A DNA stretch of 64,000 nt from Subtercola lobariae (lineage in GTDB: Bacteria > Actinomycetota > Actinomycetes > Actinomycetales > Microbacteriaceae). The DNA lies in contig NZ_BMGP01000001.1 of the NCBI RefSeq assembly GCF_014640255.1, positions 372,001-436,000 of the forward strand, in the 5' to 3' direction. A model generated the notes under the pieces. The model did not search any database. It was not told where the DNA came from and saw only the letters and a program-made list of their open reading frames with translations. Positions 1 through 64,000 of this stretch are shown here, piece after piece (the first letter of the stretch is position 1; each line of letters starts with the position of its first letter). A program made the position numbers and the translations under genes.

Positions 1-360
1 CTTTCCGATTCAATTGTCATTTCAGTACCCGCGGGTGGCTCCAGTGATGAGTGGACCCGCCAGGCGTGCGACGGCGAAACCAGTTATTTGGTTCGCTGTT
101 TTACTCCTAGTCCATTCACGACTGAGGGTGAAGCTCGCTACATCTCTGAACTCTCAGCCGAGCGTGGTTGGAATAAGATCACGGTCATAACGGCGACGTA
201 CCATGTTTCTCGCGCGCGCTTTGTCATCGAACAGTGTTACTCGGGTCAGCTTGAGATGGTGAACGATGCCGCGTCATTGCCTTTGACCGTCTGGGTCGCG
301 CAATACATTTATCAAACTGGTGCGTTCTTCAAGGCCATCGGCTCTAGCTGCTCTACGTGA
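1..360 (+). CDS. DUF218 (YdcF/SanA-like) protein, 3' end only
   Basis: The reading frame is open from the first base and ends at TGA 358-360, so the 5' part lies outside the window. The visible 119 residues include VITATYHVSRARFVIEQCY, which matches the C-terminal half of the DUF218 fold (a Rossmann-like strand, then a helix carrying the conserved HxxRA). DUF218 proteins are usually membrane-anchored and are linked to envelope polysaccharide or peptidoglycan precursor metabolism; the exact role is unknown. It sits at the edge of a polysaccharide locus, which fits. The TTG at 88 is inside the frame and need not be the start. Confidence 0.6.
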   Translation, partial: LSDSIVISVPAGGSSDEWTRQACDGETSYLVRCFTPSPFTTEGEARYISELSAERGWNKITVITATYHVSRARFVIEQCYSGQLEMVNDAASLPLTVWVAQYIYQTGAFFKAIGSSCST

Positions 361-462
361 TTAGTATCCTCACAAAGCCAGTGTCAGGTTTTGCGAGACG
401 ATCGCTGTGCTCGCCACACGCCAAGTGGGCGGCAATAGCACAAGAAACTATGGGGGTATGGG

Positions 463-2019
463 TTGCCGGAAATGTCAAGGCGAACGTTGATCAGATCGAT
501 CGGGGTTTCTGTTCTAGCGGGTGCTGCGGTCACGTTGGTTTCGGGTTGCGCACCTGACTCGACTCCGGCTGCCAAGCGAGCGCTGGTCTATGGGGCCACG
601 CCTTCGGGGATCGCTGCGGCCGTCGCCATAGCGAGAGCGGGCATCGACGTTCAATTGGTTCTCGGCGAAAGCCCACTCGGTGGAATGATGACGAACGGGT
701 TGGGCAGATCCGACATCGCCAATCCAGCTCTTATCGGCGGGCTCGCGGACGCTTTCTTTCGGCTTGTCGGCAAGGCGTACGGTCAGACTGGCCCGGTCTA
801 CAACTTCGAACCCCATGTCGCGCTACAGGCGTTCCAATCCATGTTGGACCAGTACTCGATCAAGCCGATTTCAGGTGTGGTAGACCATGTTCTCAGAAAT
901 GGGTTGGCGCTCAGTGGTGTCGTCTTGATCGACGGAACCGTGCTGACCGCTGATGTGTTTATCGATTCATCCTACGAGGGCCTATTGCTTCAGCAGGCTG
1001 GTGTTCAGATGACTTATGGGCGGGAAGCGACGACCACTTTTGGAGAAAAGCGCGCCGGTTACGGCTACCATTTCTCCGAATTTCCCGTGTCAAGTGAAAG
1101 TGAAGACGGAGTGGTGTCTGCAGGATTGTCTGCGACCCCGACGCAGCGTGTCGGCACGGCCGACTCCAAAATCATGGCATTCAACTACCGGCTTTGCCTC
1201 ACTGACGATCCGTCTAACGCGGTGCCTTTCAGCCGATCATCGAACTACGACTCATCGCAATTCGACGTGCTTGCAAGAAGCTTCTCGAGCGGTGTTCCCT
1301 ACGCGGTTCGGGCCCTTCCCGTAGCCCCTCATAAGTTCGATCTCAACGGGGGCGGCTTTTTTGACACCGACCTCGTCGGTGGCAGCTGGGGGTTCCCGAT
1401 TGCGGATCTCGACGGTCGCAAATCGATCGCAGCAGTTCACCGTGATTACACAATGAATCTCCTGTACTTCTTGTCGAACGATCCGTCGATTCCGAAGGCA
1501 GTTCGAGACCAAACTCGACTGTATGGACTGGCTAAAGATGAGTTCACGTCCTCCGACAATTTTCCGACTCAGCTATACATTCGGGAGAATTTACGAATGA
1601 TTGGCGACGTAGTTATGGTCGAATCTGATCTTCTTGCCGAGAACCGTAAGTCGGATGCGATCGCCGTCGGGGCTTACGCGATCGATTGTCATTATGTTCA
1701 GCGGTTCGTCGATCGGAGTGGCAACGTGGTCATGGAGGGAACGATGCCCTCAACCGACACCGTTACTGGATACCAGATACCTTTCGGGGCGCTCTTACCC
1801 AAAAAGACCGAGGCGAGCAACCTCATTTCGTCGGTCTGCATTTCGGCCTCGCACGTCGCGTGGGCCTCGCTTCGAGTTGAACCGACATTTCTTGCGCTCG
1901 GTGAAGCTGCAGGCGTTGCGGCGGCCATGTCAGTGAAATCGGGCGATGCACTGCATCAACTCAATGCCGTTGCACTGCAGTCCACACTTTCTTCGAACGG
2001 AGCGATCGTGAGCCTATAA
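463..2019 (+). CDS. Tat-exported lipoprotein-like FAD-dependent oxidoreductase
   Basis: The 518-residue protein starts with a twin-arginine n-region (SRRTLIRS), a hydrophobic stretch and a lipobox-like VSGC, so it is probably Tat-exported and lipid-anchored. After the signal comes an FAD-binding dinucleotide motif (VYGATPSGIAAAVAIARAG, then GGMMTNGLGRSDI) typical of the FAD_oxidored family (PF12831), whose members are often annotated as xanthan-lyase-like or putative dehydrogenases. The C-terminal GEAAGVAAAMSV motif closes the FAD site. TTG at 463 has GGGGG seven bases upstream; ATG at 472 (residue 4) is the alternative. The substrate is unknown. Gene position suggests a role on surface carbohydrate. 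Confidence 0.7.
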   Translation: MPEMSRRTLIRSIGVSVLAGAAVTLVSGCAPDSTPAAKRALVYGATPSGIAAAVAIARAGIDVQLVLGESPLGGMMTNGLGRSDIANPALIGGLADAFFRLVGKAYGQTGPVYNFEPHVALQAFQSMLDQYSIKPISGVVDHVLRNGLALSGVVLIDGTVLTADVFIDSSYEGLLLQQAGVQMTYGREATTTFGEKRAGYGYHFSEFPVSSESEDGVVSAGLSATPTQRVGTADSKIMAFNYRLCLTDDPSNAVPFSRSSNYDSSQFDVLARSFSSGVPYAVRALPVAPHKFDLNGGGFFDTDLVGGSWGFPIADLDGRKSIAAVHRDYTMNLLYFLSNDPSIPKAVRDQTRLYGLAKDEFTSSDNFPTQLYIRENLRMIGDVVMVESDLLAENRKSDAIAVGAYAIDCHYVQRFVDRSGNVVMEGTMPSTDTVTGYQIPFGALLPKKTEASNLISSVCISASHVAWASLRVEPTFLALGEAAGVAAAMSVKSGDALHQLNAVALQSTLSSNGAIVSL

Positions 2020-2028
2020 AGCGGGAAC

Positions 2029-2130
2029 TCACTTCTTTCGCGACAGAATGATGGTTCCGATAACGACCCACACGGTTGCGATGGCAGAAACGATAGCGAT
2101 CAAGTAGACAGCCCAACTCGTGTCAGCCAC
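2029..2130 (-). CDS. 33-residue single-pass membrane peptide
   Basis: A short minus-strand frame starts with GTG at 2130, preceded by GGAGG ten bases upstream, and ends at TGA 2029-2031. The peptide has a short polar N-terminus (MADTS), about 22 hydrophobic residues (WAVYLIAIVSAIATVWVVIG, then TIIL) and a basic SRKK tail, which predicts one membrane helix with the C-terminus inside. It lies 37 bases after the PqqD-like gene on the same strand and is probably cotranscribed with it. Function unknown. A good ribosome site, position and composition argue against chance. It could be a small membrane subunit or the peptide handled by the PqqD-like protein. Confidence 0.6.
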   Translation of the reverse strand: MADTSWAVYLIAIVSAIATVWVVIGTIILSRKK

Positions 2131-2167
2131 TGCGCAACCGCCTCCAGATATCTTCCCTTACTTCCCA

Positions 2168-2467
2168 TTATGCTTCGTCACCGCGTTCGATGAGACCTTT
2201 GGAAAAGAGAACCGAGACGAAATTGATGATGTCGCCCTCAATGCTGCGAGGGTCGATGTGTGCGATACGCGAGATGCGATTCGACAAATCTGAAATCGAC
2301 TGAAATGAACTTTCGATTGATTGCCAGACGTCCACCCCGCTGCCAGAGATCGAGAATGGCTCGCAAGAGGGTTGATCTAAAGCAAGAACGACCAGCTGGT
2401 TCGTGCGTGTGACGATTGCGATGTTTTCACGCCTTCGAACCATGGTGTCGCGGGCCCATGCAGTCAT
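2168..2467 (-). CDS. PqqD-like (RRE-type) protein
   Basis: The 99-residue protein has the pattern of the PqqD family (PF05402): an early beta-rich half (VVLALDQPSCEPFSISGSG), then VDVWQSIESS and helices ending in ISRIAHIDPRSIEGDIINFVSVLFSKGLIE. PqqD domains are winged-helix RiPP recognition elements that bind leader peptides for modification enzymes; stand-alone copies also occur in polysaccharide loci with kinases and nucleotidyltransferases. The ATG overlaps the stop of the upstream nucleotidyltransferase gene (ATGA), so the two are translationally coupled. No peptide-modifying radical SAM enzyme is adjacent. Its partner peptide is unknown. Confidence 0.75.
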   Translation of the reverse strand: MTAWARDTMVRRRENIAIVTRTNQLVVLALDQPSCEPFSISGSGVDVWQSIESSFQSISDLSNRISRIAHIDPRSIEGDIINFVSVLFSKGLIERGDEA

Positions 2468-3411
2468 CGCTTTCGCCCGCGCGTTCGGTTGATTGTGGCA
2501 AATCTCGAAACTTCTGAGAACGCGCCCGGAATTTCTCGAAACCCGTTAGCGATTCGCCTCGCCCATCCGCGAATGAGTCCAAGCCAACCGGCTTCGAGCT
2601 CAGGATGAAGTCCTCTTAGTTCGGTCGGCCGGGGGAGGGCAGCCCGAAATAGAAGCGCAGGCTTTCTCTGCCAGGGCGCTCGAGCAACGGCCAACAGCCA
2701 AGCGCGGGTGTGGCCTCTAGAGTTCGCATTCAGGTTCCACAGCCGCAAGTCGTCGCTTGGTGACATCTCAGCGGGTATCTCCGCGCCGAAGCGTTGGAGA
2801 AAAGGCCGTGCAGTCTGTGTGGCCCCAAGTGCGCGAGCTCGGAACGTCAACTCGTGAACGGTGATGCCCTCGCGTTTTGCCGCATCGACAAGTGTGGGAA
2901 TCTCGTCGAGGCGGCCTTCTGCGGCGGGCCGACGAAGTGCGTGTAACGCGAGAACAAGGCAATTCGAAACTCGATCGGGAGCGAAGATTGTGACTCCCGC
3001 GATCTGATGAGATGACCTTGCGTTCCAGAGGTCGTCGAACACCGCCCTTCTGTCACCGAGAAACCCGGGCCAGTAGTGGTGGGCGTCGATGTCGACCGGC
3101 CAGTTCGCGTGAATCAGCGTTATCGAGTGCAGTTCGATCAGCCACGGTATGGCTGGACTGAAACGCTCTTGCCAGCCCGCAACTTGCAGTTCGTCGATGA
3201 GTCGTTTCATCTGCCCGGGTTCGACCAGAATGTCGACGTCGGTGGAGAGTTTTTCTGCCCTCAATCGCTGCCGCGAGGCGATGGGGCCCTTAAGAATCAG
3301 TGCGCGGATACCGAGCCGGGCCGCTCGATACGACACCCATGCGGTGGCGAGATTGATGGCGTCGCGTTGATGGAGCGCGGTTTTGCGTTCCGTCAAGTGT
3401 GGTACGCCCAT
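2464..3411 (-). CDS. nucleotidyltransferase family protein (PF14907-like)
   Basis: The 315-residue protein carries the signature of the uncharacterised nucleotidyltransferase family PF14907: LILKGPIASRQRL, then LSTDVDILVEPGQMKRLIDEL (the DxD metal site of a minimal nucleotidyltransferase) and VDIDAHHYWPGF. Family members sit next to PqqD-like proteins in many exopolysaccharide or peptide-modification loci, but their reaction is unknown. First gene of a three-gene minus-strand operon with the PqqD-like protein and the 33-residue membrane peptide. It is divergent from the UDP-glucose dehydrogenase gene. No clear Shine-Dalgarno precedes the ATG, so a leaderless message is possible. Confidence 0.75.
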   Translation of the reverse strand: MGVPHLTERKTALHQRDAINLATAWVSYRAARLGIRALILKGPIASRQRLRAEKLSTDVDILVEPGQMKRLIDELQVAGWQERFSPAIPWLIELHSITLIHANWPVDIDAHHYWPGFLGDRRAVFDDLWNARSSHQIAGVTIFAPDRVSNCLVLALHALRRPAAEGRLDEIPTLVDAAKREGITVHELTFRARALGATQTARPFLQRFGAEIPAEMSPSDDLRLWNLNANSRGHTRAWLLAVARAPWQRKPALLFRAALPRPTELRGLHPELEAGWLGLIRGWARRIANGFREIPGAFSEVSRFATINRTRGRKR

Positions 3412-3571
3412 ACTTGTCGAGTCTAGCTTTCGCTGCGTATCGGCGTGCTATCGACGAATCCGTCGCACTGAGACGGGCACCTGACGAGACCTAATCGAAA
3501 CACGCAACTGGTATGAATGACTCGTAGGCACAGCGTTGTGGTATTCAAGTCGGCAACAAAGGGTAGCGAAT

Positions 3572-4885
3572 ATGAAGGTTTCGGTCATCGGGTGTGGCTA
3601 TTTGGGGGCAGTTCACGCGGCAGCGATGGCCGAACTGGGTCACGACGTTGTCGGCATTGATGTCGACGAAAACAAGGTTGCCATGCTTGCGTCTGGTAAG
3701 GCGCCATTCTTTGAGCCGGGGCTTCCCGAAATTCTTACGGCAGGCATCGGTTCGGGCAGGCTTTCCTTCACCACCGATATGTCGGCGGTCAAGGATGCGC
3801 AAATCCATTTCGTGGCCGTTGGAACGCCGCAGAAAAAGGGGGAGTACGCCGCCGATCTCACCTTCGTCGATGCGGCAATCGAATCGCTCATTCCTTATTT
3901 GAGTGACGGCGATCTCGTTGCGGGCAAGTCGACCGTGCCAGTGGGTACGGCGGCCCGTCTCGCAACACTGATTGCCGATTCGGGTTCCAAAGCCTTGCTG
4001 GCCTGGAACCCCGAGTTCCTGCGGGAGGGTTTCGCAGTGCAAGACACCATCAGCCCGGATCGGCTTGTTTACGGCGTTCCAGGCGGTGGTGAAGGCGAAA
4101 AGGCCAAGGAACTCCTCGACGAAGTGTACGCAGTTGCATTATCAAGCGGCACCCCGCTCGTCGTCACTGATTACGCCACCGCGGAACTCGTGAAGGTCTC
4201 GGCCAATGCGTTTCTAGCCACCAAGATCTCTTTCATCAACGCCATGGCCGAAATCGCCGAAAGCACTGGCGCCGACGTTACCCGACTGGCCGACGCGATC
4301 GGTTTCGATGCACGAATCGGTCGCCGCTTCTTGAACGCGGGCGTCGGCTTCGGCGGCGGCTGCCTGCCGAAAGACATCCGCGCGTTCACTGCCCGCGCTG
4401 AAGAGCTGGGTCGCGGCGAGTCAGTGGCCTTCCTGAAAGAGGTCGACGCGATAAATCTTCGTCGCCGCCAAAAGGTGGTCGATCTCGTTGTCGAGTCATT
4501 CGGTGGCGACGTATTTGGAAAGCGAGTCGCTGTGCTCGGTTTGGCGTTTAAGCCTGATTCCGACGACATCCGAGACTCACCGGCACTCGACGTGGCGGCA
4601 AAGCTCAAGGGTCTTGGCGCAGATGTCATCGCTACCGACCCTGAGGCAATCTCGAACGCCGAGAAAACGCACCCACAACTCGTCTATACGCCTGACATTG
4701 CGGTTGCGCTTACCGGCGCAGACGCGGTGGTTGTGGTCACCGAGTGGAAACACTTTCGTGATCTCGTTCCGGCAGACGCCGCCAAACTCGTGAAGAGGGC
4801 CTACGTCATCGACGGCCGCAATTGCCTAGATCCGGTGGCCTGGCGCTCGGCGGGTTGGGAGTACCGAGGTTTGGGTAGGCCGTAG
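3572..4885 (+). CDS. ugd: UDP-glucose 6-dehydrogenase
   Basis: The enzyme oxidises UDP-glucose to UDP-glucuronate with two NAD+. The 437-residue protein has an N-terminal NAD site (GCGYLG at 7-12), the VGTP motif near 83-86, the central helix ELVKVSANAF (Lys208), and the catalytic cysteine in GFGGGCLPKD (Cys264), followed by the UDP-binding C-terminal domain (LGLAFKPDSDDIRDSPA). ATG 3572 is chosen because AAAGGG lies nine bases upstream and homologous sequence begins there; the frame extends 12 codons further upstream. It supplies a polysaccharide precursor and is placed near the rhamnose genes. Confidence 0.95.
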   Translation: MKVSVIGCGYLGAVHAAAMAELGHDVVGIDVDENKVAMLASGKAPFFEPGLPEILTAGIGSGRLSFTTDMSAVKDAQIHFVAVGTPQKKGEYAADLTFVDAAIESLIPYLSDGDLVAGKSTVPVGTAARLATLIADSGSKALLAWNPEFLREGFAVQDTISPDRLVYGVPGGGEGEKAKELLDEVYAVALSSGTPLVVTDYATAELVKVSANAFLATKISFINAMAEIAESTGADVTRLADAIGFDARIGRRFLNAGVGFGGGCLPKDIRAFTARAEELGRGESVAFLKEVDAINLRRRQKVVDLVVESFGGDVFGKRVAVLGLAFKPDSDDIRDSPALDVAAKLKGLGADVIATDPEAISNAEKTHPQLVYTPDIAVALTGADAVVVVTEWKHFRDLVPADAAKLVKRAYVIDGRNCLDPVAWRSAGWEYRGLGRP

Positions 4886-4929
4886 TCGGTCGGATCTCGT
4901 CGACAGCGGTGAGGTCTTAGGATTGTCGA

Positions 4930-6411
4930 GTGACTTTGACTACGGAACCCACTGACGTCGTTCTGATCGGCGGTGGCATCATGAGTGCCACACTTGGCGC
5001 ACTGATTAAATTGCTTCAGCCCGACTGGTCTATCACGATTTACGAAACCCTTGCGGGCGTTGCGCTCGAGAGTTCAAACCCGTGGAATAACGCGGGCACG
5101 GGCCACGCTGCGCTCTGCGAGCTGAACTACATGCCACAGGCCAAAGACGGTTCGGTCGAGAGTTCAAAGGCCGTGGCGATCAACGAACAATTTCAGGTGA
5201 GCCGACAGCTTTGGTCGTACCTCATCGAACACGGCCTAATTGCTGCGCCTGAGACATTCATCAATGCGACTCCGCACATGACATTCGTCTCAGGAGAGGC
5301 TAACGTCGACTACTTGCGAAAGCGCTATGAAGCGCTGCGCGCAGAGCCACTGTTCGACGGCATCGAATTCTCAGATGACCCGCGCGTCATCTATGGTTGG
5401 TCTCCTTTATTGATACGCGACCGTGCGAAAAGCGAGGTTGTGGCGGCTACACGCGTGGCTGCTGGCACCGATGTCGATTTCGGATCGCTGACTAAACAAC
5501 TGTTCGAATATCTAACGTCGAACGGCGCCGATCTGCTCACCGGCCGAAAGGTGACCGGCTTGAAGAAACAGAAAGACGGAACGTGGAACGTGGCGGTGCG
5601 TCAACTTGTCGGTGGAACTCGCGCGACCATAAACGCTAGATTCGTGTTCGTCGGTGCTGGCGGCGGTGCTTTGCACCTACTGCAGAAATCGGGCATATCC
5701 GAAGCCAAGGGATTCGGTGGATTTCCTATTAGCGGAGAGTTTCTGAGAACCGACAACCCGAGCGTCGTGCGCGAGCACCAGGCTAAGGTTTACGGAAAGG
5801 CGGCGGTCGGTGCGCCGCCGATGTCCGTTCCGCATCTCGACAGGCGGGTCGTCGACGGAGAATCGTCTTTGCTCTTCGGGCCCTATGCCGGCTTCAGCCC
5901 AAAATTTCTGAAGTCAGGCTCGTGGCTCGACCTTCCACGCTCCATTCGGCCAGGCAATATCGGTCCCATGCTAGCCGTGGCTCGCGACAACTTCGATCTC
6001 TTGAAATATCTCGTTAGCGAGCTTTTTGCGAGTCGCTCGAAGAAATTGGAAGCGCTTCGCGAGTTCATGCCCACTGCGGAGGCGAAGGACTGGTACCTGA
6101 TCACGGCCGGTCAGCGCGTTCAGGTGATGAAGAGAGACGCGGAACGCGGCGGTGTACTACAGTTCGGCACCGAGGTGATCACGGCCGCGGACGGTTCGAT
6201 AGCTGGGCTGCTCGGCGCATCTCCAGGTGCGTCAACGGCCGTGCCGATCATGCTCGATCTGATCGGCCGATGCTTTCCGCAGCAGTACAGCAGCTGGCTG
6301 CCGTTACTCAAGAAAATGATTCCGTCTCTCGGCACACCTCTGAATGACGATCCGAAGGAGGCGAAAAAGACTCTTGCAGAGACCGCGAAGGTGCTCGACA
6401 TCTCCGTCTGA
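4930..6411 (+). CDS. mqo: malate:quinone oxidoreductase
   Basis: This peripheral membrane flavoprotein oxidises malate to oxaloacetate and passes electrons to quinones in the respiratory chain. The length of 493 residues matches the family. Visible motifs are the FAD loop VVLIGGGIMSATLGAL (GGG at 14-16), the family signature NNAGTGHAALCELNY (53-67) and GLLGASPGASTAVPIMLDL near the C-terminus. GTG is the start. It follows ugd by 44 bases but has no functional link to the sugar genes, so it is probably a core gene at the border of the polysaccharide locus. Confidence 0.95.
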   Translation: MTLTTEPTDVVLIGGGIMSATLGALIKLLQPDWSITIYETLAGVALESSNPWNNAGTGHAALCELNYMPQAKDGSVESSKAVAINEQFQVSRQLWSYLIEHGLIAAPETFINATPHMTFVSGEANVDYLRKRYEALRAEPLFDGIEFSDDPRVIYGWSPLLIRDRAKSEVVAATRVAAGTDVDFGSLTKQLFEYLTSNGADLLTGRKVTGLKKQKDGTWNVAVRQLVGGTRATINARFVFVGAGGGALHLLQKSGISEAKGFGGFPISGEFLRTDNPSVVREHQAKVYGKAAVGAPPMSVPHLDRRVVDGESSLLFGPYAGFSPKFLKSGSWLDLPRSIRPGNIGPMLAVARDNFDLLKYLVSELFASRSKKLEALREFMPTAEAKDWYLITAGQRVQVMKRDAERGGVLQFGTEVITAADGSIAGLLGASPGASTAVPIMLDLIGRCFPQQYSSWLPLLKKMIPSLGTPLNDDPKEAKKTLAETAKVLDISV

Positions 6412-6429
6412 TCGCTACAGCAAGGAGGG

Positions 6430-7257
6430 TCAGCTTGCCGCTTTCCAATTGGCACCCAGATCTGTCGATGTGTAAACGGACGAGGCGGCCCAGACCCATA
6501 GAGTAGATCCCTCGACCGCCACGGCGATCGGAGTTGGCTGTGTGACCTGCGTTAGACAGCCAAGTGAAGTCGGGTCGGCGGAAGTTATGGAAGGCACACT
6601 TTGGACCAGAAGACCGGCACAGGCCGCCTCTCCGAATCGGGCGACGACGGTCAGGTTGTCTGAGGAGGCGACCGCATAGACGCCGCCAAGTGGGCTGCTT
6701 GTCGGCATGGGTGCCGAACTGAGTGATGAGGTTCGATTGGGGTACGCCTGCCAGAACTCTCCTTGCGTGTACGTCGATACAGCCGACGCAGTGCAGGTGT
6801 CGCCAATGCGAGCCAGTAGGTCGACATGTGATTCGTCGACTACTGCCAACGAGTCGGTTTCGCGAATATCGAGGTCGCTCGGGTTGGTCTTCTCCCACGT
6901 GACGCCCCCGTCACCCGTTTTTTCGACGACGCTTGTGTCACTAACACAACTACCCTTCGTCGCTCTGAATCCGATTCCGTCTGTCGTCAGGCCGAGGAAT
7001 CGAAAATCGGCGCCGAGGCTCACGGCGGGGATCGCTGAGTTTGTCGATGTTGGTAAGGAAGTTGGCGTCGGTGAAGGCGTAGACGCAGGCGTGCCGGTGG
7101 GGATCACGCTGGAGATCGCCGCTGACGGCGGGTTGGCTGAGTCTTGGGAATCTGTGCGCGGTTGAAGTGCAATCACGACGAGTGCGATGTCAAGACACAG
7201 AAAGGCTACGATGCTGGCGACTAGCCATGACGCGCGGCCGGTCCGTTTCTCTGCCAT
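6430..7257 (-). CDS. membrane-anchored BNR-repeat-like extracellular protein
   Basis: The protein begins with a short cytoplasmic stretch (MAEKRTGRAS), one membrane helix (WLVASIVAFLCLDIALVVIALQ), and a Ser/Thr/Pro-rich linker of about 50 residues. A domain with two Asp-box-like motifs follows (TGDGGVTWEKT and STDLGANWKAAS), as seen in sialidase-type beta-propellers. Four Cys in the outer domain may pair. ATG 7257 is preferred over TTG 7269; neither has a strong ribosome site. Convergent with mqo. Function unknown; probably a surface-exposed binding protein. Confidence 0.55.
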   Translation of the reverse strand: MAEKRTGRASWLVASIVAFLCLDIALVVIALQPRTDSQDSANPPSAAISSVIPTGTPASTPSPTPTSLPTSTNSAIPAVSLGADFRFLGLTTDGIGFRATKGSCVSDTSVVEKTGDGGVTWEKTNPSDLDIRETDSLAVVDESHVDLLARIGDTCTASAVSTYTQGEFWQAYPNRTSSLSSAPMPTSSPLGGVYAVASSDNLTVVARFGEAACAGLLVQSVPSITSADPTSLGCLTQVTQPTPIAVAVEGSTLWVWAASSVYTSTDLGANWKAAS

Positions 7258-7445
7258 CAGACTACCCAAGGTAGTTCGATCGAATCTAATTGCACGTAAG
7301 TCCTCCGGAGTTCGTCGTGAACCGGCTTCGTCGACGGAGATTATTAGGGGCTTCCAAGCTTACGGGCAGGCATTACCTCCCTGCCAGTTACTCTGTGCAG
7401 TTGGCCGATTTGGCGCAACACCGCCTCATCCTCCATGCTGGTGCC

Positions 7446-9318
<1,873 letters not shown>

Positions 9319-10722
9319 ATGAGTGGCGAACCGGCAGCTTTATCGGTGACTGCGACAGCGATTCCGGGACTGTTACTCGTTCACTTGGCGGTTCATGCCG
9401 ACAACCGGGGATGGTTCAAGGAAAACTGGCAGCGAGAGAAGATGATTGCCGCCGGGTTGCCTGACTTCGGCCCTGTGCAAAACAACGTATCGTTCAATGC
9501 GCTCTCGGGTACGACCCGAGGAATCCACGCCGAACCGTGGGACAAATTCGTCTCGGTAACTGCTGGCCGAGCATTCGGTGCGTGGGTCGACCTTCGCGAG
9601 GGTGAAAGCTTTGGGGCCGTTTTCACCGCGGAGATTGGCTCGGCTCAGGCGGTCTTCGTGCCTCGTGGAGTTGGGAACTCGTATCAGACGCTAGAAGATA
9701 ACACGTCTTATTCATACCTTGTCAACGAGCACTGGAGCCCTCACGCCTCGTATACATTTTTGAATCTGGCTGACGAGACTGCTGCCATTTCGTGGCCGAT
9801 TGCACTTGCCGACGTTGAGCTTAGCGACAAAGATCGAGCTCACCCTCGGCTTCGCGAGGTGATGCCGGTCAAGCCCAAAAAGACGCTCGTACTCGGCGCG
9901 AATGGTCAATTGGGCAAAGAATTGCGGAAGGCTTGGCCGGCAGCAGATTTTCGTAGTCGAGACGAGTTCGACCTCACCGTTGAGGAGGATTTCGTTGGCG
10001 TATCTTGGTCAGACTATGGGGTTGTCGTCAACGCGTCGGCCTACACGGCGACCGATTCTGCAGAGTCACCTGAAGGGCTTGTTGAGGCCTGGCAAACAAA
10101 CGTGTCCGGAGTAGCTCGGCTGGTGGCTGAGGCTCAAAATCATTCCTTCGTAGTGATTCACGTCTCAAGCGACTACGTCTTCGATGGTCGAGCCAGCGAG
10201 CATTCTGAAGACGAGCCCCTCAGCCCGCTCGGAGTTTACGGTCAAACCAAAGCCGCCGGCGACGCGCTCATATCGACGGTACCGCGGCACTACATCATTC
10301 GAACGAGCTGGGTGGTCGGTGACGGTCCGAACTTCGTGCGGGCGATGATGGCCCTCGCAGCGCGCAGGGTCTCTCCGAGTGTCGTCGACGATCAAGTCGG
10401 CAGACTCACGTTCACGACAGATATTACCGCAGCGATCGACTTTTTGCTCAGAACGACCGCCCCGTTCGGCACTTACAACGTGTCTGGTGAAGGACCCCCA
10501 CAAACCTGGGCAGACGTAGCGCGGCGCGTTTTCGAGCTTGTCGGTCGCGACCCGTACTCGGTCGAAGGCGTCAGTACGTCGGCCTACTACGCGGGAAAGG
10601 TTGTGTCACCGCGACCCGCGAACAGTACGCTTTCGCTCGAGAAGATCGAGTCGCTTGGTTTCTTTCCGCGCCAAGTTGATGAATCGCTGCGTGAGTACAT
10701 CGAGGCGTTGCTCGAAAGTTGA
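9319..10722 (+). CDS. rmlC-rmlD: fused dTDP-4-dehydrorhamnose 3,5-epimerase / dTDP-4-dehydrorhamnose reductase
   Basis: The last two steps of dTDP-L-rhamnose synthesis are carried on one 467-residue chain. Residues 1 to about 180 form the RmlC cupin (TTRGIHAEPWDKFVSV with catalytic His70; Tyr131 and Tyr133 in the active-site strand). From about 187 a short linker leads into RmlD, with NAD(P) loop LGANGQLGKEL (192-202), HVSSDYVFDG and YGQTKAAGD (Tyr/Lys pair). The fusion is well known in Microbacteriaceae and related actinobacteria. ATG follows directly on the rmlB stop. Confidence 0.93.
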   Translation: MSGEPAALSVTATAIPGLLLVHLAVHADNRGWFKENWQREKMIAAGLPDFGPVQNNVSFNALSGTTRGIHAEPWDKFVSVTAGRAFGAWVDLREGESFGAVFTAEIGSAQAVFVPRGVGNSYQTLEDNTSYSYLVNEHWSPHASYTFLNLADETAAISWPIALADVELSDKDRAHPRLREVMPVKPKKTLVLGANGQLGKELRKAWPAADFRSRDEFDLTVEEDFVGVSWSDYGVVVNASAYTATDSAESPEGLVEAWQTNVSGVARLVAEAQNHSFVVIHVSSDYVFDGRASEHSEDEPLSPLGVYGQTKAAGDALISTVPRHYIIRTSWVVGDGPNFVRAMMALAARRVSPSVVDDQVGRLTFTTDITAAIDFLLRTTAPFGTYNVSGEGPPQTWADVARRVFELVGRDPYSVEGVSTSAYYAGKVVSPRPANSTLSLEKIESLGFFPRQVDESLREYIEALLES

Positions 10723-10822
10723 GTTTCAGGCGATTGACGGTTGGGTTAAGAGTTGTGTCGAGTATTGAAACTGACGATCGAATGTCGCAGACTCGGGAGC
10801 AAGTCGACTCACCGGGGGATTC

Positions 10823-10945
10823 ATGCTAACCATCGCTAAGTCTTGCTCTCAACACAACCTCATCATGGTTCGTGGGAACGAAATCTTGTGCCCGTTCTGT
10901 CTTCGCGACAAGAACTCCGACTCGGTGTCGGGAGCTGCTCGCTAG
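10823..10945 (+). CDS. 40-residue CxxxH...CPFC zinc-ribbon-like small protein
   Basis: A short frame starts at ATG 10823 with a strong GGGGGA site five bases upstream and ends at TAG 10943-10945. The peptide has a Cys-Ser-Gln-His pair near residues 8-11 and a CPFC knuckle near 23-26 followed by basic residues, which could hold one zinc ion. Its stop codon overlaps the stop codon of the convergent minus-strand gene (the shared bases are CTAG at 10942-10945). Function unknown. Confidence 0.5.
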   Translation: MLTIAKSCSQHNLIMVRGNEILCPFCLRDKNSDSVSGAAR

Positions 10946-11355
10946 TTTGCGCGAGAAGAAAGGTCTCGCACTGGCAGCGTCGGAGTGCCGGGATTCAGGG
11001 TGATGTCGAGGTAGTTCGGTGAATTCGGGTCGGCGTCTACGGCAGCCTCGCAGGAGACGACGCGCTGAATGAGCCAAAGCCAGCGCACTTTTCTGCTCAT
11101 CTTCTTCGCTATTTTGGGGTCGAGCGTAGCGACTCGCGCCCGAGTAGAGGTGTAGAGCACCATAACGGTGAGAACACGCGTACCGTCAACTCTTTCGGGA
11201 AGAATGCGTGCACGCATTCCACCGCCGAATGCCGCCTGGCCTCGGGCCATGTCTTCGAGCGCGTCGAGATTCTGTTGAGGCCGAATGACATACGGACCGA
11301 GGTCTTCGAGTTCTACAAGTGAGACAGATCGACGGTGCCGTCGTCTTTTGGGCAT
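10942..11355 (-). CDS. conserved hypothetical protein, basic N-terminus
   Basis: The 137-residue protein begins MPKRRRHRRSVSLVELEDLG; ATG 11355 is chosen because GGAGG sits seven bases upstream, although the frame opens 13 codons earlier. A central stretch, RVLTVMVLYTSTRARVATLDP, resembles a beta hairpin followed by a helix. There is no signal peptide or membrane segment and no recognised domain. It is convergent with the 40-residue zinc-ribbon-like gene, with overlapping stop codons. Confidence 0.55.
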   Translation of the reverse strand: MPKRRRHRRSVSLVELEDLGPYVIRPQQNLDALEDMARGQAAFGGGMRARILPERVDGTRVLTVMVLYTSTRARVATLDPKIAKKMSRKVRWLWLIQRVVSCEAAVDADPNSPNYLDITLNPGTPTLPVRDLSSRAN

Positions 11356-11590
11356 GGTTTTGCCTCCAACATTCTCGGGATGAGTGTCTTTCACAGGAGG
11401 AACTGCGCGAATCCGCGATGGCTAACGCTGCGATCGCTGCCACCATTTTGAGAGTATTGCCTGAATATAACGGGGAGATTTCGCCTGTATGAACCACGCA
11501 ATCTCTGACAGCGAATATCCAGGAAACGACCGGGATTTCATGTAAGTGTGTGGCGATTCACACGCTGCGTATGTGTACGACCAGCTTCGA
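11356..11590. other. intergenic region without a supported gene
   Basis: Between two minus-strand genes. The longer frame crossing it (to 11497 on the minus strand) overlaps the neighbouring gene in another frame and has no recognisable domain. It probably holds the promoter of the basic hypothetical protein. Confidence 0.4.
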
Positions 11591-13279
11591 TCATGGCAGT
11601 TTGGAGCCGTTTCGAATTAGCAGCCATAGGATGCCGAGCCCGAGAGCGAGGGCCAATAGAACCAGCAGGCCGATTGGCGCGCTGAGAGGTATGCCAAATT
11701 GCGCATTCGGCGGATTTGATGTGCTCGCGTTGTCATGACCCGGCGGGCTTAGGGTCTGGGTTCCTAACGAATAAACGATGATGGGCTGCGCGGGTGGTAT
11801 TCCGGGAAATGGTTGATCTTGATTGAAGTACTGTGATTGCCATTTCAGAATGTAACTGGTGTCGCCGGATGCGTCATAGGCGAGGCGTATCCGTGTATAC
11901 GGAGTTGTGGCACTCAATCGGGTGATCTCAGCTGGAATGCCACTTGCTGGGATTGGAACCTGTGCCAAAGCGCGATAAGAGCGATCGAGCACGATCGCAC
12001 CGCTCGCGTTGGGTATCGAACCAGAACATCTGAACGTGACTTGCAAGTTGCCATCGGGAAGAACGCTCGTTGCACTCACCCCGATCTGAGCATCGAGTGT
12101 GCCGAATCCGGAAAATCTCCACTCACCAGTCCAGTGGGTTATTTGAGTCGAGAGCCATCGGTCAGACGAATCGAGGTGCGCTACATAGAGCTGGTTGGAT
12201 CCCGAGGAGTCGAACTTCGAGTACGAGATCGTGGGTAGTCCAGCGGCATCGACTCCTACCTTCTCCTGGTTGTTGAACACGCCACTATTTTCGGGAAAGT
12301 CATCGACAACGACGCCTGGAGTTTCGAAGGTGACCGGCAGGCTAACTGCGTCGCCGGCGGCGGTCTGCCAGTGCACAAGGTCACGGCTTCGCATGAATGA
12401 CAACCTGCTGTTGGTCACGATATCGCCGGTTCGCCGCCAAACCCACGTCATATTGAAAAAGCCGTTGGCGTCAGGAACTGAACTGATAGTGGAGTAGGCG
12501 CTTCGGCTGGGTGAGTCAGACGCTCCACTGAACAAGGCGGTGCCGAGCAGCGGCGACCAAGACTTAGATTCTGTGTTGTACGAATCTAGGTAGGTGTCGC
12601 CGTCGCCACTTCCGCCCTGCCGATAACTGAAGATCAGCCCATTCTTCGCCGTGCGAACAAAGGCGGGGTAAGAAACATGCGATTCGATTGCTTGATCGAC
12701 TAGTACCGGAACGTTGACCAGGGTAGTCACGTCTCCGGGCGTCGTAGTTATCCAGTAGGCCATCGCCGAATCGTGCATATTGCCCGACACGTGCAGTTGG
12801 CCATCACTGTCGACCGCGAGGGCAATGTAGTCGTGTGAATCCCAGCCCGTCACAGCAAGCGAACCGGGAATAGCGTACGTCTGCCAAGAAGTTTGACTGA
12901 TATTGCGGTGTGCAATCGTCATTCTGCGGTCGGCGTCGTAGTAGCCCACGTACTGATTCTCGTTATCGGTGACGAGCGCTTGTTGAACGTAGTCGCCTGA
13001 CCAGGTCGTGCCCACTTGACTCCGCTCGACCACGTGCTGGGCGGGAGCGCTTGGAAGCGAATACGACGCATTCGTTGAGGCAGGTGAGCAATTCAGGGTC
13101 GGTGAATCGGGCTGAGCTGCTCCGGCGCTGGCACCCGCCAGGGTCGCAGGAATCAAGGCAACGACAACGATAACGAACGCGATGAGTGGCCTTAGTCGTG
13201 ACCGTCGACTAACCCAGATGTCGTACTCCTTTCGTGGGAGACATTGCAAACAATCGTAAGCGTCGCAAGCTGAAACCAT
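11591..13279 (-). CDS. secreted, C-terminally membrane-anchored BNR_4-type protein
   Basis: The 562-residue protein has a long basic n-region and a signal helix (PLIAFVIVVVALIPATLAG, AXA-type site near ASAGAA). A beta-propeller-like domain follows with signatures of the BNR_4 group (DSDGQLHVSGNMHDSAM, ESHVSYPAFVR, then YRQGGSGDGDTYLDSY), as in polysaccharide lyases of the ulvan type and relatives. A C-terminal helix (PIGLLVLLALALGLGILWLL) with a short basic tail should anchor it outside the cell. ATG 13279 has GGAGG ten bases upstream. A second AGGAG at the KEYDIW segment lies six bases before an ATC codon, so a shorter start is conceivable. It may cut or bind a surface polysaccharide; this is inferred. 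Confidence 0.6.
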   Translation of the reverse strand: MVSACDAYDCLQCLPRKEYDIWVSRRSRLRPLIAFVIVVVALIPATLAGASAGAAQPDSPTLNCSPASTNASYSLPSAPAQHVVERSQVGTTWSGDYVQQALVTDNENQYVGYYDADRRMTIAHRNISQTSWQTYAIPGSLAVTGWDSHDYIALAVDSDGQLHVSGNMHDSAMAYWITTTPGDVTTLVNVPVLVDQAIESHVSYPAFVRTAKNGLIFSYRQGGSGDGDTYLDSYNTESKSWSPLLGTALFSGASDSPSRSAYSTISSVPDANGFFNMTWVWRRTGDIVTNSRLSFMRSRDLVHWQTAAGDAVSLPVTFETPGVVVDDFPENSGVFNNQEKVGVDAAGLPTISYSKFDSSGSNQLYVAHLDSSDRWLSTQITHWTGEWRFSGFGTLDAQIGVSATSVLPDGNLQVTFRCSGSIPNASGAIVLDRSYRALAQVPIPASGIPAEITRLSATTPYTRIRLAYDASGDTSYILKWQSQYFNQDQPFPGIPPAQPIIVYSLGTQTLSPPGHDNASTSNPPNAQFGIPLSAPIGLLVLLALALGLGILWLLIRNGSKLP

Positions 13280-13394
13280 CTGAAGATAGCCTCCAAGTAA
13301 CCGCGGGTTTAAGACGCGATGCGCCGACGCTGACTGCTCTCTTCTCGATGTGCGAGGATTAGTCGATGCTGTAGGGCGACTCGGGGGAGCCATT

Positions 13395-13484
13395 GTGAAC
13401 TCTGCTCATATTCTCACTGTATTTGCTAGCTTCGGACTGGCCGTCGCGCTAGCCGTCAGCCCGGCTTCAGGGGCGCAGGCATAA
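13395..13484 (+). CDS. 29-residue signal-peptide mini-ORF, in frame with the Ig-repeat gene
   Basis: GTG 13395 with a GGGGGAG site five bases upstream opens a frame that reads as a perfect Sec signal peptide: short n-region (MNSAHI), hydrophobic core (LTVFASFGLAVALAV) and AXA site (SGAQA). It then hits TAA at 13482-13484. The next codon, in the same frame, is the ATG of the Ig-repeat gene. The simplest reading is one gene with a nonsense codon exactly at the signal-peptide cleavage site. Stop readthrough, coupled reinitiation or a sequencing error are the alternatives. Confidence 0.6.
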   Translation: MNSAHILTVFASFGLAVALAVSPASGAQA

Positions 13485-15173
13485 ATGACTATCGAGACAG
13501 ATACCGTTACGAATGCGGGCGTGTTTTCACCCATGGCCGTTCCGACCATCGAGGGCCAATCTTATGTAGGTATTACCCTGAACGCCCATCCTGGTGTCTG
13601 GGGGCCGCAAACCGTCGGGTTGGCTTACCAGTGGTTGCGTTCTGGGCAACCGGTGGCGAACGCCATCAATCGCACCTACAGGCTTACCGAATTTGACCTT
13701 GGCGCGCGGATCTCCGTGACCGTAACCGGCATCAAAGAGGGCTACACATCGGTCGCCATGTTCTCGGCCCCGACTCAAGCCGTGACAGTCGGAGCGTTGA
13801 CGGTCGCCACGCCATTGACCGTCACCGGGGGTACGAAATTGGGAGGTACTCTCACCATGCATCTGCCGTCGTGGTCGCCTCAAGCCGATATGGTGCAATA
13901 TGCCTGGAGACGAGACGGCATGACTCTGCTCACCTATGGAGCAACCTCTTACACGATCACCGCCGGTGATCTTGGTCATTCGAACACTGCTTTGGCCAGC
14001 GCAACCAAAATCGGCTATGCCATGAACTCGCAACGGGTCGATACGGCAATTGCGTCACTTGCCACCTTCGATCCGGCACCAACACCGACTATTCTCGGCA
14101 CTCCACTTCTGGGTGGCACTCTGACTGCAGTATCCGGTCATTGGGGCCCCGGCACCACTCTCACTTTTCAGTGGGCGGCAAATGGCGATCTCATTGCCGG
14201 TGCCACCTCTGGCACATATCAGCCACTCGCAGCTGACGCAGGAAAGCGGCTCACGTTGAGAGTGACGGCGTCGCAGACCGGCTTTGCGACCGCAAGCAGA
14301 ACCAGCGAGCCAACCGCAGCGGTGACGCTTCCAGTAATCTCGCCAGCCCCGTTGCCAACAATATCCGGGCCAACAGTATTGGGAAATCTGATTGCATACA
14401 CCGAGTTAATGGCCTCGACAGGCACGTGGGGTGCGGCGGATGAGCCAGCAGTGACCTTCACGTACCGTTGGTATGTCGGTGGCGTTCTCAGTAGCTCTAT
14501 TTCGCGCCTTAGCGTCTTCAACGACTCGGCGGGCAAGACTGTGTACGTTGTCGTGACAGGTAGCCAACCTGGCCATGCACCGGTTTCGCGCACTAGTGCC
14601 GTTGTGGGGCCGATCCTACTGATGCCCGGAACGCTGGTGCACGGATTGATCGTCAATGAAGCGGTGAATGGCACCGTGGTTCAGGGCGAAACTCTGACCC
14701 TGAATCCGGCTCGCTGGAGTTCAGGTATCTCGGGTGGAGTTTACAGTTGGAGGTTTCAGCGTGGTGGTTCGAGCTGCGCCGATACCTACACGCCAACCGC
14801 TCTGGATGTCGGAAAGACAATCACCGTGACCCAGCGAACAAACTTGCCAACGGGTGGAAATGTCTTCACCGTCACGTTAACGGTTCTACCCCGAACACTT
14901 ACCCAGACGAAACTGATGACCGTGAGTGGAACCAACGAAAACGGACAAACTTTGGCGGTCTCGCCACCCGAATTCAATGTAACGCCCGATGTCGTCTACT
15001 ACTCTTGGCGCCCCGACGATCCTCTCGGTCGCGGCAGACAGTTCGGGGCGCAGCTGACCTACAGCATTCCGACTGTTATCGGTGGCGGCCGAATTCTGCT
15101 TACAATGCGGGCAGAGAAGGCGGGGTATCCCGACCTCGTACAGACGATCTGGGTGCCGGCCGCCTCGCAGTAG
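13485..15173 (+). CDS. tandem Ig-like repeat surface protein (signal peptide separated by a stop codon)
   Basis: 562 residues made of about six degenerate repeats of 80-95 residues (roughly 19-100, 106-192, 200-280, 290-376, 386-466, 476-560). Each follows the pattern of G..L....G.W, Y.W..(D/N)G, Y.....D.G..I.V.VT, G(Y/H/F), common in actinobacterial cell-surface proteins. No catalytic domain, sortase motif or C-terminal membrane helix is visible. As annotated from ATG 13485 the protein lacks an export signal, but an in-frame signal peptide lies immediately upstream of a TAA. It is divergent from the BNR_4 protein gene and may work with it on the surface. Confidence 0.65.
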   Translation: MTIETDTVTNAGVFSPMAVPTIEGQSYVGITLNAHPGVWGPQTVGLAYQWLRSGQPVANAINRTYRLTEFDLGARISVTVTGIKEGYTSVAMFSAPTQAVTVGALTVATPLTVTGGTKLGGTLTMHLPSWSPQADMVQYAWRRDGMTLLTYGATSYTITAGDLGHSNTALASATKIGYAMNSQRVDTAIASLATFDPAPTPTILGTPLLGGTLTAVSGHWGPGTTLTFQWAANGDLIAGATSGTYQPLAADAGKRLTLRVTASQTGFATASRTSEPTAAVTLPVISPAPLPTISGPTVLGNLIAYTELMASTGTWGAADEPAVTFTYRWYVGGVLSSSISRLSVFNDSAGKTVYVVVTGSQPGHAPVSRTSAVVGPILLMPGTLVHGLIVNEAVNGTVVQGETLTLNPARWSSGISGGVYSWRFQRGGSSCADTYTPTALDVGKTITVTQRTNLPTGGNVFTVTLTVLPRTLTQTKLMTVSGTNENGQTLAVSPPEFNVTPDVVYYSWRPDDPLGRGRQFGAQLTYSIPTVIGGGRILLTMRAEKAGYPDLVQTIWVPAASQ

Positions 15174-15199
15174 GTAAGGCGCCACTCGAGCGGGCTTAT

Positions 15200-15709
15200 T
15201 CAGCCTGCTGCGGGAGCCGCTTGAGTATGCGACGAGTCGTGTTTCGACGGGTATGGCTGGCAGAAGCTGAGGAGCTCCATGCCGGCAGTCTTGAACGCAA
15301 GAGTGTCGATCGTCTGGTTTTCACCTGATTGAATAATCGTGAGCATCTGATTGAGAGGCGATTCTTGCTCTGCGATGAGCGTTCCGGCCGCGGGCGATGC
15401 TCGGAGGCGGAATGCGACCAGTTCGTCGGAAGCCGACTTCACTTCATCGTTGCTGATCGACGAGAGATCGGGCCGTTGCTCGAACCGTTTGACAATATCG
15501 ATGGCACGTGCTTCGGGACCCTCGAGAGCGGCTCCGTACAGCGATTCACACGTGTGTGAGTCGCTCGAAACAGCGCCGATTGTTGAAGTTGTCACGCTCG
15601 CAGGTTGTGAACCAGCACCAGCGCAACCGGTGAGCAACAAGACCAGGAATATAGCGAGCGGAACGGATCCTCTGAACTTCACCAGAGCATTCGGAACGGA
15701 CTTCGCCAT
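15200..15709 (-). CDS. putative lipoprotein
   Basis: The 169-residue protein has a basic n-region, a hydrophobic stretch (VPLAIFLVLLLTGC) and a clear lipobox LTGC, so it should be lipid-anchored on the outer face of the membrane. The rest is mostly helical with two further Cys (HTCESL and LSFCQPY) that could form a disulfide. No family recognised. It lies just downstream of a Tat-signal protein gene on the same strand and may be cotranscribed (27 bases apart). Confidence 0.6.
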   Translation of the reverse strand: MAKSVPNALVKFRGSVPLAIFLVLLLTGCAGAGSQPASVTTSTIGAVSSDSHTCESLYGAALEGPEARAIDIVKRFEQRPDLSSISNDEVKSASDELVAFRLRASPAAGTLIAEQESPLNQMLTIIQSGENQTIDTLAFKTAGMELLSFCQPYPSKHDSSHTQAAPAAG

Positions 15710-15736
15710 CGGATTGCCTCATCCAACCGACGCCCG

Positions 15737-16309
15737 TCAGTACACGTGCGAGGAGGCCGCGATTACGGGGGTGATGGAGCCCATGCTGTCGATGGCGTAA
15801 GCCGTGCCGGTTTGGGTGGTGCCGGCGGGGGCGCCTGAGGAGACGGTGTCGGGGATGGTGGTGAAGATGGCGCGCAGGTTGCCGGTGGAGTCGCTTTGGA
15901 AGAGGGTTTTGGCGAAGGTGAAGGTGATGATCCAGTTGATGCCGCTCGAAGTGGCCGCGGCGCCTGACCAGTTGGCGCCCAGGGTGATTGTGTAGGCGCC
16001 GGTGTAGTCGGCCTTCGGCAGGGTGACCTGCATGGTGACCGAGGTCAGAGAGATCGTGTTGCGGTAGTCGACATAAATGAACTGAATGCCTGCGTCGAGC
16101 TCTTTGCCCGAGTTTGAGAAGCCGAAGTTGTTGAAGCTGATGCGCATGGCGCTGGTGGTGGGCGGCGGGGCGGCAACGCTTGCTGACGCTGCGGGCGCGG
16201 CGACGGCGATGGCGATGACTGGAACCGACCAGGCCGCACCGCTGATGAGGGTGCGACGGCTCAGGCCGGTTTTGGGCACGACAGAGAGATCTTCGAGGGG
16301 CGAGTTCAC
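15737..16309 (-). CDS. Tat-signal exported protein, paralogue A
   Basis: The 190-residue protein carries a twin-arginine signal (SRRTLISGAAWSVPVIAIAV, then AAPAASAS) and a mature domain of about 145 residues. The mature domain is rich in beta-strand patterns (MRISFNNFGFSNSG, TMQVTLPKADYTG, WIITFTFAKTLF) with no Cys. It resembles a small Ig-like or pilin-like surface domain; no named family is recognised. The signal region is nearly identical to that of the protein at 19361-19960, and both genes have 15 bp repeat arrays upstream. Start is GTG 16309. Confidence 0.65.
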   Translation of the reverse strand: MNSPLEDLSVVPKTGLSRRTLISGAAWSVPVIAIAVAAPAASASVAAPPPTTSAMRISFNNFGFSNSGKELDAGIQFIYVDYRNTISLTSVTMQVTLPKADYTGAYTITLGANWSGAAATSSGINWIITFTFAKTLFQSDSTGNLRAIFTTIPDTVSSGAPAGTTQTGTAYAIDSMGSITPVIAASSHVY

Positions 16310-16403
16310 GGGAGTGTATCGATTCGTCGAGAGCGAGCCGAACCCGCGCGAAGGGGCGGGCCGGTGAAACGCGAACCGCGCTGTGGCGCCTGATTATGCG
16401 TTC

Positions 16404-16416
16404 GTATACGACGCTA
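16404..16416 (-). promoter_or_regulatory. conserved block upstream of Tat paralogue A
   Basis: The plus strand reads GTATACGACGCTA here and GTATTACGACGCTA at 20001-20014, upstream of Tat paralogue B. In both places exactly 34 bases separate the block from the first 15 bp repeat. On the minus strand (the gene strand) it contains a TATAC/TAATAC element that could be a -10 box. Confidence 0.5.
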
Positions 16417-16450
16417 TGGGCTGGCGACTGTGCCGCACAGATCCCAAAAC

Positions 16451-16525
16451 CGGTGCCGCTAGAGTAGGTGCCGCTCGCTCGGGTGCGACCTTGCTGGGTG
16501 CCGCCCGACGGAGTGCCGCCGCGAC
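16451..16525. repeat. 15 bp tandem repeat array A (5 units)
   Basis: Five imperfect 15 bp units of the type GGGTGCCGCTCGCTC are seen at 16451, 16466, 16481, 16496 and 16511. The first seven bases are the most constant; units 3 and its counterparts in array B carry GTGCGACC instead of GTGCCGC. The same family of repeats forms array B at 20049-20168. Confidence 0.7.
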
Positions 16526-16564
16526 GAGGGGCACCCCGTCAGGGGCCGAATCGTGAATGCGCGG

Positions 16565-17262
16565 TCAGCTGACGCGCGACGACCGAAAGTCAGAACTGTG
16601 GATGCTGGAGCCGACGTAACGCGAGTTGGCTGCCTGCGCGCGAAGCTGGCTGGGGGTGCAGTTGTGCACGGCGGCGATGGCGCGGCGGAGTTCTGCCGGG
16701 CCGCCGAAGCCGGCGTGGTGAGCTACCTGCCCGAGGTCGAGGTGGCGGTAGGCCGGGTCGGTGAGAAGGCCCGCGGCGGTTTCGACGCGTTGGCGGCGAA
16801 TCTCGTCGGTGACCGAGGAGTTGTGCGCGGCGAAGGAGCGCTGCAGTTGGCGCAGGGAGATGTTCATGGTGCTGGCCACAGTGCTCGGGGTGAGGTCGGG
16901 GTCTGATTTGTAGGCGGCGATGTAGGCCATGGCTCGGGCGTGCAGGCTCTGCTCGGCGCTCGAAGAGATTTTGCGCATGCCCTGGGTTTCGAGCAGCAGC
17001 GAGAGGGTCATTTCGAAGAGCAGCTTCTCGACGAGGTAAGAGGGCAGGCGCTCGCGCGGGGCGTTCTCGGCGGTGACGGCGCGCACGAATTCACGCACGG
17101 GGTCGCGTAATGACAGATTCTGGCTCGCGACGATGGGCAGTTCGTAATTGCTGTCTGCGCTCTCGTCGAGAATGCGCGCGGGCACCAGAACGGAGACCAC
17201 GGTGCACGGGTTGGCGACGTAGAACAAGTAATTAGTTATTGTGGCGAAGGCGCTCGCGGGGG
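16565..17262 (-). pseudogene. AraC-family regulator, N-terminally truncated
   Basis: The frame keeps the end of the sensor domain (VVSVLVPARILDESADSNYELP, typical of the AraC_binding_2 group) and a complete AraC helix-turn-helix (MNISLRQLQRSF, FGGPAELRRAI, CTPSQLRAQ). About 100 residues of the N-terminal cupin are missing: the frame upstream of 17262 runs into the end of the glycosyltransferase gene. No convincing start codon with a ribosome site is present (candidates are TTG or GTG codons between 17190 and 17230). It is probably a remnant, or makes a DNA-binding fragment only. Confidence 0.6.
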
Positions 17263-19206
17263 TCAGTCGACGAGGCGATAGACGCGGTAGGGGCCGTCGG
17301 AGTAGACCAGCGAGTAGCTCGACAGGCGCGCCGGGTCTTCGGCCATCGAGGCGGCCACCACGTCTGCGGGCTCGCCTTCGTGCAAGAAAATCCACCGCGC
17401 GTGCGAGGCGGGCGACTTGCGCGCGTCGATGAAGTCGGCGCCGGCTGAGTAGTCGACGAGGTCGACCAGGGGCAGTTTCAAGTCGAGAACGAAGGGGTTG
17501 TTGCTCTCGTCGATGAGAATCTTGCCGCCGTCATAGTTGGCTCCGAGCCAGGTGAGGGTGCCGCGCATGTCGGAGAAGCTCGACTGCTGGTCGTGTACTT
17601 CGGCGATGACGGCGACCCGGGTGAAAGGCTCGGCAAGCATGAAGCAGGTTTGCAACGCGAGTGACAGGGCTAGCGCCAGGGCGATGGGGCGGCCGCGGTG
17701 GCGCAGGGCGGGCATCCACTCTGTCGCCGTATGACACAGGTACGCAATGAGCAGGGCCAGAAAGGGGGCGCTCGACAGGGCGTAACGGGTGTTCCACCAG
17801 CCGGGAGGCAGGGTGTGGTCGCTGTAGATGACGGTCTGACCGGTGGCGAGGCTGACGAGCGAGAACACCATGGCCACCGCCGTCAGCCAGATGAGCAGGG
17901 CACGGTTGCTGAGGCCTTCACGGGCGGCGAGGATGACCGCGCCCACACCCGCGAGTGCCAGAGTGATGGCGCCGAACGATTGCACCAGCACCCAGAAGTA
18001 CACCCACGAGCTCATGCCGAGGTTGCCTTTGGTGGTGACGAGCCCGCCCGTGGTGATGGTGGCCTGCAGAGCGGCGGCCGAGAACTGGCCGTTGATGAAC
18101 TCGAGCGGGTTGCCGTAAAGCGCCCAGTTGTACGAGAGCCACCAGGCGATAGCAGCAATGGGGAGCGCGGCGAAGGCGCTCGTCATGATGACAACACGCT
18201 TGAAGCCCTGGCGTTTGCGAAGTTGAACGATGGCGACGAAAAGGGTGCCACCGGCGATCAGCGCCCAGCCTTCGTAGCGCGACATGGTGGCCACGGCGAG
18301 GGGTATGCCGGCGAACACCGCGAGTTCGCCGGCCGAGAGCGAGCGGGGGCTGGTCATCCACCTCGCGAGGCCGGCGAAACAGCAGAGCATGCCCGCAATG
18401 AGCACGGGCTCGGTGAGGGCTGTCGTGAAGACGTAGAGGATGCCCGGGCTCGACACGAAGACCAGAACGCCGATGAGGCGGGCGTTACGCCCGAAACCCA
18501 GGCGCGCACCGATGCGGTAGAGGGCTGCGCCGGATGCGCCGAGGCAGAGGGTGCTGAGAATGGCGGCGGCGATGCCGGTGTTCCAGAGCCAGAAGTTCTG
18601 CACGAACGGCAGAAGGAGCAGGTGCGGGGCGGGCAGCCAGACGGTGCCGAGCTGCTGAAAGCCCGGTCCGGTGCTGTCGGTGATTCGGCGGGCGATGGTG
18701 AGGTGCAGCTGTTCGTCTCGGTAGGCGGTGCTGGCGCCGGAGGAGACGGAGATGATGCTGGCGATGGTTCCGATAACGATGACGGCCCAGAAGACGGCGA
18801 CGGTGCCGGGGATGCGGCGGCCACGGGCGAGCTCGGCGGGGGGTGCGTTCATGGCGCGCCAGAGGGCGGGGAGGGTGCGGGGGCGCTGTTGCTGTTGTTG
18901 CTGCTGCTGCAGAGGTTGTGGTTGCGCCAGAGCGACTGCTGGAGCGGCGACTCGGGGATGCGCATCGTCGCCGCTGCCGCCGCTCACGTGCGGGTAGGGA
19001 TGCGCTACGGCATGCGCGGCGTGGCCCGGGTGCTGAGCGTGAGGGCCTGAGGTGTCGGCTTCGGTGCTCATGCGGGGCGTGCCGTGACCGGGCGGATGCG
19101 CGGATGACGGGTGCGCCGCACGGGGGTGCGCGGCGGGCGCGGGTGGGGTGGGCGCAGCTCTGCCATCGCGCGGCTCATCTACTGTGGGCGGCCCATCGGG
19201 CAGCAT
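17263..19206 (-). CDS. GT-C type membrane glycosyltransferase with low-complexity N-terminus
   Basis: The 647-residue protein starts with about 110 Pro/Ala/His-rich residues ending in a run of eight Gln. About ten membrane helices follow, in the layout of polyprenyl-phosphate-sugar-dependent transferases (ArnT/PMT-like). The first outer loop holds an acidic motif (YRDEQLHLTIARRI) expected of the catalytic Asp/Glu. The last 130 residues form an outer domain. ATG 19206 is chosen for the GGGGGAT site just upstream; TTG 19218 is an alternative. It probably adds a sugar to a surface protein or glycan; the neighbouring Tat-exported protein is one possible acceptor (inference). Confidence 0.65.
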   Translation of the reverse strand: MLPDGPPTVDEPRDGRAAPTPPAPAAHPRAAHPSSAHPPGHGTPRMSTEADTSGPHAQHPGHAAHAVAHPYPHVSGGSGDDAHPRVAAPAVALAQPQPLQQQQQQQQRPRTLPALWRAMNAPPAELARGRRIPGTVAVFWAVIVIGTIASIISVSSGASTAYRDEQLHLTIARRITDSTGPGFQQLGTVWLPAPHLLLLPFVQNFWLWNTGIAAAILSTLCLGASGAALYRIGARLGFGRNARLIGVLVFVSSPGILYVFTTALTEPVLIAGMLCCFAGLARWMTSPRSLSAGELAVFAGIPLAVATMSRYEGWALIAGGTLFVAIVQLRKRQGFKRVVIMTSAFAALPIAAIAWWLSYNWALYGNPLEFINGQFSAAALQATITTGGLVTTKGNLGMSSWVYFWVLVQSFGAITLALAGVGAVILAAREGLSNRALLIWLTAVAMVFSLVSLATGQTVIYSDHTLPPGWWNTRYALSSAPFLALLIAYLCHTATEWMPALRHRGRPIALALALSLALQTCFMLAEPFTRVAVIAEVHDQQSSFSDMRGTLTWLGANYDGGKILIDESNNPFVLDLKLPLVDLVDYSAGADFIDARKSPASHARWIFLHEGEPADVVAASMAEDPARLSSYSLVYSDGPYRVYRLVD

Positions 19207-19360
19207 CGGATCCCCCAACCCTCGAAATAACCATAGTCAGGGTGACCCGGGGGGCGCTACGCCCCCAATGGGGTGTCGGAGCAGACGAAGGCGCGCAGGA
19301 GGGGTGGGTGCGAGGGGGTGCTGCCGGGCATCCACTCACCGCAGCGTGCGAGCGCGGGTG

Positions 19361-19960
19361 CTACTTGTTCGATGCGGGGGCGGGGCAGGCCGGGTCGGAG
19401 TAGTGCGAGTTGAAGGTGTCGACCTGAACCCAGGCGGGGCCGGTGAGGGAGAAGCCGGCGAGGTTGATGGTGAGCACGTTCGAGCCGGGGGCCAGGGGCC
19501 AGTTCTTGAAGTCGTAGTGGACGTTGTGGCTGGTTCCGTCGAGAAAGCGCACGTTCACGTCGATCTGGTTCTGCGGGATGGTGCGGTACGTGATGACGAG
19601 TTCGTGCTGCTCGACGAGGTATTGGCCGTTGTCGTTCTGGCCGTTGATGCTCGAGGGGCCGCCGCAGATGACCGGGGTCCAGGTGGAAGGGGGTGGGGGC
19701 GGTGAGGTGGTAGAGGCGGCGGCCGCGGGGGCTGCGACGGCGATGGCGATGACCGGAACCGACCAGGCGGCGCCCGTGATGAGGGTGCGGCGGGGGATGC
19801 GGCGTGGTGGGGCTTGGGTGCCGGTGTCGGTGCTGGAGGGGCCCGGGTTGGCCGAGGCGCTCGCGGCGGGGGCTGTGTTCGCGGGTGCTGCGGATGCTTC
19901 GGGGGCAGGGTTGTGGGTGCGCAGAGTCATGGGTTCCGTCGGTGTCGGTGGCGCGAACAT
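19361..19960 (-). CDS. Tat-signal exported protein, paralogue B
   Basis: The 199-residue protein has a Pro/Ala-rich leader, a twin-arginine signal (PRRTLITGAAWSVPVIAIAV, then AAPAAAAS) and a mature domain of about 110 residues with beta patterns (YLVEQHELVITYRTIPQNQI, VLTINLAGFSLTG). Two Cys, near the start and end of the mature domain, could join by a disulfide. No named family recognised. It shares the signal and the upstream layout with the protein at 15737-16309. Start ATG 19960 has GAGG close upstream; ATG 19930 is possible. Confidence 0.6.
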   Translation of the reverse strand: MFAPPTPTEPMTLRTHNPAPEASAAPANTAPAASASANPGPSSTDTGTQAPPRRIPRRTLITGAAWSVPVIAIAVAAPAAAASTTSPPPPPSTWTPVICGGPSSINGQNDNGQYLVEQHELVITYRTIPQNQIDVNVRFLDGTSHNVHYDFKNWPLAPGSNVLTINLAGFSLTGPAWVQVDTFNSHYSDPACPAPASNK

Positions 19961-20000
19961 GGGCCTCGAGCTGGCTTCGCTGCGTCAAACCCAGTCGGAT

Positions 20001-20014
20001 GTATTACGACGCTA
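20001..20014 (-). promoter_or_regulatory. conserved block upstream of Tat paralogue B
   Basis: Reads GTATTACGACGCTA on the plus strand, one base longer than the block at 16404-16416, and is followed by the same 34-base spacing to array B. It lies 41 bases upstream of the gene start. Confidence 0.5.
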
Positions 20015-20048
20015 ATTCGCCGCCTGACCAGCACAAAAGCCCTAAAGC

Positions 20049-20168
20049 GAGTGCCGCTCGGCTGGGTGCCGCTCGCTTGGGTGCGACTTTGCCGAGTGCC
20101 GCCGGTGCGGGTGCCGCCCGCTCGGGTGCGACCCGGCTGGGTGTGACCTTGAGGGTGCCGCTCTCGCT
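20049..20168. repeat. 15 bp tandem repeat array B (about 8 units)
   Basis: Units start at 20049, 20064, 20079, 20094, 20109, 20124, 20139 (14 bp) and 20153 (16 bp), with the pattern GGGTGCCGCTCGCTT. Units 3, 6 and 7 have the GTGCGAC or GTGTGAC variant. It lies between the divergent Tat paralogue B and HprK-like genes and matches array A. Confidence 0.7.
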
Positions 20169-20228
20169 AGCGCCGCTCGTTTGAGGGCTCGCAACGGCGG
20201 GGTGGCGCGGGCACGGTAGTTTGGGGGC

Positions 20229-21485
20229 ATGGGGTCGTGGGTCACGCTGAGTGCGCTGGGGGTCGAGTTCGCCGTGGCGCTCGAGGGCGTGGGCGAAGCG
20301 GATGCCCGGCAGTTCGTCGAGGCGTGGCAGTGGTGTGGGGCACGCTCGACTGACTCAGTGCCCAGGGGGGCCACGATCATCCGCGCCGCCGTCGACGATG
20401 GGCGAAGTGGCCGGGGTGCATCGGGCGGAGATCGCGGCGCGGCCCGAGGCGACGACCGCGGGGTGGCGGCGGCCGAGCCGGGTTCGGGCGCGCGCGAGCA
20501 GCGCATTACGGCGCACTCGTACCGAGCGCTCGCCGACCATTTGTCGGGGTTGATCACGCGACTCGCGATTGATGAACGGCGCGGCGATTTGCTGATGTTT
20601 CACGCCGGCGGGGTGGCCGACCCGGAGACGGGGGCGGTGATTGCGTTCATCGGTCCGTCGGGGCGGGGCAAGACCACGGCGTCTATCGCGTTGGGGTCGG
20701 TGTTCGACTATGTGACCGATGAGACGCTGGCGGTGCGCGATGATCTCGAGGTGATTGCGTACGGAAAGCCGCTGTCGGTGAAACCCGCGCCGCCCGAGGC
20801 GTTCAAAGACCAGGTTTCGCCGACCGCGCTGGGGTTGAACCGGCCGGGGGCTGTGCCGTTGCGGTTGGTGGGCGTGGTGATGCTCGACCGGCAGGCTTCG
20901 TTCGAGGCCGAACGGTTGCCGAGCGTGCGGCCGGTGGGGGTTGCGGAGTCGGTGGAGGAGCTGGTTCCGCAGATCAGTTATCTGCCCGAGCGGGAGCGTC
21001 CGCTGCAACGGTTGGTCGAGGTGCTGGGCGCGTGCGGAGGGCTGCAGCAGGTGACGTATGGGGAGGCGGCGACGCTGCCCGAGGTGTTCGCGAAGTTGTT
21101 CGCGGCGGCCGCGGCGCGCGGGGCGGGTGCGGGTGTGGCGGATGACGTCGGTGCCGCTGAGTCGGGCGGCCGTGCGACGGCAACAGGTGCGGGCGAAGTG
21201 GATGCTCGGGGCGGGGTCGAAGGGCTGCAGGCGTCGTACATCGACGCCGTTCGTGACGGGGAAGCGCTCGTGGTACTGAGCGGCACCACTGTGCGCGTGC
21301 TGGGCGGGATCGCGCCGACGATTGTGGAGGAGACTTCGGGGGCGGCTCTGACGATGGCGGAGGTGGTTCGACGGGTGGTCGAGGTGCATGGAAGCCCCGG
21401 TGGGGCCGACGCGGGGGAGCTGGTTGCGGCCGCGGTTCAGGAGCTGACGGAGATCGGGTTGCTGAAAGTGGTTGGTGCGAAATGA
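20229..21485 (+). CDS. HprK-related kinase fused to a C-terminal PqqD-like domain
   Basis: The 418-residue protein has a P-loop (AFIGPSGRGKTTASIALG, GPSGRGKT at 142-149) preceded by HAGGVAD, and an acidic TDETLAV at 163-169. This is the layout of HPr-kinase-related proteins found in peptide-modification and polysaccharide loci. The last 80 residues or so (SYIDAVRDGEALVVLSGTTVRVL, then ELTEIGLLKVV) match a PqqD-like domain, so kinase and peptide-binding element are on one chain. An Ala/Gly-rich linker (about 292-330) joins them. The stop overlaps the signal peptidase start (ATGA). The ribosome site is unusually close to ATG 20229, so the true start could be slightly downstream. Substrate unknown. 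Confidence 0.7.
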   Translation: MGSWVTLSALGVEFAVALEGVGEADARQFVEAWQWCGARSTDSVPRGATIIRAAVDDGRSGRGASGGDRGAARGDDRGVAAAEPGSGAREQRITAHSYRALADHLSGLITRLAIDERRGDLLMFHAGGVADPETGAVIAFIGPSGRGKTTASIALGSVFDYVTDETLAVRDDLEVIAYGKPLSVKPAPPEAFKDQVSPTALGLNRPGAVPLRLVGVVMLDRQASFEAERLPSVRPVGVAESVEELVPQISYLPERERPLQRLVEVLGACGGLQQVTYGEAATLPEVFAKLFAAAAARGAGAGVADDVGAAESGGRATATGAGEVDARGGVEGLQASYIDAVRDGEALVVLSGTTVRVLGGIAPTIVEETSGAALTMAEVVRRVVEVHGSPGGADAGELVAAAVQELTEIGLLKVVGAK

Positions 21486-22390
21486 GTGAGGGTGCGGGTG
21501 CTGGTGGTGCGGGAGAGTCAGGCGGGGTCGGCGGTCGCGCAGCGGGCGCGGATGCCGCGGCAGCGGGCGCGGGGTCTCGGGAGCCGCAGGATGCGCGCAC
21601 GAGTGGAGCGACCGAACGGGGTCAGGCGGTAGGGGTCGGCGGCGCCGTGGACGCGGCTGCGACATCTGCGCCGAAAGGGGGTCGTTCGGGCGGGCGACGC
21701 ACGGGCATCCGGCGCATCACGGGGAGTTTTTGGTTCAACCTGGTTGCCGCGTTCGTGGTTTTGGCGCTGCTGCAGGCGTTTGTGGTGAAGTTGTATTACG
21801 TTCCGTCGGGGTCGATGCAGCAGACGCTGGCGATCGGCGACCGCATTCTGGTGGATCGGGTTTCGTTCGAGTTCGGCGCGAACCCGAAGCCGGGCGATGT
21901 GGTGGTGTTCACGGCGTCTGATCTGTGGGGCGAGCAGGCGCCTGTGCCGTCGAATCCGTTCTCGTATGCGCTGAAATGGTTGGGCGGGGTGGTGGGCGTG
22001 GGGCCGTCGCTCGACCATACGCTCGTGAAACGGGTGATCGCGGGGCCGGGGCAGACGGTGTCGTGCTGCGATTCGCAGGGTCGGGTGAGCGTCGACGGGG
22101 TGCCGCTCGATGAGCCGTACATCTACCAGGATTACGCGTACGAGCCGGGGGTGCTCGACTGCACGACGGTTCCGGAGTCGCAGCGGTGCTTCCCCACGGT
22201 CACCGTGCCGGCGGGGCAGTATTTCGTGATGGGCGATCACCGGTCGAACTCGAACGATTCGATCTACGCGTGCCGGGGCAGGCCCCCCACGGCGTCGACG
22301 TCTGACTGTTTGAAGATGGTGGGGCGCAACGACATTGTGGGGCGTGCGTTCGCGGTAGTGCTGCCGCCGGGTCATTGGCGGGGGCTGTAG
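21482..22390 (+). CDS. lepB: signal peptidase I
   Basis: This membrane-bound Ser/Lys peptidase cuts Sec and Tat signal peptides outside the cell. The 302-residue protein has a disordered Gly/Ala-rich head of about 75 residues, one membrane helix (LVAAFVVLALLQAFVV), the nucleophile in YVPSGSMQQTL (Ser111), the general base in HTLVKRVIAGPGQ (Lys183), and GDHRSNSNDSI. A Cys pair at 195-196 and further Cys in the outer domain are notable. It is coupled to the HprK/PqqD gene by a 4 bp overlap, which suggests a dedicated role beside general secretion. Confidence 0.9.
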   Translation: MSEGAGAGGAGESGGVGGRAAGADAAAAGAGSREPQDARTSGATERGQAVGVGGAVDAAATSAPKGGRSGGRRTGIRRITGSFWFNLVAAFVVLALLQAFVVKLYYVPSGSMQQTLAIGDRILVDRVSFEFGANPKPGDVVVFTASDLWGEQAPVPSNPFSYALKWLGGVVGVGPSLDHTLVKRVIAGPGQTVSCCDSQGRVSVDGVPLDEPYIYQDYAYEPGVLDCTTVPESQRCFPTVTVPAGQYFVMGDHRSNSNDSIYACRGRPPTASTSDCLKMVGRNDIVGRAFAVVLPPGHWRGL

Positions 22391-22402
22391 TGGAGGCGTT
22401 CG

Positions 22403-23182
22403 TTGAGTGACGGCGGCGGTTCGGCTGCGCCTGGCGGCGGTGAGCGGATGCCCGCAGCGACACCCGAGGGCGCGAGCCGAGCATCCCGAGCATCCCGAGC
22501 CGACGACCCGAACGAGCGGCGGCGGGCGGTCATCGCCACCTACGCGGTGAGCATCGCGGTGCAGGCGGTCATGGTGGTGATCGGGTTGAGCTTCGTGGTC
22601 ACCGACGACACCGCGACATCGCTTGCCGCGCTGGTGCTGTGGTGCGGGCTCGGCACCGTTTACGCCGTGACGGCGCTCATCGCGTTGGGAGTGGTGAGCC
22701 GGCGCAAACGGGCTTTCACCGGGCGACCTTCGCGCCTCGAACTGAGCCTGCTGGCGCGGGTGATTTCGTTCATCGGAACCTTCTCGGCCAGCCTGGTGGG
22801 CCTTATCGCCGCCTTTCAGCTGTTGACGCTGCGCTCAGACCCCGACTACGGGCCGCTGTTCGCGGTGGTCGGGGTGTGGGCGATGCTGGTGTCGTGGGGG
22901 TTTCTGCACTGGGGTTTCGTGCAGATCTACCAGCAGCTGTACTTCGTGAGCGAGGTGCCGCCGCTGCGGTTTCCGTCGACGCCGAACCCGGGGGTGATCG
23001 AGTTCGTGTACTTCTCCTACACGCTCGGAACGTCGTTCGCGGCCTCAGACATCGAGGTGCAGAGCACGCGCATGCGGTGGCGGGTGGTGTGGCATTCGGT
23101 GCTGAGCTTCTTCTTCAACGGGCTGATCGTGGTGTTCGCGCTGAACACGATTTTGAGTTTCGGGGGTGCGGGGGCGCACTGA
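22403..23182 (+). CDS. DUF1345 family membrane protein
   Basis: The 259-residue protein has about five membrane helices and the DUF1345 (PF07077) signature YFSYTLGTSFAASDIEVQS, then MRWRVVWHSVLSFFFN. Function of the family is unknown. TTG 22403 is the start because GGAGG lies six bases upstream. It begins 12 bases after lepB, so the kinase, peptidase and this gene form one operon. Confidence 0.75.
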   Translation: MSDGGGSAAPGGGERMPAATPEGASRASRASRADDPNERRRAVIATYAVSIAVQAVMVVIGLSFVVTDDTATSLAALVLWCGLGTVYAVTALIALGVVSRRKRAFTGRPSRLELSLLARVISFIGTFSASLVGLIAAFQLLTLRSDPDYGPLFAVVGVWAMLVSWGFLHWGFVQIYQQLYFVSEVPPLRFPSTPNPGVIEFVYFSYTLGTSFAASDIEVQSTRMRWRVVWHSVLSFFFNGLIVVFALNTILSFGGAGAH

Positions 23183-23218
23183 GCGCCGTCAGGCCGCGGT
23201 CGGCTGGGGCTCGTGCGG

Positions 23219-23839
23219 CTAGGCAGGGGGCGGCTCGAAGGTGGCCGCTACGTTCGCGATCCATTCTGCCGACCACGTGAGATCGCCCGCCGCAAGCGCG
23301 GTCACCTGAGCTTTCACCCAGGCGATTTCGGCGCGCAGAAGTGTGAGGCGGTAGTCGTCGTCAAGCAGAAAGAGCCTCGGCAGGCCAATGGATGCTGCGT
23401 ACGCCAGTGACCCCGTGATGGTTCGCAACTTGGCGTCGAGCTGCTCGAGCCGTGCGGTCAGCGCTTTTTGGGCGTCGTCGGGTGAGAGCAGCGCGAGCAT
23501 CGACAGGGCCGCGGCGAACTGCGGAAACTCGGGGTTGTCGGTCGCGAGCATCTCCCGCAGCCAGCGGTGAACTGTTTCGGTTCCGTCGTCGGTGATGCGG
23601 TAGACGGTGCGCTCGGGGCGGTTCGCTTCGCGCTCGGTCGTGTCGGGGGCGGCGAGCCCGGCCTTTACGAGCCGATTGATGACCTGGTACAGGCTGTTGC
23701 GCTGCGAGACGTTCACGATCGAGGTCTTTTCGCGCTGCTGAATGAGCTGAAACATCAGGTACGGGTGCATCGGCCGTTCGGCGAGAAGCCCGAGAACCAC
23801 GAGCGCGAGCGGCGAACGTGGTGCGGGCGAAACAGGCAT
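23219..23839 (-). CDS. PadR-family transcriptional regulator
   Basis: The 206-residue protein has the PadR winged helix (LALVVLGLLAERPMHPYLMF, then NSLYQVINRLVKAGLA and TVYRITDDG) and a C-terminal helical dimerisation part as in the Vir/AphA group. It is divergent from a flavin monooxygenase gene, which it probably controls together with itself; a perfect palindrome lies between them. ATG 23839 is preferred over TTG 23845. Confidence 0.85.
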   Translation of the reverse strand: MPVSPAPRSPLALVVLGLLAERPMHPYLMFQLIQQREKTSIVNVSQRNSLYQVINRLVKAGLAAPDTTEREANRPERTVYRITDDGTETVHRWLREMLATDNPEFPQFAAALSMLALLSPDDAQKALTARLEQLDAKLRTITGSLAYAASIGLPRLFLLDDDYRLTLLRAEIAWVKAQVTALAAGDLTWSAEWIANVAATFEPPPA

Positions 23840-23880
23840 GACCAAAGTCTAGATTGCGTCTGATGAGTATTCACGATATT

Positions 23881-23901
23881 ACTAGTTATTAAATAACTAG
23901 T
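23881..23901. promoter_or_regulatory. perfect palindrome, probable PadR operator
   Basis: Arms ACTAGTTATT and AATAACTAGT around one central A form a perfect 10 bp inverted repeat, only two bases before the AAGGAG ribosome site of the monooxygenase gene. It lies in a short A+T-rich patch in otherwise GC-rich DNA. The position would block transcription or translation initiation of the monooxygenase gene. Confidence 0.65.
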
Positions 23902-23913
23902 TAAGGAGTGACG

Positions 23914-25314
23914 ATGAAAGCGCTGATCATCGGAGGCGGCGTCGCCGGAATGTCTACGGCGCTTGCGCTGCACAAGGCCGGCATCGAGTGCGAGGTCTTC
24001 GAGGCACGAGGCAGTCACTCCGATGGAGTAGGAGCCTTCCTGACACTCGCGGTCAACGGCATCGCAACGCTCCGGATGCTCGGGCTCGACATCGCGCGTG
24101 TGCCGGGTATCGACACGCCTCGCATGCAGCTCATGGTGAGCGATGCGAAGCCGCTCACGGAGTTTCCCCTCGGCCCGGGGGTGGCCACGGTCGAGGGCTC
24201 GACGATTGGCGCGGCCAGCCGGGGTGCCAGTGGGTCGGTGACGAGCACGGGTGCAGGTGGTTCGGCAGGGGGTGCGGGTGTCGGTGCGGAAGCGGTGATC
24301 GCAGGTGCAGCTTCGTCGACGACGACGCGCACGGTGAAGCGGGCTGAGCTGTACGGGGCACTTCGGGCGCGGGCGGAGGAACTGGGCATCCGCATCTCGT
24401 ATTCGAAGCGAATTGTGGCTGCCGACTCCACGCCAGAGGGCGGGGTTGAGGCGCGTTTCGACGATAGGTCGACGGCCCGCGGTGATCTGCTGATCGGTGC
24501 AGATGGGCTGCACTCGAGCGTGCGCGGCATCATCGACGCTCACGCCGTGAAGCCGCGGTACCTCGGCTTGCTGAACGCGGGCGGGTATGTGCACCCGCGG
24601 GCGCTTTCGGCCGGGGCGGCAGCGCGCGACGGTGACGCTGCGCGGATCGGCGGCACCGACGCCGGGCCTCGGGCGCAATCGGCAGCGGCCGTGCGCTGGG
24701 GAGACGAGGGCGTGATGCACATGATGTTCGGCACGCAGATGTTCTTCTCGTGGTTCAGCGACGGGGAGGGCGGGGTGTGGTGGTTCGCCAACCCGGCGAT
24801 GAAGCGGGAGCCGGCGCGCGGCGAACTAGCGGCGATCAGTGCGGGCGAGTGGCGTGAGCGACTACTGCGGCTGGTGGAGGGTGATGCGGGGCCGGCGGCC
24901 ACGATCATCCGGAGCAGCGACGAGCTTTTCGCACCGTGGCCCACGCACGATTTCGCGAAAGTGAAGGTGTGGAGTCGTGCGCGCATGATCATTGTAGGCG
25001 ACGCCGCTCATGCCGCGGCGCCGTCGTCGGGGCAGGGAGCGTCGATGGCCATTGAAGACGCGGCGGTGCTGGCGTTGGCGCTTCGCGATTCGGGCAGCAT
25101 CGAGCAGGCGTTCGCTCAGTATGAGGCGGTGCGGCGGCCGCGGGTGAGCCGCATCGTGCGGCAGGGCAAGCGCAACGGCAGCGGCAAGACTCCAGGGCGT
25201 TTCGGGCGTGCGCTACGCGATGCGTTTCTGCGCCGGATGCTCGCCCGGCCGCCGCGCGAGCGCGACCAGAGCTGGTTGTACGAGTATCCGCTCGACTGGG
25301 AGCGCGGGCTCTGA
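23914..25314 (+). CDS. FAD-dependent monooxygenase (class A flavoprotein)
   Basis: The 466-residue protein has the three flavin motifs of the PHBH/UbiH/TetX group: GGGVAGMSTALALHKAG at the N-terminus, LLIGADGLHSSVRGII in the middle and GDAAHAAAPSSGQGASMAIEDA in the C-terminal half. It should hydroxylate a small aromatic or drug-like compound with NAD(P)H and O2. A Gly/Ala/Ser-rich stretch of about 45 residues (near 93-140) interrupts the substrate domain and looks disordered. ATG 23914 has AAGGAG five bases upstream. Divergent from PadR, which suggests induction by the substrate. Confidence 0.85.
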   Translation: MKALIIGGGVAGMSTALALHKAGIECEVFEARGSHSDGVGAFLTLAVNGIATLRMLGLDIARVPGIDTPRMQLMVSDAKPLTEFPLGPGVATVEGSTIGAASRGASGSVTSTGAGGSAGGAGVGAEAVIAGAASSTTTRTVKRAELYGALRARAEELGIRISYSKRIVAADSTPEGGVEARFDDRSTARGDLLIGADGLHSSVRGIIDAHAVKPRYLGLLNAGGYVHPRALSAGAAARDGDAARIGGTDAGPRAQSAAAVRWGDEGVMHMMFGTQMFFSWFSDGEGGVWWFANPAMKREPARGELAAISAGEWRERLLRLVEGDAGPAATIIRSSDELFAPWPTHDFAKVKVWSRARMIIVGDAAHAAAPSSGQGASMAIEDAAVLALALRDSGSIEQAFAQYEAVRRPRVSRIVRQGKRNGSGKTPGRFGRALRDAFLRRMLARPPRERDQSWLYEYPLDWERGL

Positions 25315-25417
25315 GGGCGTCTGCGTGGTGTAGTTCGCTGCGTTTCCCTGCTGAGCATATGTCAGAAAAATGTGAATTGCGCGTAATGAAAGTGCCTTCG
25401 CTGGCTCTCGTTATGAA

Positions 25418-25462
25418 GAGAGAAGACCTCTCGACAATCGAAGGTGAAGCCTGATCTTCACC
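25418..25462 (+). promoter_or_regulatory. two leader hairpins before the small secreted protein gene
   Basis: GAGAG-AAGAC-CTCTC at 25418-25432 and GGTGAAG-CCTGAT-CTTCACC at 25443-25462 are perfect short inverted repeats in the probable 5' leader. The second ends nine bases before the GAGGGAA ribosome site. They may protect the message or control translation. Confidence 0.4.
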
Positions 25463-25479
25463 CTGAACGAGGGAACACC

Positions 25480-25854
25480 ATGAATATCAAAACAATCAGA
25501 GGCCGGATGCTTCAGGGGCTTGTCGCGCTGGCGGTAGCCGGAACCTTGTCAATGGCGGCCGCTCAGACCGCGCAAGCAGTGCCACCGCCCAAATGCGTTC
25601 TCAGCGACAGTGGACAGGGCTGCAGCCATGGCGCTGGTGGCGGGGGCGGCACCAATACTGGCACCTACGTCAACGGCGTGCCGGCTGACATGGTTCCCTA
25701 CTACGTGCAGGTCAGCCACGACAGCGACGGGTACGAATATGCTCGCCCAGATGGCGACGACCCCACCGGTGGCGATTTGGATCACTTCAATTCCGCCAAA
25801 GCGAACACGTGTAGCGTGTTCGTCGGCGGCAAAACCATCAAGTGCGCGCACTGA
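25480..25854 (+). CDS. small secreted protein with four cysteines
   Basis: 124 residues: a Sec signal peptide (MNIKTIRGRMLQGLVALAVA, cleavage near AQTAQA), then about 90 mature residues with a Gly-rich segment (GAGGGGGTNTG) and four Cys spaced as an N-terminal pair (PPKCVLSD, QGCSHG) and a C-terminal pair (NTCSVF, IKCAH). Two disulfides are likely. No family recognised. ATG 25480 follows GAGGGAA; the frame opens 12 codons earlier. It stands alone, with leader hairpins and a terminator, so it is an independently transcribed unit. Confidence 0.6.
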   Translation: MNIKTIRGRMLQGLVALAVAGTLSMAAAQTAQAVPPPKCVLSDSGQGCSHGAGGGGGTNTGTYVNGVPADMVPYYVQVSHDSDGYEYARPDGDDPTGGDLDHFNSAKANTCSVFVGGKTIKCAH

Positions 25855-25910
25855 CCTGGGTTTGCGCTGTGAGCGGGCAGCCGGCGTAGCGATTCAGACG
25901 TAGGCTCGGC

Positions 25911-25958
25911 GTTGCGCGAAAGCACTTTCCGGGGGTGGTGCAGGTGCTTTTGCGCAAC
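25911..25958 (+). terminator. 15 bp stem-loop after the small secreted protein gene
   Basis: Arms GTTGCGCGAAAGCAC and GTGCTTTTGCGCAAC pair over 15 positions with a single G-T wobble, around an 18-base G-rich loop. It lies 57 bases after the stop codon. Confidence 0.6.
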
Positions 25959-26041
25959 CTCAGCGCGCTGCGGTCGCTGCGGCGGGCGCGGGTGAGAGGG
26001 GCGCCGGCTCGGGTGAGGGCGGCAGCGAGGCCGTGTGGGCG

Positions 26042-27313
26042 CTACGCCCAGCCTGTGCGGGCGAAGATGAGGGCGTAGCCCGCGGTGAGGCCGCCATCGA
26101 GGGCCGTGTTGTCGTGAGCGCTGCCGGCAATTTCGGTGTAGGTCGAGTGGATGCCCGCCGCCACCGCCGCGTCGAAGGTCTTCTTCACCCCGGGTATGGC
26201 CTGATCATCCCCCGCCCCCACGGCGAAGACGGCGCTCGAGTCGGGGTAGGTTTCGCGTGCCATGACATTCACGGGCCAGAAGGATTCGTAGGCGCCCTGG
26301 TCGCCGCCGAACACCTTGTCGACGGTGCCGGCCTCATCGACACCTTGGTGCTCGTCGCCTGAGATGTCGACGAAGTTGCCGAACGTTTCGGGGTATTTGG
26401 CTCCGAAGTAGGCGGCGCACATGCCGCCGTTCGAGAAGCCCATGATGCTCCAGTCGGCGGGGTCTTGCAGCACGTGAAAGTGCGACTTCACCCACGGCAC
26501 GACGTCTTTCATGATGTAGGTCTCGACGTTTCCGCGAGCGGTGTCGAGGCAGAGCGGGTCGCGGCTGTCGTCGCCGAGCTGGTCGGGGTTGATCACGATG
26601 GGGGCGAGCCCGTGGTTGGCATTCGCGAGCCGATCGAGAATGACACGCGGGTCGTCGAGGCCTGGGCTGCCCGGCTGGCCGTTCAACTGGATGATGACCG
26701 GCAGTGCGGGCGGGTTCGCGACGAGCCCGGCAGGGGGAACGTAAGCGAGACCTGTGCGCGCGATGAACCCTGACTCAGAGTGCGGAATGTCGATGGTGCC
26801 CAGCTCACCTGCGGTAGGCAGGCCGGTCGCGGCGTCGGTGGGCGCGGGGGAGCCCGCCGCATCCTGACCCGCGGGCAACGGAAGCACGAGCGGCTTTTCA
26901 TTCGTAACGCCGAAGAAGGCGGCGACCGTCTTGTTGAGGCCGTAGATGGCGTTGACGCCGAGGGTTCCGGTGACGATGAACACAGCGATGGCTGCGACCG
27001 CGATGAGTTTGCGCCACCACCGCGAACTCCAGAGGTTCACGAGGGCCAGGCCGACGCCGGCGAAGGTGAGGATGATCGTGGTGATGACGAGGGGTGAGAG
27101 CTTCGTTCCGAAGAGGTTGAGAGCCGTGACCGTGATGTAGAGGGTGAGGGCGCCCGCGGCTGCGCCGCCGAGGAGGCCGGAGGCTGCGGTGACGATCCAG
27201 CGGCGGGTGGGGCGGCGAAGGAGGAGGTAGAGCGCGGCGGCGAGACTGAGTACGGCGAAGGTGATGATGATGGGGCCGCGCACGATGTTGAGCGCCAGCA
27301 GGGAGTCGTACAC
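26042..27313 (-). CDS. membrane-anchored esterase (esterase D / mycolyltransferase-like fold)
   Basis: The 423-residue protein has four membrane helices in the first 130 residues or so, then an outer alpha/beta hydrolase domain of the PF00756 type: PVIIQLNGQPG, the nucleophile in IMGFSNGGMCAAYFG and a C-terminal His in GSAHDN. Such proteins hydrolyse or transfer acyl groups outside the cell, for example on antibiotics, lipids or glycans; the substrate here cannot be told. GTG 27313 is the start. Convergent with the small secreted protein gene. Confidence 0.75.
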   Translation of the reverse strand: MYDSLLALNIVRGPIIITFAVLSLAAALYLLLRRPTRRWIVTAASGLLGGAAAGALTLYITVTALNLFGTKLSPLVITTIILTFAGVGLALVNLWSSRWWRKLIAVAAIAVFIVTGTLGVNAIYGLNKTVAAFFGVTNEKPLVLPLPAGQDAAGSPAPTDAATGLPTAGELGTIDIPHSESGFIARTGLAYVPPAGLVANPPALPVIIQLNGQPGSPGLDDPRVILDRLANANHGLAPIVINPDQLGDDSRDPLCLDTARGNVETYIMKDVVPWVKSHFHVLQDPADWSIMGFSNGGMCAAYFGAKYPETFGNFVDISGDEHQGVDEAGTVDKVFGGDQGAYESFWPVNVMARETYPDSSAVFAVGAGDDQAIPGVKKTFDAAVAAGIHSTYTEIAGSAHDNTALDGGLTAGYALIFARTGWA

Positions 27314-27531
27314 AATCTGCGAGGGTATCTCATTCGGGGGCGGGTGGCTGAGTGTGGGCCGGTGGGGCTGGGGAGGCGGGCGGCTGGGTGGGGCGTGGGA
27401 GCGCGGGAGGGCGGGGGCGCGGGAGCGTGGGAGGGCGGGAGGGCGGGGAGGCGGGCGCGAAAGGCGGGGGCGGTGGCAAACGTAGACTGGGGGCGACGAA
27501 CGTCTACGTCAGGCACGGCGGCAGGAGCAAC

Positions 27532-28338
27532 ATGAGCAGCAGGTGGGCGCGCGTACTGCGCGGACTCACTGCTGCGTTCGTTGCGGTGTTCGTGGCCGGG
27601 TTCTCGCACGTCGTCGGCGGGGGTGAGGCGCCCGGAACGGTGGGGGTGGCGCTCGCACTCGCGTTTTCGGCAGTGGTGTGCGTTGCGCTCGCCGGTAAGA
27701 CGTTGTCGCTGGTTCGGCTGGCTATTGCCGTGGCTTTCAGCCAACTGGCCTTTCATTTGCTGTTCTCGGTGGGGGCGGGCGCGGGTGTTGGGGCCTCATC
27801 TGGTGGTGCGGTCGGCGGCGTAGGTGGCGGCGAAGCTGTTCTGCCTGGCGGTGGAAGCAGCGGCGGCAGCAGCGGCGGCATGGCTGGCATGGGCATGGGC
27901 GGTGGCATTCCCGGAATGGGCCTGGGCACCGGCACGGGTATGAGCGGCATGCCTGGCATGAGCCACGGCGTCGGCGCCGCAACCGGCACGGGCAACGGCC
28001 TGTTCGAGCTGCTTTCGTCGAGCGGCGCGCCGCCCGCGACATCACTCACGGGCGCCATGGCTGCCGGCTGCGATTACATGTGGGTGGCGCACATCGTAGC
28101 CGGTCTGATCACGGTGCTGGCGCTGCGGCGGGGCCAGCAAGCGTTTTTCGGCCTGTACGAGGGCGCGCGGATGCACGTGCTGCGCCTCGTGCGAATTCCG
28201 TTCGTCGAGCCGCTGAGGGCCCGCGCGCTCGAGGTTGCGGCCGTGCGGCGTGACCCCGATCATCCCACCGCCCTCATCGTGCTCATTGGGCACCTGCGTC
28301 ACCGTGGCCCGCCGCAGTGGCAGTTCTCCTTGCTTTAG
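27532..28338 (+). CDS. membrane protein with Met/Gly/His-rich loop (copper locus)
   Basis: The 268-residue protein has three N-terminal membrane helices, a loop of about 80 residues rich in Gly and Met (MAGMGMGGGIPGMGLG, then GMSGMPGMSHG), a further helix (YMWVAHIVAGLITVLAL) and a cytoplasmic tail. Met- and His-rich outer loops commonly bind Cu(I). It is the first gene before ycnI and copC, supporting a role in copper handling (inference). ATG 27532 follows GGAGC; the longer frame from 27352 is low-complexity and not credible. Confidence 0.6.
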   Translation: MSSRWARVLRGLTAAFVAVFVAGFSHVVGGGEAPGTVGVALALAFSAVVCVALAGKTLSLVRLAIAVAFSQLAFHLLFSVGAGAGVGASSGGAVGGVGGGEAVLPGGGSSGGSSGGMAGMGMGGGIPGMGLGTGTGMSGMPGMSHGVGAATGTGNGLFELLSSSGAPPATSLTGAMAAGCDYMWVAHIVAGLITVLALRRGQQAFFGLYEGARMHVLRLVRIPFVEPLRARALEVAAVRRDPDHPTALIVLIGHLRHRGPPQWQFSLL

Positions 28339-28395
28339 AACTGTTCACTTGTACCGACCGCTGCGATTGCACGGTCGAGAGACGGAAACCCTTTC

Positions 28396-29418
28396 ATGCA
28401 GAAAAAAACGATCGCGCGCGCGGTCACCACAGCAACATTCGCCCTCGCCTTGGCCGCCGCGGCACCGCTCGCGGCCAGCGCCCACGTGCCGGTCAGCCCC
28501 AACCAGGCGTCGGCGGGCAGCTACAGCACGCTCACCTTCAAGGTGCCCACCGAATCAGCCACCGCAAGTACGGTGAAACTCGAGATAGACCTGCCGACTG
28601 ACACTCCATTTGGCAGTGTTTCGTATCAGCCGGTTGCAGGATGGTCGGCAGATGTCATCACGTCGACCCTCGCCACCCCGGTGACCACCGACGACGGAAC
28701 CATCACCGAAGCACCCACCAAGATCACCTTCACTGCTGACGCCAATTCGGCCATTGCGCCGGGGCAGTTTCAGCAGTTCGTTCTGTCGGCGGGGCCCGTT
28801 CCCGACACCGGGAGCGTGATGTTTCCGGTGCACCAGACGTACTCCGATGGCACGGTGGTCGACTGGGTCGATGCGACTCCGGCCTCAGGGGTTGAGCCCG
28901 AGCATCCGGCACCGACGCTGTACATCAACGACGCTCCGCCCGTGGACCCGGATGCTGCTGCCGCGGGTGCTGGTGGCGCGACCGCGACCGTGGCGGCAAC
29001 GCCCGGTGCTGGTGCTGGGTCGGGGTCGGGCGGTGGCTCGGCGGTCAGTGGATCGGACACGACCACCTCGACGAGCGCATCACCGAGCAGCGCTGATGTG
29101 GTCGCGCTGAGCGTAGGAATCGCGGGGCTTGCGCTCGCTGCGATCGCGCTCGTGGTGGCTGTGCTGGCTGTGACGCGCACGCGTCGGCCGGCGGTGGCCG
29201 CAGCGGCGGCGCCGTCGGCCGGGTCGGCTGGGTCGGCTGGATCGGCTGGATCGGTCGGGTCTGACGGATCGGGCAGGCCGGCCGGATCGGTCGGGTCTGA
29301 CGGATCGGGCAGGTCGGCCGGATCGGTCGGGTCTGACGGATCGGGCAGGTCGGCCGGATCGGACGGTTTGAACGGGTCGGAAGGGCCGGAGAAGTCGACT
29401 GGGTCTGACGGTGAGTAG
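28396..29418 (+). CDS. ycnI: YcnI family (DUF1775) copper-binding protein
   Basis: The 340-residue protein has a signal peptide ending ASA, so the mature protein begins HVPVSPNQASAG; the N-terminal His is the copper ligand of the DUF1775 monohistidine brace. The domain runs to about residue 180 (SYQPVAGWSADV, PGQFQQFVLSAGPVP). A long Ala/Gly/Ser linker, one membrane helix near 234-260 and a cytoplasmic tail of Gly/Ser repeats follow; the tail includes three 12-residue repeats. This end is much longer than in typical YcnI proteins. It overlaps copC by 8 bp. Confidence 0.88.
   Translation: MQKKTIARAVTTATFALALAAAAPLAASAHVPVSPNQASAGSYSTLTFKVPTESATASTVKLEIDLPTDTPFGSVSYQPVAGWSADVITSTLATPVTTDDGTITEAPTKITFTADANSAIAPGQFQQFVLSAGPVPDTGSVMFPVHQTYSDGTVVDWVDATPASGVEPEHPAPTLYINDAPPVDPDAAAAGAGGATATVAATPGAGAGSGSGGGSAVSGSDTTTSTSASPSSADVVALSVGIAGLALAAIALVVAVLAVTRTRRPAVAAAAAPSAGSAGSAGSAGSVGSDGSGRPAGSVGSDGSGRSAGSVGSDGSGRSAGSDGLNGSEGPEKSTGSDGE
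29248..29355 (+). repeat. 36 bp tandem repeat (3 units) inside ycnI
   Basis: Three units of 36 bp start at 29248, 29284 and 29320 and encode GSVGSDGSGRPA, GSVGSDGSGRSA twice. Upstream bases extend into shorter GSA repeats. The period is a multiple of three, so copy-number change would keep the frame. Confidence 0.8.
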
Positions 29419-30238
29419 GTCGGGCGCGCCGACGCGCGGGCTGCGCGCCAAGGTCGTTTCTGTGCTGTTCGGCGGTGTCGTCGCCGGTGTGTTGGCGCTG
29501 GTTCCGGTGACCAGCGCGAGTGCGCACGACTTTCTCGTCGACAGCACTCCGGCCGTGAATTCGACCATCACTGAGCCGCTCAGCACAGTTTCGCTCACCT
29601 TCAACGACCTCGTGCTCGACCTGTCGGGTGACGGAGCTTCGGCCGTGCTCGAGGTGACCGGGCCTGACGGCGCGAGCACTCACTACGAGACCGGATGCCC
29701 GACCATCCTGGGTCGCACGGTAACCGCCCCCGTGACACTCGGTGCACCCGGAAAGTATCAGGTGAGCTGGCAGATCGTGTCTTCTGACGGGCATCCGGTG
29801 TCGAATGCGATCGATTTCACGTATGCGCCTGCCGCTGGGGCGAGCGCTGACGCGACGGCCGGCGCGACTGCCGCTGCTGGTGCTGTGCCCGCTGATACGG
29901 GAGCTAGCGGGGCGCCGTCGGCGGGAGGGGCCAGCGCGAGCGCGACCGCAGACAGCAGCCCGTCAGCGGGTTCTGCGAACGGGCCGGCCTGTGGCAGTTC
30001 GATCGGATCGACCGGAGTGGCGGCGCTGCCGAGTACTGCAGCGGGGTCATCGGGAGCGAACGGCTCTTTGGGCGAGAGCGTCGACCCGTGGGTGATTCTC
30101 GGCGTGGCCGGAGGAATTGTGGTGCTGGCGATCGTTGGGGTGGTGGTAATTCTGGTGCTCTCGCGACGCTCAGGCACACCCTCAGTCGCAGCCACGGAAT
30201 CGCTGCCGAAAAACGAGCCGGAGCATCCGGAAAAATAG
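29411..30238 (+). CDS. copC: CopC-type copper resistance protein
   Basis: The 275-residue protein has a signal peptide ending ASA, then mature HDFLVDSTPAVNSTI; the N-terminal His and the later DGHPVSNAIDF supply CopC-type Cu(II) ligands. The CopC domain ends near residue 138; an Ala/Ser-rich linker and a C-terminal helix (VILGVAGGIVVLAIVGVVVILVL) anchor it in the membrane. GTG 29411 overlaps the ycnI stop by 8 bp. Together they form a three-gene copper operon. Confidence 0.88.
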   Translation: MSRSGAPTRGLRAKVVSVLFGGVVAGVLALVPVTSASAHDFLVDSTPAVNSTITEPLSTVSLTFNDLVLDLSGDGASAVLEVTGPDGASTHYETGCPTILGRTVTAPVTLGAPGKYQVSWQIVSSDGHPVSNAIDFTYAPAAGASADATAGATAAAGAVPADTGASGAPSAGGASASATADSSPSAGSANGPACGSSIGSTGVAALPSTAAGSSGANGSLGESVDPWVILGVAGGIVVLAIVGVVVILVLSRRSGTPSVAATESLPKNEPEHPEK

Positions 30239-30335
30239 TGTGAAAAAGTTCCAATCCGATCTGACATCGGTTTCGAATGATCAATTGTGCGGGGATTCTG
30301 GTTTCTAACTGCGATGGAAATCACCCTGTATGCGT

Positions 30336-30391
30336 AGACACCAAGCGTTCCCCGCGTCGGTACCCCTCACTGCGTGGAACGCTTGGTGTCT
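30336..30391. repeat. 16 bp perfect inverted repeat with 24 bp spacer
   Basis: AGACACCAAGCGTTCC at 30336-30351 and its exact complement at 30376-30391 lie in the 239 bp gap between copC and the radical SAM gene. No T-run follows the right arm, so it is not a standard terminator. The rest of the gap holds a weak CCGAT/ATCGG hairpin at 30256-30270, which may end the copper operon, and nothing else that I recognise. Confidence 0.6.
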
Positions 30392-30477
30392 CTAAACTGC
30401 GGTTTCGGGCATCCACTTCACCGTCGCTTCGGCGCGCCGGGCTTGACGATGATTCGAAGATATGTTCGAATGTCGGT

Positions 30478-31779
30478 ATGCGGTGGAGTGGGCAAGAACT
30501 CGGGGTCGAAACGGCTTCTGCCCTGCCCGGGCTCGCCCAGCTGAACAACCTCGTACGCTCGGTGCAGACGCCCGAGTTCGCCGGTATCACTTTTCACGAG
30601 GTGCTGGCGAAGTCGGCGCTGAACAAGGTTCCGGGGCAGAGTTCGATGCCGTTCGGCTGGACCATCAACCCCTACCGCGGGTGCAGTCACGCGTGCACGT
30701 ACTGCTTCGCGCGCCCGACGCACACGTACCTCGACCTCGACGCTGGCAAAGACTTCGACAGCCAGATCATTGTGAAGGTCAACGTGGCCGAGGTGCTGGC
30801 ACGTGAGGTGAAAAAGCCGTCTTGGGCGAAGCATCCGGTAGCTCTCGGAACGAATACCGACCCCTACCAGCGCGCTGAGGGGCGGTACAAGCTGATGCCC
30901 GGAATCATCGAGGCGCTTGCTTCGTCGGGTACGCCGTTCTCCATTCTCACCAAGGGCACCCTGCTGCGCCGAGACCTGGCGCTGCTGGCATCGGCGGCCG
31001 AAGTCGTGCCGGTCGATTTGGCGATGTCGATCGCGGTGTACGACGACGAGCTTCAGCAGTCGATCGAGCCCGGCACTCCCACCGCGAAAGCTCGACTCGC
31101 CACGGTGTCGGCGGTTCGGGATGCCGGGCTCGACTGCTCGGTCTTCATGATGCCGATTCTTCCCTACCTCACCGACACCACCACGCACCTCGATTCGGCG
31201 CTCGAGCAGATCAAGGCTGCCGGTGCCACGAGCGTGCTCTACACGGCACTGCACTTGCGGCCGGGCGTGAAGCCGTGGTTCATGCAGTGGCTCGCGCGCG
31301 AGCATCCGGAGCTCGTGGAGCCGTACCGAAAGATGTATTTCGGGGCCACCTCGTATGCGCCGAAAGAGTATCGAAAGTGGCTGTCGGCGCGCATCAAGCC
31401 GCTGATCGCGCGGCATCGGCTGACGCGGGGCGAAGAAGACCCCGCTACGGGTGGCGTGCGGTCGAGTGCGCTGGCGCGCGCGGGCGACGCTGGTGTGGGT
31501 GTTGGTGTGGGTGGGCGGCCTGGCATTGCGCCTGGCCTGAAAGCTCTCGGGTTCTTGCCTCAGATGGATGACGAACGGGTCTTTCAGCTCGACGACGGCG
31601 CGATCGTGGCGTCTGCGCCGACCTCGGCCGAGTTGCGCGCATCCGTGAAGCGATTGTCGGCCCCGAGTGAACCGGCCGCGACAACGGTGAGTGAGCGCGG
31701 TGCGCCACGGCCGAGCTCGCGGGGCGCGACGAGGGCGGGCGGGGGAGCATCCGCTCTCGAACCGCCGACCCTGTTCTGA
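30478..31779 (+). CDS. Rv2578c-type radical SAM protein
   Basis: The 433-residue protein has the [4Fe-4S] motif CxxxCxxC (Cys69, Cys73, Cys76 in NPYRGCSHACTYCFARP) typical of the Rv2578c/SplB-like group of radical SAM enzymes. It continues with LGTNTDPYQRAEGRY and PFSILTKGTLLRRD. The reaction is unknown. The family is common in actinobacteria. The C-terminal 100 residues or so are low-complexity. ATG 30478 is chosen because homology begins there; the longer frame from 30277 covers the inverted repeat and is not credible. Confidence 0.8.
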   Translation: MRWSGQELGVETASALPGLAQLNNLVRSVQTPEFAGITFHEVLAKSALNKVPGQSSMPFGWTINPYRGCSHACTYCFARPTHTYLDLDAGKDFDSQIIVKVNVAEVLAREVKKPSWAKHPVALGTNTDPYQRAEGRYKLMPGIIEALASSGTPFSILTKGTLLRRDLALLASAAEVVPVDLAMSIAVYDDELQQSIEPGTPTAKARLATVSAVRDAGLDCSVFMMPILPYLTDTTTHLDSALEQIKAAGATSVLYTALHLRPGVKPWFMQWLAREHPELVEPYRKMYFGATSYAPKEYRKWLSARIKPLIARHRLTRGEEDPATGGVRSSALARAGDAGVGVGVGGRPGIAPGLKALGFLPQMDDERVFQLDDGAIVASAPTSAELRASVKRLSAPSEPAATTVSERGAPRPSSRGATRAGGGASALEPPTLF

Positions 31780-31798
31780 GAGCGTTTAGGCTCATACG

Positions 31799-32407
31799 GT
31801 GGCAAAACTCTACTTTCGGTATGGCGCGATGAACAGCGGCAAAAGCACGGCGCTGCTGCAGGCGGCCTACAACTACGAAGAGCGCGGTCATCGCGTGCTG
31901 ATCGCCAAACCGGCGGCCGACACGCGCGGCGATCACCAGATCGTGTCGCGCCTCGGAGTGTCGCGTGAGGTCGACTTTCTGATCGAGCCCGGTGCATCGC
32001 TGCGGCAGGAGTTCGAGCGGCGGCGAGCCACCCTCGACGGGGTGAGCTGCCTGCTCATCGACGAGGCCCAGTTTCTGACCCGGGAGCAGGTCGATGACGC
32101 CCTACGTATCGCGCTCATCGACGAGGTGCCCGTCTTGGCGTACGGAATTCGTACCGACTTTCTCACCGAAGCTTTTCCGGGTAGCGCGCGGCTGCTCGAG
32201 GTGGCGCACAGCCTCGAAGAACTGAAAACCATCTGCCGCTGCGGCCGCAAGGCCATCTTCAACGCGCGCCTCATCAACGGTCGCTTCGTGTTCGACGGCG
32301 CTCAGGTCGCCATCGACGGTGACGCGGTCACCTACGAATCACTCTGCGGCGCGTGCTACCTCGACGAGAGCGACGGGATGCTCGGCGCGCCGCACCTCGG
32401 CGTGTGA
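31799..32407 (+). CDS. tdk: thymidine kinase
   Basis: This salvage enzyme phosphorylates thymidine with ATP. The 202-residue protein has the P-loop YGAMNSGKSTALL, the Walker B CLLIDEAQFLT, the lasso region and a zinc site built from CRCGRK and CGACY. GTG 31799 follows the radical SAM gene by 19 bases. The end of the gene, including the stop codon, is part of a 70 bp tandem duplication. Confidence 0.93.
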   Translation: MAKLYFRYGAMNSGKSTALLQAAYNYEERGHRVLIAKPAADTRGDHQIVSRLGVSREVDFLIEPGASLRQEFERRRATLDGVSCLLIDEAQFLTREQVDDALRIALIDEVPVLAYGIRTDFLTEAFPGSARLLEVAHSLEELKTICRCGRKAIFNARLINGRFVFDGAQVAIDGDAVTYESLCGACYLDESDGMLGAPHLGV

Positions 32408-32528
32408 GGCTGAGGTGCGCCCGTCGCTGCACCCGCCCCGCTGCTGCACCTGCCCCGCCCCGCACCTCGGCGTGTGAGGCTGAGGTGCGCCCGTCGCTGC
32501 ACCCGCCCCGCCGCTGCACCTGCCCCGC
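32391..32528. repeat. 70 bp tandem duplication spanning the tdk stop codon
   Basis: Bases 32391-32458 and 32461-32528 are identical except for one T/C difference (32442 versus 32512). Each copy contains the last codons and stop of tdk and a hairpin with arms CGCACCTC and GAGGTGCG (32391-32419 and 32461-32489), which may act as a terminator. Confidence 0.85.
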
Positions 32529-32671
32529 TTGGTCGCTCGAACGGCGACCGTTTCGCTTTCCCCAGGCGACAAGTGAGCCTCCTGCGGCCTTTTGAGGCCG
32601 TTATAGGTGGCTCAATTCGCCGTAGTGGCCTCATTAGCCCGGGAAGAACCCCGCGAAGGTGACCGAACGCG

Positions 32672-32699
32672 AAAAGGGCCACCCGAAGGTGACCCTTTT
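32672..32699 (-). terminator. bidirectional terminator after tRNA-Pro
   Basis: A near-perfect stem AAAAGGG-c-CACC / GGTG-a-CCCTTTT with a CGAA tetraloop lies five bases beyond the 3' end of tRNA-Pro on the minus strand, ending in T4. The symmetry would also stop transcription coming from tdk. Confidence 0.8.
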
Positions 32700-32703
32700 A
32701 CTG

Positions 32704-32777
32704 TCGGGGTAACAGGATTTGAACCTGCGACCTCGTCGTCCCGAACGACGCGCGCTACCAAGCTGCGCCATACCCCG
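32704..32777 (-). tRNA. tRNA-Pro (anticodon CGG)
   Basis: On the minus strand the acceptor arms CGGGGTA and TACCCCG pair fully; the D loop holds GCTTGGTAGCGC; the anticodon stem CGTCG/CGACG carries loop TTCGGGA (anticodon CGG, reading CCG); the T arm is GCAGG-TTCAAAT-CCTGT. The discriminator is A and CCA is not encoded. Confidence 0.95.
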
Positions 32778-32913
32778 ATCGATCTTCGAGCCGGTGAACC
32801 AGCCCGAACAACTTATCTAGAATACCTGATGAATGGGGTGCCGCGGTACGCGATGCGGTGTTGCTCCGAACATCCGGAGCCTGAGGCGTCTGGCCGGCGC
32901 GCGGCGCAGCGGC
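32778..32913. other. gap between tRNA-Pro and the metallophosphoesterase gene
   Basis: It should contain the tRNA promoter. A GCTCCG/CGGAGC hairpin at 32863-32880 may terminate the metallophosphoesterase transcript. No gene seen. Confidence 0.4.
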
Positions 32914-33969
32914 CTAGTGGGCCGGCGTCAGCGTCAGCAGCGTTGCCTCGGGCAGGCAGGCGAAGCGCACGGGAGCGTAGATGGAGGTGCCGAGGCCCGC
33001 CGACACGTTCAGGTATGCCGCTCGCCGGCCGCGCCGCCAGAGGCTCAGGCCCTTGACCTGTTTGCGCGGAATATCGCAGTTGGTCACGAGCGCGCCGAAT
33101 CCGGGCACACAGACCTGGCCGCCGTGGGTGTGGCCGGCGAAAATGACCTCGGCGCCGTGATTCACGAACGAGTTCAGTACGCGCTGGTAGGGCGCGTGGG
33201 CCACTCCGATGGTCAAGGTGCTGCGACCTGCGACCGTATTGTTTTCGTTCGCATTGTCATCGTCTGACTCTTCTTCACGAAGGTCGTCGAGTGCGCCCGA
33301 AATACGTTCGAGTTTGTCGTAGCGGCGGTGGGGATCGTTGACGCCGAAAAGCTCGATGTGGGTGCCCCGAACATCCAGCGACGCGGCCTTGTTGTTCAGG
33401 TCTTTCCAGCCGAGCGAGGCGAAAATGCCATGCTCGCGCTCGATGTCGAGGGCGACCGGTTCGGGGTGCGCCTTCGACGGGCCCATGAAGTAGCGCAGCG
33501 GGTTCTTGAACCCGGGAGCCCAGTAGTCGTTCGAGCCGTTGACGAAGACACCAGGGATGCCCCGCAGCGGTTCGAGCGCGTATTCGAGTGCGTCGTAACT
33601 GTCGACGTGTCCGAGGTTATCGCCGGTGTCGACGATGAGGTCGGGCTTGAGGTTCGCGAGCTGACGAATCCAGGCCTGCTTCTGGTTCTGCCACGGAGCG
33701 AGGTGAAAATCGGAGATGTGCAGCACTCTGATGGGCTCGGCGCCCTTGGCCAGCACGGGGGCGCTGACGCGTCGCAGGGTGAAGAGCCGGCGTTCGACGA
33801 GCGAACCCCAGGCGAAGGCGCCCACGCCCGCAGCCGCGACGACGCCCACGGCGGTGAGCGCAGCGCCGACGGGTGAGAACGAGGGCCCCTGGCTACGCGT
33901 GTTCTGCTGCAGTGCATCCTGAAGCGAGGCCGCACCGGTGGTGACCGGCGAGTCGATGTGGCGCCTCAC
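32914..33969 (-). CDS. membrane-anchored metallophosphoesterase
   Basis: The 351-residue protein has an N-terminal membrane helix (GAALTAVGVVAAAGVGAFAW) and the metal-site motifs of calcineurin-like phosphoesterases: ISDFHLAP, VDTGDNLG, NGSNDYW, GVAHAP and FAGHTHGGQV. It is probably a YaeI/YkuE-like phosphodiesterase acting near or outside the membrane; the substrate is unknown. An acidic insertion (REEESDDDNANENN) is present. GTG 33969 leaves a 10-base gap to the ponA stop; TTG 34002 would overlap ponA by 23 bases. Likely cotranscribed with ponA. Confidence 0.8.
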   Translation of the reverse strand: MRRHIDSPVTTGAASLQDALQQNTRSQGPSFSPVGAALTAVGVVAAAGVGAFAWGSLVERRLFTLRRVSAPVLAKGAEPIRVLHISDFHLAPWQNQKQAWIRQLANLKPDLIVDTGDNLGHVDSYDALEYALEPLRGIPGVFVNGSNDYWAPGFKNPLRYFMGPSKAHPEPVALDIEREHGIFASLGWKDLNNKAASLDVRGTHIELFGVNDPHRRYDKLERISGALDDLREEESDDDNANENNTVAGRSTLTIGVAHAPYQRVLNSFVNHGAEVIFAGHTHGGQVCVPGFGALVTNCDIPRKQVKGLSLWRRGRRAAYLNVSAGLGTSIYAPVRFACLPEATLLTLTPAH

Positions 33970-33979
33970 GCTCAGAGTT

Positions 33980-36493
33980 CTACTTCTTGGGGCATATGAC
34001 AAGGCTAACGGGCGTTGTCGACGGGTTCACCAAGCCGGCACCGGGTGTCTGGCTGACAACCGTGTCTGGTTTACAGGTCGGGTCGGGGCTGACGGCGGTG
34101 GTCACCGTGAAGCCCTTCAGGGCGCTCGTGGCGCTCGAAATCGAGTCACCCGTCGTGTCGGGCAGGTTCACGAGCTTTCCGTTGCTGGTGTACACCGTGA
34201 TGTTCGAGCCCTTGGTGATGCTCGAGCCGCCCGGAGGATCGGTGCGGGCAACCTGGCCGGCAGGCTTGTCAGAGTCGACTGCGCCGCCGTCGCTGGGGTT
34301 GAAGCCGGCGCTGTTGAGTTTCGACTGTGCGGCATCCATCGACAAGCCCGACACGTCGGGAACGGTGACGGAGGTGCCGTTGGTGAGGTTGCGATCGGGG
34401 GTCGGGAAGCCGTCGCCGCCGTAAGCATCAGCGGTATTCTTATAGAAATCGCGCCACATGTACAGGCGCGAGAGGCCGCTGTAAACATTGCCGCTGCCGG
34501 GGCCGTCGATGGCGGTGTGCCGAATCGAAACGTGACCGGTGACGTTACCCGTCCACGATGCCGTGACCAGCTTGGTCGTGCCACCGACGAGCCAGACGCT
34601 CTCTTCGTTGTCTGTCGTGCCGGTTTTGCCGGCGTGTGAGGTGCCGTCATAGGGGTTGGCGGGGGTTGCCGTACCGCTCTGAATGACGCCTTGCATGGCG
34701 TACGTTGCCGCGACAGCGATCTTCGGGTCGATCGCCTGTGTGCAGGTCGACTTGGGAACGTCGACCGGTGCGCCGCTAGCGTCTGTGATGCTGTCGATTG
34801 CGACCGGACTGCAGAACATGCCCTTGTTGATGACGCCGGCATACGCGGCGGCCATCGTCAGCGGCGCGATTTCGTTCGTGCCGAGTACTGCAGTGATGTT
34901 CGTCTGCAGCGGCCCGTTGTCGGCGCGATGCACGCCAAGCGACTTGGCGACGTCGCGAATGTCGCAGGCGTCGAGCTGTTGCGACATGGCGATGAAGGCG
35001 TTGTTCACCGACTCCTCGAACTGGGTGAGAACGGATGCTCTGCCGCCCGCCTCGCCGGCGTCGTTCTGGGGTGAATAGGTTCCGCCTCCGGTGCCTTCGC
35101 AGTTTCTGAAGGTGGACTGGTTGAACTTCTGTCCGTTCGAGCCGTTCACGATGTCGCCGAGGGAGTGACCGGTCTGCAGCCAGTTGATGAGCGTGAACAA
35201 CTTGTACGTCGAGCCGACTTGGAAGCCCGTCGAACCGCCGTAGTCGACGTCGGTGGAGTAGTTGATGGAGGTGGCGTCGGCGGGCGCAGCGGGGTCTTCA
35301 GAGAAGTTCTTGTTCTGCGCCATGCTCGTGACGCGCCCGGTGCCGGGCTCAACGGTGACGAGTACCGCGCCGAGGTCGAGATCAGGGTCTGAGTAGGGAA
35401 TGTAGTACTTGACGGTGTCATCTGCAGACTTCTGCAGATTCATGTCGAGAGTGGTGCTGATGTGGTAGCCGCCGGTGTTGAGGGCGTGCTCACGGGCATC
35501 CGCTGTGTCACCGAACGCGGGGTCTTGCTCGATGATCTTCTTGACGTAGTCGCAGAAGAAGCCAGCGCCGTCGATGGCGGTCTGGCAGCCGGTCGACGGG
35601 GGAGTGATGTTCGGGGTCACGGGTGTGGCCACGGCGTCGTCGTGCTGCTGCTGGGTGATGACGTGCTCTTTGAGCATGGAGGCGAGCACGTCTTTGTCGC
35701 GCCGGGCTTGGTTCGCCGGAATGTTGTCGGGGTCGTCGATGCGCAGACCCTCGGGCTCGTTCACGGTTGCGACGAGGCTGGCTGCCTGAGGCAGGGTGAG
35801 GTCTTTCGCGCTGACGCCGAAGTAGTACTCAGACGCGGCCTGAATGCCGTACACCCGACCGCCGAAGAGCGAGATGTTCAGGTACCCGAGCAGAATGTCG
35901 TCTTTGCTGTATTCCTTCTCGAGCCCGATGGCGAGCTTCATCTCTTTCAGCTTGCGATCGAATGTCGTCGCCGTGGCCTCGGCATAGGCGGCCTTCTCCT
36001 GGTCGGGGTCGGTGATGGCCTCGGCTCGTTGAACGAGGATGTTCTTGACGTACTGCTGCGAGATGGTGGAGGCACCGGATTGGATGTCGCCCGACACGAA
36101 GTTGCCGATCAGGGCGCGGGTGGTGCTCTGAACATCCACCCCGCCATGCACATAGAAACGAGGGTCTTCCGTGGCGACCAACGCGTCTTTGACGTACTGG
36201 CTGATGTCGTTCCAGCCGATGGTTTGGCGGTTCTGCTCGAAGAACGAGGCCAGTAGCACCTCAGAGCCGTCTTGGTTCTTGCCGTAAACGCTCGAGGTCT
36301 GGCTCAGCGCGTCGGGCTTGATGTAGCTCGGCAAGTTCTCGAACACGCTGATGGTGCTGTTGGCTCCGAGGCCGGTGACGGCGAGAGCCGGAGTGACCAT
36401 AGCTGTGACTAAGACGCCAGCGATGACGCTCATGCCCACCAGCCCGAGGATGGCTCCGACCGCACCGCTAACCTTACGTTTGGGGGCAGACAT
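33980..36493 (-). CDS. ponA: bifunctional penicillin-binding protein with two PASTA domains
   Basis: This class A PBP polymerises and cross-links peptidoglycan outside the membrane. The 837-residue protein has a membrane anchor near 9-38, the GT51 domain with catalytic Glu109 (VATEDPRFYVHGGVD), and a transpeptidase domain with S428-T-Y-K431, SVNN and AGKTGTT. Two C-terminal PASTA domains follow (from about 700 and 770), ending PVSLVICPKK. ATG 36493 has AGGG seven bases upstream. Divergent from the DUF4177-like gene. Confidence 0.93.
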   Translation of the reverse strand: MSAPKRKVSGAVGAILGLVGMSVIAGVLVTAMVTPALAVTGLGANSTISVFENLPSYIKPDALSQTSSVYGKNQDGSEVLLASFFEQNRQTIGWNDISQYVKDALVATEDPRFYVHGGVDVQSTTRALIGNFVSGDIQSGASTISQQYVKNILVQRAEAITDPDQEKAAYAEATATTFDRKLKEMKLAIGLEKEYSKDDILLGYLNISLFGGRVYGIQAASEYYFGVSAKDLTLPQAASLVATVNEPEGLRIDDPDNIPANQARRDKDVLASMLKEHVITQQQHDDAVATPVTPNITPPSTGCQTAIDGAGFFCDYVKKIIEQDPAFGDTADAREHALNTGGYHISTTLDMNLQKSADDTVKYYIPYSDPDLDLGAVLVTVEPGTGRVTSMAQNKNFSEDPAAPADATSINYSTDVDYGGSTGFQVGSTYKLFTLINWLQTGHSLGDIVNGSNGQKFNQSTFRNCEGTGGGTYSPQNDAGEAGGRASVLTQFEESVNNAFIAMSQQLDACDIRDVAKSLGVHRADNGPLQTNITAVLGTNEIAPLTMAAAYAGVINKGMFCSPVAIDSITDASGAPVDVPKSTCTQAIDPKIAVAATYAMQGVIQSGTATPANPYDGTSHAGKTGTTDNEESVWLVGGTTKLVTASWTGNVTGHVSIRHTAIDGPGSGNVYSGLSRLYMWRDFYKNTADAYGGDGFPTPDRNLTNGTSVTVPDVSGLSMDAAQSKLNSAGFNPSDGGAVDSDKPAGQVARTDPPGGSSITKGSNITVYTSNGKLVNLPDTTGDSISSATSALKGFTVTTAVSPDPTCKPDTVVSQTPGAGLVNPSTTPVSLVICPKK

Positions 36494-36541
36494 ATGATGA
36501 CCCTAATTCACAAAGCTGATAAATAGCCAAAGGAGATGCCG

Positions 36542-36868
36542 TTGCCAGCAACTAGTGGTAAGTGGGAATACCTGACCACGCCCCTGATGATTCACAACAC
36601 GGCCGCCATTTTGAACAACTGGGGGTCTGACGGCTGGGAGCTGGTGCAGGTGGTGACGGGGCCCGAGGGTGGCATGGTGGCGTATCTGAAGCGGCCGCTG
36701 GCGGGAAGCGAGCCGGCAGCTGCTGCTGCGTCGGCTGCCGCGGCGGCGGGGTCGTGGAACGACGGTGGGGGCGGTGGCGCCGGTGGGGCTAGTGGGGGCG
36801 GTTCGGGTGCAGGCGCCGGTGCCGGTGCGGGCGTTGCGGATGCTGGTGTGTCGGGCGGCGCGGCGTGA
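36542..36868 (+). CDS. DUF4177-like small protein
   Basis: The first 55 residues (KWEYLTTPLMIHNTAAILNN, then WGSDGWELVQVVTGPEGGMVAYLKRP) match the short DUF4177-type fold; the rest is an Ala/Gly-rich tail. TTG 36542 is taken as start because the AAAGGAG site lies six bases upstream of it; it directly abuts the in-frame ATG 36536, which is too close. The stop overlaps the next gene by 4 bp (GTGA). Function unknown. Confidence 0.7.
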   Translation: MPATSGKWEYLTTPLMIHNTAAILNNWGSDGWELVQVVTGPEGGMVAYLKRPLAGSEPAAAAASAAAAAGSWNDGGGGGAGGASGGGSGAGAGAGAGVADAGVSGGAA

Positions 36869-37422
36869 GCGGCAGGGTCACCGAGCGGCTGGCTGAGCTG
36901 GGCATTGCGCTGCCTGAGGTATCGGCGCCGGCTGGCGCCTACGTGCCGGCGGTCGTCTCGGGAAACCTGGTGTTCACGGCGGGGCAACTCCCGTTCGTCG
37001 GAGGACTGCTGGGGCAGACGGGCAAGGTGGGCGAGAGCTCCGAGGGCGATGGCGGCGACGCCTCGGATGTGGCTTCGGGCGCCGGAGCGGGCGCTTTGGG
37101 CGCCGGAGCGGGCGCTTCGGGCGCCGCTCTCGTGTCGCCCTCCGATGCGAAGGCCATGGCGCAGATTGCGGCACTCAACGCGCTCGCGGCCGTGCAGAGC
37201 GTCATCGGCTCGCTCGACCGTGTCACGCAGGTGGTGAAAGTGACGGGGTTCGTCGCGTCTGACCCTGCGTTCACGGGCCAGCCCGGCGTGATCAACGGCG
37301 CCTCGGAGTTTCTCGTCGACGTGTTCGGTTCGGCGGGCATCCATGCGCGTTCAGCAGTAGGAGTCGCAGTTCTGCCTCTCGACTCGCCGGTCGAGGTGGA
37401 GCTGATCGTTTCGTTCGAGTAG
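36865..37422 (+). CDS. RidA (YjgF/YER057c/UK114) family protein
   Basis: The 185-residue protein has the RidA pattern VVSGNLVFTAGQLPF, NALAAVQSVIGSLDRVTQVVKVTGFV and ARSAVGVAVLPLDSPVEVELI. It resembles the group of about 150 residues with an amidase- or imine-handling function, in which no strict Arg is kept; here the usual R-[ST]-x-x position reads ARSAV. About 35 Ala/Gly/Ser/Asp residues (near 58-92) are inserted in the loop between the second and third strands. GTG start, coupled to the DUF4177-like gene. Confidence 0.8.
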   Translation: MSGRVTERLAELGIALPEVSAPAGAYVPAVVSGNLVFTAGQLPFVGGLLGQTGKVGESSEGDGGDASDVASGAGAGALGAGAGASGAALVSPSDAKAMAQIAALNALAAVQSVIGSLDRVTQVVKVTGFVASDPAFTGQPGVINGASEFLVDVFGSAGIHARSAVGVAVLPLDSPVEVELIVSFE

Positions 37423-37434
37423 TCGCGCCGAGCT

Positions 37435-37474
37435 GATCGGCGGACCGTGCCGCTGATCAGCGGACCGTGCCGCT
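37435..37474. repeat. 20 bp tandem duplication at the acs 3' end
   Basis: Two copies of GATCRGCGGACCGTGCCGCT at 37435-37454 and 37455-37474; the second contains the last codons and stop of acs, and the first lies just beyond. It resembles the duplication spanning the tdk stop. Confidence 0.8.
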
Positions 37475-39448
37475 GATCACCTTCATGACCTGAGTGTCGG
37501 CCAGAGTGGTGGTGTCGCCGACGTCGCGGCCTTCGGCCACGTCTCGCAGCAGCCGCCGCATGATCTTGCCCGATCGGGTCTTCGGCAGCTCGGCGACGAT
37601 GAAGACTTTCTTCGGCCGGGCAATCGCACCGATCTGCGTCGCCACGTGAGCTCGAAGCTCGCTCGCGAGGGCGTCGATGGCGGCGGCATCGGGCTCAGCG
37701 CCTGCCGCCGCGCCATCGCCGACGTCTTCAGAGCGCACGATGACAAAAGCCACCACCGCCTGCCCTGTGGTTTCATCGGTCGCGCCGACCACCGCGGCTT
37801 CGGCGACCTTCGGGTGCGACACGAGCGACGACTCGATCTCGGCGGTCGAGAGGCGGTGCCCCGAGACGTTCATCACGTCGTCGACCCGCCCCAGCAACCA
37901 GAAGTCGCCGTCGCGGTCGAGTCGCGCACCATCACCCGCGAAATACTTTCCAGGGAAGGTGCTCCAATAGGTCTCGACGAAGCGGTCTGGGTCGCCCCAA
38001 ATGCCGCGCAGCATTGCCGGCCAGGGCTCAGACACCACTAAGAGACCGCCCGAATTCTTGCCGACCGGCGTTCCCTGCTCATCAAGCACTTCGATGTGGA
38101 TGCCCGGCAGCGCCACCTGCGCCGACCCCGGCTTCAGCGTGGTGACCCCCGGCAGTGCCGAAATCATCATGCCGCCCGTCTCGGTCTGCCACCAGGTGTC
38201 GACCACCGGAGTCTTTGCGGCACCGATGACATCGCGGTACCAGATCCACGCTTCGGGATTGATCGGCTCGCCGACTGAACCGAGCAATCGCAGACTCGTG
38301 AGGTCGAACGCGTCGGGAATGTGGCGCCCGAGCTTCATGAAGGTTCGAATCGCGGTGGGCGCCGCATACAGAATCGTCACACCGTACTTCTCGATGATCT
38401 CCCACCAACGCCCGGTGTGCGGCGAATCGGGGGTGCCTTCGTAGATGACCTGGGTGGCTCCGTTCGCCAGTGGGCCGTACACCACATAGGTGTGGCCGGT
38501 GATCCACCCGACATCTGCCGTCGACCAGTAGACATCGGTTTCTGGGTGAAGGTCGAAGACGTTCAGATGAGTGAACGCGGCTTGAGTGAGGTAACCACCG
38601 CTCGTGTGCAGAATTCCTTTCGGTTTGCCGGTCGTTCCGCTGGTGTAGAGAATGAAAAGGGGGTTCTCGGCCGGAAACGGCTGGGCTTCGTGTTCAGTTT
38701 CGGCTGCGGCGATCTGCTCGTGCCACCAGAGGTCGCGGCCTTCGTGCCAATCTATGTCGTTGTTTCCGCGCTTCACGACGAGCACATGTTCGACTGTGGA
38801 GGGATTCTCGTCGCCACCGATTGTGAGGGAGGCGTCGACGGCCGGCTTCAGCGCCGAGACCTTGCCTTTTCGCCATCCTCCGTCGGCCGTGATGACGAGC
38901 TTCGCGCTCGCATCGTCGATTCGTGCGCGCAGACTTTCGGCGCTGAAACCGCCGAACACCACGGAATGAACTGCCCCGATTCTCGCCACGGCAAGCATCG
39001 AAATGACGGCCTCGGGAATCATCGGCAGGTAGATCGCCACTCGATCGCCCTGGCCAATGCCGAGCGAGAGCAGCACGTTCGCGGCCTTCTTGACGTCTGC
39101 CGTGAGCTCGGCGTAGGTGAACGTAGCGCTATCGCCGGGTTCGCCCTCCCAATTGAGAGCGATTCGGTCTCCATTGCCCGCTTCCACATGCCGATCGAGG
39201 CAGTTATAGGCCACGTTCAGTTCGCCGTCTTCGAACCACTGAGCGAACGGCGGGTTGCTCCAGTTCAGTGTCTTGGTGAACGGTGTATGCCAGTGCAGTA
39301 GCGCTTGTGCCTGCTCACCCCAGAAGGCGGGTCGGTCAGCGGATGCCCGTTCGTAAAGCTCGGCGTGTGCAACAGCATTCGCTTGAAATTCTTCACTCGG
39401 CGCGAATCGTCGTGTCTCGTGCAGGAGGTTGTCGATGCTGCCCGTCAT
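37457..39448 (-). CDS. acs: acetyl-CoA synthetase
   Basis: The enzyme activates acetate to acetyl-CoA through acetyl-AMP. The 663-residue protein has the adenylate-forming motif LYTSGTTGKPKG, WWQTETGG, GRVDDVMNVSGHRL and the C-terminal lysine in PKTRSGKIMRRLLR, a known acetylation site in the family. ATG 39448 is chosen for the GGGAGC site upstream; the frame opens 49 codons earlier without family sequence. Divergent from the 6C RNA and tad genes. Confidence 0.95.
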   Translation of the reverse strand: MTGSIDNLLHETRRFAPSEEFQANAVAHAELYERASADRPAFWGEQAQALLHWHTPFTKTLNWSNPPFAQWFEDGELNVAYNCLDRHVEAGNGDRIALNWEGEPGDSATFTYAELTADVKKAANVLLSLGIGQGDRVAIYLPMIPEAVISMLAVARIGAVHSVVFGGFSAESLRARIDDASAKLVITADGGWRKGKVSALKPAVDASLTIGGDENPSTVEHVLVVKRGNNDIDWHEGRDLWWHEQIAAAETEHEAQPFPAENPLFILYTSGTTGKPKGILHTSGGYLTQAAFTHLNVFDLHPETDVYWSTADVGWITGHTYVVYGPLANGATQVIYEGTPDSPHTGRWWEIIEKYGVTILYAAPTAIRTFMKLGRHIPDAFDLTSLRLLGSVGEPINPEAWIWYRDVIGAAKTPVVDTWWQTETGGMMISALPGVTTLKPGSAQVALPGIHIEVLDEQGTPVGKNSGGLLVVSEPWPAMLRGIWGDPDRFVETYWSTFPGKYFAGDGARLDRDGDFWLLGRVDDVMNVSGHRLSTAEIESSLVSHPKVAEAAVVGATDETTGQAVVAFVIVRSEDVGDGAAAGAEPDAAAIDALASELRAHVATQIGAIARPKKVFIVAELPKTRSGKIMRRLLRDVAEGRDVGDTTTLADTQVMKVISGTVR

Positions 39449-39620
39449 GGTGCTCCCTTGCTCCGTGTGCGCTGCGCTTGCGGGTTCGCCGCGTGACGCC
39501 TGCTCGCTTTGTTTCATTCTGCCGCACGAGGTCGCGTAGCGCCGCAGCGATGTGCGTGCAGAACTCACGGCCCGAGCCCGGGCATCCGGTGCCATCTTGC
39601 TGAGAATTCTCTGTTACGGT

Positions 39621-39648
39621 TTGCGACCATGTTTCCGATAGGTAAACT
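39621..39648 (+). promoter_or_regulatory. probable promoter of the 6C RNA
   Basis: TTGCGA at 39621-39626 and TAAACT at 39643-39648 with a 16-base spacer fit -35 and -10 boxes. A start near 39655 would give an RNA of about 100 bases. Confidence 0.5.
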
Positions 39649-39654
39649 CGTACT

Positions 39655-39755
39655 TACCAAGCTGATTCTGGCTTGGATGCACCGCAATTCTGATTCCCCC
39701 CAATCATGCGGTGCTACGGCGGCACCTTTTCCCCCAAATGGTGCCGCCCCCTTCA
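39655..39755 (+). ncRNA. 6C-type small RNA
   Basis: Two adjacent stem-loops have C-rich loops. The first pairs GCACCGCA (39679-39686) with TGCGGTGC (39707-39714), with an inner TGATT/AATCA stem closing a CCCCCC loop. The second pairs GGCGGCACC (39718-39726) with GGTGCCGCC (39740-39748), closing a CCCCC loop with TTT/AAA. This is the layout of the actinobacterial 6C RNA (B11 in mycobacteria), which also lies beside the Tad/TadE cluster there. 6C RNAs act in trans through their C-rich loops on G-rich ribosome sites. The ends are approximate. Confidence 0.82.
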
Positions 39756-39909
39756 TTTAACCCGCAGCTATTCGCCTCAGTGCCGCTTGTTCTGTTCGGC
39801 GTCGCCGCTCGATGTGCGCTCGTTCTCCACAGGCCGAGGCGATGGCGCGTTCTCCCCAGAACTCGCTGATGGCCCACGCGCATCGGTCTGCGGTTTCTAC
39901 GCTCGCAGC

Positions 39910-41052
39910 ATGACATCGATCGCTCTCACTCCTTTCGTCGCTCAGCGCACTCTGAGCGCAGGCACTCGAACTGCATCTGCGACGCCTTTCCCACTCGAGA
40001 GGGCCGGCGCCGCCGATTTCGGCCCGCTCGCCGCATACCTGCGAGATCATGCGGTCACCGACCTCTTCATCAACGGGCCCAACGATCTGTGGTTCGACCG
40101 TGGCGCGGGCTTGGTTCGCGATTCAACATGGTCGTGCCCGGGCGAGGCCGAATTACGACAGCTTGCCGTGCGGCTCATCGCGCTCGGTGGCCGTCACATC
40201 GACGAGGCCAACCCCTGCGTCGATGTTCGGCTGCATGACGGCGTTCGCCTGCACGCTGTGTTGCCACCCGCGGCACCGCACGGCACCTTGCTCTCGATTC
40301 GTATTCCCCCGGTGGGCCGCCTGAGCCTCGACGATCTCAACGACCGGGGGTTCTTCGCCGGCGACACGTCGCTCGATCTCGTTAGGGCCGAAGTTCACGC
40401 TCGCTCGAACATTCTCATCACAGGCGCCGGAGGTTCTGGAAAGACGACCCTGCTCTCGGCGCTCCTGTCGGCGGCCCCCGCCGACGAACGCATAGTGGCC
40501 ATCGAAGATGTGGCCGAGTTGCGAGTCGAACACTCACATTTCGTTTCTCTCGAGGCGCGGCAGGCCAACCTCGAGGGCGCGGGCGAAATCTCGCTGCAAC
40601 GGCTTCTGCGCGAGGCCCTTCGAATGCGACCCGATCGCCTGGTGCTCGGCGAGTGCCGCGGGCCAGAGGTGCGCGAGCTCTTTTCGGCGCTGAACACCGG
40701 CCACGACGGCGGAGCAGGCACTCTGCATGCCAATTCGTTGGCCGATGTGTCTACCCGACTCGAAGCGCTGGGCGCTCTCGCCGGCCTCACTCCCGAGGCG
40801 ACGGCTCGGCAGGCCGTGAGCGCGATTCAAACGGTGTTTCACATCGAGCGATCGGCGGGTCACCGTCGTCTCACCCAGGTCGGGCATTTCAGAGTGGATG
40901 CTCGCGGCCGACTGGAGACCCGTGAAGGCGTTGCCCGTCGCCCGCCACGAAGTGATTCGGCCCGAACGATGCCGTACCCGCGAGGGTCGACAATCGGTGC
41001 GTTTGCTTACGACCTGAACAACGGGCGCCCAGCCGGAGGCAGACATGCGTGA
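39910..41052 (+). CDS. tadA: TadA/CpaF-type secretion ATPase
   Basis: This cytoplasmic hexameric ATPase drives Flp-type pilus assembly. The 380-residue protein has the N-terminal domain (DLFINGPNDLWFDRG), Walker A in LITGAGGSGKTTLL, IAIEDVAEL-type acidic motif (IVAIEDVAELRV), and LRMRPDRLVLGECRGPE with the His box LNTGHDGGAGTLHANS. ATG 39910 matches the family start; the longer frame from 39706 crosses the 6C RNA. No CpaE-like partner lies upstream here. Confidence 0.9.
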   Translation: MTSIALTPFVAQRTLSAGTRTASATPFPLERAGAADFGPLAAYLRDHAVTDLFINGPNDLWFDRGAGLVRDSTWSCPGEAELRQLAVRLIALGGRHIDEANPCVDVRLHDGVRLHAVLPPAAPHGTLLSIRIPPVGRLSLDDLNDRGFFAGDTSLDLVRAEVHARSNILITGAGGSGKTTLLSALLSAAPADERIVAIEDVAELRVEHSHFVSLEARQANLEGAGEISLQRLLREALRMRPDRLVLGECRGPEVRELFSALNTGHDGGAGTLHANSLADVSTRLEALGALAGLTPEATARQAVSAIQTVFHIERSAGHRRLTQVGHFRVDARGRLETREGVARRPPRSDSARTMPYPRGSTIGAFAYDLNNGRPAGGRHA

Positions 41053-41986
41053 GCGTCTGTCGCAGATCGATGACGTCTCGGCCACCGTTCACCGGCTCGC
41101 CGTCATGCTCGAGGCCGGAGTGGCGCCGGCTCGCGCGTGGGCCTACCTGGGCGAGGGCAGCCGCACGTCGGGGGTACCTCTTATCACGGCGACTGTGGCC
41201 ACTGTCGCTTCTGCGGTAGAGCGGGGTGCGCCCATCGACCAGGCGATTGCGTCAGCAGCTCGAGCTTGTGATGCACGAACTCGTCGGGCATGGAGTGTGA
41301 TCGCGGCAGCGTGGCTCGTGGCGACCGAGAGCGGCGCACCTCTAGCCGGGTGTCTCCGTGACGTCTCGCGCGCGCTTCTCGAGCTCGGCGACGTGCAGCG
41401 CTCCATCGACGTCGCGCTCGCGGCCCCCGTCTCGACCGCACGTCTGATGACCTTCTTGCCGCTCGTAGGGCTCATCTTCGGCACGCTTCTGGGCTTCGAC
41501 ACGGTCGCGACGCTGTTCACCACCGTTCCCGGGCTGGTCTGCGTCGGCGCGGGCGTGACGATGCTGCTCGTTTCGCGGTGGTGGAACTCGCTGCTCATCA
41601 GGGCAGCCCTTCCCCGACGTTTCGCAGCGGGTATGGCTGTCGAACTGATGGCTATTGCCATGGCAGGGGGAGCCTCGGTGTCGCGAGCTCGCAGCACGAC
41701 CAGTGCAGCGCTCGTCGCGCATCAGATGACAGAGCCGGGCGACGAGGTGAGAGTGGATGCCGTCATCGACCTAGCTCGCCGCGCCGGTGTTCCGGCGGCA
41801 GAACTTCTTCGCGCCGAGGGCGCTCACGCCCGACGCGAAGCGCTCACCGCCAGTCAAAAGCGCGCTGCCAGTCTTTCTGTGCGTTTGATGCTGCCCCTGG
41901 CGCTCTGCGTTCTTCCCGCTTTCATGCTGCTCGGTGTTGCCCCACTGCTCATTTCGGTGGTGACCTCGACGTTCACTTCGCTCTGA
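41045..41986 (+). CDS. tadB: TadB/TadC-like type II secretion F-domain membrane protein
   Basis: The 313-residue protein forms the inner-membrane platform for the Flp-type pilus. It has two F-domain-like helical parts (VHRLAVMLEAGVAPARAWAYL and ELMAIAMAGGASVSRA) with membrane helices at LMTFLPLVGLIFGTLLGF, VPGLVCVGAGVTMLLVSRW and LPLALCVLPAFMLLGVAPLL. In many relatives these two parts are separate tadB and tadC genes; here one chain seems to do both. It overlaps tadA by 8 bp. Confidence 0.78.
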   Translation: MRERLSQIDDVSATVHRLAVMLEAGVAPARAWAYLGEGSRTSGVPLITATVATVASAVERGAPIDQAIASAARACDARTRRAWSVIAAAWLVATESGAPLAGCLRDVSRALLELGDVQRSIDVALAAPVSTARLMTFLPLVGLIFGTLLGFDTVATLFTTVPGLVCVGAGVTMLLVSRWWNSLLIRAALPRRFAAGMAVELMAIAMAGGASVSRARSTTSAALVAHQMTEPGDEVRVDAVIDLARRAGVPAAELLRAEGAHARREALTASQKRAASLSVRLMLPLALCVLPAFMLLGVAPLLISVVTSTFTSL

Positions 41987-42082
41987 TCACCCCACTCCAG
42001 CTCGGCCGCGACACTCTCACGAGCTTCTCGGCCCCGCTCGCGTCACCACACCATGCTCAACCCACACAGAAAGCATCACTTC

Positions 42083-42295
42083 ATGAAACTCCACACATCG
42101 TTGCCGATCTCGAGTCGTGCGCGCGCTATCGCAGCGGCACTCGCCGACGAAAGCGGCTCGGTCACCGCCGAATACGCCATAGCCACCATGGCCGCGGTCG
42201 GCTTCGCCGGCCTTCTGGTCGTCATTCTTCGAGGCGATGAGGTCAGAGGCATGCTGACCGACCTCATTCACCGTGCCCTCACGGTGTCAGGGTGA
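42083..42295 (+). CDS. DUF4244 / Flp-type pilin
   Basis: The 70-residue protein has a short basic head, then DESGSVTAEYAIATMAAVGF, a prepilin-like motif with Glu in the processed region and a following hydrophobic helix (AGLLVVIL). This is the DUF4244 pilin of actinobacterial Tad clusters. ATG 42083 is the second Met of the frame and fits the family length. The stop overlaps the next gene (GTGA). Confidence 0.82.
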   Translation: MKLHTSLPISSRARAIAAALADESGSVTAEYAIATMAAVGFAGLLVVILRGDEVRGMLTDLIHRALTVSG

Positions 42296-42654
42296 AAGCG
42301 TGCTGGGTGAGAACCCTCGCAGATGAGAGGGGAACGGTCACGGCGGAATTCGCGGCAGCACTGCCCGCAGTTGGTGTGGTGCTGATTCTCGCCCTCGGTG
42401 CGATTCAAGCCAGCGCCTTGCAGCTGCGCGTCGTCGATGCGGCCTCCATCGCGGCGCGCAGTCTCGGCAGAGCAGAATCGTCTGCGGATGCAGACGCCCG
42501 GGTGTCGACTTTGCTCGGTGCGCACGAGTTCTCGAGCTCGACCGATGGCGATTTCGTGTGCGCGAGTGTCTCGGCCCCCATTGCTTTGGGCGGGTTCTCG
42601 GCCACCGGCCTCAGCGTCTCTGCTCGGTCGTGCGCGCTGGCGGGTGGCAAGTGA
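42292..42654 (+). CDS. tadE: TadE-like minor pilin
   Basis: The 120-residue protein has the TadE motif DERGTVTAEFAAALPAVGVV followed by a membrane helix, and a small outer domain with two Cys (FVCASV, ARSCALAG). GTG 42292 overlaps the pilin stop; its own stop overlaps the next start (TGATG). Confidence 0.8.
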   Translation: MKACWVRTLADERGTVTAEFAAALPAVGVVLILALGAIQASALQLRVVDAASIAARSLGRAESSADADARVSTLLGAHEFSSSTDGDFVCASVSAPIALGGFSATGLSVSARSCALAGGK

Positions 42655-43106
42655 TGCGCACATTCACCAGTCGGGCGCCTACCGGCTGGGATGAGCGCGC
42701 GTTGGTGCTCGAGACACGCGGCAGCCTGTTTCGACACCGCAGCCTGTTCCGCGACGACCGAGGCTCTGGCTCGGTGCTGGCCCTGGCCCTCATCGGCGCA
42801 GTGCTGGGCGTCACCGCACTCCTGCTGACGCTCGCCGCGGCGCTTGGCGTGAAACACACCGTTGAATCCACTGCCGAATCGGCCGCGTTGGCCGCAGCCG
42901 ACGTCGCCTCGGGCTCGGTCGGCGGCTACCCGTGTGATCGCGCCGCGACGGCCGCGGCGCTCGGTGGGGCCTCGCTCGACTCGTGCGACGTGGTGGGGGC
43001 GATCGTCACCGTGCGTGTTTCTCGATCCGTGCTCGGCTTCGAGGTCGGGGCTCTCGCACGCGCGGGGCCACCGCCCGAGAACGGCCTCGACACCCCGCCA
43101 CCCTGA
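42654..43106 (+). CDS. TadE/TadG-like protein (Rv3654c type)
   Basis: The 150-residue protein has DDRGSGSVLALALIGAVLGV, a membrane helix, then HTVESTAESAALAAADVASG and a Cys pair, the pattern of the helicase/secretion-neighbourhood TadE-like family next to TadE in actinobacteria. ATG 42654 overlaps the tadE stop codon. Last gene of the tad operon. Confidence 0.78.
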   Translation: MRTFTSRAPTGWDERALVLETRGSLFRHRSLFRDDRGSGSVLALALIGAVLGVTALLLTLAAALGVKHTVESTAESAALAAADVASGSVGGYPCDRAATAAALGGASLDSCDVVGAIVTVRVSRSVLGFEVGALARAGPPPENGLDTPPP

Positions 43107-43222
43107 GCCGATGCCAAGCCGCAATTAGGCATTGCACGGCTCAAGGTGTGTATGGTGTGCCTGATAGGCCCACGGGTCTTTCAGTAAACCCACACCCCAC
43201 AATCGTGTTTCTAGGAGCGCCC

Positions 43223-46105
43223 GTGTCTGGCCCGAGAAAGCTCGTCATCGTCGAGTCGCCTACCAAGGTGAAATCCATCGCCCAATACTTGGGCGATGGC
43301 TACGAGGTACACGCCTCGGTCGGCCACATTCGAGACCTCGTCGAGCCTAAAAACCTTCCGCCCGAGCTGAAAAAGGGCTCGCTCGGCAAGTTCTCGGTCG
43401 ATGTCGAGAACGGCTTCGCCCCCTACTACGTCGTGTCTGACGCCAAGAAGAAAACCGTCGCTGAGCTGAAGCGCGCACTAGCCGGGGCCGACGAGCTCTA
43501 CCTCGCAACTGATGAAGACCGCGAAGGCGAAGCTATCGCCTGGCACCTGCTCGAAGTGCTGAAGCCCAAAGTTCCGGTGCGCCGTATGGTCTTTCACGAG
43601 ATCACCAAAGAGGCGATCGAACACGCCAGAGACAACACACGCGACATCGACGAGGCACTCGTTGACGCACAAGAGACTCGCCGTATTCTCGATCGGCTGT
43701 ACGGCTATGAGGTTTCGCCTGTGCTCTGGCGCAAGGTGGGCCCGGGTCTCTCTGCGGGTCGGGTGCAGTCTGCTGCAACCCGTCTGGTGGTCGAGCGTGA
43801 ACGCGAGCGACTCGCCTTCACCGCGGCGAGTTATTGGGATCTGAACGCAGTTCTGGCCGACAAGGCCACCGCCTCAGACGCCGCGACGGTGCAGTTCGGC
43901 GCCAGGCTCGTTCGGCTGAACGGCGAGCGAATCGCCACCGGGCGCGACTTCGATGAGTCAGGCGCCCTGAAGAGCAAGGCCACGCTGCTGAGTGAAACGC
44001 AGGCAACGTCACTGGCCGATGCGCTCGCGAGCCCGAGCGTGAACATCCACGTCGCCAGCGTCGAGTCGAAGCCCTACACGCGTCGCCCGGCGGCGCCGTT
44101 CACCACCTCGACGTTGCAGCAGGAGGCCGCTCGTAAGCTGAGGTTCTCAGCGCGCCAGACGATGAGCGTGGCGCAGTCGCTCTACGAAAACGGCTACATC
44201 ACTTATATGCGAACCGACTCGCCATCGTTGTCGCAGCAAGCGCTGAACGCCGCTCGCACCCAGGCCCGCGCGTTGTACGGAGCAGAGACCGTACCTGACA
44301 AGCCGCGCCTGTACTCGGGCAAGGGTAAAAACGCCCAGGAGGCGCACGAGGCCGTTCGGCCGGCCGGCGAGACGTTCCGCACGCCTTCGCAGGTGGCGAG
44401 CGTGCTTCGCGGCAACGACTTCAAGCTCTACGAACTCATCTGGAAGCGCACGGTCGCCTCGCAGATGGCAGACGCCAAGGGTTCGACGGCCTCTGTGACC
44501 ATCACCGCCGGCCCCACGCCCGTGGCGGGCATCACCGACGCCACGACCGCTGAATTCTCGGCCAGCGGCACCGTGATCACTTTTCGCGGCTTCATGCTCG
44601 CCTACGAAGAGAGTCAAGACGAAGAACGCAACGCCGCCACCGAGCCGACGGAATCGAAACTGCCTCCGCTCACGGCAGGTCAGGCGCTGAAGGCCATCAC
44701 GGTCGACGCGGCTGGGCACGAGACGAGCCCGCCACCGCGTTACACCGAAGCGAGCCTGGTGAAGACCCTCGATGAGCTCGGCATCGGCCGGCCGTCGACC
44801 TACGCCTCGATCATCTCGACGATCATCGACCGAGGCTACGTAACGCCGCGTGGTCAGGCGCTCGTGCCCAACTGGATTGCCTTCTCGGTCGTGCGGCTGC
44901 TCGAAGAGTATTTCGCCGAACTGGTGAACTATGAATTCACGGCCGAACTCGAGTCAGACCTCGACAAGATCGCCGACGGCGAAGAAGATCGTGTCGACTG
45001 GCTGAACGGCTTCTATTTCGGTAACGAGGGTCACAAAGGCCTGCGTGATGTCATCGACAATCTCGGTGACATCGATGCCCGTGCCATCAACTCGATTCCG
45101 CTCTCTGACGAGATAACCCTGCGCATCGGCAAGTACGGGCCTTACCTCGAGGTCACCGACACCGAGGCCGCCAACCCTGCCACGGGTGAAGTCGAGACTC
45201 CACGGCGAGTGAACATTCCGCCGGAGTTGGCGCCCGACGAGCTCACTCTCGCGAAGGCGCAAGAACTGATCGACGCGCCCATCGTCACCGATCGTGTGAT
45301 CGGCGTCAATCCGGCGAACGGCAAGAACATCGTGGCGAAAGACGGCCGTTTCGGCCCCTACGTCACCGAACTCGAGCCCGAACCGGTGGTCGATATGGAG
45401 GCAACTCTCGCCCTCGCCGAGGCGGCGGCCGCCCTTCTCGCCGAGCCGAAGGTCGACGAAGTCGCTGCCGCGGCCTCGGGCGGGTCGACGACGACCACGA
45501 CAGCGGCTAAGAAGACAGCCGCGAAAAAGCCGGCGGCCAAGAAGCCGGCAAAAGCGGCGGCCGCGCCCAAACCCCGCACAGCTTCGCTGTTCAAGACGAT
45601 GGATCTCGCCGCGATCGACCTCGAAACTGCCCTGCGGCTACTCGATCTGCCGCGCACAGTGGGCGAAGACCCTGAGCTGAAAGAGCCGATCACCGCCCAG
45701 AACGGAAAGTTCGGGCCGTACCTCAAGCGCGGCACCGACACCCGTTCACTCGAAAACGAAGACCTGATCTTCGATATCGATCTGCCCGGTGCTCTAGAGC
45801 TGTTCGCCCAGCCGAAGTATGGCGCTCGCCGGGCATCCAGTGCCCTGAAAGACTTCGACGAGCCAGACCCCGAAAGCGGCAAGGCCATCAAGATCAAAGA
45901 TGGGCGATTCGGCGCGTACGTGACTGACGGCATCACAAATGCCACCATTCCGAAGGCCGAAACCATCGAAGAGATCGATTTCGCTCGCGCCGTTCAGATG
46001 CTGGCTGACAAACGAGCGAAGGGCCCGGCGAAGCCGCGAGCGGCGGCGGCCCGAAAGGCTCCTGCCCGCAAAGCACCCGCACGAAAGGCCGCACCGAAGA
46101 AGTGA
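43223..46105 (+). CDS. topA: DNA topoisomerase I
   Basis: This type IA topoisomerase relaxes negative supercoils. The 960-residue protein has the Toprim domain (KLVIVESPTKVKSIAQYLG, then LATDEDREGEAIAWHL), the catalytic Tyr in YITYMRTDSPSLS, and C-terminal repeat domains (NGKNIVAKDGRFGPYV, NGKFGPYLKRG, KIKDGRFGAYVTDG). It ends in a Lys/Ala-rich tail typical of actinobacterial TopA. GTG 43223 is chosen for AGGAG seven bases upstream; the longer frame overlaps the previous gene. Confidence 0.96.
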   Translation: MSGPRKLVIVESPTKVKSIAQYLGDGYEVHASVGHIRDLVEPKNLPPELKKGSLGKFSVDVENGFAPYYVVSDAKKKTVAELKRALAGADELYLATDEDREGEAIAWHLLEVLKPKVPVRRMVFHEITKEAIEHARDNTRDIDEALVDAQETRRILDRLYGYEVSPVLWRKVGPGLSAGRVQSAATRLVVERERERLAFTAASYWDLNAVLADKATASDAATVQFGARLVRLNGERIATGRDFDESGALKSKATLLSETQATSLADALASPSVNIHVASVESKPYTRRPAAPFTTSTLQQEAARKLRFSARQTMSVAQSLYENGYITYMRTDSPSLSQQALNAARTQARALYGAETVPDKPRLYSGKGKNAQEAHEAVRPAGETFRTPSQVASVLRGNDFKLYELIWKRTVASQMADAKGSTASVTITAGPTPVAGITDATTAEFSASGTVITFRGFMLAYEESQDEERNAATEPTESKLPPLTAGQALKAITVDAAGHETSPPPRYTEASLVKTLDELGIGRPSTYASIISTIIDRGYVTPRGQALVPNWIAFSVVRLLEEYFAELVNYEFTAELESDLDKIADGEEDRVDWLNGFYFGNEGHKGLRDVIDNLGDIDARAINSIPLSDEITLRIGKYGPYLEVTDTEAANPATGEVETPRRVNIPPELAPDELTLAKAQELIDAPIVTDRVIGVNPANGKNIVAKDGRFGPYVTELEPEPVVDMEATLALAEAAAALLAEPKVDEVAAAASGGSTTTTTAAKKTAAKKPAAKKPAKAAAAPKPRTASLFKTMDLAAIDLETALRLLDLPRTVGEDPELKEPITAQNGKFGPYLKRGTDTRSLENEDLIFDIDLPGALELFAQPKYGARRASSALKDFDEPDPESGKAIKIKDGRFGAYVTDGITNATIPKAETIEEIDFARAVQMLADKRAKGPAKPRAAAARKAPARKAPARKAAPKK

Positions 46106-46112
46106 GTCGTGC

Positions 46113-46775
46113 GTGAGTGATACCGAGGCCACGGTTCAGGATGCCCTCGACCGTGGCCTGTTCGTCACGTTCGAGGGCGGCGACGGTTCAGGAAAGTCGA
46201 CTCAGGCAGCACTGCTCGAGCGGTGGCTGGTTGATGGCGGGCACACCGTCATGCGCACTCGCGAACCGGGCGGCACCGAGTTCGGCGTGGAAGTGCGCGA
46301 AATCGTGCTGCACAGTCGCGGATTCATCACGCCGCGCGCCGAAGCGCTGCTGTATGCGGCAGATCGTGCCCAGCACATTGCAACGAAGGTGCGCCCAGCG
46401 CTCCACCGCGGCGAAATCGTGATTCAAGATCGGTACATCGATTCGTCAGTCGCCTATCAGGGCAGCGGTCGTGTGCTCGGCGCCGACGATATTCGTTCGC
46501 TCTCAGAGTGGGCGACCGAGAATCTCGTGCCCGATTTGACCGTACTGATCGATCTCGACGAGAAGGCGGCGCGCGCGCGACTCGACAGCGATCACAAGCG
46601 GTTCGATCGACTCGAAGCCGAGGAGAACGACTTTCACCAGCGCGTGCGCCAGGCGTTTCTCGACATCGCGGCGGCCGACCCCGAGCGGTTCGTTGTGGTC
46701 GACGGAACACTCAGCCCCGACGAGATCGCGACTCAGGTTCAGGCTCGCCTCGAACCGCTGCTTCGCCGCGACTGA
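46113..46775 (+). CDS. tmk: thymidylate kinase
   Basis: It makes dTDP from dTMP. The 220-residue protein has the P-loop FEGGDGSGKSTQ, TREPGGTEFG, the DR(Y/S)xxSxxAYQG motif (QDRYIDSSVAYQG) and a LID region (DSDHKRFDRLEAE). GTG 46113 starts seven bases after the topA stop. It also feeds dTTP to the rhamnose pathway. Confidence 0.95.
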   Translation: MSDTEATVQDALDRGLFVTFEGGDGSGKSTQAALLERWLVDGGHTVMRTREPGGTEFGVEVREIVLHSRGFITPRAEALLYAADRAQHIATKVRPALHRGEIVIQDRYIDSSVAYQGSGRVLGADDIRSLSEWATENLVPDLTVLIDLDEKAARARLDSDHKRFDRLEAEENDFHQRVRQAFLDIAAADPERFVVVDGTLSPDEIATQVQARLEPLLRRD

Positions 46776-46805
46776 CGACTCGCCTAGCACCCGGGTGGCA
46801 TTGCG

Positions 46806-46851
46806 CGTGCCGCTCATCGAGCGTGCCGCGGTGTCGGTGCCGCCCGGTAGG
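46806..46851. repeat. short GTGCCGC repeats before holB
   Basis: Three copies beginning GTGCCGC at irregular 14-16 base spacing resemble arrays A and B at 16.5 and 20.1 kb but are too few and too loose to be sure of a relation. Confidence 0.3.
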
Positions 46852-46859
46852 TTGTCAGT

Positions 46860-48053
46860 ATGAGCGTGTGGGATGAACTGACCGGCCAGCCCGAGGCCAT
46901 CGCGCTCTTCCGCGCGGCCGCGAGCGGTGCCGCGGCGCCGACAACGCCAGCAGCCCCCACTGCGCCGCACGCGGGCGCTATGACTCACTCCTGGCTCATC
47001 ACCGGCCCACCCGGCTCCGGCCGTTCCAACCTCGCCTACGCCTTCGCATCTGCATTGCTCTGCCGCAACGGCGGCTGCGGCGTCTGCCCCGACTGCCGAC
47101 AGGTCGCGGCCCGAACCCATCCTGATCTTGCCGTGCTCACCACCGATCGTGTCATCATCTCCATCGACGAGGTGCGCACGCTCGTCACGAGCTCGCAGTT
47201 CTCTCCCTCTGTTTCGCGCTACCGCGTCATGGTCATCGAAGACGCCGACCGCATGGTCGAGCGCACCTCGAACGTGCTGCTGAAGGCCCTCGAAGAGCCG
47301 CCCGAGCGCACGGTCTGGATTCTCTGCGCGCCGAGCGAGGCAGATCTGCTGCCCACCGTGCGCTCGAGGGTGCGCTCGGTTCGTCTGCGGGTGCCAAGCG
47401 CCGGCGATGTCGCCCAGCTGCTCGAACGACGCGACGGCGTCGACCGCGAAACGGCCGAGCGCGCGGCGCGCGAGGCGCAGAGCCACATCGGCATGGCACA
47501 TCGCCTGGCCACGAACGAAGACGCTCGCGCCAGAAGAGATGAGACGCTGAACATCGCCCTGGGCATCCACTCTGTTCCAGAAGCGGTGCTGGCGGCTGCC
47601 CGGCTGCTCGACCTGGCCAAAGACGACGCCGATGCCATCACCGAAGAGCGCGACGCAGAAGAACGCGAATCGACGCTGCGTACCCTCGGCGTCGAACCAG
47701 GTCAGGCCGTGCCGATGGGTCTGCGGTCACAGGTCAAGGCTCTCGAAGACGACCAGAAGCGGCGCTCGACCCGCAGCTTGCGCGACGGAATCGATCGCAT
47801 TCTGGTCGACCTGCTGTCGCTCTACCGTGACGTGCTGCTGATTCAGCTGGGCTCGCACCTCGAACCGATCAATCTCGCTATCGAAGGCAGGCTCGAGCAG
47901 CTGGCTCGCACGTCTGAACCTGCCGAAACCCTGGCAGTCATGGATGCGATTGCTGCGGCGAGGCTGAGAATATCGCGAAATGTGACTCCGGCGCTGGCGC
48001 TTGAGGCCATGCTAGTCACCGTCGCGTCACCACAGCGAAAGGCAACACTGTGA
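46860..48053 (+). CDS. holB: DNA polymerase III subunit delta'
   Basis: Clamp-loader subunit. The 397-residue protein has a degenerate P-loop (TGPPGSGRSNLAYAF, Lys replaced by Arg, as expected for non-hydrolysing delta'), the zinc module CRNGGCGVCPDC, the Walker-B-like MVIEDADRM and an intact SNVLLKALEEPP sensor region. An Ala/Pro/Thr stretch interrupts the N-terminus. ATG 46860. It overlaps the next gene by 4 bp. Confidence 0.9.
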   Translation: MSVWDELTGQPEAIALFRAAASGAAAPTTPAAPTAPHAGAMTHSWLITGPPGSGRSNLAYAFASALLCRNGGCGVCPDCRQVAARTHPDLAVLTTDRVIISIDEVRTLVTSSQFSPSVSRYRVMVIEDADRMVERTSNVLLKALEEPPERTVWILCAPSEADLLPTVRSRVRSVRLRVPSAGDVAQLLERRDGVDRETAERAAREAQSHIGMAHRLATNEDARARRDETLNIALGIHSVPEAVLAAARLLDLAKDDADAITEERDAEERESTLRTLGVEPGQAVPMGLRSQVKALEDDQKRRSTRSLRDGIDRILVDLLSLYRDVLLIQLGSHLEPINLAIEGRLEQLARTSEPAETLAVMDAIAAARLRISRNVTPALALEAMLVTVASPQRKATL

Positions 48054-49678
48054 CTGTTCTCCGCCCAGGGCGAAGCCCGCGAAACGCTGCCGAGCAGAGC
48101 CCCCGCGGGCCTCGACGAGGTGCTCGGCGCGGCAGGGCACTCGGTGTCGTCGCCGTTGCGGTCGCCGCGGCACTGGTGCTCTCCGGATGCTCGACCTGGT
48201 TCGGTTCGGGCAGCGGGGCCACCTCGGGGCAGAGTGCCGGCGCATCGACTCCCACGGGCGAGAAGGTCGACGCGGCACTTCAGCCGTTCTACGATCAGTC
48301 GCTGCAGTGGACGAGCTGTAACGGCTCGTTTGAGTGCGCCACCGCGACGGTTCCGCTCGACTGGAGCGACCCCTCAGGCCAGACCATTTCGCTTGCGCTC
48401 ATCAAGCAGCCCGCCACGGGCGGCGGCACACGGCTCGGCACCCTCTTCGTGAACCCCGGCGGCCCCGGCGTCTCGGCTGTCGACTTCGTGAAAGACAACG
48501 TCAATTTCGCAGTGGCTCCTGAACTGCAGAAGCAATACGACGTGGTGGCTTTCGACCCGCGCGGTGTTGGATCGTCGTCAGCGGTTTCGTGTGTGACTCC
48601 GAAGCAGATGGATGCCTACCTCTACGACATCATTCCGGGCACTCGAGGTTCTGCCGAATGGCTCGCCGCGTCGCAGGCCAGCGCCTCGGCGTTCGGCGCC
48701 GGCTGTGAGCAGAAGACGGGTGCACTGCTCGGTCACGTCGACACCGAGAGCACGGTTCGTGACCTTGACGCTCTCCGAGCATCCGTCGGCGACACCGGGC
48801 TCAATTACCTCGGCTACTCGTACGGCACGTTCATCGGCAGCGAATACGCGAACCTCTTTCCCACCAAAGTGAACCGGCTCGTGCTCGATGGCGTGGTCGA
48901 CCCCACGTCGACCGGATTCGATTCGACCATCGGGCAGGCGAAGGGATTCGAAGGGGCGATGCGCGCGTACCTTGCCGACTGCCTCAGTGGGTCTGATTGC
49001 CCGTTCTCTGGAACGGTCGACAATGCTTCGCAACAGGTGCAGACGCTTCTGAAGGCGGTGGATCAGAGCCCCATCACCGCGAGCGACGGCCGCAAGCTGG
49101 GTTCATCGTCACTGCTCACAGCGATCTTCTACCCGCTCTACAGCAAAGACAGCTGGCCGTACCTCTCGCAGATGATCGCCCAGGTGAAGAAGGGTGACGC
49201 AGACCTCGCCTTCAACTTGGCTGACGCATACAACGGGCGCAACTCAGATGGCAGCTATCAGAACAATCAGACCGAGGCGTTCACGGCCATCAACTGCCTC
49301 GACTACCCGGCTGTGACCGACCCGGCGACGATCGCCAGCCAGAACGCCGAACTGGTTGCCGCGTCTCCCACCTTCGGCCCGTGGTGGACGTATGGTGACA
49401 TCGGCTGCGCCGCGTGGCCCGTACCTGCGACGCGCACGCCGGCTCCCGTCAGTGCGCCAGGCGCGAAACCGATTCTCGTCGTCGGCACCACCGACGACCC
49501 GGCGACGCCGTACGCAGACGCCCAGTCGGTGGCGAAACAGCTCGAAAGTGCACAACTCATCACGTTCGTCGGTGAGGGGCACACGGCCTACAACTCGTCG
49601 AATTGCGTCAAAGCCCTGGTAGATGCGTACTTCTTGACCGGTGCGGTGCCGAGTACTGACCCGAAGTGCACGAGCTGA
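48050..49678 (+). CDS. lipoprotein alpha/beta hydrolase (Tap/SlpD-type peptidase family)
   Basis: The 542-residue protein has a basic head, a hydrophobic signal ending in the lipobox VLSGC, then an alpha/beta hydrolase with oxyanion-hole motif NPGGPGVSAVDF and nucleophile NYLGYSYGTFIG. The Tap-like C-terminal domain carries Asp (GTTDDPATPY) and His (EGHTAY). Relatives are tripeptidyl aminopeptidases and other exported proteases or esterases. GTG 48050 overlaps holB (GTGA). Confidence 0.85.
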   Translation: MTVLRPGRSPRNAAEQSPRGPRRGARRGRALGVVAVAVAAALVLSGCSTWFGSGSGATSGQSAGASTPTGEKVDAALQPFYDQSLQWTSCNGSFECATATVPLDWSDPSGQTISLALIKQPATGGGTRLGTLFVNPGGPGVSAVDFVKDNVNFAVAPELQKQYDVVAFDPRGVGSSSAVSCVTPKQMDAYLYDIIPGTRGSAEWLAASQASASAFGAGCEQKTGALLGHVDTESTVRDLDALRASVGDTGLNYLGYSYGTFIGSEYANLFPTKVNRLVLDGVVDPTSTGFDSTIGQAKGFEGAMRAYLADCLSGSDCPFSGTVDNASQQVQTLLKAVDQSPITASDGRKLGSSSLLTAIFYPLYSKDSWPYLSQMIAQVKKGDADLAFNLADAYNGRNSDGSYQNNQTEAFTAINCLDYPAVTDPATIASQNAELVAASPTFGPWWTYGDIGCAAWPVPATRTPAPVSAPGAKPILVVGTTDDPATPYADAQSVAKQLESAQLITFVGEGHTAYNSSNCVKALVDAYFLTGAVPSTDPKCTS

Positions 49679-49703
49679 CCTGTCAGTTCGTGCTCAAGGG
49701 GTG

Positions 49704-49733
49704 TGCAAAATTGCGCAGTCTGCAATAATTGCA
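49704..49733. promoter_or_regulatory. imperfect palindrome, probable TetR operator
   Basis: TGCAAAATTGC and GCAATAATTGCA flank GCAGTCT just before GTG 49736. The inner ATTGC/GCAAT arms are perfect. Its place suggests autoregulation of the TetR gene. Confidence 0.45.
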
Positions 49734-49735
49734 GG

Positions 49736-50395
49736 GTGTCCACTACCATTTCTCCCGTCGCAGCGGCCGAACCGGGGCTGCGCGAGCGCAAGCGCCAGGC
49801 GACCAGCCGCGCCATACAGTTCGCCGTGCTCGAACTGAGTCACGAAAAGGGGCTGGAGAACGTCACCGTCGACGACATCAGCCGCCGCGCCGACATCTCT
49901 CCGCGCACTTTCTTCAACTATTTCGACTCGAAAGAGTCGGCGGTACTCGGCGAGTCGCATCTGACATCACTGCCAGACGAGCTCGTCGACGAGTTTCTCG
50001 CGGCCGGCCCCGGCGCGTCAGTTCTCGATGGCCTGCGCGACATCATGCTCGTGGTGTCGGTGCCCGACACCGAAGACTTCGAATTGCACCAATTGCGTAA
50101 GCAGGTCATCCATAAGTCGCCGCATTTGTTGATTCAGCGAATTAGCAGAATGCGTGAATTCGAGGTCGAACTCACCGCGATCGTCGAACAGCGGTTGGCG
50201 ATGGATGCCCGGGCGCACGCCAAAGGCAAAGAAAAACCTGATCAGGCACTCATTCACGACCGCGCCTCGCTCACTACCCAGGTCGCCCTCGCCGCCATGC
50301 GGCATTCGTGGGGCTGCTGGGCAGAGAGTGCCGAGAGCCTCTCGATGCCCGTTCTGCTCGCCAACTCGTTTCGTGAGCTTCACACTCTCATATAG
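49736..50395 (+). CDS. TetR-family transcriptional regulator
   Basis: The 219-residue protein has the TetR helix-turn-helix (RAIQFAVLELSHEKGLENVT, then VDDISRRADISPRTFFNYFDSKESAV) and a divergent ligand domain. GTG 49736 is preferred, since the upstream GTG 49703 would place the palindromic operator inside the coding sequence. It follows the hydrolase gene by 57 bases. The target is unknown; the adjacent hydrolase is possible. Confidence 0.85.
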   Translation: MSTTISPVAAAEPGLRERKRQATSRAIQFAVLELSHEKGLENVTVDDISRRADISPRTFFNYFDSKESAVLGESHLTSLPDELVDEFLAAGPGASVLDGLRDIMLVVSVPDTEDFELHQLRKQVIHKSPHLLIQRISRMREFEVELTAIVEQRLAMDARAHAKGKEKPDQALIHDRASLTTQVALAAMRHSWGCWAESAESLSMPVLLANSFRELHTLI

Positions 50396-50430
50396 GCTTG
50401 CTTGCTGTGTCGATGGCTACCATCGGCCAG

Positions 50431-50503
50431 GCCGCCTTAGCTCAGTCGGTAGAGCGATTCACTCGTAATGAATAGGTCATCAGTTCGATTCTGATAGGCG
50501 GCC
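50431..50503 (+). tRNA. tRNA-Thr (anticodon CGT)
   Basis: Acceptor arms GCCGCCT and AGGCGGC pair fully; D loop AGCTCAGTCGGTAGAGC; anticodon stem ATTCA/TGAAT with loop CTCGTAA (CGT, reading ACG); T arm ATCAG-TTCGATT-CTGAT. CCA is not encoded. A T6 run at 50507-50512 follows. The last 24 bases overlap the end of the minus-strand GntR gene. Confidence 0.95.
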
Positions 50504-51208
50504 CTGTTTTTTGGGCACCGCGCTCAGCCGGCGGGCATGACCCGCAGCGATGTGCTCGGCCATCGCCGACTTCGCGGCTGCGGCATCTCCGAGCAGTATG
50601 TGGTGCGCGATCATCGCGTGCTCCTCGGCTGCCAGTGAGATGTCGCCCTCACTGCGATCGGCCTCGCGCATGGCGCCGCGCAGAAGCTGTGCGGTGGTGT
50701 CGATGACGCTGAGGTAGACGGCGTTGTGCGCCGCGACCGCCACCGTGCGATGAAACGCCACATCGAGGTCGTAGATGTCGGCGCGACGCTCCGACCGCTC
50801 GCGCGCTGCCCCCTGATAGTCGGCCAGCGCCTGGCGCAGGGCGGAATGATCGGCAGTGGATGCCCGTTCAGCCGCCTTCGCGGCCGCATCGGGTTCGAGC
50901 AGCAGCCGAAACTCGAGCAAATCGTCGACCGCCCGATCTGCGAACGTGGTCGTCGCCACGCTGTGCGCGATGGCGGGGGTGCCGTCGGGCTCCAAGACGG
51001 TGGTTCCCGATCCGGCTCTGACTGACACGAGGCCGAGCGCCGCCAACCCCTGTACGGCTTCGCGCAGCGTGTTGCGGCCCACGGCATATCGCACCATGAG
51101 TTCACGTTCGGGGGGCAGCTTGGCGCCGACGGCGAAGGCGCCCGAGCGAATGTCGTTCAGCAGGCGCTGAGACACTTCCTGGCCGCGGGTACGTGCTGCG
51201 GGGGGCAT
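50480..51208 (-). CDS. GntR-family (FadR-type) regulator
   Basis: The 242-residue protein has the GntR winged helix (LLNDIRSGAFAVGAKLPPERE, then AVGRNTLREAVQGLAALGLV) and the helical FCD domain (LLEPDAAAKAAE, DVAFHRTVAVAAHN, AEEHAMIAHHILLGD with the metal-binding Asp/His set). It probably senses a sugar acid and controls the divergent mannonate dehydratase gene. ATG 51208 has GAGG eight bases upstream. Its stop codon lies inside the tRNA-Thr gene on the other strand. Confidence 0.87.
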   Translation of the reverse strand: MPPAARTRGQEVSQRLLNDIRSGAFAVGAKLPPERELMVRYAVGRNTLREAVQGLAALGLVSVRAGSGTTVLEPDGTPAIAHSVATTTFADRAVDDLLEFRLLLEPDAAAKAAERASTADHSALRQALADYQGAARERSERRADIYDLDVAFHRTVAVAAHNAVYLSVIDTTAQLLRGAMREADRSEGDISLAAEEHAMIAHHILLGDAAAAKSAMAEHIAAGHARRLSAVPKKQGRLSESN

Positions 51209-51240
51209 GAGCTCATCCTCTCGGGTCGGTTGACCTGCGA

Positions 51241-51278
51241 ACATCCTACTATTACCATTGATCTCGTAAACATCCTAC
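51241..51278. promoter_or_regulatory. direct repeat, probable GntR operator
   Basis: ACATCCTAC occurs at 51241-51249 and again at 51270-51278, between the divergent GntR and mannonate dehydratase starts. The complement GTAGGATGT resembles FadR-type half sites. Spacing is 29 bases. Confidence 0.5.
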
Positions 51279-51291
51279 CAAATGGAGCATC

Positions 51292-52530
51292 ATGAAGATC
51301 GAAAGCGCTACCGTCATCGTCACCAGCCCGGGCCGCAACTTCGTCACTCTGAAGATCACGACGAGCGACGGCGTGACCGGTCTCGGCGATGCCACGCTCA
51401 ACGGGCGCGAGCTCGCGGTCGCCACCTACCTGAGCGAGCACGTGGTGCCCACGCTCATCGGTCGAGACCCGCAGAACATCGAAGACACGTGGCAGTACCT
51501 CTACCGTGGGGCGTATTGGCGCAGGGGCCCTGTCACGATGGCAGCCATCGCCGCGGTCGACATGGCGCTGTGGGACATCAAGGCGAAGCTGGCCGGGGTG
51601 CCGCTGTATCAATTGCTCGGCGGGGCCAGCCGAATCGGCTGCTTGGCGTACGGTCACGCGAGTGGAGCAGACCTCCCCGCGATCTACGACTCGATCGATG
51701 AGCACCTCGAGTTGGGGTACCGGGCGATCAGGGTGCAGACAGGCATCCCGGGCCTGGGTTCGGTGTACGGCGTCGCCTCGAGCGGCGGTGCGGGCACAGC
51801 AGGCACGGTGCGCTACGACTACGAGCCGGCCCAGCCGCTGGGAGTGCCGAGCGAAGAGCAATGGGATACCCGGGCGTACCTGCGACACCTGCCGACGGTC
51901 TTCGAGGCGGTTCGCTCGAAGTACGGCCCCGAGCTGCCGCTGCTGCACGACGGCCACCACCGCATGACGCCCATTCAGGCTGCGAAACTCGGCAAGTCGC
52001 TCGAAGAGTTCGACCTGTTCTGGCTCGAAGACTGCACGCCGGCAGAGAATCAGGATGCCCTGAAACTCGTTCGCCAGCACACCACCACCCCGCTCGCCAT
52101 CGGTGAGATCTTCAACACGGTGTGGGACTACCAGTACCTCATCACGAACCAGTTGATCGACTACGTTCGCTCGGCGGTGACGCACACCGGTGGAATCACC
52201 GCGATGAAGAAGCTGATGGATTTCGCGGCCATCTACCAGATCAAGTCGGGCTTTCATGGGCCCACCGACATCTCGCCCGTCGGCCAGGCGGCCGCGCTGC
52301 ACCTCGGCTTGGCGATTCACAACTTCGGCATTCAGGAGTACATGAAGCACAGCGCAGCCGCGCTCGACGTATTCCACACGAGCTATACGTTCGAGAACGG
52401 CCTGCTGCACCCGGGCGAGACGCCGGGGCTGGGGGTTTCGCTCGATGAGGATGCCGCCGCAGCCTATCCTTACGTGCAGGCATATTTGCCGGTCAACCGG
52501 CTGCTCGACGGCACCATGCACGATTGGTGA
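51292..52530 (+). CDS. manD: D-mannonate dehydratase (enolase superfamily, ManD type)
   Basis: It should convert D-mannonate to 2-keto-3-deoxygluconate in hexuronate breakdown. The 412-residue protein has [20 protein letters not shown] (ManD signature), metal ligands in [21 protein letters not shown] and IGEIFN, and the late His in FHGPTDISP. Some members of this group have low or D-gluconate activity, so specificity is not certain. ATG 51292 follows TGGAG. Divergent from GntR. Confidence 0.85.
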
Positions 52531-52584
52531 TGCGTGCACGATTGCTGGTGAGCCAGCCGAACCCCGCACTGAGAAAGGCGCGAC

Positions 52585-53565
52585 GTGAGCGACATTAGAT
52601 GGGGAATTCTGGGCACCGGAGGAATCGCTTCGGCGTTCACCAGCGACCTGATTGCGAACGGCTTCACCGTCACCGCCGTCGGCTCCCGCACCGAGCAGTC
52701 GGCACGAGAATTCGCCGGCCGGTTCGGCAACCCCACCGCTCACGGCAGCTATGAGGCGCTCGCCGCCGACCCTGAGGTCGACGCGATCTACGTGGCCACG
52801 CCGCATCCGATGCACGCCGAGAACGCGCTGCTGGCGATTCGCGCCGGCAAGCACGTGCTCGTCGAGAAGGCCTTCACCGTGAACGAGCGTGAGGCACAAA
52901 CCCTCGCCGACGAGGCAGTCGCTCACGACGTGGTGGTTCTCGAAGCCATGTGGACGCGTTTTTTGCCCCACATGGTTCGCATTCGCGAAATCATTGCGGC
53001 CGGCACGCTCGGCGATGTGCGCACGGTCGTCGCAGACCACAATCAGCGTCTGCCGACCGACCCGGCGCATCGCATCAACAACCCTGAACTCGGTGGCGGG
53101 GCGTTGCTCGACCTGGGTATCTACCCGCTGTCGTTCGCCGTCGACATTCTGGGCCTGCCCACGCGCGTTCAGGCGTCGTCGAGTCCCACCGCGACGGGCG
53201 TCGACCGGCAGACCGTGGTGGTGCTCGAGCATGAGGGCGGCCGCCAGTCGGTGTCGCACTTCGCGCTCGACACGGTTGGCCGCAATGAGGCGACGGTGCT
53301 CGGAACCGAGGCCCGCATCGAGATCGACCGCACGTGGTACGCGCCCACGACGTTTCGCGTCATCACCTCAGACGGCGACGTGATCGAGCGGTACGAGCAT
53401 CCGGTGACCTCACGAGGCATGCAGTACCAGGCGTTCGAATTCGAGCGGCTCATCACGTCGGGCGAGCGGGTCAGCCCGCTGATGCCCCTCGACCAGTCGG
53501 TTGCCATTATGGGCGTGCTCGACGAGGTGCGTCACCACATCGGGCTGACGTACCCGAACGAATGA
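52585..53565 (+). CDS. Gfo/Idh/MocA family oxidoreductase
   Basis: The 326-residue protein has the NAD(P) loop GILGTGGIASAF, the EKAF motif (VLVEKAFTVNEREAQ) with its Lys, and NPELGGGALLDLGIYPLSFA. It is a sugar or inositol dehydrogenase of unknown substrate. GTG 52585 has AAAGG upstream and follows manD by 54 bases, so it is likely part of the same sugar-acid operon. Confidence 0.85.
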   Translation: MSDIRWGILGTGGIASAFTSDLIANGFTVTAVGSRTEQSAREFAGRFGNPTAHGSYEALAADPEVDAIYVATPHPMHAENALLAIRAGKHVLVEKAFTVNEREAQTLADEAVAHDVVVLEAMWTRFLPHMVRIREIIAAGTLGDVRTVVADHNQRLPTDPAHRINNPELGGGALLDLGIYPLSFAVDILGLPTRVQASSSPTATGVDRQTVVVLEHEGGRQSVSHFALDTVGRNEATVLGTEARIEIDRTWYAPTTFRVITSDGDVIERYEHPVTSRGMQYQAFEFERLITSGERVSPLMPLDQSVAIMGVLDEVRHHIGLTYPNE

Positions 53566-53616
53566 CGGGGTGCTGCGGGCACTTCTGCTGCCAGCTTCGA
53601 ATGGTAAATTGACCGG

Positions 53617-55050
53617 ATGCCCGACCACGCCCCTTCGCATCGACGACCTCGTCGCGGCTGGCTCGTCGCGGGTGCGTGGGTAGCCTTCGGGGTTCTGGCG
53701 CTCGGCTCTCTCGGTTCGGGAGCGGTCGTTGCGTCGGCGAGCACCTCGGCTGTCGCAGCGACGGCATCGCCGACGCCCACCCTCGGGCCCATCTCTACCG
53801 AACCCGTTGCGACTCGGCGGCCTCAACCCGTCTCGGCCTCGGGTGCGAGCATCGTTCGTACCTGCTCGGTGAACGATTTGGCCACCGCGGCAGGGTTGGC
53901 GACTTTTCAGGGCACCGTTCGTCAGGCAGACACCGGTGAGGTGCTGTTCGATCGAAGCGGAGACGTCTATTCGCGCACAGCGAGCGTGATGAAGATTCTC
54001 ACGTCGTCGGCGGCGCTCGCCGTGCTCGGGCCCGACTATCGCGTGTCGACGACCGTGGTGGCCGGGTCGGCTCCGGGAACCGTTGTGCTCGTCGGCGGTG
54101 GAGACGTGACGCTGTCGAGCGGCTCATCGAACATCTACAACAACACGGCGACCATGGGCGACCTGGCCACTCAGGTCAAGGCTGCCTGGGCGGCGAACCC
54201 GGCGAACGCGGGCGTACCGATTTCGACCATCGTGCTCGACAGTTCGCTGTTCTCGGGAGACAACTGGCAGTCGTCGTGGGATCGGATCGAGCAGACCGAA
54301 GGCTCTACCGCAGAAGTGACAGCGCTCATGGTCGACGGCGATCGCGCCGATCCGAACGCAGACACCTCGCCGCGAAGCGCCGACCCGGTGAGCCGCGCGG
54401 GTGAGGCATTCAAGAGTTCGCTCGGGTCGGTTGCCTCGGGGGCGCAGCTGGTGGCCGGAACCGCTCTGCCGGGGGCGATCACGCTCGGCGTCGTTCAGTC
54501 GGCGCCCGTGTCGACGATGGTGCAAGAGGCGATTCTGCGCTCTGACAACACCGAAGCCGAGATGCTTGCGCGGCTCACCGCCATCAAGCTGGGCGACGGC
54601 AGCTCGTTCAGCTCACTGCAAAAGGCGATCACGTCTGCGCTGCACGACAACTACGGGCTCGACGTGAGCAACTTGGTCATCGTCGACGGTTCGGGGCTGA
54701 GCAATGACGACGCCGTTTCGGCCGATTTTCTGACGACGCTGTTCGACAAGATCAACGCCCGGGTCGGTAATCTCGGGGTGATTCTCGACGGGCTGCCTGT
54801 CGCCGACCAGACCGGAACGCTCTCGTATCGGTTCACGGGGGCGAACTCTGTCGTCAACGGCAAGGTGATTGCGAAAACCGGGTCGATCGACACGGCGAAC
54901 ACCCTCGCCGGCGTGGTTCATGCGAAAGATGGCACCACGTTGACGTTCGCCTTTTTCTCGCTCAACAGCACTCTCGACGCGGGGCGTGAGGCACTCGACA
55001 GCCTGACGGTGGGCATCTACAACTGCGGTAACGCCCTCTCGAACAATTAG
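53617..55050 (+). CDS. dacB: D-alanyl-D-alanine carboxypeptidase (PBP4/DacB type)
   Basis: The 477-residue protein removes terminal D-Ala from peptidoglycan stem peptides outside the cell. It has an N-terminal signal/anchor helix (LVAGAWVAFGVLALGSLGSG), a Ser/Thr/Pro-rich linker, and the S13 motifs SVMK (TASVMKILTSSAAL), SDN (ILRSDNTEAE) and KTGS (VIAKTGSIDTAN). ATG 53617 has no strong ribosome site. Confidence 0.92.
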   Translation: MPDHAPSHRRPRRGWLVAGAWVAFGVLALGSLGSGAVVASASTSAVAATASPTPTLGPISTEPVATRRPQPVSASGASIVRTCSVNDLATAAGLATFQGTVRQADTGEVLFDRSGDVYSRTASVMKILTSSAALAVLGPDYRVSTTVVAGSAPGTVVLVGGGDVTLSSGSSNIYNNTATMGDLATQVKAAWAANPANAGVPISTIVLDSSLFSGDNWQSSWDRIEQTEGSTAEVTALMVDGDRADPNADTSPRSADPVSRAGEAFKSSLGSVASGAQLVAGTALPGAITLGVVQSAPVSTMVQEAILRSDNTEAEMLARLTAIKLGDGSSFSSLQKAITSALHDNYGLDVSNLVIVDGSGLSNDDAVSADFLTTLFDKINARVGNLGVILDGLPVADQTGTLSYRFTGANSVVNGKVIAKTGSIDTANTLAGVVHAKDGTTLTFAFFSLNSTLDAGREALDSLTVGIYNCGNALSNN

Positions 55051-55081
55051 AATCGGTAGTAGCAAGGCGAGGAGCGAAACG

Positions 55082-55834
55082 ATGAAAAAGGCACTGTTCA
55101 TCATCGACGTTCAGAACGACTTCACCGAGGGCGGTGCGCTTGCTGTGGCTGGCGGGGGCGCCGTGGCGGCGGGTATCTCGAAACTGATTGCCGAGCACCC
55201 ACACGAGTACGAGCTCATCATCGCCTCGCGTGACTGGCACGACCCTGACAACGACAACGGCGGCCATTTTGCTCTCGACGGCTCGGCGCCCGACTTCGTG
55301 AATACCTGGCCCATTCACTGTGTCGCCGGCACCGCGGGGGCGGAGTATCACGACGATCTGACGGCGGAGAGCATCGACTTTCACGTGCGCAAAGGCCAGG
55401 GCGTGCCGGCGTATTCGATCTACGAAGGCACCACCGAAGAGGGCAGTTCGGTGCATCAGCTGCTCGACGAGCACGCCGTCACCGAGATCGATGTGGTGGG
55501 GCTCGCCACCGATTACTGCGTGCGCGCGTCTGCGCTCGATGCCATCGAACACGGGCGCACCGTTCGCGTGATCACCGATCTCGTCGCCGGGGTCGATGCG
55601 TCATCGAGTGAGGCCGCGCTCGCCGAACTCGCTCATGCCGGCGCAGAACTCATTTCATCGCACGACTTCGAGGGCGACGAGGGCGACGAGGGCACGGGCG
55701 CGAATCAGTGCGCGGGCGCAGGTGGTGTCGATGGCGACGGCTCCGACCGGGAGCCGGGTGCACGAGTACGCGTTTCGGGGCTCGGAGATGCGACAGACTC
55801 GCTTCACGAATCGACCATAGACGGAGATGCCTGA
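55082..55834 (+). CDS. pncA: nicotinamidase / pyrazinamidase
   Basis: It hydrolyses nicotinamide to nicotinate in NAD salvage. The catalytic triad is visible as Asp9 (FIIDVQNDF), Lys104 (HVRKGQG) and Cys146 (ATDYCVRAS); Asp51, His53 (SRDWHDP) and His62 bind the metal. The enzyme part ends near residue 195. The remaining 55 residues are an acidic/Gly-rich tail not found in most homologues. ATG 55082 follows GAGGAG. Confidence 0.92.
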   Translation: MKKALFIIDVQNDFTEGGALAVAGGGAVAAGISKLIAEHPHEYELIIASRDWHDPDNDNGGHFALDGSAPDFVNTWPIHCVAGTAGAEYHDDLTAESIDFHVRKGQGVPAYSIYEGTTEEGSSVHQLLDEHAVTEIDVVGLATDYCVRASALDAIEHGRTVRVITDLVAGVDASSSEAALAELAHAGAELISSHDFEGDEGDEGTGANQCAGAGGVDGDGSDREPGARVRVSGLGDATDSLHESTIDGDA

Positions 55835-55836
55835 GA

Positions 55837-57309
55837 ATGACTGTTCCAACCGAATCCGACCTGCTCGAAGCTGCGCCGTCGGGGCTCTTCATCGCTGGCG
55901 AGTGGCGACCGGCGACCGGCGAGGCTACGTTCGATGTGTTCGATCCCTCGACGGGCCTGAGTATCAAGACCGTGGCAGACGGTTCGCCTGCCGACGGTCG
56001 GGCGGCTCTCGACGCCGCGGTCGAAGCGGCACCCGGGTGGGCCTCGACCCCGCCGCGGGTGCGGGCCGAGATCTTGCGGCGAGCCTTCGACCTGCTGCAG
56101 CAGCGTCGTGACGAGGTTGCATTGCTGATGACGCTCGAAATGGGCAAGCCGCTCGCGGAGGCGTACGGCGAAATCGCCTACGGCGGTGAGTTTCTGCGCT
56201 GGTTCAGCGAAGAGGCCGTGCGCATTTCTGGCCGATACGGCAGCAACCCCGAGGGTACTGGCCGCATGATCGTGTCGCAGCGACCCGTGGGGCCGTGCTA
56301 CCTCATCACGCCGTGGAACTTTCCGCTCGCCATGGCCACGCGCAAGCTGGCTCCTGCTCTTGCGGCAGGGTGCACGGTTGTCATCAAGCCGGCCGAGTTG
56401 ACCCCGCTGACGACCATGTACCTCGTGTCGCTGCTCGCCGAGGCCGGATTGCCGGCCGGAGTGGTGAACGTCATCACCACCACCGATTCGGCCGGAGTCT
56501 CTGAGCCGATCATCGCCGACCCGCGCCTGCGTAAGTTGAGTTTCACCGGCTCGACTCCGGTGGGTCGCCGACTGATGAAGCAGGCGGCCGAGAACGTTCT
56601 GCGCACGTCGATGGAGTTGGGCGGCAACGCCCCGTTCGTGGTGTTCGGCGACGCCGACCTCGACAAGGCTGTCGACGGCGCGATGCTGGCAAAGTTTCGC
56701 AACATCGGGCAAGCCTGCACGGCGGCGAACCGTTTCATTGTGCATGAGTCGGTGGCCGCAGAGTTCGCGACACGAGTGACGGCGCGCGTCAACGAGTTCA
56801 GAGTGGGCCGCGGAACCGACGAGGGCGTGACCATCGGGCCCCTGATCAACGAAAAGGCGGTGTCGAAGGCATCGCATCTTGTCGATGACGCCGTTTCGCG
56901 CGGTGCGACACTTCTTGTCGGCGGATCGCCCATCGACCGCGCCGGAACCTTCTATGAGCCCACTGTTCTCACCGATGTGCGGGCGGGCAGCGAGATTCTG
57001 CGCGAAGAGATCTTCGGCCCGGTGGTGAGCATCGTTCCGTTCGAAACCGAAGACGACGCCGTTCGAATCGCGAACGACACCGAGTTCGGCCTCGTCAGTT
57101 ATGTGTTCACCGAAGACTTCGCCAGAGGGCAGCGGATGATCGACCGCCTCGAAACCGGAATGATGGGCCTGAACGTGGGGGTCGTCTCCAACGCGGCGGC
57201 GCCGTTCGGCGGAGTGAAACAGTCGGGCGTAGGCCGCGAGGGCGGCCTTGAAGGCATTCACGAGTACCTCGAAACCAAGTACACGCTCACGCCAGACCCC
57301 TTCGCGTGA
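55837..57309 (+). CDS. gabD: NAD(P)-dependent aldehyde dehydrogenase (succinate-semialdehyde type)
   Basis: The 490-residue protein has Asn161 (TPWNFPLAM), Lys184, Glu260 (MELGGNAPF) and Cys294 (NIGQACTAANRF) of the ALDH fold, closest in pattern to succinate-semialdehyde dehydrogenases. It would make succinate from its semialdehyde; other aldehydes cannot be excluded. ATG 55837 begins two bases after the pncA stop, with GGAG upstream. Confidence 0.85.
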   Translation: MTVPTESDLLEAAPSGLFIAGEWRPATGEATFDVFDPSTGLSIKTVADGSPADGRAALDAAVEAAPGWASTPPRVRAEILRRAFDLLQQRRDEVALLMTLEMGKPLAEAYGEIAYGGEFLRWFSEEAVRISGRYGSNPEGTGRMIVSQRPVGPCYLITPWNFPLAMATRKLAPALAAGCTVVIKPAELTPLTTMYLVSLLAEAGLPAGVVNVITTTDSAGVSEPIIADPRLRKLSFTGSTPVGRRLMKQAAENVLRTSMELGGNAPFVVFGDADLDKAVDGAMLAKFRNIGQACTAANRFIVHESVAAEFATRVTARVNEFRVGRGTDEGVTIGPLINEKAVSKASHLVDDAVSRGATLLVGGSPIDRAGTFYEPTVLTDVRAGSEILREEIFGPVVSIVPFETEDDAVRIANDTEFGLVSYVFTEDFARGQRMIDRLETGMMGLNVGVVSNAAAPFGGVKQSGVGREGGLEGIHEYLETKYTLTPDPFA

Positions 57310-57334
57310 GCACCGTTCGTTCCGGTACCCTCGC

Positions 57335-58258
57335 GTGAGCGACGCTAGCGGTACGCCCGACGCTACCGGTGCGCCCGACGCGAGCGCTGCGAACAGCGCG
57401 CACAGCGTGACTGTCGCGACGGGTGCCAGGCGGGTGAACACCGCGAGCACGGTGATCGACGTCACCGACCTCAGCGACCCGCGACTGGCCGACTATGCGC
57501 ACCAGACCGACGTCGCACTGCGCAAGGCCCGCGGCTCTGAGCACGGCCTCTACCTCGCCGAGTCTGCGCTGGTGCTCGAGCGGGCCGTGCGCGCCGGCCA
57601 CGTGCCGCGCTCTGTGCTCGCCCTCGGCGGTTCGGTCGACGACGCCCGGGCCGCACTCGGCCCTTGGGCCGACACGGTGCCCATTTTCGTGGGCCCGGGC
57701 GAGCTGCTCGCCGAGTTGACAGGCTATATTCTCCATCGCGGAATCATCGCCTCGCTGAACCGGCCCGCGCTCGCCGACCCGGCCGATCTGATTCGCGAGG
57801 CGCGCCTGGTGGTAGTGCTCGAGAACGTGGCCGACCCGACGAACGTCGGGGCGATCTTCCGTTCGGTCGGCGCCATCGGAGCCGACGCGGTGTTGGTCAC
57901 CCCACGCTGCTCTGACCCGTTCTACCGCCGCGCCATTCGGGTGAGCATGGGCACCGTGTTGCAGACCCCGTGGAGCAGAGTCGGCGAATGGAACGCGCTC
58001 GCCCCCCAACTGCACGCCGCCGGCTTTCACATCGCCGCTTTGGCGCTCACGCCCGACGCCGTTTCGCTGCGCGACTTCGTGGCTCAGGATGCCCGGCCGG
58101 AGCGTTTGGCCCTGGTGCTCGGTGCCGAAGGCGACGGGCTCACGCCAGAAGCTCTTGCCGCGGCCGACACCGTGCTGAGCATCCCGATGGCCCACGGAAT
58201 CGACTCCCTCAACGTGGCCGCGGCCAGCGCGGTGGCGCTCTGGGCAGTGGCCGGCTGA
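57335..58258 (+). CDS. SpoU/TrmH-family RNA methyltransferase
   Basis: The 307-residue protein has a substrate-binding N-domain (ARGSEHGLYLAESALVLERA) and the SPOUT motifs NVADPTNVGAIFRSVGAIG, LVLGAEGDGL and IPMAHGIDSLNVAAASAVAL. It transfers a methyl group from SAM to a ribose 2'-O in rRNA or tRNA; the site is not known. GTG 57335 gives an Ala/Thr-rich head of about 35 residues. Confidence 0.87.
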   Translation: MSDASGTPDATGAPDASAANSAHSVTVATGARRVNTASTVIDVTDLSDPRLADYAHQTDVALRKARGSEHGLYLAESALVLERAVRAGHVPRSVLALGGSVDDARAALGPWADTVPIFVGPGELLAELTGYILHRGIIASLNRPALADPADLIREARLVVVLENVADPTNVGAIFRSVGAIGADAVLVTPRCSDPFYRRAIRVSMGTVLQTPWSRVGEWNALAPQLHAAGFHIAALALTPDAVSLRDFVAQDARPERLALVLGAEGDGLTPEALAAADTVLSIPMAHGIDSLNVAAASAVALWAVAG

Positions 58259-58309
58259 AAACCCGTTAGCGTAGTAGTTTCTGATCTGTCGTGAAAGAAA
58301 GTTGCTTCG

Positions 58310-59215
58310 ATGGCTCCCGAACCCGCACTGCGTTTCGCAAACACCGATGCTGAGGTGCCGCAGAGCGACATTGGGCGTCTGACGATTCATTGCGCCGACC
58401 AGCCGGGAATCGTCGCGGCCGTCGCAGGATTTCTGGCCGAGCATCGTGCGAACATCGTCGAGCTCGGGCAGTTCTCGACCGACTCCGAGGCGGGGGAGTT
58501 CTTTCAGCGCACCGTATTTCACCGCGAAGGGCTGGCGCAGGTGCTTGCCGAACTCGATCGCGACTTCGCCGAGCAGGTGGGCAAGCGGTTCGACATGACC
58601 TACACCTTCACGAGCGCGGCCACGCCGAAGCGCGTCACCATCATGGTGTCGAAGTACGATCACTGTCTGCTCGAGTTGCTCTGGCGCAACAAGCGCGGCG
58701 ACCTCGACATGAACATCACGCAGGTCATCTCGAACCACCCCGACCTCGAGGCCGATGTGGCGAGCTTCGGTATTCCGTTCATTCACATTCCCATCTCGAA
58801 AGCCACGAAGGCCGAAGCTGAGGCCCAGCAACTCGAACTGTTGCAAGGCAAGGCCGATCTGGTGGTCATGGCGCGGTATATGCAGATTCTCTCGGCCGAG
58901 TTCTTGAACTCCGTCGGCTGCCCGGTCATCAACATTCACCACTCCTTTCTGCCGGCCTTCGCCGGGGCGGGCCCGTACCTCAAGGCGAAAGAACGCGGTG
59001 TGAAGCTCATCGGGGCGACGGCGCACTACGCCACGGCCAATCTCGACGAGGGGCCGATCATCGAACAAGATGTGGTGCGGGTGTCGCACCGAGAGAGCGT
59101 GGCGGAGCTGGAGCGCCGGGGCGCCGAGGTAGAGCGAAGTGTGCTGGCTCGTGCTGTGCAGTGGCACTGTGAAGACCGTGTGATGACATTCGGCAATTCC
59201 ACCACCATCTTGTAG
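58310..59215 (+). CDS. purU: formyltetrahydrofolate deformylase
   Basis: It releases formate from 10-formyl-THF. The 301-residue protein has an N-terminal ACT domain (RLTIHCADQPGIVAAVAGFL) and the formyltransferase-type domain with VINIHHSFLPAFAGAGPY and GATAHYATANLDEGPIIEQD. ATG 58310 with GAAAG upstream. It precedes folD, so one-carbon genes are adjacent. Confidence 0.94.
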   Translation: MAPEPALRFANTDAEVPQSDIGRLTIHCADQPGIVAAVAGFLAEHRANIVELGQFSTDSEAGEFFQRTVFHREGLAQVLAELDRDFAEQVGKRFDMTYTFTSAATPKRVTIMVSKYDHCLLELLWRNKRGDLDMNITQVISNHPDLEADVASFGIPFIHIPISKATKAEAEAQQLELLQGKADLVVMARYMQILSAEFLNSVGCPVINIHHSFLPAFAGAGPYLKAKERGVKLIGATAHYATANLDEGPIIEQDVVRVSHRESVAELERRGAEVERSVLARAVQWHCEDRVMTFGNSTTIL

Positions 59216-59283
59216 ACCACAGCGTGACGTTCACGGCTTCTGGGCACAGTGCGCGAGTCGTGAGAATTGTGAGGGAGAAGTAG

Positions 59284-60147
59284 ATGACCGCAGGCATTAT
59301 CGACGGCAAAGCCGTGGCGGCGCGGGTTCGCGAAGGTCTGAAAACCGAGGTCGCGGCCTTTCATGCCGCTACAGGCATACAACCGGGGCTGGCCACGGTG
59401 TTGGTGGGCGGCGACCCCGCCTCCGAGGTGTACGTCGCGAGCAAGCGCAAGTCGTCGGTGGCGGCGGGAATGGCAGATCTGCACCAGCATCTGGCCGACG
59501 ATGCCAGCCAGGCAGAGGTCGAAGAGCTGCTCAAAGGGTTGGCGGCCGATTCTTCGGTTTCGGGCATCCTGTTGCAGTTGCCGGTGCCGAAGCACCTCGA
59601 TGCGGCGTCGTTGGTGGAGTTGATTCCGTTCGAGAAAGACGTTGACGGGCTCACGACGATGAGCGTTGGTCTGCTGGCGCAGAACAAGCCAGGGCTTCGA
59701 CCGTGCACGCCGTCGGGTGTGATCGAATTGCTCGATTCGTATGAGGTGCCCATCGAGGGTGCGAACGTTGTGGTCATCGGGCGCTCAGAGCTCGTGGGGC
59801 GCCCGGTGGCTCAACTGCTGGTGAACCGCAATGCCACCGTGACGATCGCGCACTCGCGCACGAAGAACCTCGCAGAAGTGTGCCGGGGTGCCGACATCAT
59901 CGTGGCTGCCGTTGGAGTGAAGGGCCTGATCACGGCCGAATTCGTGAAGCCCGGCGCGACCGTGATCGACGTGGGCATTCATCGCGGGCCCGAGGGGCTG
60001 AGCGGCGACGTCGACTTTGCAGGGGTGGCCGAGGTTGCCGGCCTGATCACGCCCGTGCCCGGCGGGGTGGGGCCTATGACCATAGCGATGCTGCTCGCCA
60101 ATACTCTTCGTGCCGCACAGCTTCAGCACGAACTCGCGGCGGTCTGA
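59284..60147 (+). CDS. folD: methylenetetrahydrofolate dehydrogenase / cyclohydrolase
   Basis: The 287-residue enzyme interconverts 5,10-methylene-THF and 10-formyl-THF. Tyr50 and Lys54 (SEVYVASKRKS) are the catalytic pair, with DVDGLTTMSVG, VIGRSELVGRPVAQLL and TPVPGGVGPMTIAMLL further on. ATG 59284 has GAGGGAGAA upstream. It is 68 bases after purU and probably cotranscribed. Confidence 0.95.
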   Translation: MTAGIIDGKAVAARVREGLKTEVAAFHAATGIQPGLATVLVGGDPASEVYVASKRKSSVAAGMADLHQHLADDASQAEVEELLKGLAADSSVSGILLQLPVPKHLDAASLVELIPFEKDVDGLTTMSVGLLAQNKPGLRPCTPSGVIELLDSYEVPIEGANVVVIGRSELVGRPVAQLLVNRNATVTIAHSRTKNLAEVCRGADIIVAAVGVKGLITAEFVKPGATVIDVGIHRGPEGLSGDVDFAGVAEVAGLITPVPGGVGPMTIAMLLANTLRAAQLQHELAAV

Positions 60148-60244
60148 TGCCCGGCTGGCGCGCGCGGTCGAGGAGGCTCACGATGTCGCTGCGGCTGACC
60201 GCAGATCGCGCGCGGCTGCGGCTGACGTCGAGGGCGGCAGAGGG

Positions 60245-62311
60245 CTAGACGAGCAGCTGACGCTTCGCGAGTTCGCGGTAGAGCGGCGTCGAGACGACGA
60301 GTTCGGAGTGCGTGCCCACGCCCACCACTCGGCCGTGGTCGAGCACCACGATCTGGTCGGAGTCGACCACGGTAGACAGCCGATGCGCGATGACGATGAG
60401 CGTGCGATTCTCGGCCACCGCGTCGATGGCCTCGCGCAGCATCTGCTCGTTCAGCCCGTCGAGGCTCGACGTCGACTCGTCGAGCAGCAGAATGGGCGGC
60501 GCCACGAGCAATGCCCTGGCAATTGCTAAGCGCTGACGCTCACCGCCCGACAGCATGACACCCTCTTCGCCTACCGGTGCGTCCAGACCACGAGGCGACC
60601 GTTCGAGCACCTCGAGCAGGTTCACCGCGCGCAGCACATCGACGCATTGAGCGTCGGTGGCCTCTGGCGAGGCCAGCAGCAGGTTCGATCTGATGCTGCC
60701 GGCGAGAACGGGCGCGTCTTGCTCCACGTAGCCGATCTGTGAGCGCAAGGCGCGTCGGTCGAGCTGTTTCACGTCGATTCCGCCCACTTTGATGGCCCCC
60801 GCGGTCGGATCGTAGAACCGCTCGATGAGAGCCAGAATGGTGCTCTTGCCGGCCCCCGAGGGCCCGACGAGCGCAACACGCTTGCCTCGTGGCACGGTGA
60901 AACTCACCCCACGCAGCACCGTCTGGCTCAGGATGCCCGCGCCCGACGGTTCGGCATCCACACCGCCTGGCGCTCCGGCCGCCAACAGCTCCGTGCCAGG
61001 CCCGCTCAACCGGCCTGCGGCGTCGGGCGAACCATCGCCGGGGGCCGCCGATTCGGCATAGGCGAACTGCACGTCGACGAATTCGACCGCGATCGGCGCA
61101 GACACGATGGCGGCCCGGGCGTCGGCGCCCGCTGTGCCGCTGCTGCCCACTGCGCTACTGCTGCCCGCTGCGCCGCCGCCACCGGCCGTACCGTCGCCGA
61201 GTGCTGCGGCTGCCGAGCCGCCGCCCGCGGCGGCGATTTGCTGCTCATTGGTCGCCAGTGGCGCTACCTGCCGGTCGAACTGGCCCTCGCTCGGCAGAGC
61301 GATGATCTCCTGTATGCGACCGAGTGCGCCCAGCGCCGAGTTGACCGAGGTGAACGCCCCGAAAGCCTGCCCCAAGGGCATGACCATCATGAAGAGAAAC
61401 AGAATGAACGACACCAGAGAGGCGATGGTGATGGCGCCCGACGCGACTCGGTACCCGCCGACGCCGATCACGGTGAGAAACGCGACTTGCAACGCGATTC
61501 CCGCCACCGGAACCACCAGCGCTGAGATTTTCGCGACCTTGATGCCCATCAGGTAAGCCCCGTAGGCGTCTTTCTCCACGGCTTCGACTTCGCGATCGGT
61601 CGCGTTCGCCGCCCGCACGGTGCGCACCGCACTGATGGCGCGTTCGACGCTCGCCGCGAGGTCGCCGACCTTCTCCTGCGCCTGACGACTGGCGGTGCGG
61701 ATTCGACTCGACAGCAGCACGACAACGACCACCGAGATGCCGACCACGAGCACGGTCAGCCCGAGCAGCACGGGGTCGATGATGAGCATGGCGATCAGGG
61801 CGCCGATGAAAACGAAGGCTCCGCCGATGGAGTCGACAAACCCCTGCGTCAGTACCGCGCGCAGCAGCGTGGTGTCACTGCCGACGCGCGAAACGAGGTC
61901 GCCGGTGCGCCGGGTGTCGAATTCGCGAATGGGGAGGTTGAGCATCCGTCTGACCAACTGACGGCGAGACGAGAGCACCACACCTTCACCGGTGCGCTGC
62001 AGTAGGTAATGCTGAAAACCGCTGATGAGACCCGAAACGACGACGAGTAGCACCAGCAGCCAGACGAGCCCGTTGAGGCTCGAGCCGGCACCGACGAGCG
62101 TGATCACCTGGCTGACGAGCAGGGGCTGCGCAAGGCTTGCGGCGGCGCCCACGAGGCTCAGCGCGATCACCAGCGCCAGAACCTTCTTGTGTTCGGTGAG
62201 GTAGGGCAAGAGGTCGCTGAACTTCGCGCGAGGGCCCTCTGGGTCGCGCCCGCGACCGCGCCCGCGACGAGCACCTCGGCCCGATCGCGCTGCAGGTTGT
62301 GCTGTGGTCAT
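60245..62311 (-). CDS. ABC transporter, fused permease and ATPase
   Basis: The 688-residue half-transporter has a basic head, six membrane helices and a C-terminal ATPase with Walker A GPSGAGKST, signature MLSGGERQRLAIARALL, Walker B ILLLDESTSS and switch His IVIAHRLSTV. It resembles exporters of lipids, peptides or drugs (MsbA/BmrA type). A Gly/Ala/Ser-rich insertion of about 100 residues (near 365-470) separates permease and ATPase. It is convergent with folD (gap of 97 bases without features). Confidence 0.88.
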   Translation of the reverse strand: MTTAQPAARSGRGARRGRGRGRDPEGPRAKFSDLLPYLTEHKKVLALVIALSLVGAAASLAQPLLVSQVITLVGAGSSLNGLVWLLVLLVVVSGLISGFQHYLLQRTGEGVVLSSRRQLVRRMLNLPIREFDTRRTGDLVSRVGSDTTLLRAVLTQGFVDSIGGAFVFIGALIAMLIIDPVLLGLTVLVVGISVVVVVLLSSRIRTASRQAQEKVGDLAASVERAISAVRTVRAANATDREVEAVEKDAYGAYLMGIKVAKISALVVPVAGIALQVAFLTVIGVGGYRVASGAITIASLVSFILFLFMMVMPLGQAFGAFTSVNSALGALGRIQEIIALPSEGQFDRQVAPLATNEQQIAAAGGGSAAAALGDGTAGGGGAAGSSSAVGSSGTAGADARAAIVSAPIAVEFVDVQFAYAESAAPGDGSPDAAGRLSGPGTELLAAGAPGGVDAEPSGAGILSQTVLRGVSFTVPRGKRVALVGPSGAGKSTILALIERFYDPTAGAIKVGGIDVKQLDRRALRSQIGYVEQDAPVLAGSIRSNLLLASPEATDAQCVDVLRAVNLLEVLERSPRGLDAPVGEEGVMLSGGERQRLAIARALLVAPPILLLDESTSSLDGLNEQMLREAIDAVAENRTLIVIAHRLSTVVDSDQIVVLDHGRVVGVGTHSELVVSTPLYRELAKRQLLV

Positions 62312-62421
62312 GACTACTTTCTATCGTGCGCGGCTTGGGGCAACATGGATGCACGGCAGAACGTACTGCGCCGAGAGTACCCTGCATCTACTATCTACCC
62401 CTGACGGCGCAGCCTCGACGG

Positions 62422-62913
62422 TCAGTCGGCGAGTGGATGCCCGGAACGCAGCGCCCGCAGCGCGAGCGCCGTGGCGACCGCAGCCTGGGCCGCCTCGGCG
62501 CCTTTGTCTTCGCGTGAGTCGGGGAGTCCGGCGCGGTCGAGGCCCTGCGCTTCGTCGTCGAGGGTCAGAACGCCGAACCCGACCGGCTTTCCGGTCAGAA
62601 CGCTGACCTGAGTGAGGCCGCTGGTGGCGGCGTCTGAGACGTATTCGAAGTGCGGGGTACCGCCGCGAATGATGACGCCGAGCGCCACAACGGCGTCGGC
62701 GCCGGCTTCGAGGGCAGCGCGGCTGACCACGGGCAACTCGAAGCTGCCGGGAACGCGAATCTCGGTGACGTCGACGTGCGCCTCGGCCAGGGCGCGGCGG
62801 GCGCCGGCGAGGAGGCCGTTGGTGATCTCTTCGTGCCAGCGGCCGGCGACGATGGTGACGCTGAGCCCGCTGCCGTCGAGTGGGGTGGTGGTGGGTGTGC
62901 CGGCGCCGCTCAT
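62422..62913 (-). CDS. ribH: 6,7-dimethyl-8-ribityllumazine synthase
   Basis: Penultimate step of riboflavin synthesis. The 163-residue protein has [51 protein letters not shown] (with the catalytic His) and [17 protein letters not shown] 62913 has GAGAGG eight bases upstream; the long frame further upstream is not homologous. It follows ribBA on the same strand. Confidence 0.94.
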
Positions 62914-63098
62914 GCGATCTGCCTCTCGGTGTGGGTGGTGTGTGGTGCGGGATGATGCGGGATGCGGGGTGGTGCGCGCGCGTGGTGCTCTGGTGTCGGT
63001 GATGCGGTGATGCGGTGATGCGGTGATGCGGTGATGCGGTGAGGCTAGGTCGCGCCGGGCGGTCGCTGCGCTCGGGGCTCCCCCGGGCATCCATGGGG
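62914..63098. other. gap between ribBA and ribH with 8 bp repeats
   Basis: Five perfect copies of GGTGATGC lie at 62998-63037, followed by one variant (GGTGAGGC). Nothing else recognised. Confidence 0.7.
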
Positions 63099-64000
63099 CT
63101 AGCTGGCGCGCACCGGGAAGAGGTGGCCCATGCGGTCGCGTTTTGCGTCGAGGTAGGCCGCGTTCGCGGCGCCCTGGCCCACGATCAGCGGCTCGCGAGA
63201 GGCGATCGTGATTCCGTGCTGTTCGAGCTGATGCACCTTGTCGGGGTTGTTGGTGAGCAGACGCACCGATTCGATGTGCAGGTCGTCGAGAATGGCGGCC
63301 GCGGCGGTGTAGTCGCGCGAATCGACGGCCAGGCCGAGCGCGAGGTTCGCGTCGTAGGTGTCGAGCCCGTCTTCTTGCAATCGGTAGGCGCGGAGTTTGT
63401 TGATCAGGCCGATTCCGCGCCCCTCCTGCCCGCGCAGGTAAATGACGACACCGCCCTCGGCATCGATCAGGTCGAGCGCCGCGTGCAGCTGCGGGCCGCA
63501 CTCGCACTTCAGCGAGCCGAACGCTTCGCCGGTGAGGCACTCCGAGTGCACCCGCACGAGTGCGCCCTCGCGGGCCGGCTGGCCCGAGATGACGGCCAGG
63601 TGATCGGCGCCGGTGACGAGGTCGTGGTAGGCCCTGAACCGAAAGGCGCCGTGGATGGTCGGCACGACGGTCTCGACCTGAAACTGCACCCGGTCGCCGA
63701 TGCCGGGCGCGGTTGCGCCGCCCCAGGTGGCCGGGGCGGGGGCGGCTACGGTTGCGCGCGATGGAGCGCCTGCTCCGGCCGCGGCCACCTCCCGCTCCGC
63801 GGGCTCCGCGTGAGACTCAGAGGCCGCGGCGAAGGCCGGAGCGTCAGCGAGCGGCACTGCCCGCGCCGAAGCTGTGGCGGTGGGTGCGCCGGTGGCGCCG
63901 GGCGCAGCGGCGTCTGCCGCATCGAGCCACTCGATGAGGGCGGCGATCGTCGTCACCGCGAGACCGTCGCGCTCGCCGAGAGCGATGAGCCCGGGCATCC
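63099..64000 (-). CDS. ribBA: bifunctional DHBP synthase / GTP cyclohydrolase II, C-terminal part
   Basis: The frame runs off the window end, so the N-terminal DHBP synthase domain is mostly missing; its last piece ([20 protein letters not shown]) is visible. An Ala/Pro/Glu-rich linker of about 70 residues, then the GTP cyclohydrolase II domain follow: [20 protein letters not shown] (three zinc Cys), [28 protein letters not shown] and LLTNNPDKV. The long linker is unusual for RibBA. Confidence 0.93.

What the first reader, a model, noticed from the sequence alone, without database searches (positions are those of the whole stretch)
16404..20168. Two paralogous Tat-protein genes share a 15 bp repeat array and a conserved block at identical spacing
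Upstream of the Tat-signal genes ending at 15737 and 19361 lies the same layout: a block GTATACGACGCTA (or GTATTACGACGCTA), exactly 34 bases of poorly conserved sequence, then an array of 15 bp units (5 units at 16451-16525, about 8 units at 20049-20168). The units alternate between GTGCCGC and GTGCGAC types. A 15 bp period is 1.5 helical turns, so successive sites would face opposite sides of the DNA. This looks like a regulatory array controlling a set of exported proteins, perhaps with variable copy number. A truncated AraC regulator lies next to array A.
Basis: seen in the sequence. Interest (0 to 1): 0.8.

Follow-up and report, generated by a model that had tools for sequence, protein, structure and literature searches.

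The report
Shared activator-type repeat array, two promoters
Two neighbouring genes for exported proteins in a Subtercola bacterium carry the same ladder of 15-letter DNA repeats at a fixed distance from their putative promoters; relatives carry it too, and it looks like a multi-copy landing site for an AraC-type gene activator.

Summary
Both arrays exist, at the same distance from the shared block, and are not chance. On the gene strand each unit is GCAC-N6-RGSGS (15 bp). The promoter-proximal unit (GCACnnnCTTTAGGG in B-type promoters, GCACCGGTTTTGGGA in A) ends exactly 25 nt before a -10-like hexamer (TAGCGT/TACAGT) in 4 of 4 intact promoters found: A and B here, and the B orthologue in two other Subtercola genomes. 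The spacer sequence is unrelated between A and B (6/25 identical); its length is fixed.

Unit number differs between species. G373 keeps a worn A array although its gene A is only a remnant. Arrays were found in 3 of 12 Subtercola genomes. Only the Tat signal peptides of A and B align.

Best reading: contiguous AraC/XylS-type half-sites abutting the -35 of activator-dependent promoters, most likely bound by the (here N-terminally truncated) AraC-family protein encoded beside array A. Operator role about 0.8; this AraC as binder about 0.45. Against the AraC assignment: related cassettes in another genus show 21-bp-spaced CGAC pairs, not 15-bp arrays.

The parts
15737..16309 (-). Gene A: Tat-signal exported protein, 190 aa, mature part of unknown fold
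   Evidence: no Pfam family above cut-off; structure model too poor to use
   Evidence: promoter role inferred
16417..16441 (-). 25-nt spacer; length equal to B, sequence not (6/25 identical)
16442..16456 (-). Promoter-proximal unit of array A, GCACCGGTTTTGGGA
16457..16531 (-). Array A, units -1 to -5 (the last one degenerate), 15 bp each
16565..17242 (-). AraC-family regulator, N-terminal part lost compared with G373; homology 16631-17242; candidate binder of the arrays
19361..19930 (-). Gene B: Tat-signal exported protein; start ATG at 19930 by conservation (MTLR/MALR)
   Evidence: promoter role inferred
20015..20039 (-). 25-nt spacer of B (20/25 and 21/25 identical to its two orthologues)
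20040..20054 (-). Promoter-proximal unit of array B, GCACTCGCTTTAGGG
20055..20184 (-). Array B: units -1 to -6 in register, then about two degenerate units after a 14-bp unit

Best explanation
The arrays are upstream activator operators built from contiguous, head-to-tail AraC/XylS-type half-sites. Each 15-bp unit has a box A (GCAC), six loosely conserved bases, and a box B (RGSGS). The units all point towards the gene. The last one ends about 2 bp upstream of a poor -35 and 25 nt upstream of the -10 hexamer, the place where an AraC-type activator touches RNA polymerase. The most likely binder is the AraC-family protein encoded beside array A. The extra units would raise local occupancy or cooperativity, so unit number may tune output. 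Shown: the arrays, the fixed geometry, presence in three genomes, differing copy number, the unit's conservation profile, and an AraC gene at the same locus here and in G373. Inferred: transcription start, activation, identity of the binder, effect of copy number.
For: Unit profile over 29 units of five arrays: columns 1-6 and 12-15 conserved, 7-11 loose apart from a preference for C in column 10. With a fixed choice of five units from each of four arrays (three of them orthologous, so not independent), differences are unevenly spread over columns (p about 1e-5), as expected for selected boxes rather than neutral slippage. The layout matches described AraC half-sites: XylS, two 15-bp direct repeats with box A and box B 6 bp apart (one passage of PMC5481539); CphR of Rhodococcus, 15-bp repeats TGCA-N6-GGNTA at -35 to -49 and -55 to -69 (passages of PMC6205950); MarA consensus 15-mer beginning GCAC (passages of PMC5684230). 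Spacing to the -10 hexamer is 25 nt in 4 of 4 intact promoters although A and B spacers share only 6/25 bases. The AraC protein has an HTH_18 domain. Its close homologue (72-75% id) is found in G000, G373 and G398, the same 3 of 12 Subtercola genomes with arrays; the next best by E-value is 43% (G153). Own-versus-G373 dN/dS is 0.24. In another genus, AraC homologues lie within about 2.5 kb of a Tat-signal gene of the same signal-peptide type in 5 of 6 loci fetched.
Against: No binding or expression data. The array genomes share neighbouring genes (own and G373 over the whole block; G398 only around B, its AraC being on another contig), so co-occurrence is not independent evidence. G286, which has no array match, holds a decayed AraC fragment (57% id over 49 residues, then a stop). 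The AraC gene has lost its N-terminal part here; in G398 it lies in two pieces of one 5.8-kb contig and also lacks that part. Homologous cassettes do not carry the unit: in six Tat-gene promoters (five of another genus and G373's own cassette gene) the best unit-profile hit was reached by 97, 179, 91, 9, 116 and 151 of 200 composition shuffles, while a CGAC pair 21 bp apart stands in 5 of 5 of the other genus (and once in G373, elsewhere in the window scanned), although the AraC recognition helices look alike (the 21-bp pair was spotted by eye and has no shuffle control). Known AraC operators are pairs about 20-21 bp apart (20; 21 recalled), not contiguous 15-bp arrays. The distance to the -10 is 25 nt, against 21-22 for AggR (passage of PMC6392122), though site ends are defined differently. 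Single units are common by chance: 46 profile hits of at least 9 bits in the window, 35 of them outside the arrays.
Confidence: 0.48

Rival explanations
1. The arrays are operators of activator-dependent promoters, but the binder is another transcription factor encoded elsewhere.
For: Fixed promoter geometry and box-like unit profile ask only for some sequence-specific activator. The AraC gene is truncated here, and homologous AraC cassettes in another genus lack the unit.
Against: No other candidate regulator was identified, but no systematic search for one was possible. The OmpR-type response regulator downstream of B in G373 and G398 has no match at E<=1e-40 in this genome, and is present in three array-less genomes (G090, G286, G319).
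Confidence: 0.27
2. The arrays are repressor or antenna sites: many copies soak up or wrap a regulator and keep the promoters off.
For: Many contiguous units; such layouts can serve repression or titration (general knowledge, no call).
Against: Units sit upstream of the putative promoter, not over -10 or the start; the putative -35 is poor by eye (sequence), which suits activation.
Confidence: 0.1
3. A neutral tandem repeat grown by replication slippage, carried along when promoter DNA was copied between A and B.
For: Unit number changes between species and one unit is 14 bp; A and B arrays match at 55/75 positions.
Against: Conserved boxes and loose middle within the unit; spacer sequence lost but spacer length kept; array kept at B in three genomes although own B differs from G398 and G373 at 21 and 23 of 75 array positions (G398 and G373 differ at 7).
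Confidence: 0.1
4. The repeat encodes a short repetitive peptide (five codons per unit, for example ERHPL).
For: A frame stays open through the B arrays of own, G398 and G373 and stops inside the last unit.
Against: No clear excess of change at third codon positions: 18, 24 or 25 of 67 by frame, added up from the column counts (a third would be 22). Long open frames are common at this G+C.
Confidence: 0.03

Closest known systems
XylS/Pm operator (AraC/XylS family)
   Same: 15-bp direct-repeat half-sites, 4-bp box A and 3' box B separated by 6 bp (one passage); orientation towards the promoter and proximal site near -35 (recalled)
   Different: Two half-sites in XylS; here 5 to about 11 contiguous units with no gap
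CphR operator, Rhodococcus (actinobacterial AraC type)
   Same: 15-bp imperfect direct repeats, 4-N6-5 layout; proximal site -35 to -49 against about -38 to -52 inferred here (passages)
   Different: Two sites 20 bp apart, box A TGCA; here 15-bp period, box A GCAC
MarA marbox
   Same: 15-mer consensus beginning GCAC (passages); one-monomer binding recalled
   Different: 3' half differs (consensus ends tgctaaa, here RGSGS); no contiguous arrays in the passages seen
AggR-dependent promoters
   Same: One AraC-type site at a fixed distance from -10 suffices (passages)
   Different: 21-22 bp to -10; the repeats at aggD are hexamers downstream of -10 and did not appear to influence activity

Membership tests
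AraC/XylS-type operator | 15-bp bipartite half-site, box A - 6 bp - box B | tested here: met
   Conservation profile of 29 units against passages
AraC/XylS-type operator | Half-sites are direct repeats in one orientation towards the promoter | tested here: met
AraC/XylS-type operator | Two half-sites about 20-21 bp apart (two helical turns) | tested here: not met
   Period is 15 bp, contiguous
AraC/XylS-type operator | Proximal half-site at or overlapping -35 | tested here: inconclusive
   Ends 25 nt before the -10-like hexamer in 4 of 4 intact promoters; transcription start not mapped
AraC/XylS-type operator | Bound by an AraC-family protein | not testable with these tools
   AraC-family gene adjacent; binding needs experiment
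Tat-exported proteins A and B as paralogues | Homology beyond the signal peptide | tested here: not met
   BLASTP aligns only the signal peptide; 45 residues of it
Operator of the OmpR-family response regulator next to B | Regulator present wherever the array is | tested here: not met
   No match at E<=1e-40 in this genome

The most novel reading that the evidence does not exclude
AraC-type DNA-binding proteins, including a form that has lost its N-terminal part, assemble head-to-tail as monomers on 5 to 11 gap-free 15-bp half-sites, each turned about 150 degrees from the last, forming a spiral activator filament next to RNA polymerase; slippage in unit number sets promoter strength of exported proteins.
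Probability: 0.15. Interest if true: 0.65.

Novelty: new variant of a known kind. Interest (0 to 1): 0.45.

Why it matters
Pairs of AraC half-sites are well known; long gap-free runs did not turn up in the paper listings (one search returned no paper; of the others only listings and the passages named here were seen). If right, it is a natural test of how operator copy number sets activator-dependent expression. It also gives a first handle on how Microbacteriaceae may control Tat-signal proteins of the RR...GAAWSVPVIA type, for which no function was found here.

Tried and rejected
Response regulator as binder: rejected, no match at E<=1e-40 in this genome and present in three array-less ones. 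Peptide-coding repeat: column counts show no clear third-position excess. Wider distribution: block core plus unit matched 5 of 398 family genomes; the four besides this one are single hits with other spacer lengths, and the reversed control pattern hit more genomes than that. Last unit plus two units with up to 1 mismatch matched 4 of 398: two hits here, two in G373 (B, and the worn A array with 1 mismatch), and one each in G246 and G247; the reversed control hit more genomes than these, so the last two count as background. The G246 site lies between what look by eye like a LacI-type gene and an exported-protein gene but has no TANNNT at the right place (read). G398 was not among the 398 genomes; it was found. 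(12 genomes, 32 windows, 11 for the reversed control): of 23 windows in other Subtercola genomes, 22 had loci; 6 belong to the arrays of G373 and G398 beside a Tat gene, the other 16 show no Tat motif in their locus (about 2.3 to 3 kb) and lie in frames open for 367 or more codons; one window (in G373) was not examined. The gene A homologue in G395 (38% id) has no array upstream, judged by eye. The worn A array of G373 is the weakest: 4 of 1000 shuffles reached its lag-15 value. Structure models of A and B were too poor to search (mean pLDDT 37.8 and 44.9). Single-unit scanning is not discriminating (46 hits in the window). Paper searches listed nothing of this kind.
Full report
Check of the observation. 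GTGCSRC recurs at a strict 15-bp step five times from 16453 and six times from 20051, and these are the only such runs of two or more in the window on either strand. 0 of 1000 dinucleotide shuffles reached the lag-15 self-similarity of A, and 0 of 1000 that of B. In the whole genome the three-unit pattern is found at A (3 windows), at B (4) and at two places inside long open frames read as coding repeats, against 1 reversed-control hit; block core plus unit is found at A and B only, again with 1 control hit.

What the layout is. Both genes are on the minus strand, so the array is upstream of the gene. On that strand the unit is GCAC-N6-RGSGS, with columns 1-6 and 12-15 conserved and columns 7-11 looser over 29 units from five arrays. 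The number of units taken per array was chosen by where the pattern fades, so repeats the test with a fixed five units from four arrays (20 units): p about 1e-5, with the reservation that three arrays are orthologous. The unit next to the gene has its own 3' half: GCACnnnCTTTAGGG in the three B-type promoters, GCACCGGTTTTGGGA in A, GCACTCCTTTTAGGA in the worn A array of G373. In the four intact promoters it is followed by exactly 25 nt and then TAGCGT (A and B) or TACAGT (G373 and G398). A and B share 55/75 bases over five units, 10/15 in the last unit, 6/25 in the spacer, 11/16 in the -10 region and 6/40 downstream: spacer length is kept while its sequence is not.

Relatives. The contig of one relative names the genus Subtercola (JAODBC010000039.1, MAG Subtercola sp. 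RYN_58, taken to be the G398 contig by its length of 131378). Of 12 Subtercola genomes, G373 and G398 also carry arrays, each upstream of the orthologue of gene B. By eye, units in register number about 6-7 (own B), about 11 counting CCAC forms (G398) and 6 (G373), with worn units beyond. In G373 the A locus keeps a worn array whose A gene survives only as a C-terminal remnant. Gene B itself matched in 2 of 398 family genomes at E<=1e-12, plus G398 (the only locus confirmed in that scan).

Genes. A and B align only over the Tat signal peptide. Neither reaches a Pfam cut-off. B looks all-beta in a poor model. Of 14 distinct Tat-signal genes scanned upstream, 9 have no array.

Who binds. The AraC-family gene beside array A has close homologues only in G373 and G398 among the 12 genomes (74-75% id; next best by E-value 43% in G153; a decayed 49-residue fragment at 57% in G286). 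In G373 its frame extends about 80 codons further upstream; here that part is missing and a membrane-protein gene (17263-19218) covers the place. The remaining frame is intact, with own-versus-G373 dN/dS of 0.24, within the 0.08-0.41 seen for the other six genes compared; part of that constraint may predate the truncation. The 15-bp 4-N6-5 layout and the place next to -35 match passages on XylS and CphR, and the GCAC start matches the MarA 15-mer. Against this, six genomes of another genus carry a 36-46% AraC homologue; in the five with a Tat gene nearby, and in G373's own cassette gene, no upstream unit stands out (shuffles reaching the best hit: 9 to 179 of 200; the lowest, L115, is borderline), but a CGAC pair 21 bp apart stands in 5 of 5 of that genus, a spacing typical of AraC dimers (recalled). 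Either the Subtercola arrays are a lineage-specific change of operator, or another protein binds them. The response regulator next to B in G373 and G398 is ruled out as a required partner, having no match at E<=1e-40 here.

Verdict. A real, conserved promoter-linked array; operator role about 0.8, this AraC as the binder about 0.45, combined statement 0.48. It works like an AraC/XylS operator but is not filed as one, because the 20-21 bp spacing of known pairs was tested and not met.

Noticed in passing
L112-L117 (another Microbacteriaceae genus) and L074:17278-18955: A Tat-signal protein (72-79% id to the G373 one), a MauE/thioredoxin-like membrane protein (named by eye) and the AraC regulator lie together in 5 of 6 fetched loci of another genus (in L114 in another order) and in G373; the regulator-exported protein link spans genera.
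   Followed up: partly
L112-L115 and L117, upstream of the Tat gene: A CGAC pair exactly 21 bp apart in 5 of 5 promoters of that cassette (no shuffle control; L115 and L117 are near-identical), possibly the dimer site of the full-length AraC.
   Followed up: partly
window 20229-22390; L074:4097-6698; L076; L112-L114: An HprK-kinase-like gene (named by eye) and a signal peptidase I gene lie beside gene B here, in G373 and in G398; signal peptidase homologues lie in the same 18-kb stretch as the AraC cassette in 3, and HprK-like ones in 2, of 6 loci of the other genus.
   Followed up: no
L021:800-1321 with the adjoining array remnant: In G373 a different Tat-signal gene in opposite orientation sits between AraC and the worn array A, and gene A there is reduced to a C-terminal remnant.
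   Followed up: partly
window 19977-19988 (minus strand): TTGACGCAGCGA, 20 nt downstream of the -10 hexamer of B, is kept at the same distance in all three B orthologues; role unknown.
   Followed up: no
L012:4142-6073: A protein whose N-terminal repeat GTVAS gives the same 15-bp DNA pattern by coding.
   Followed up: yes
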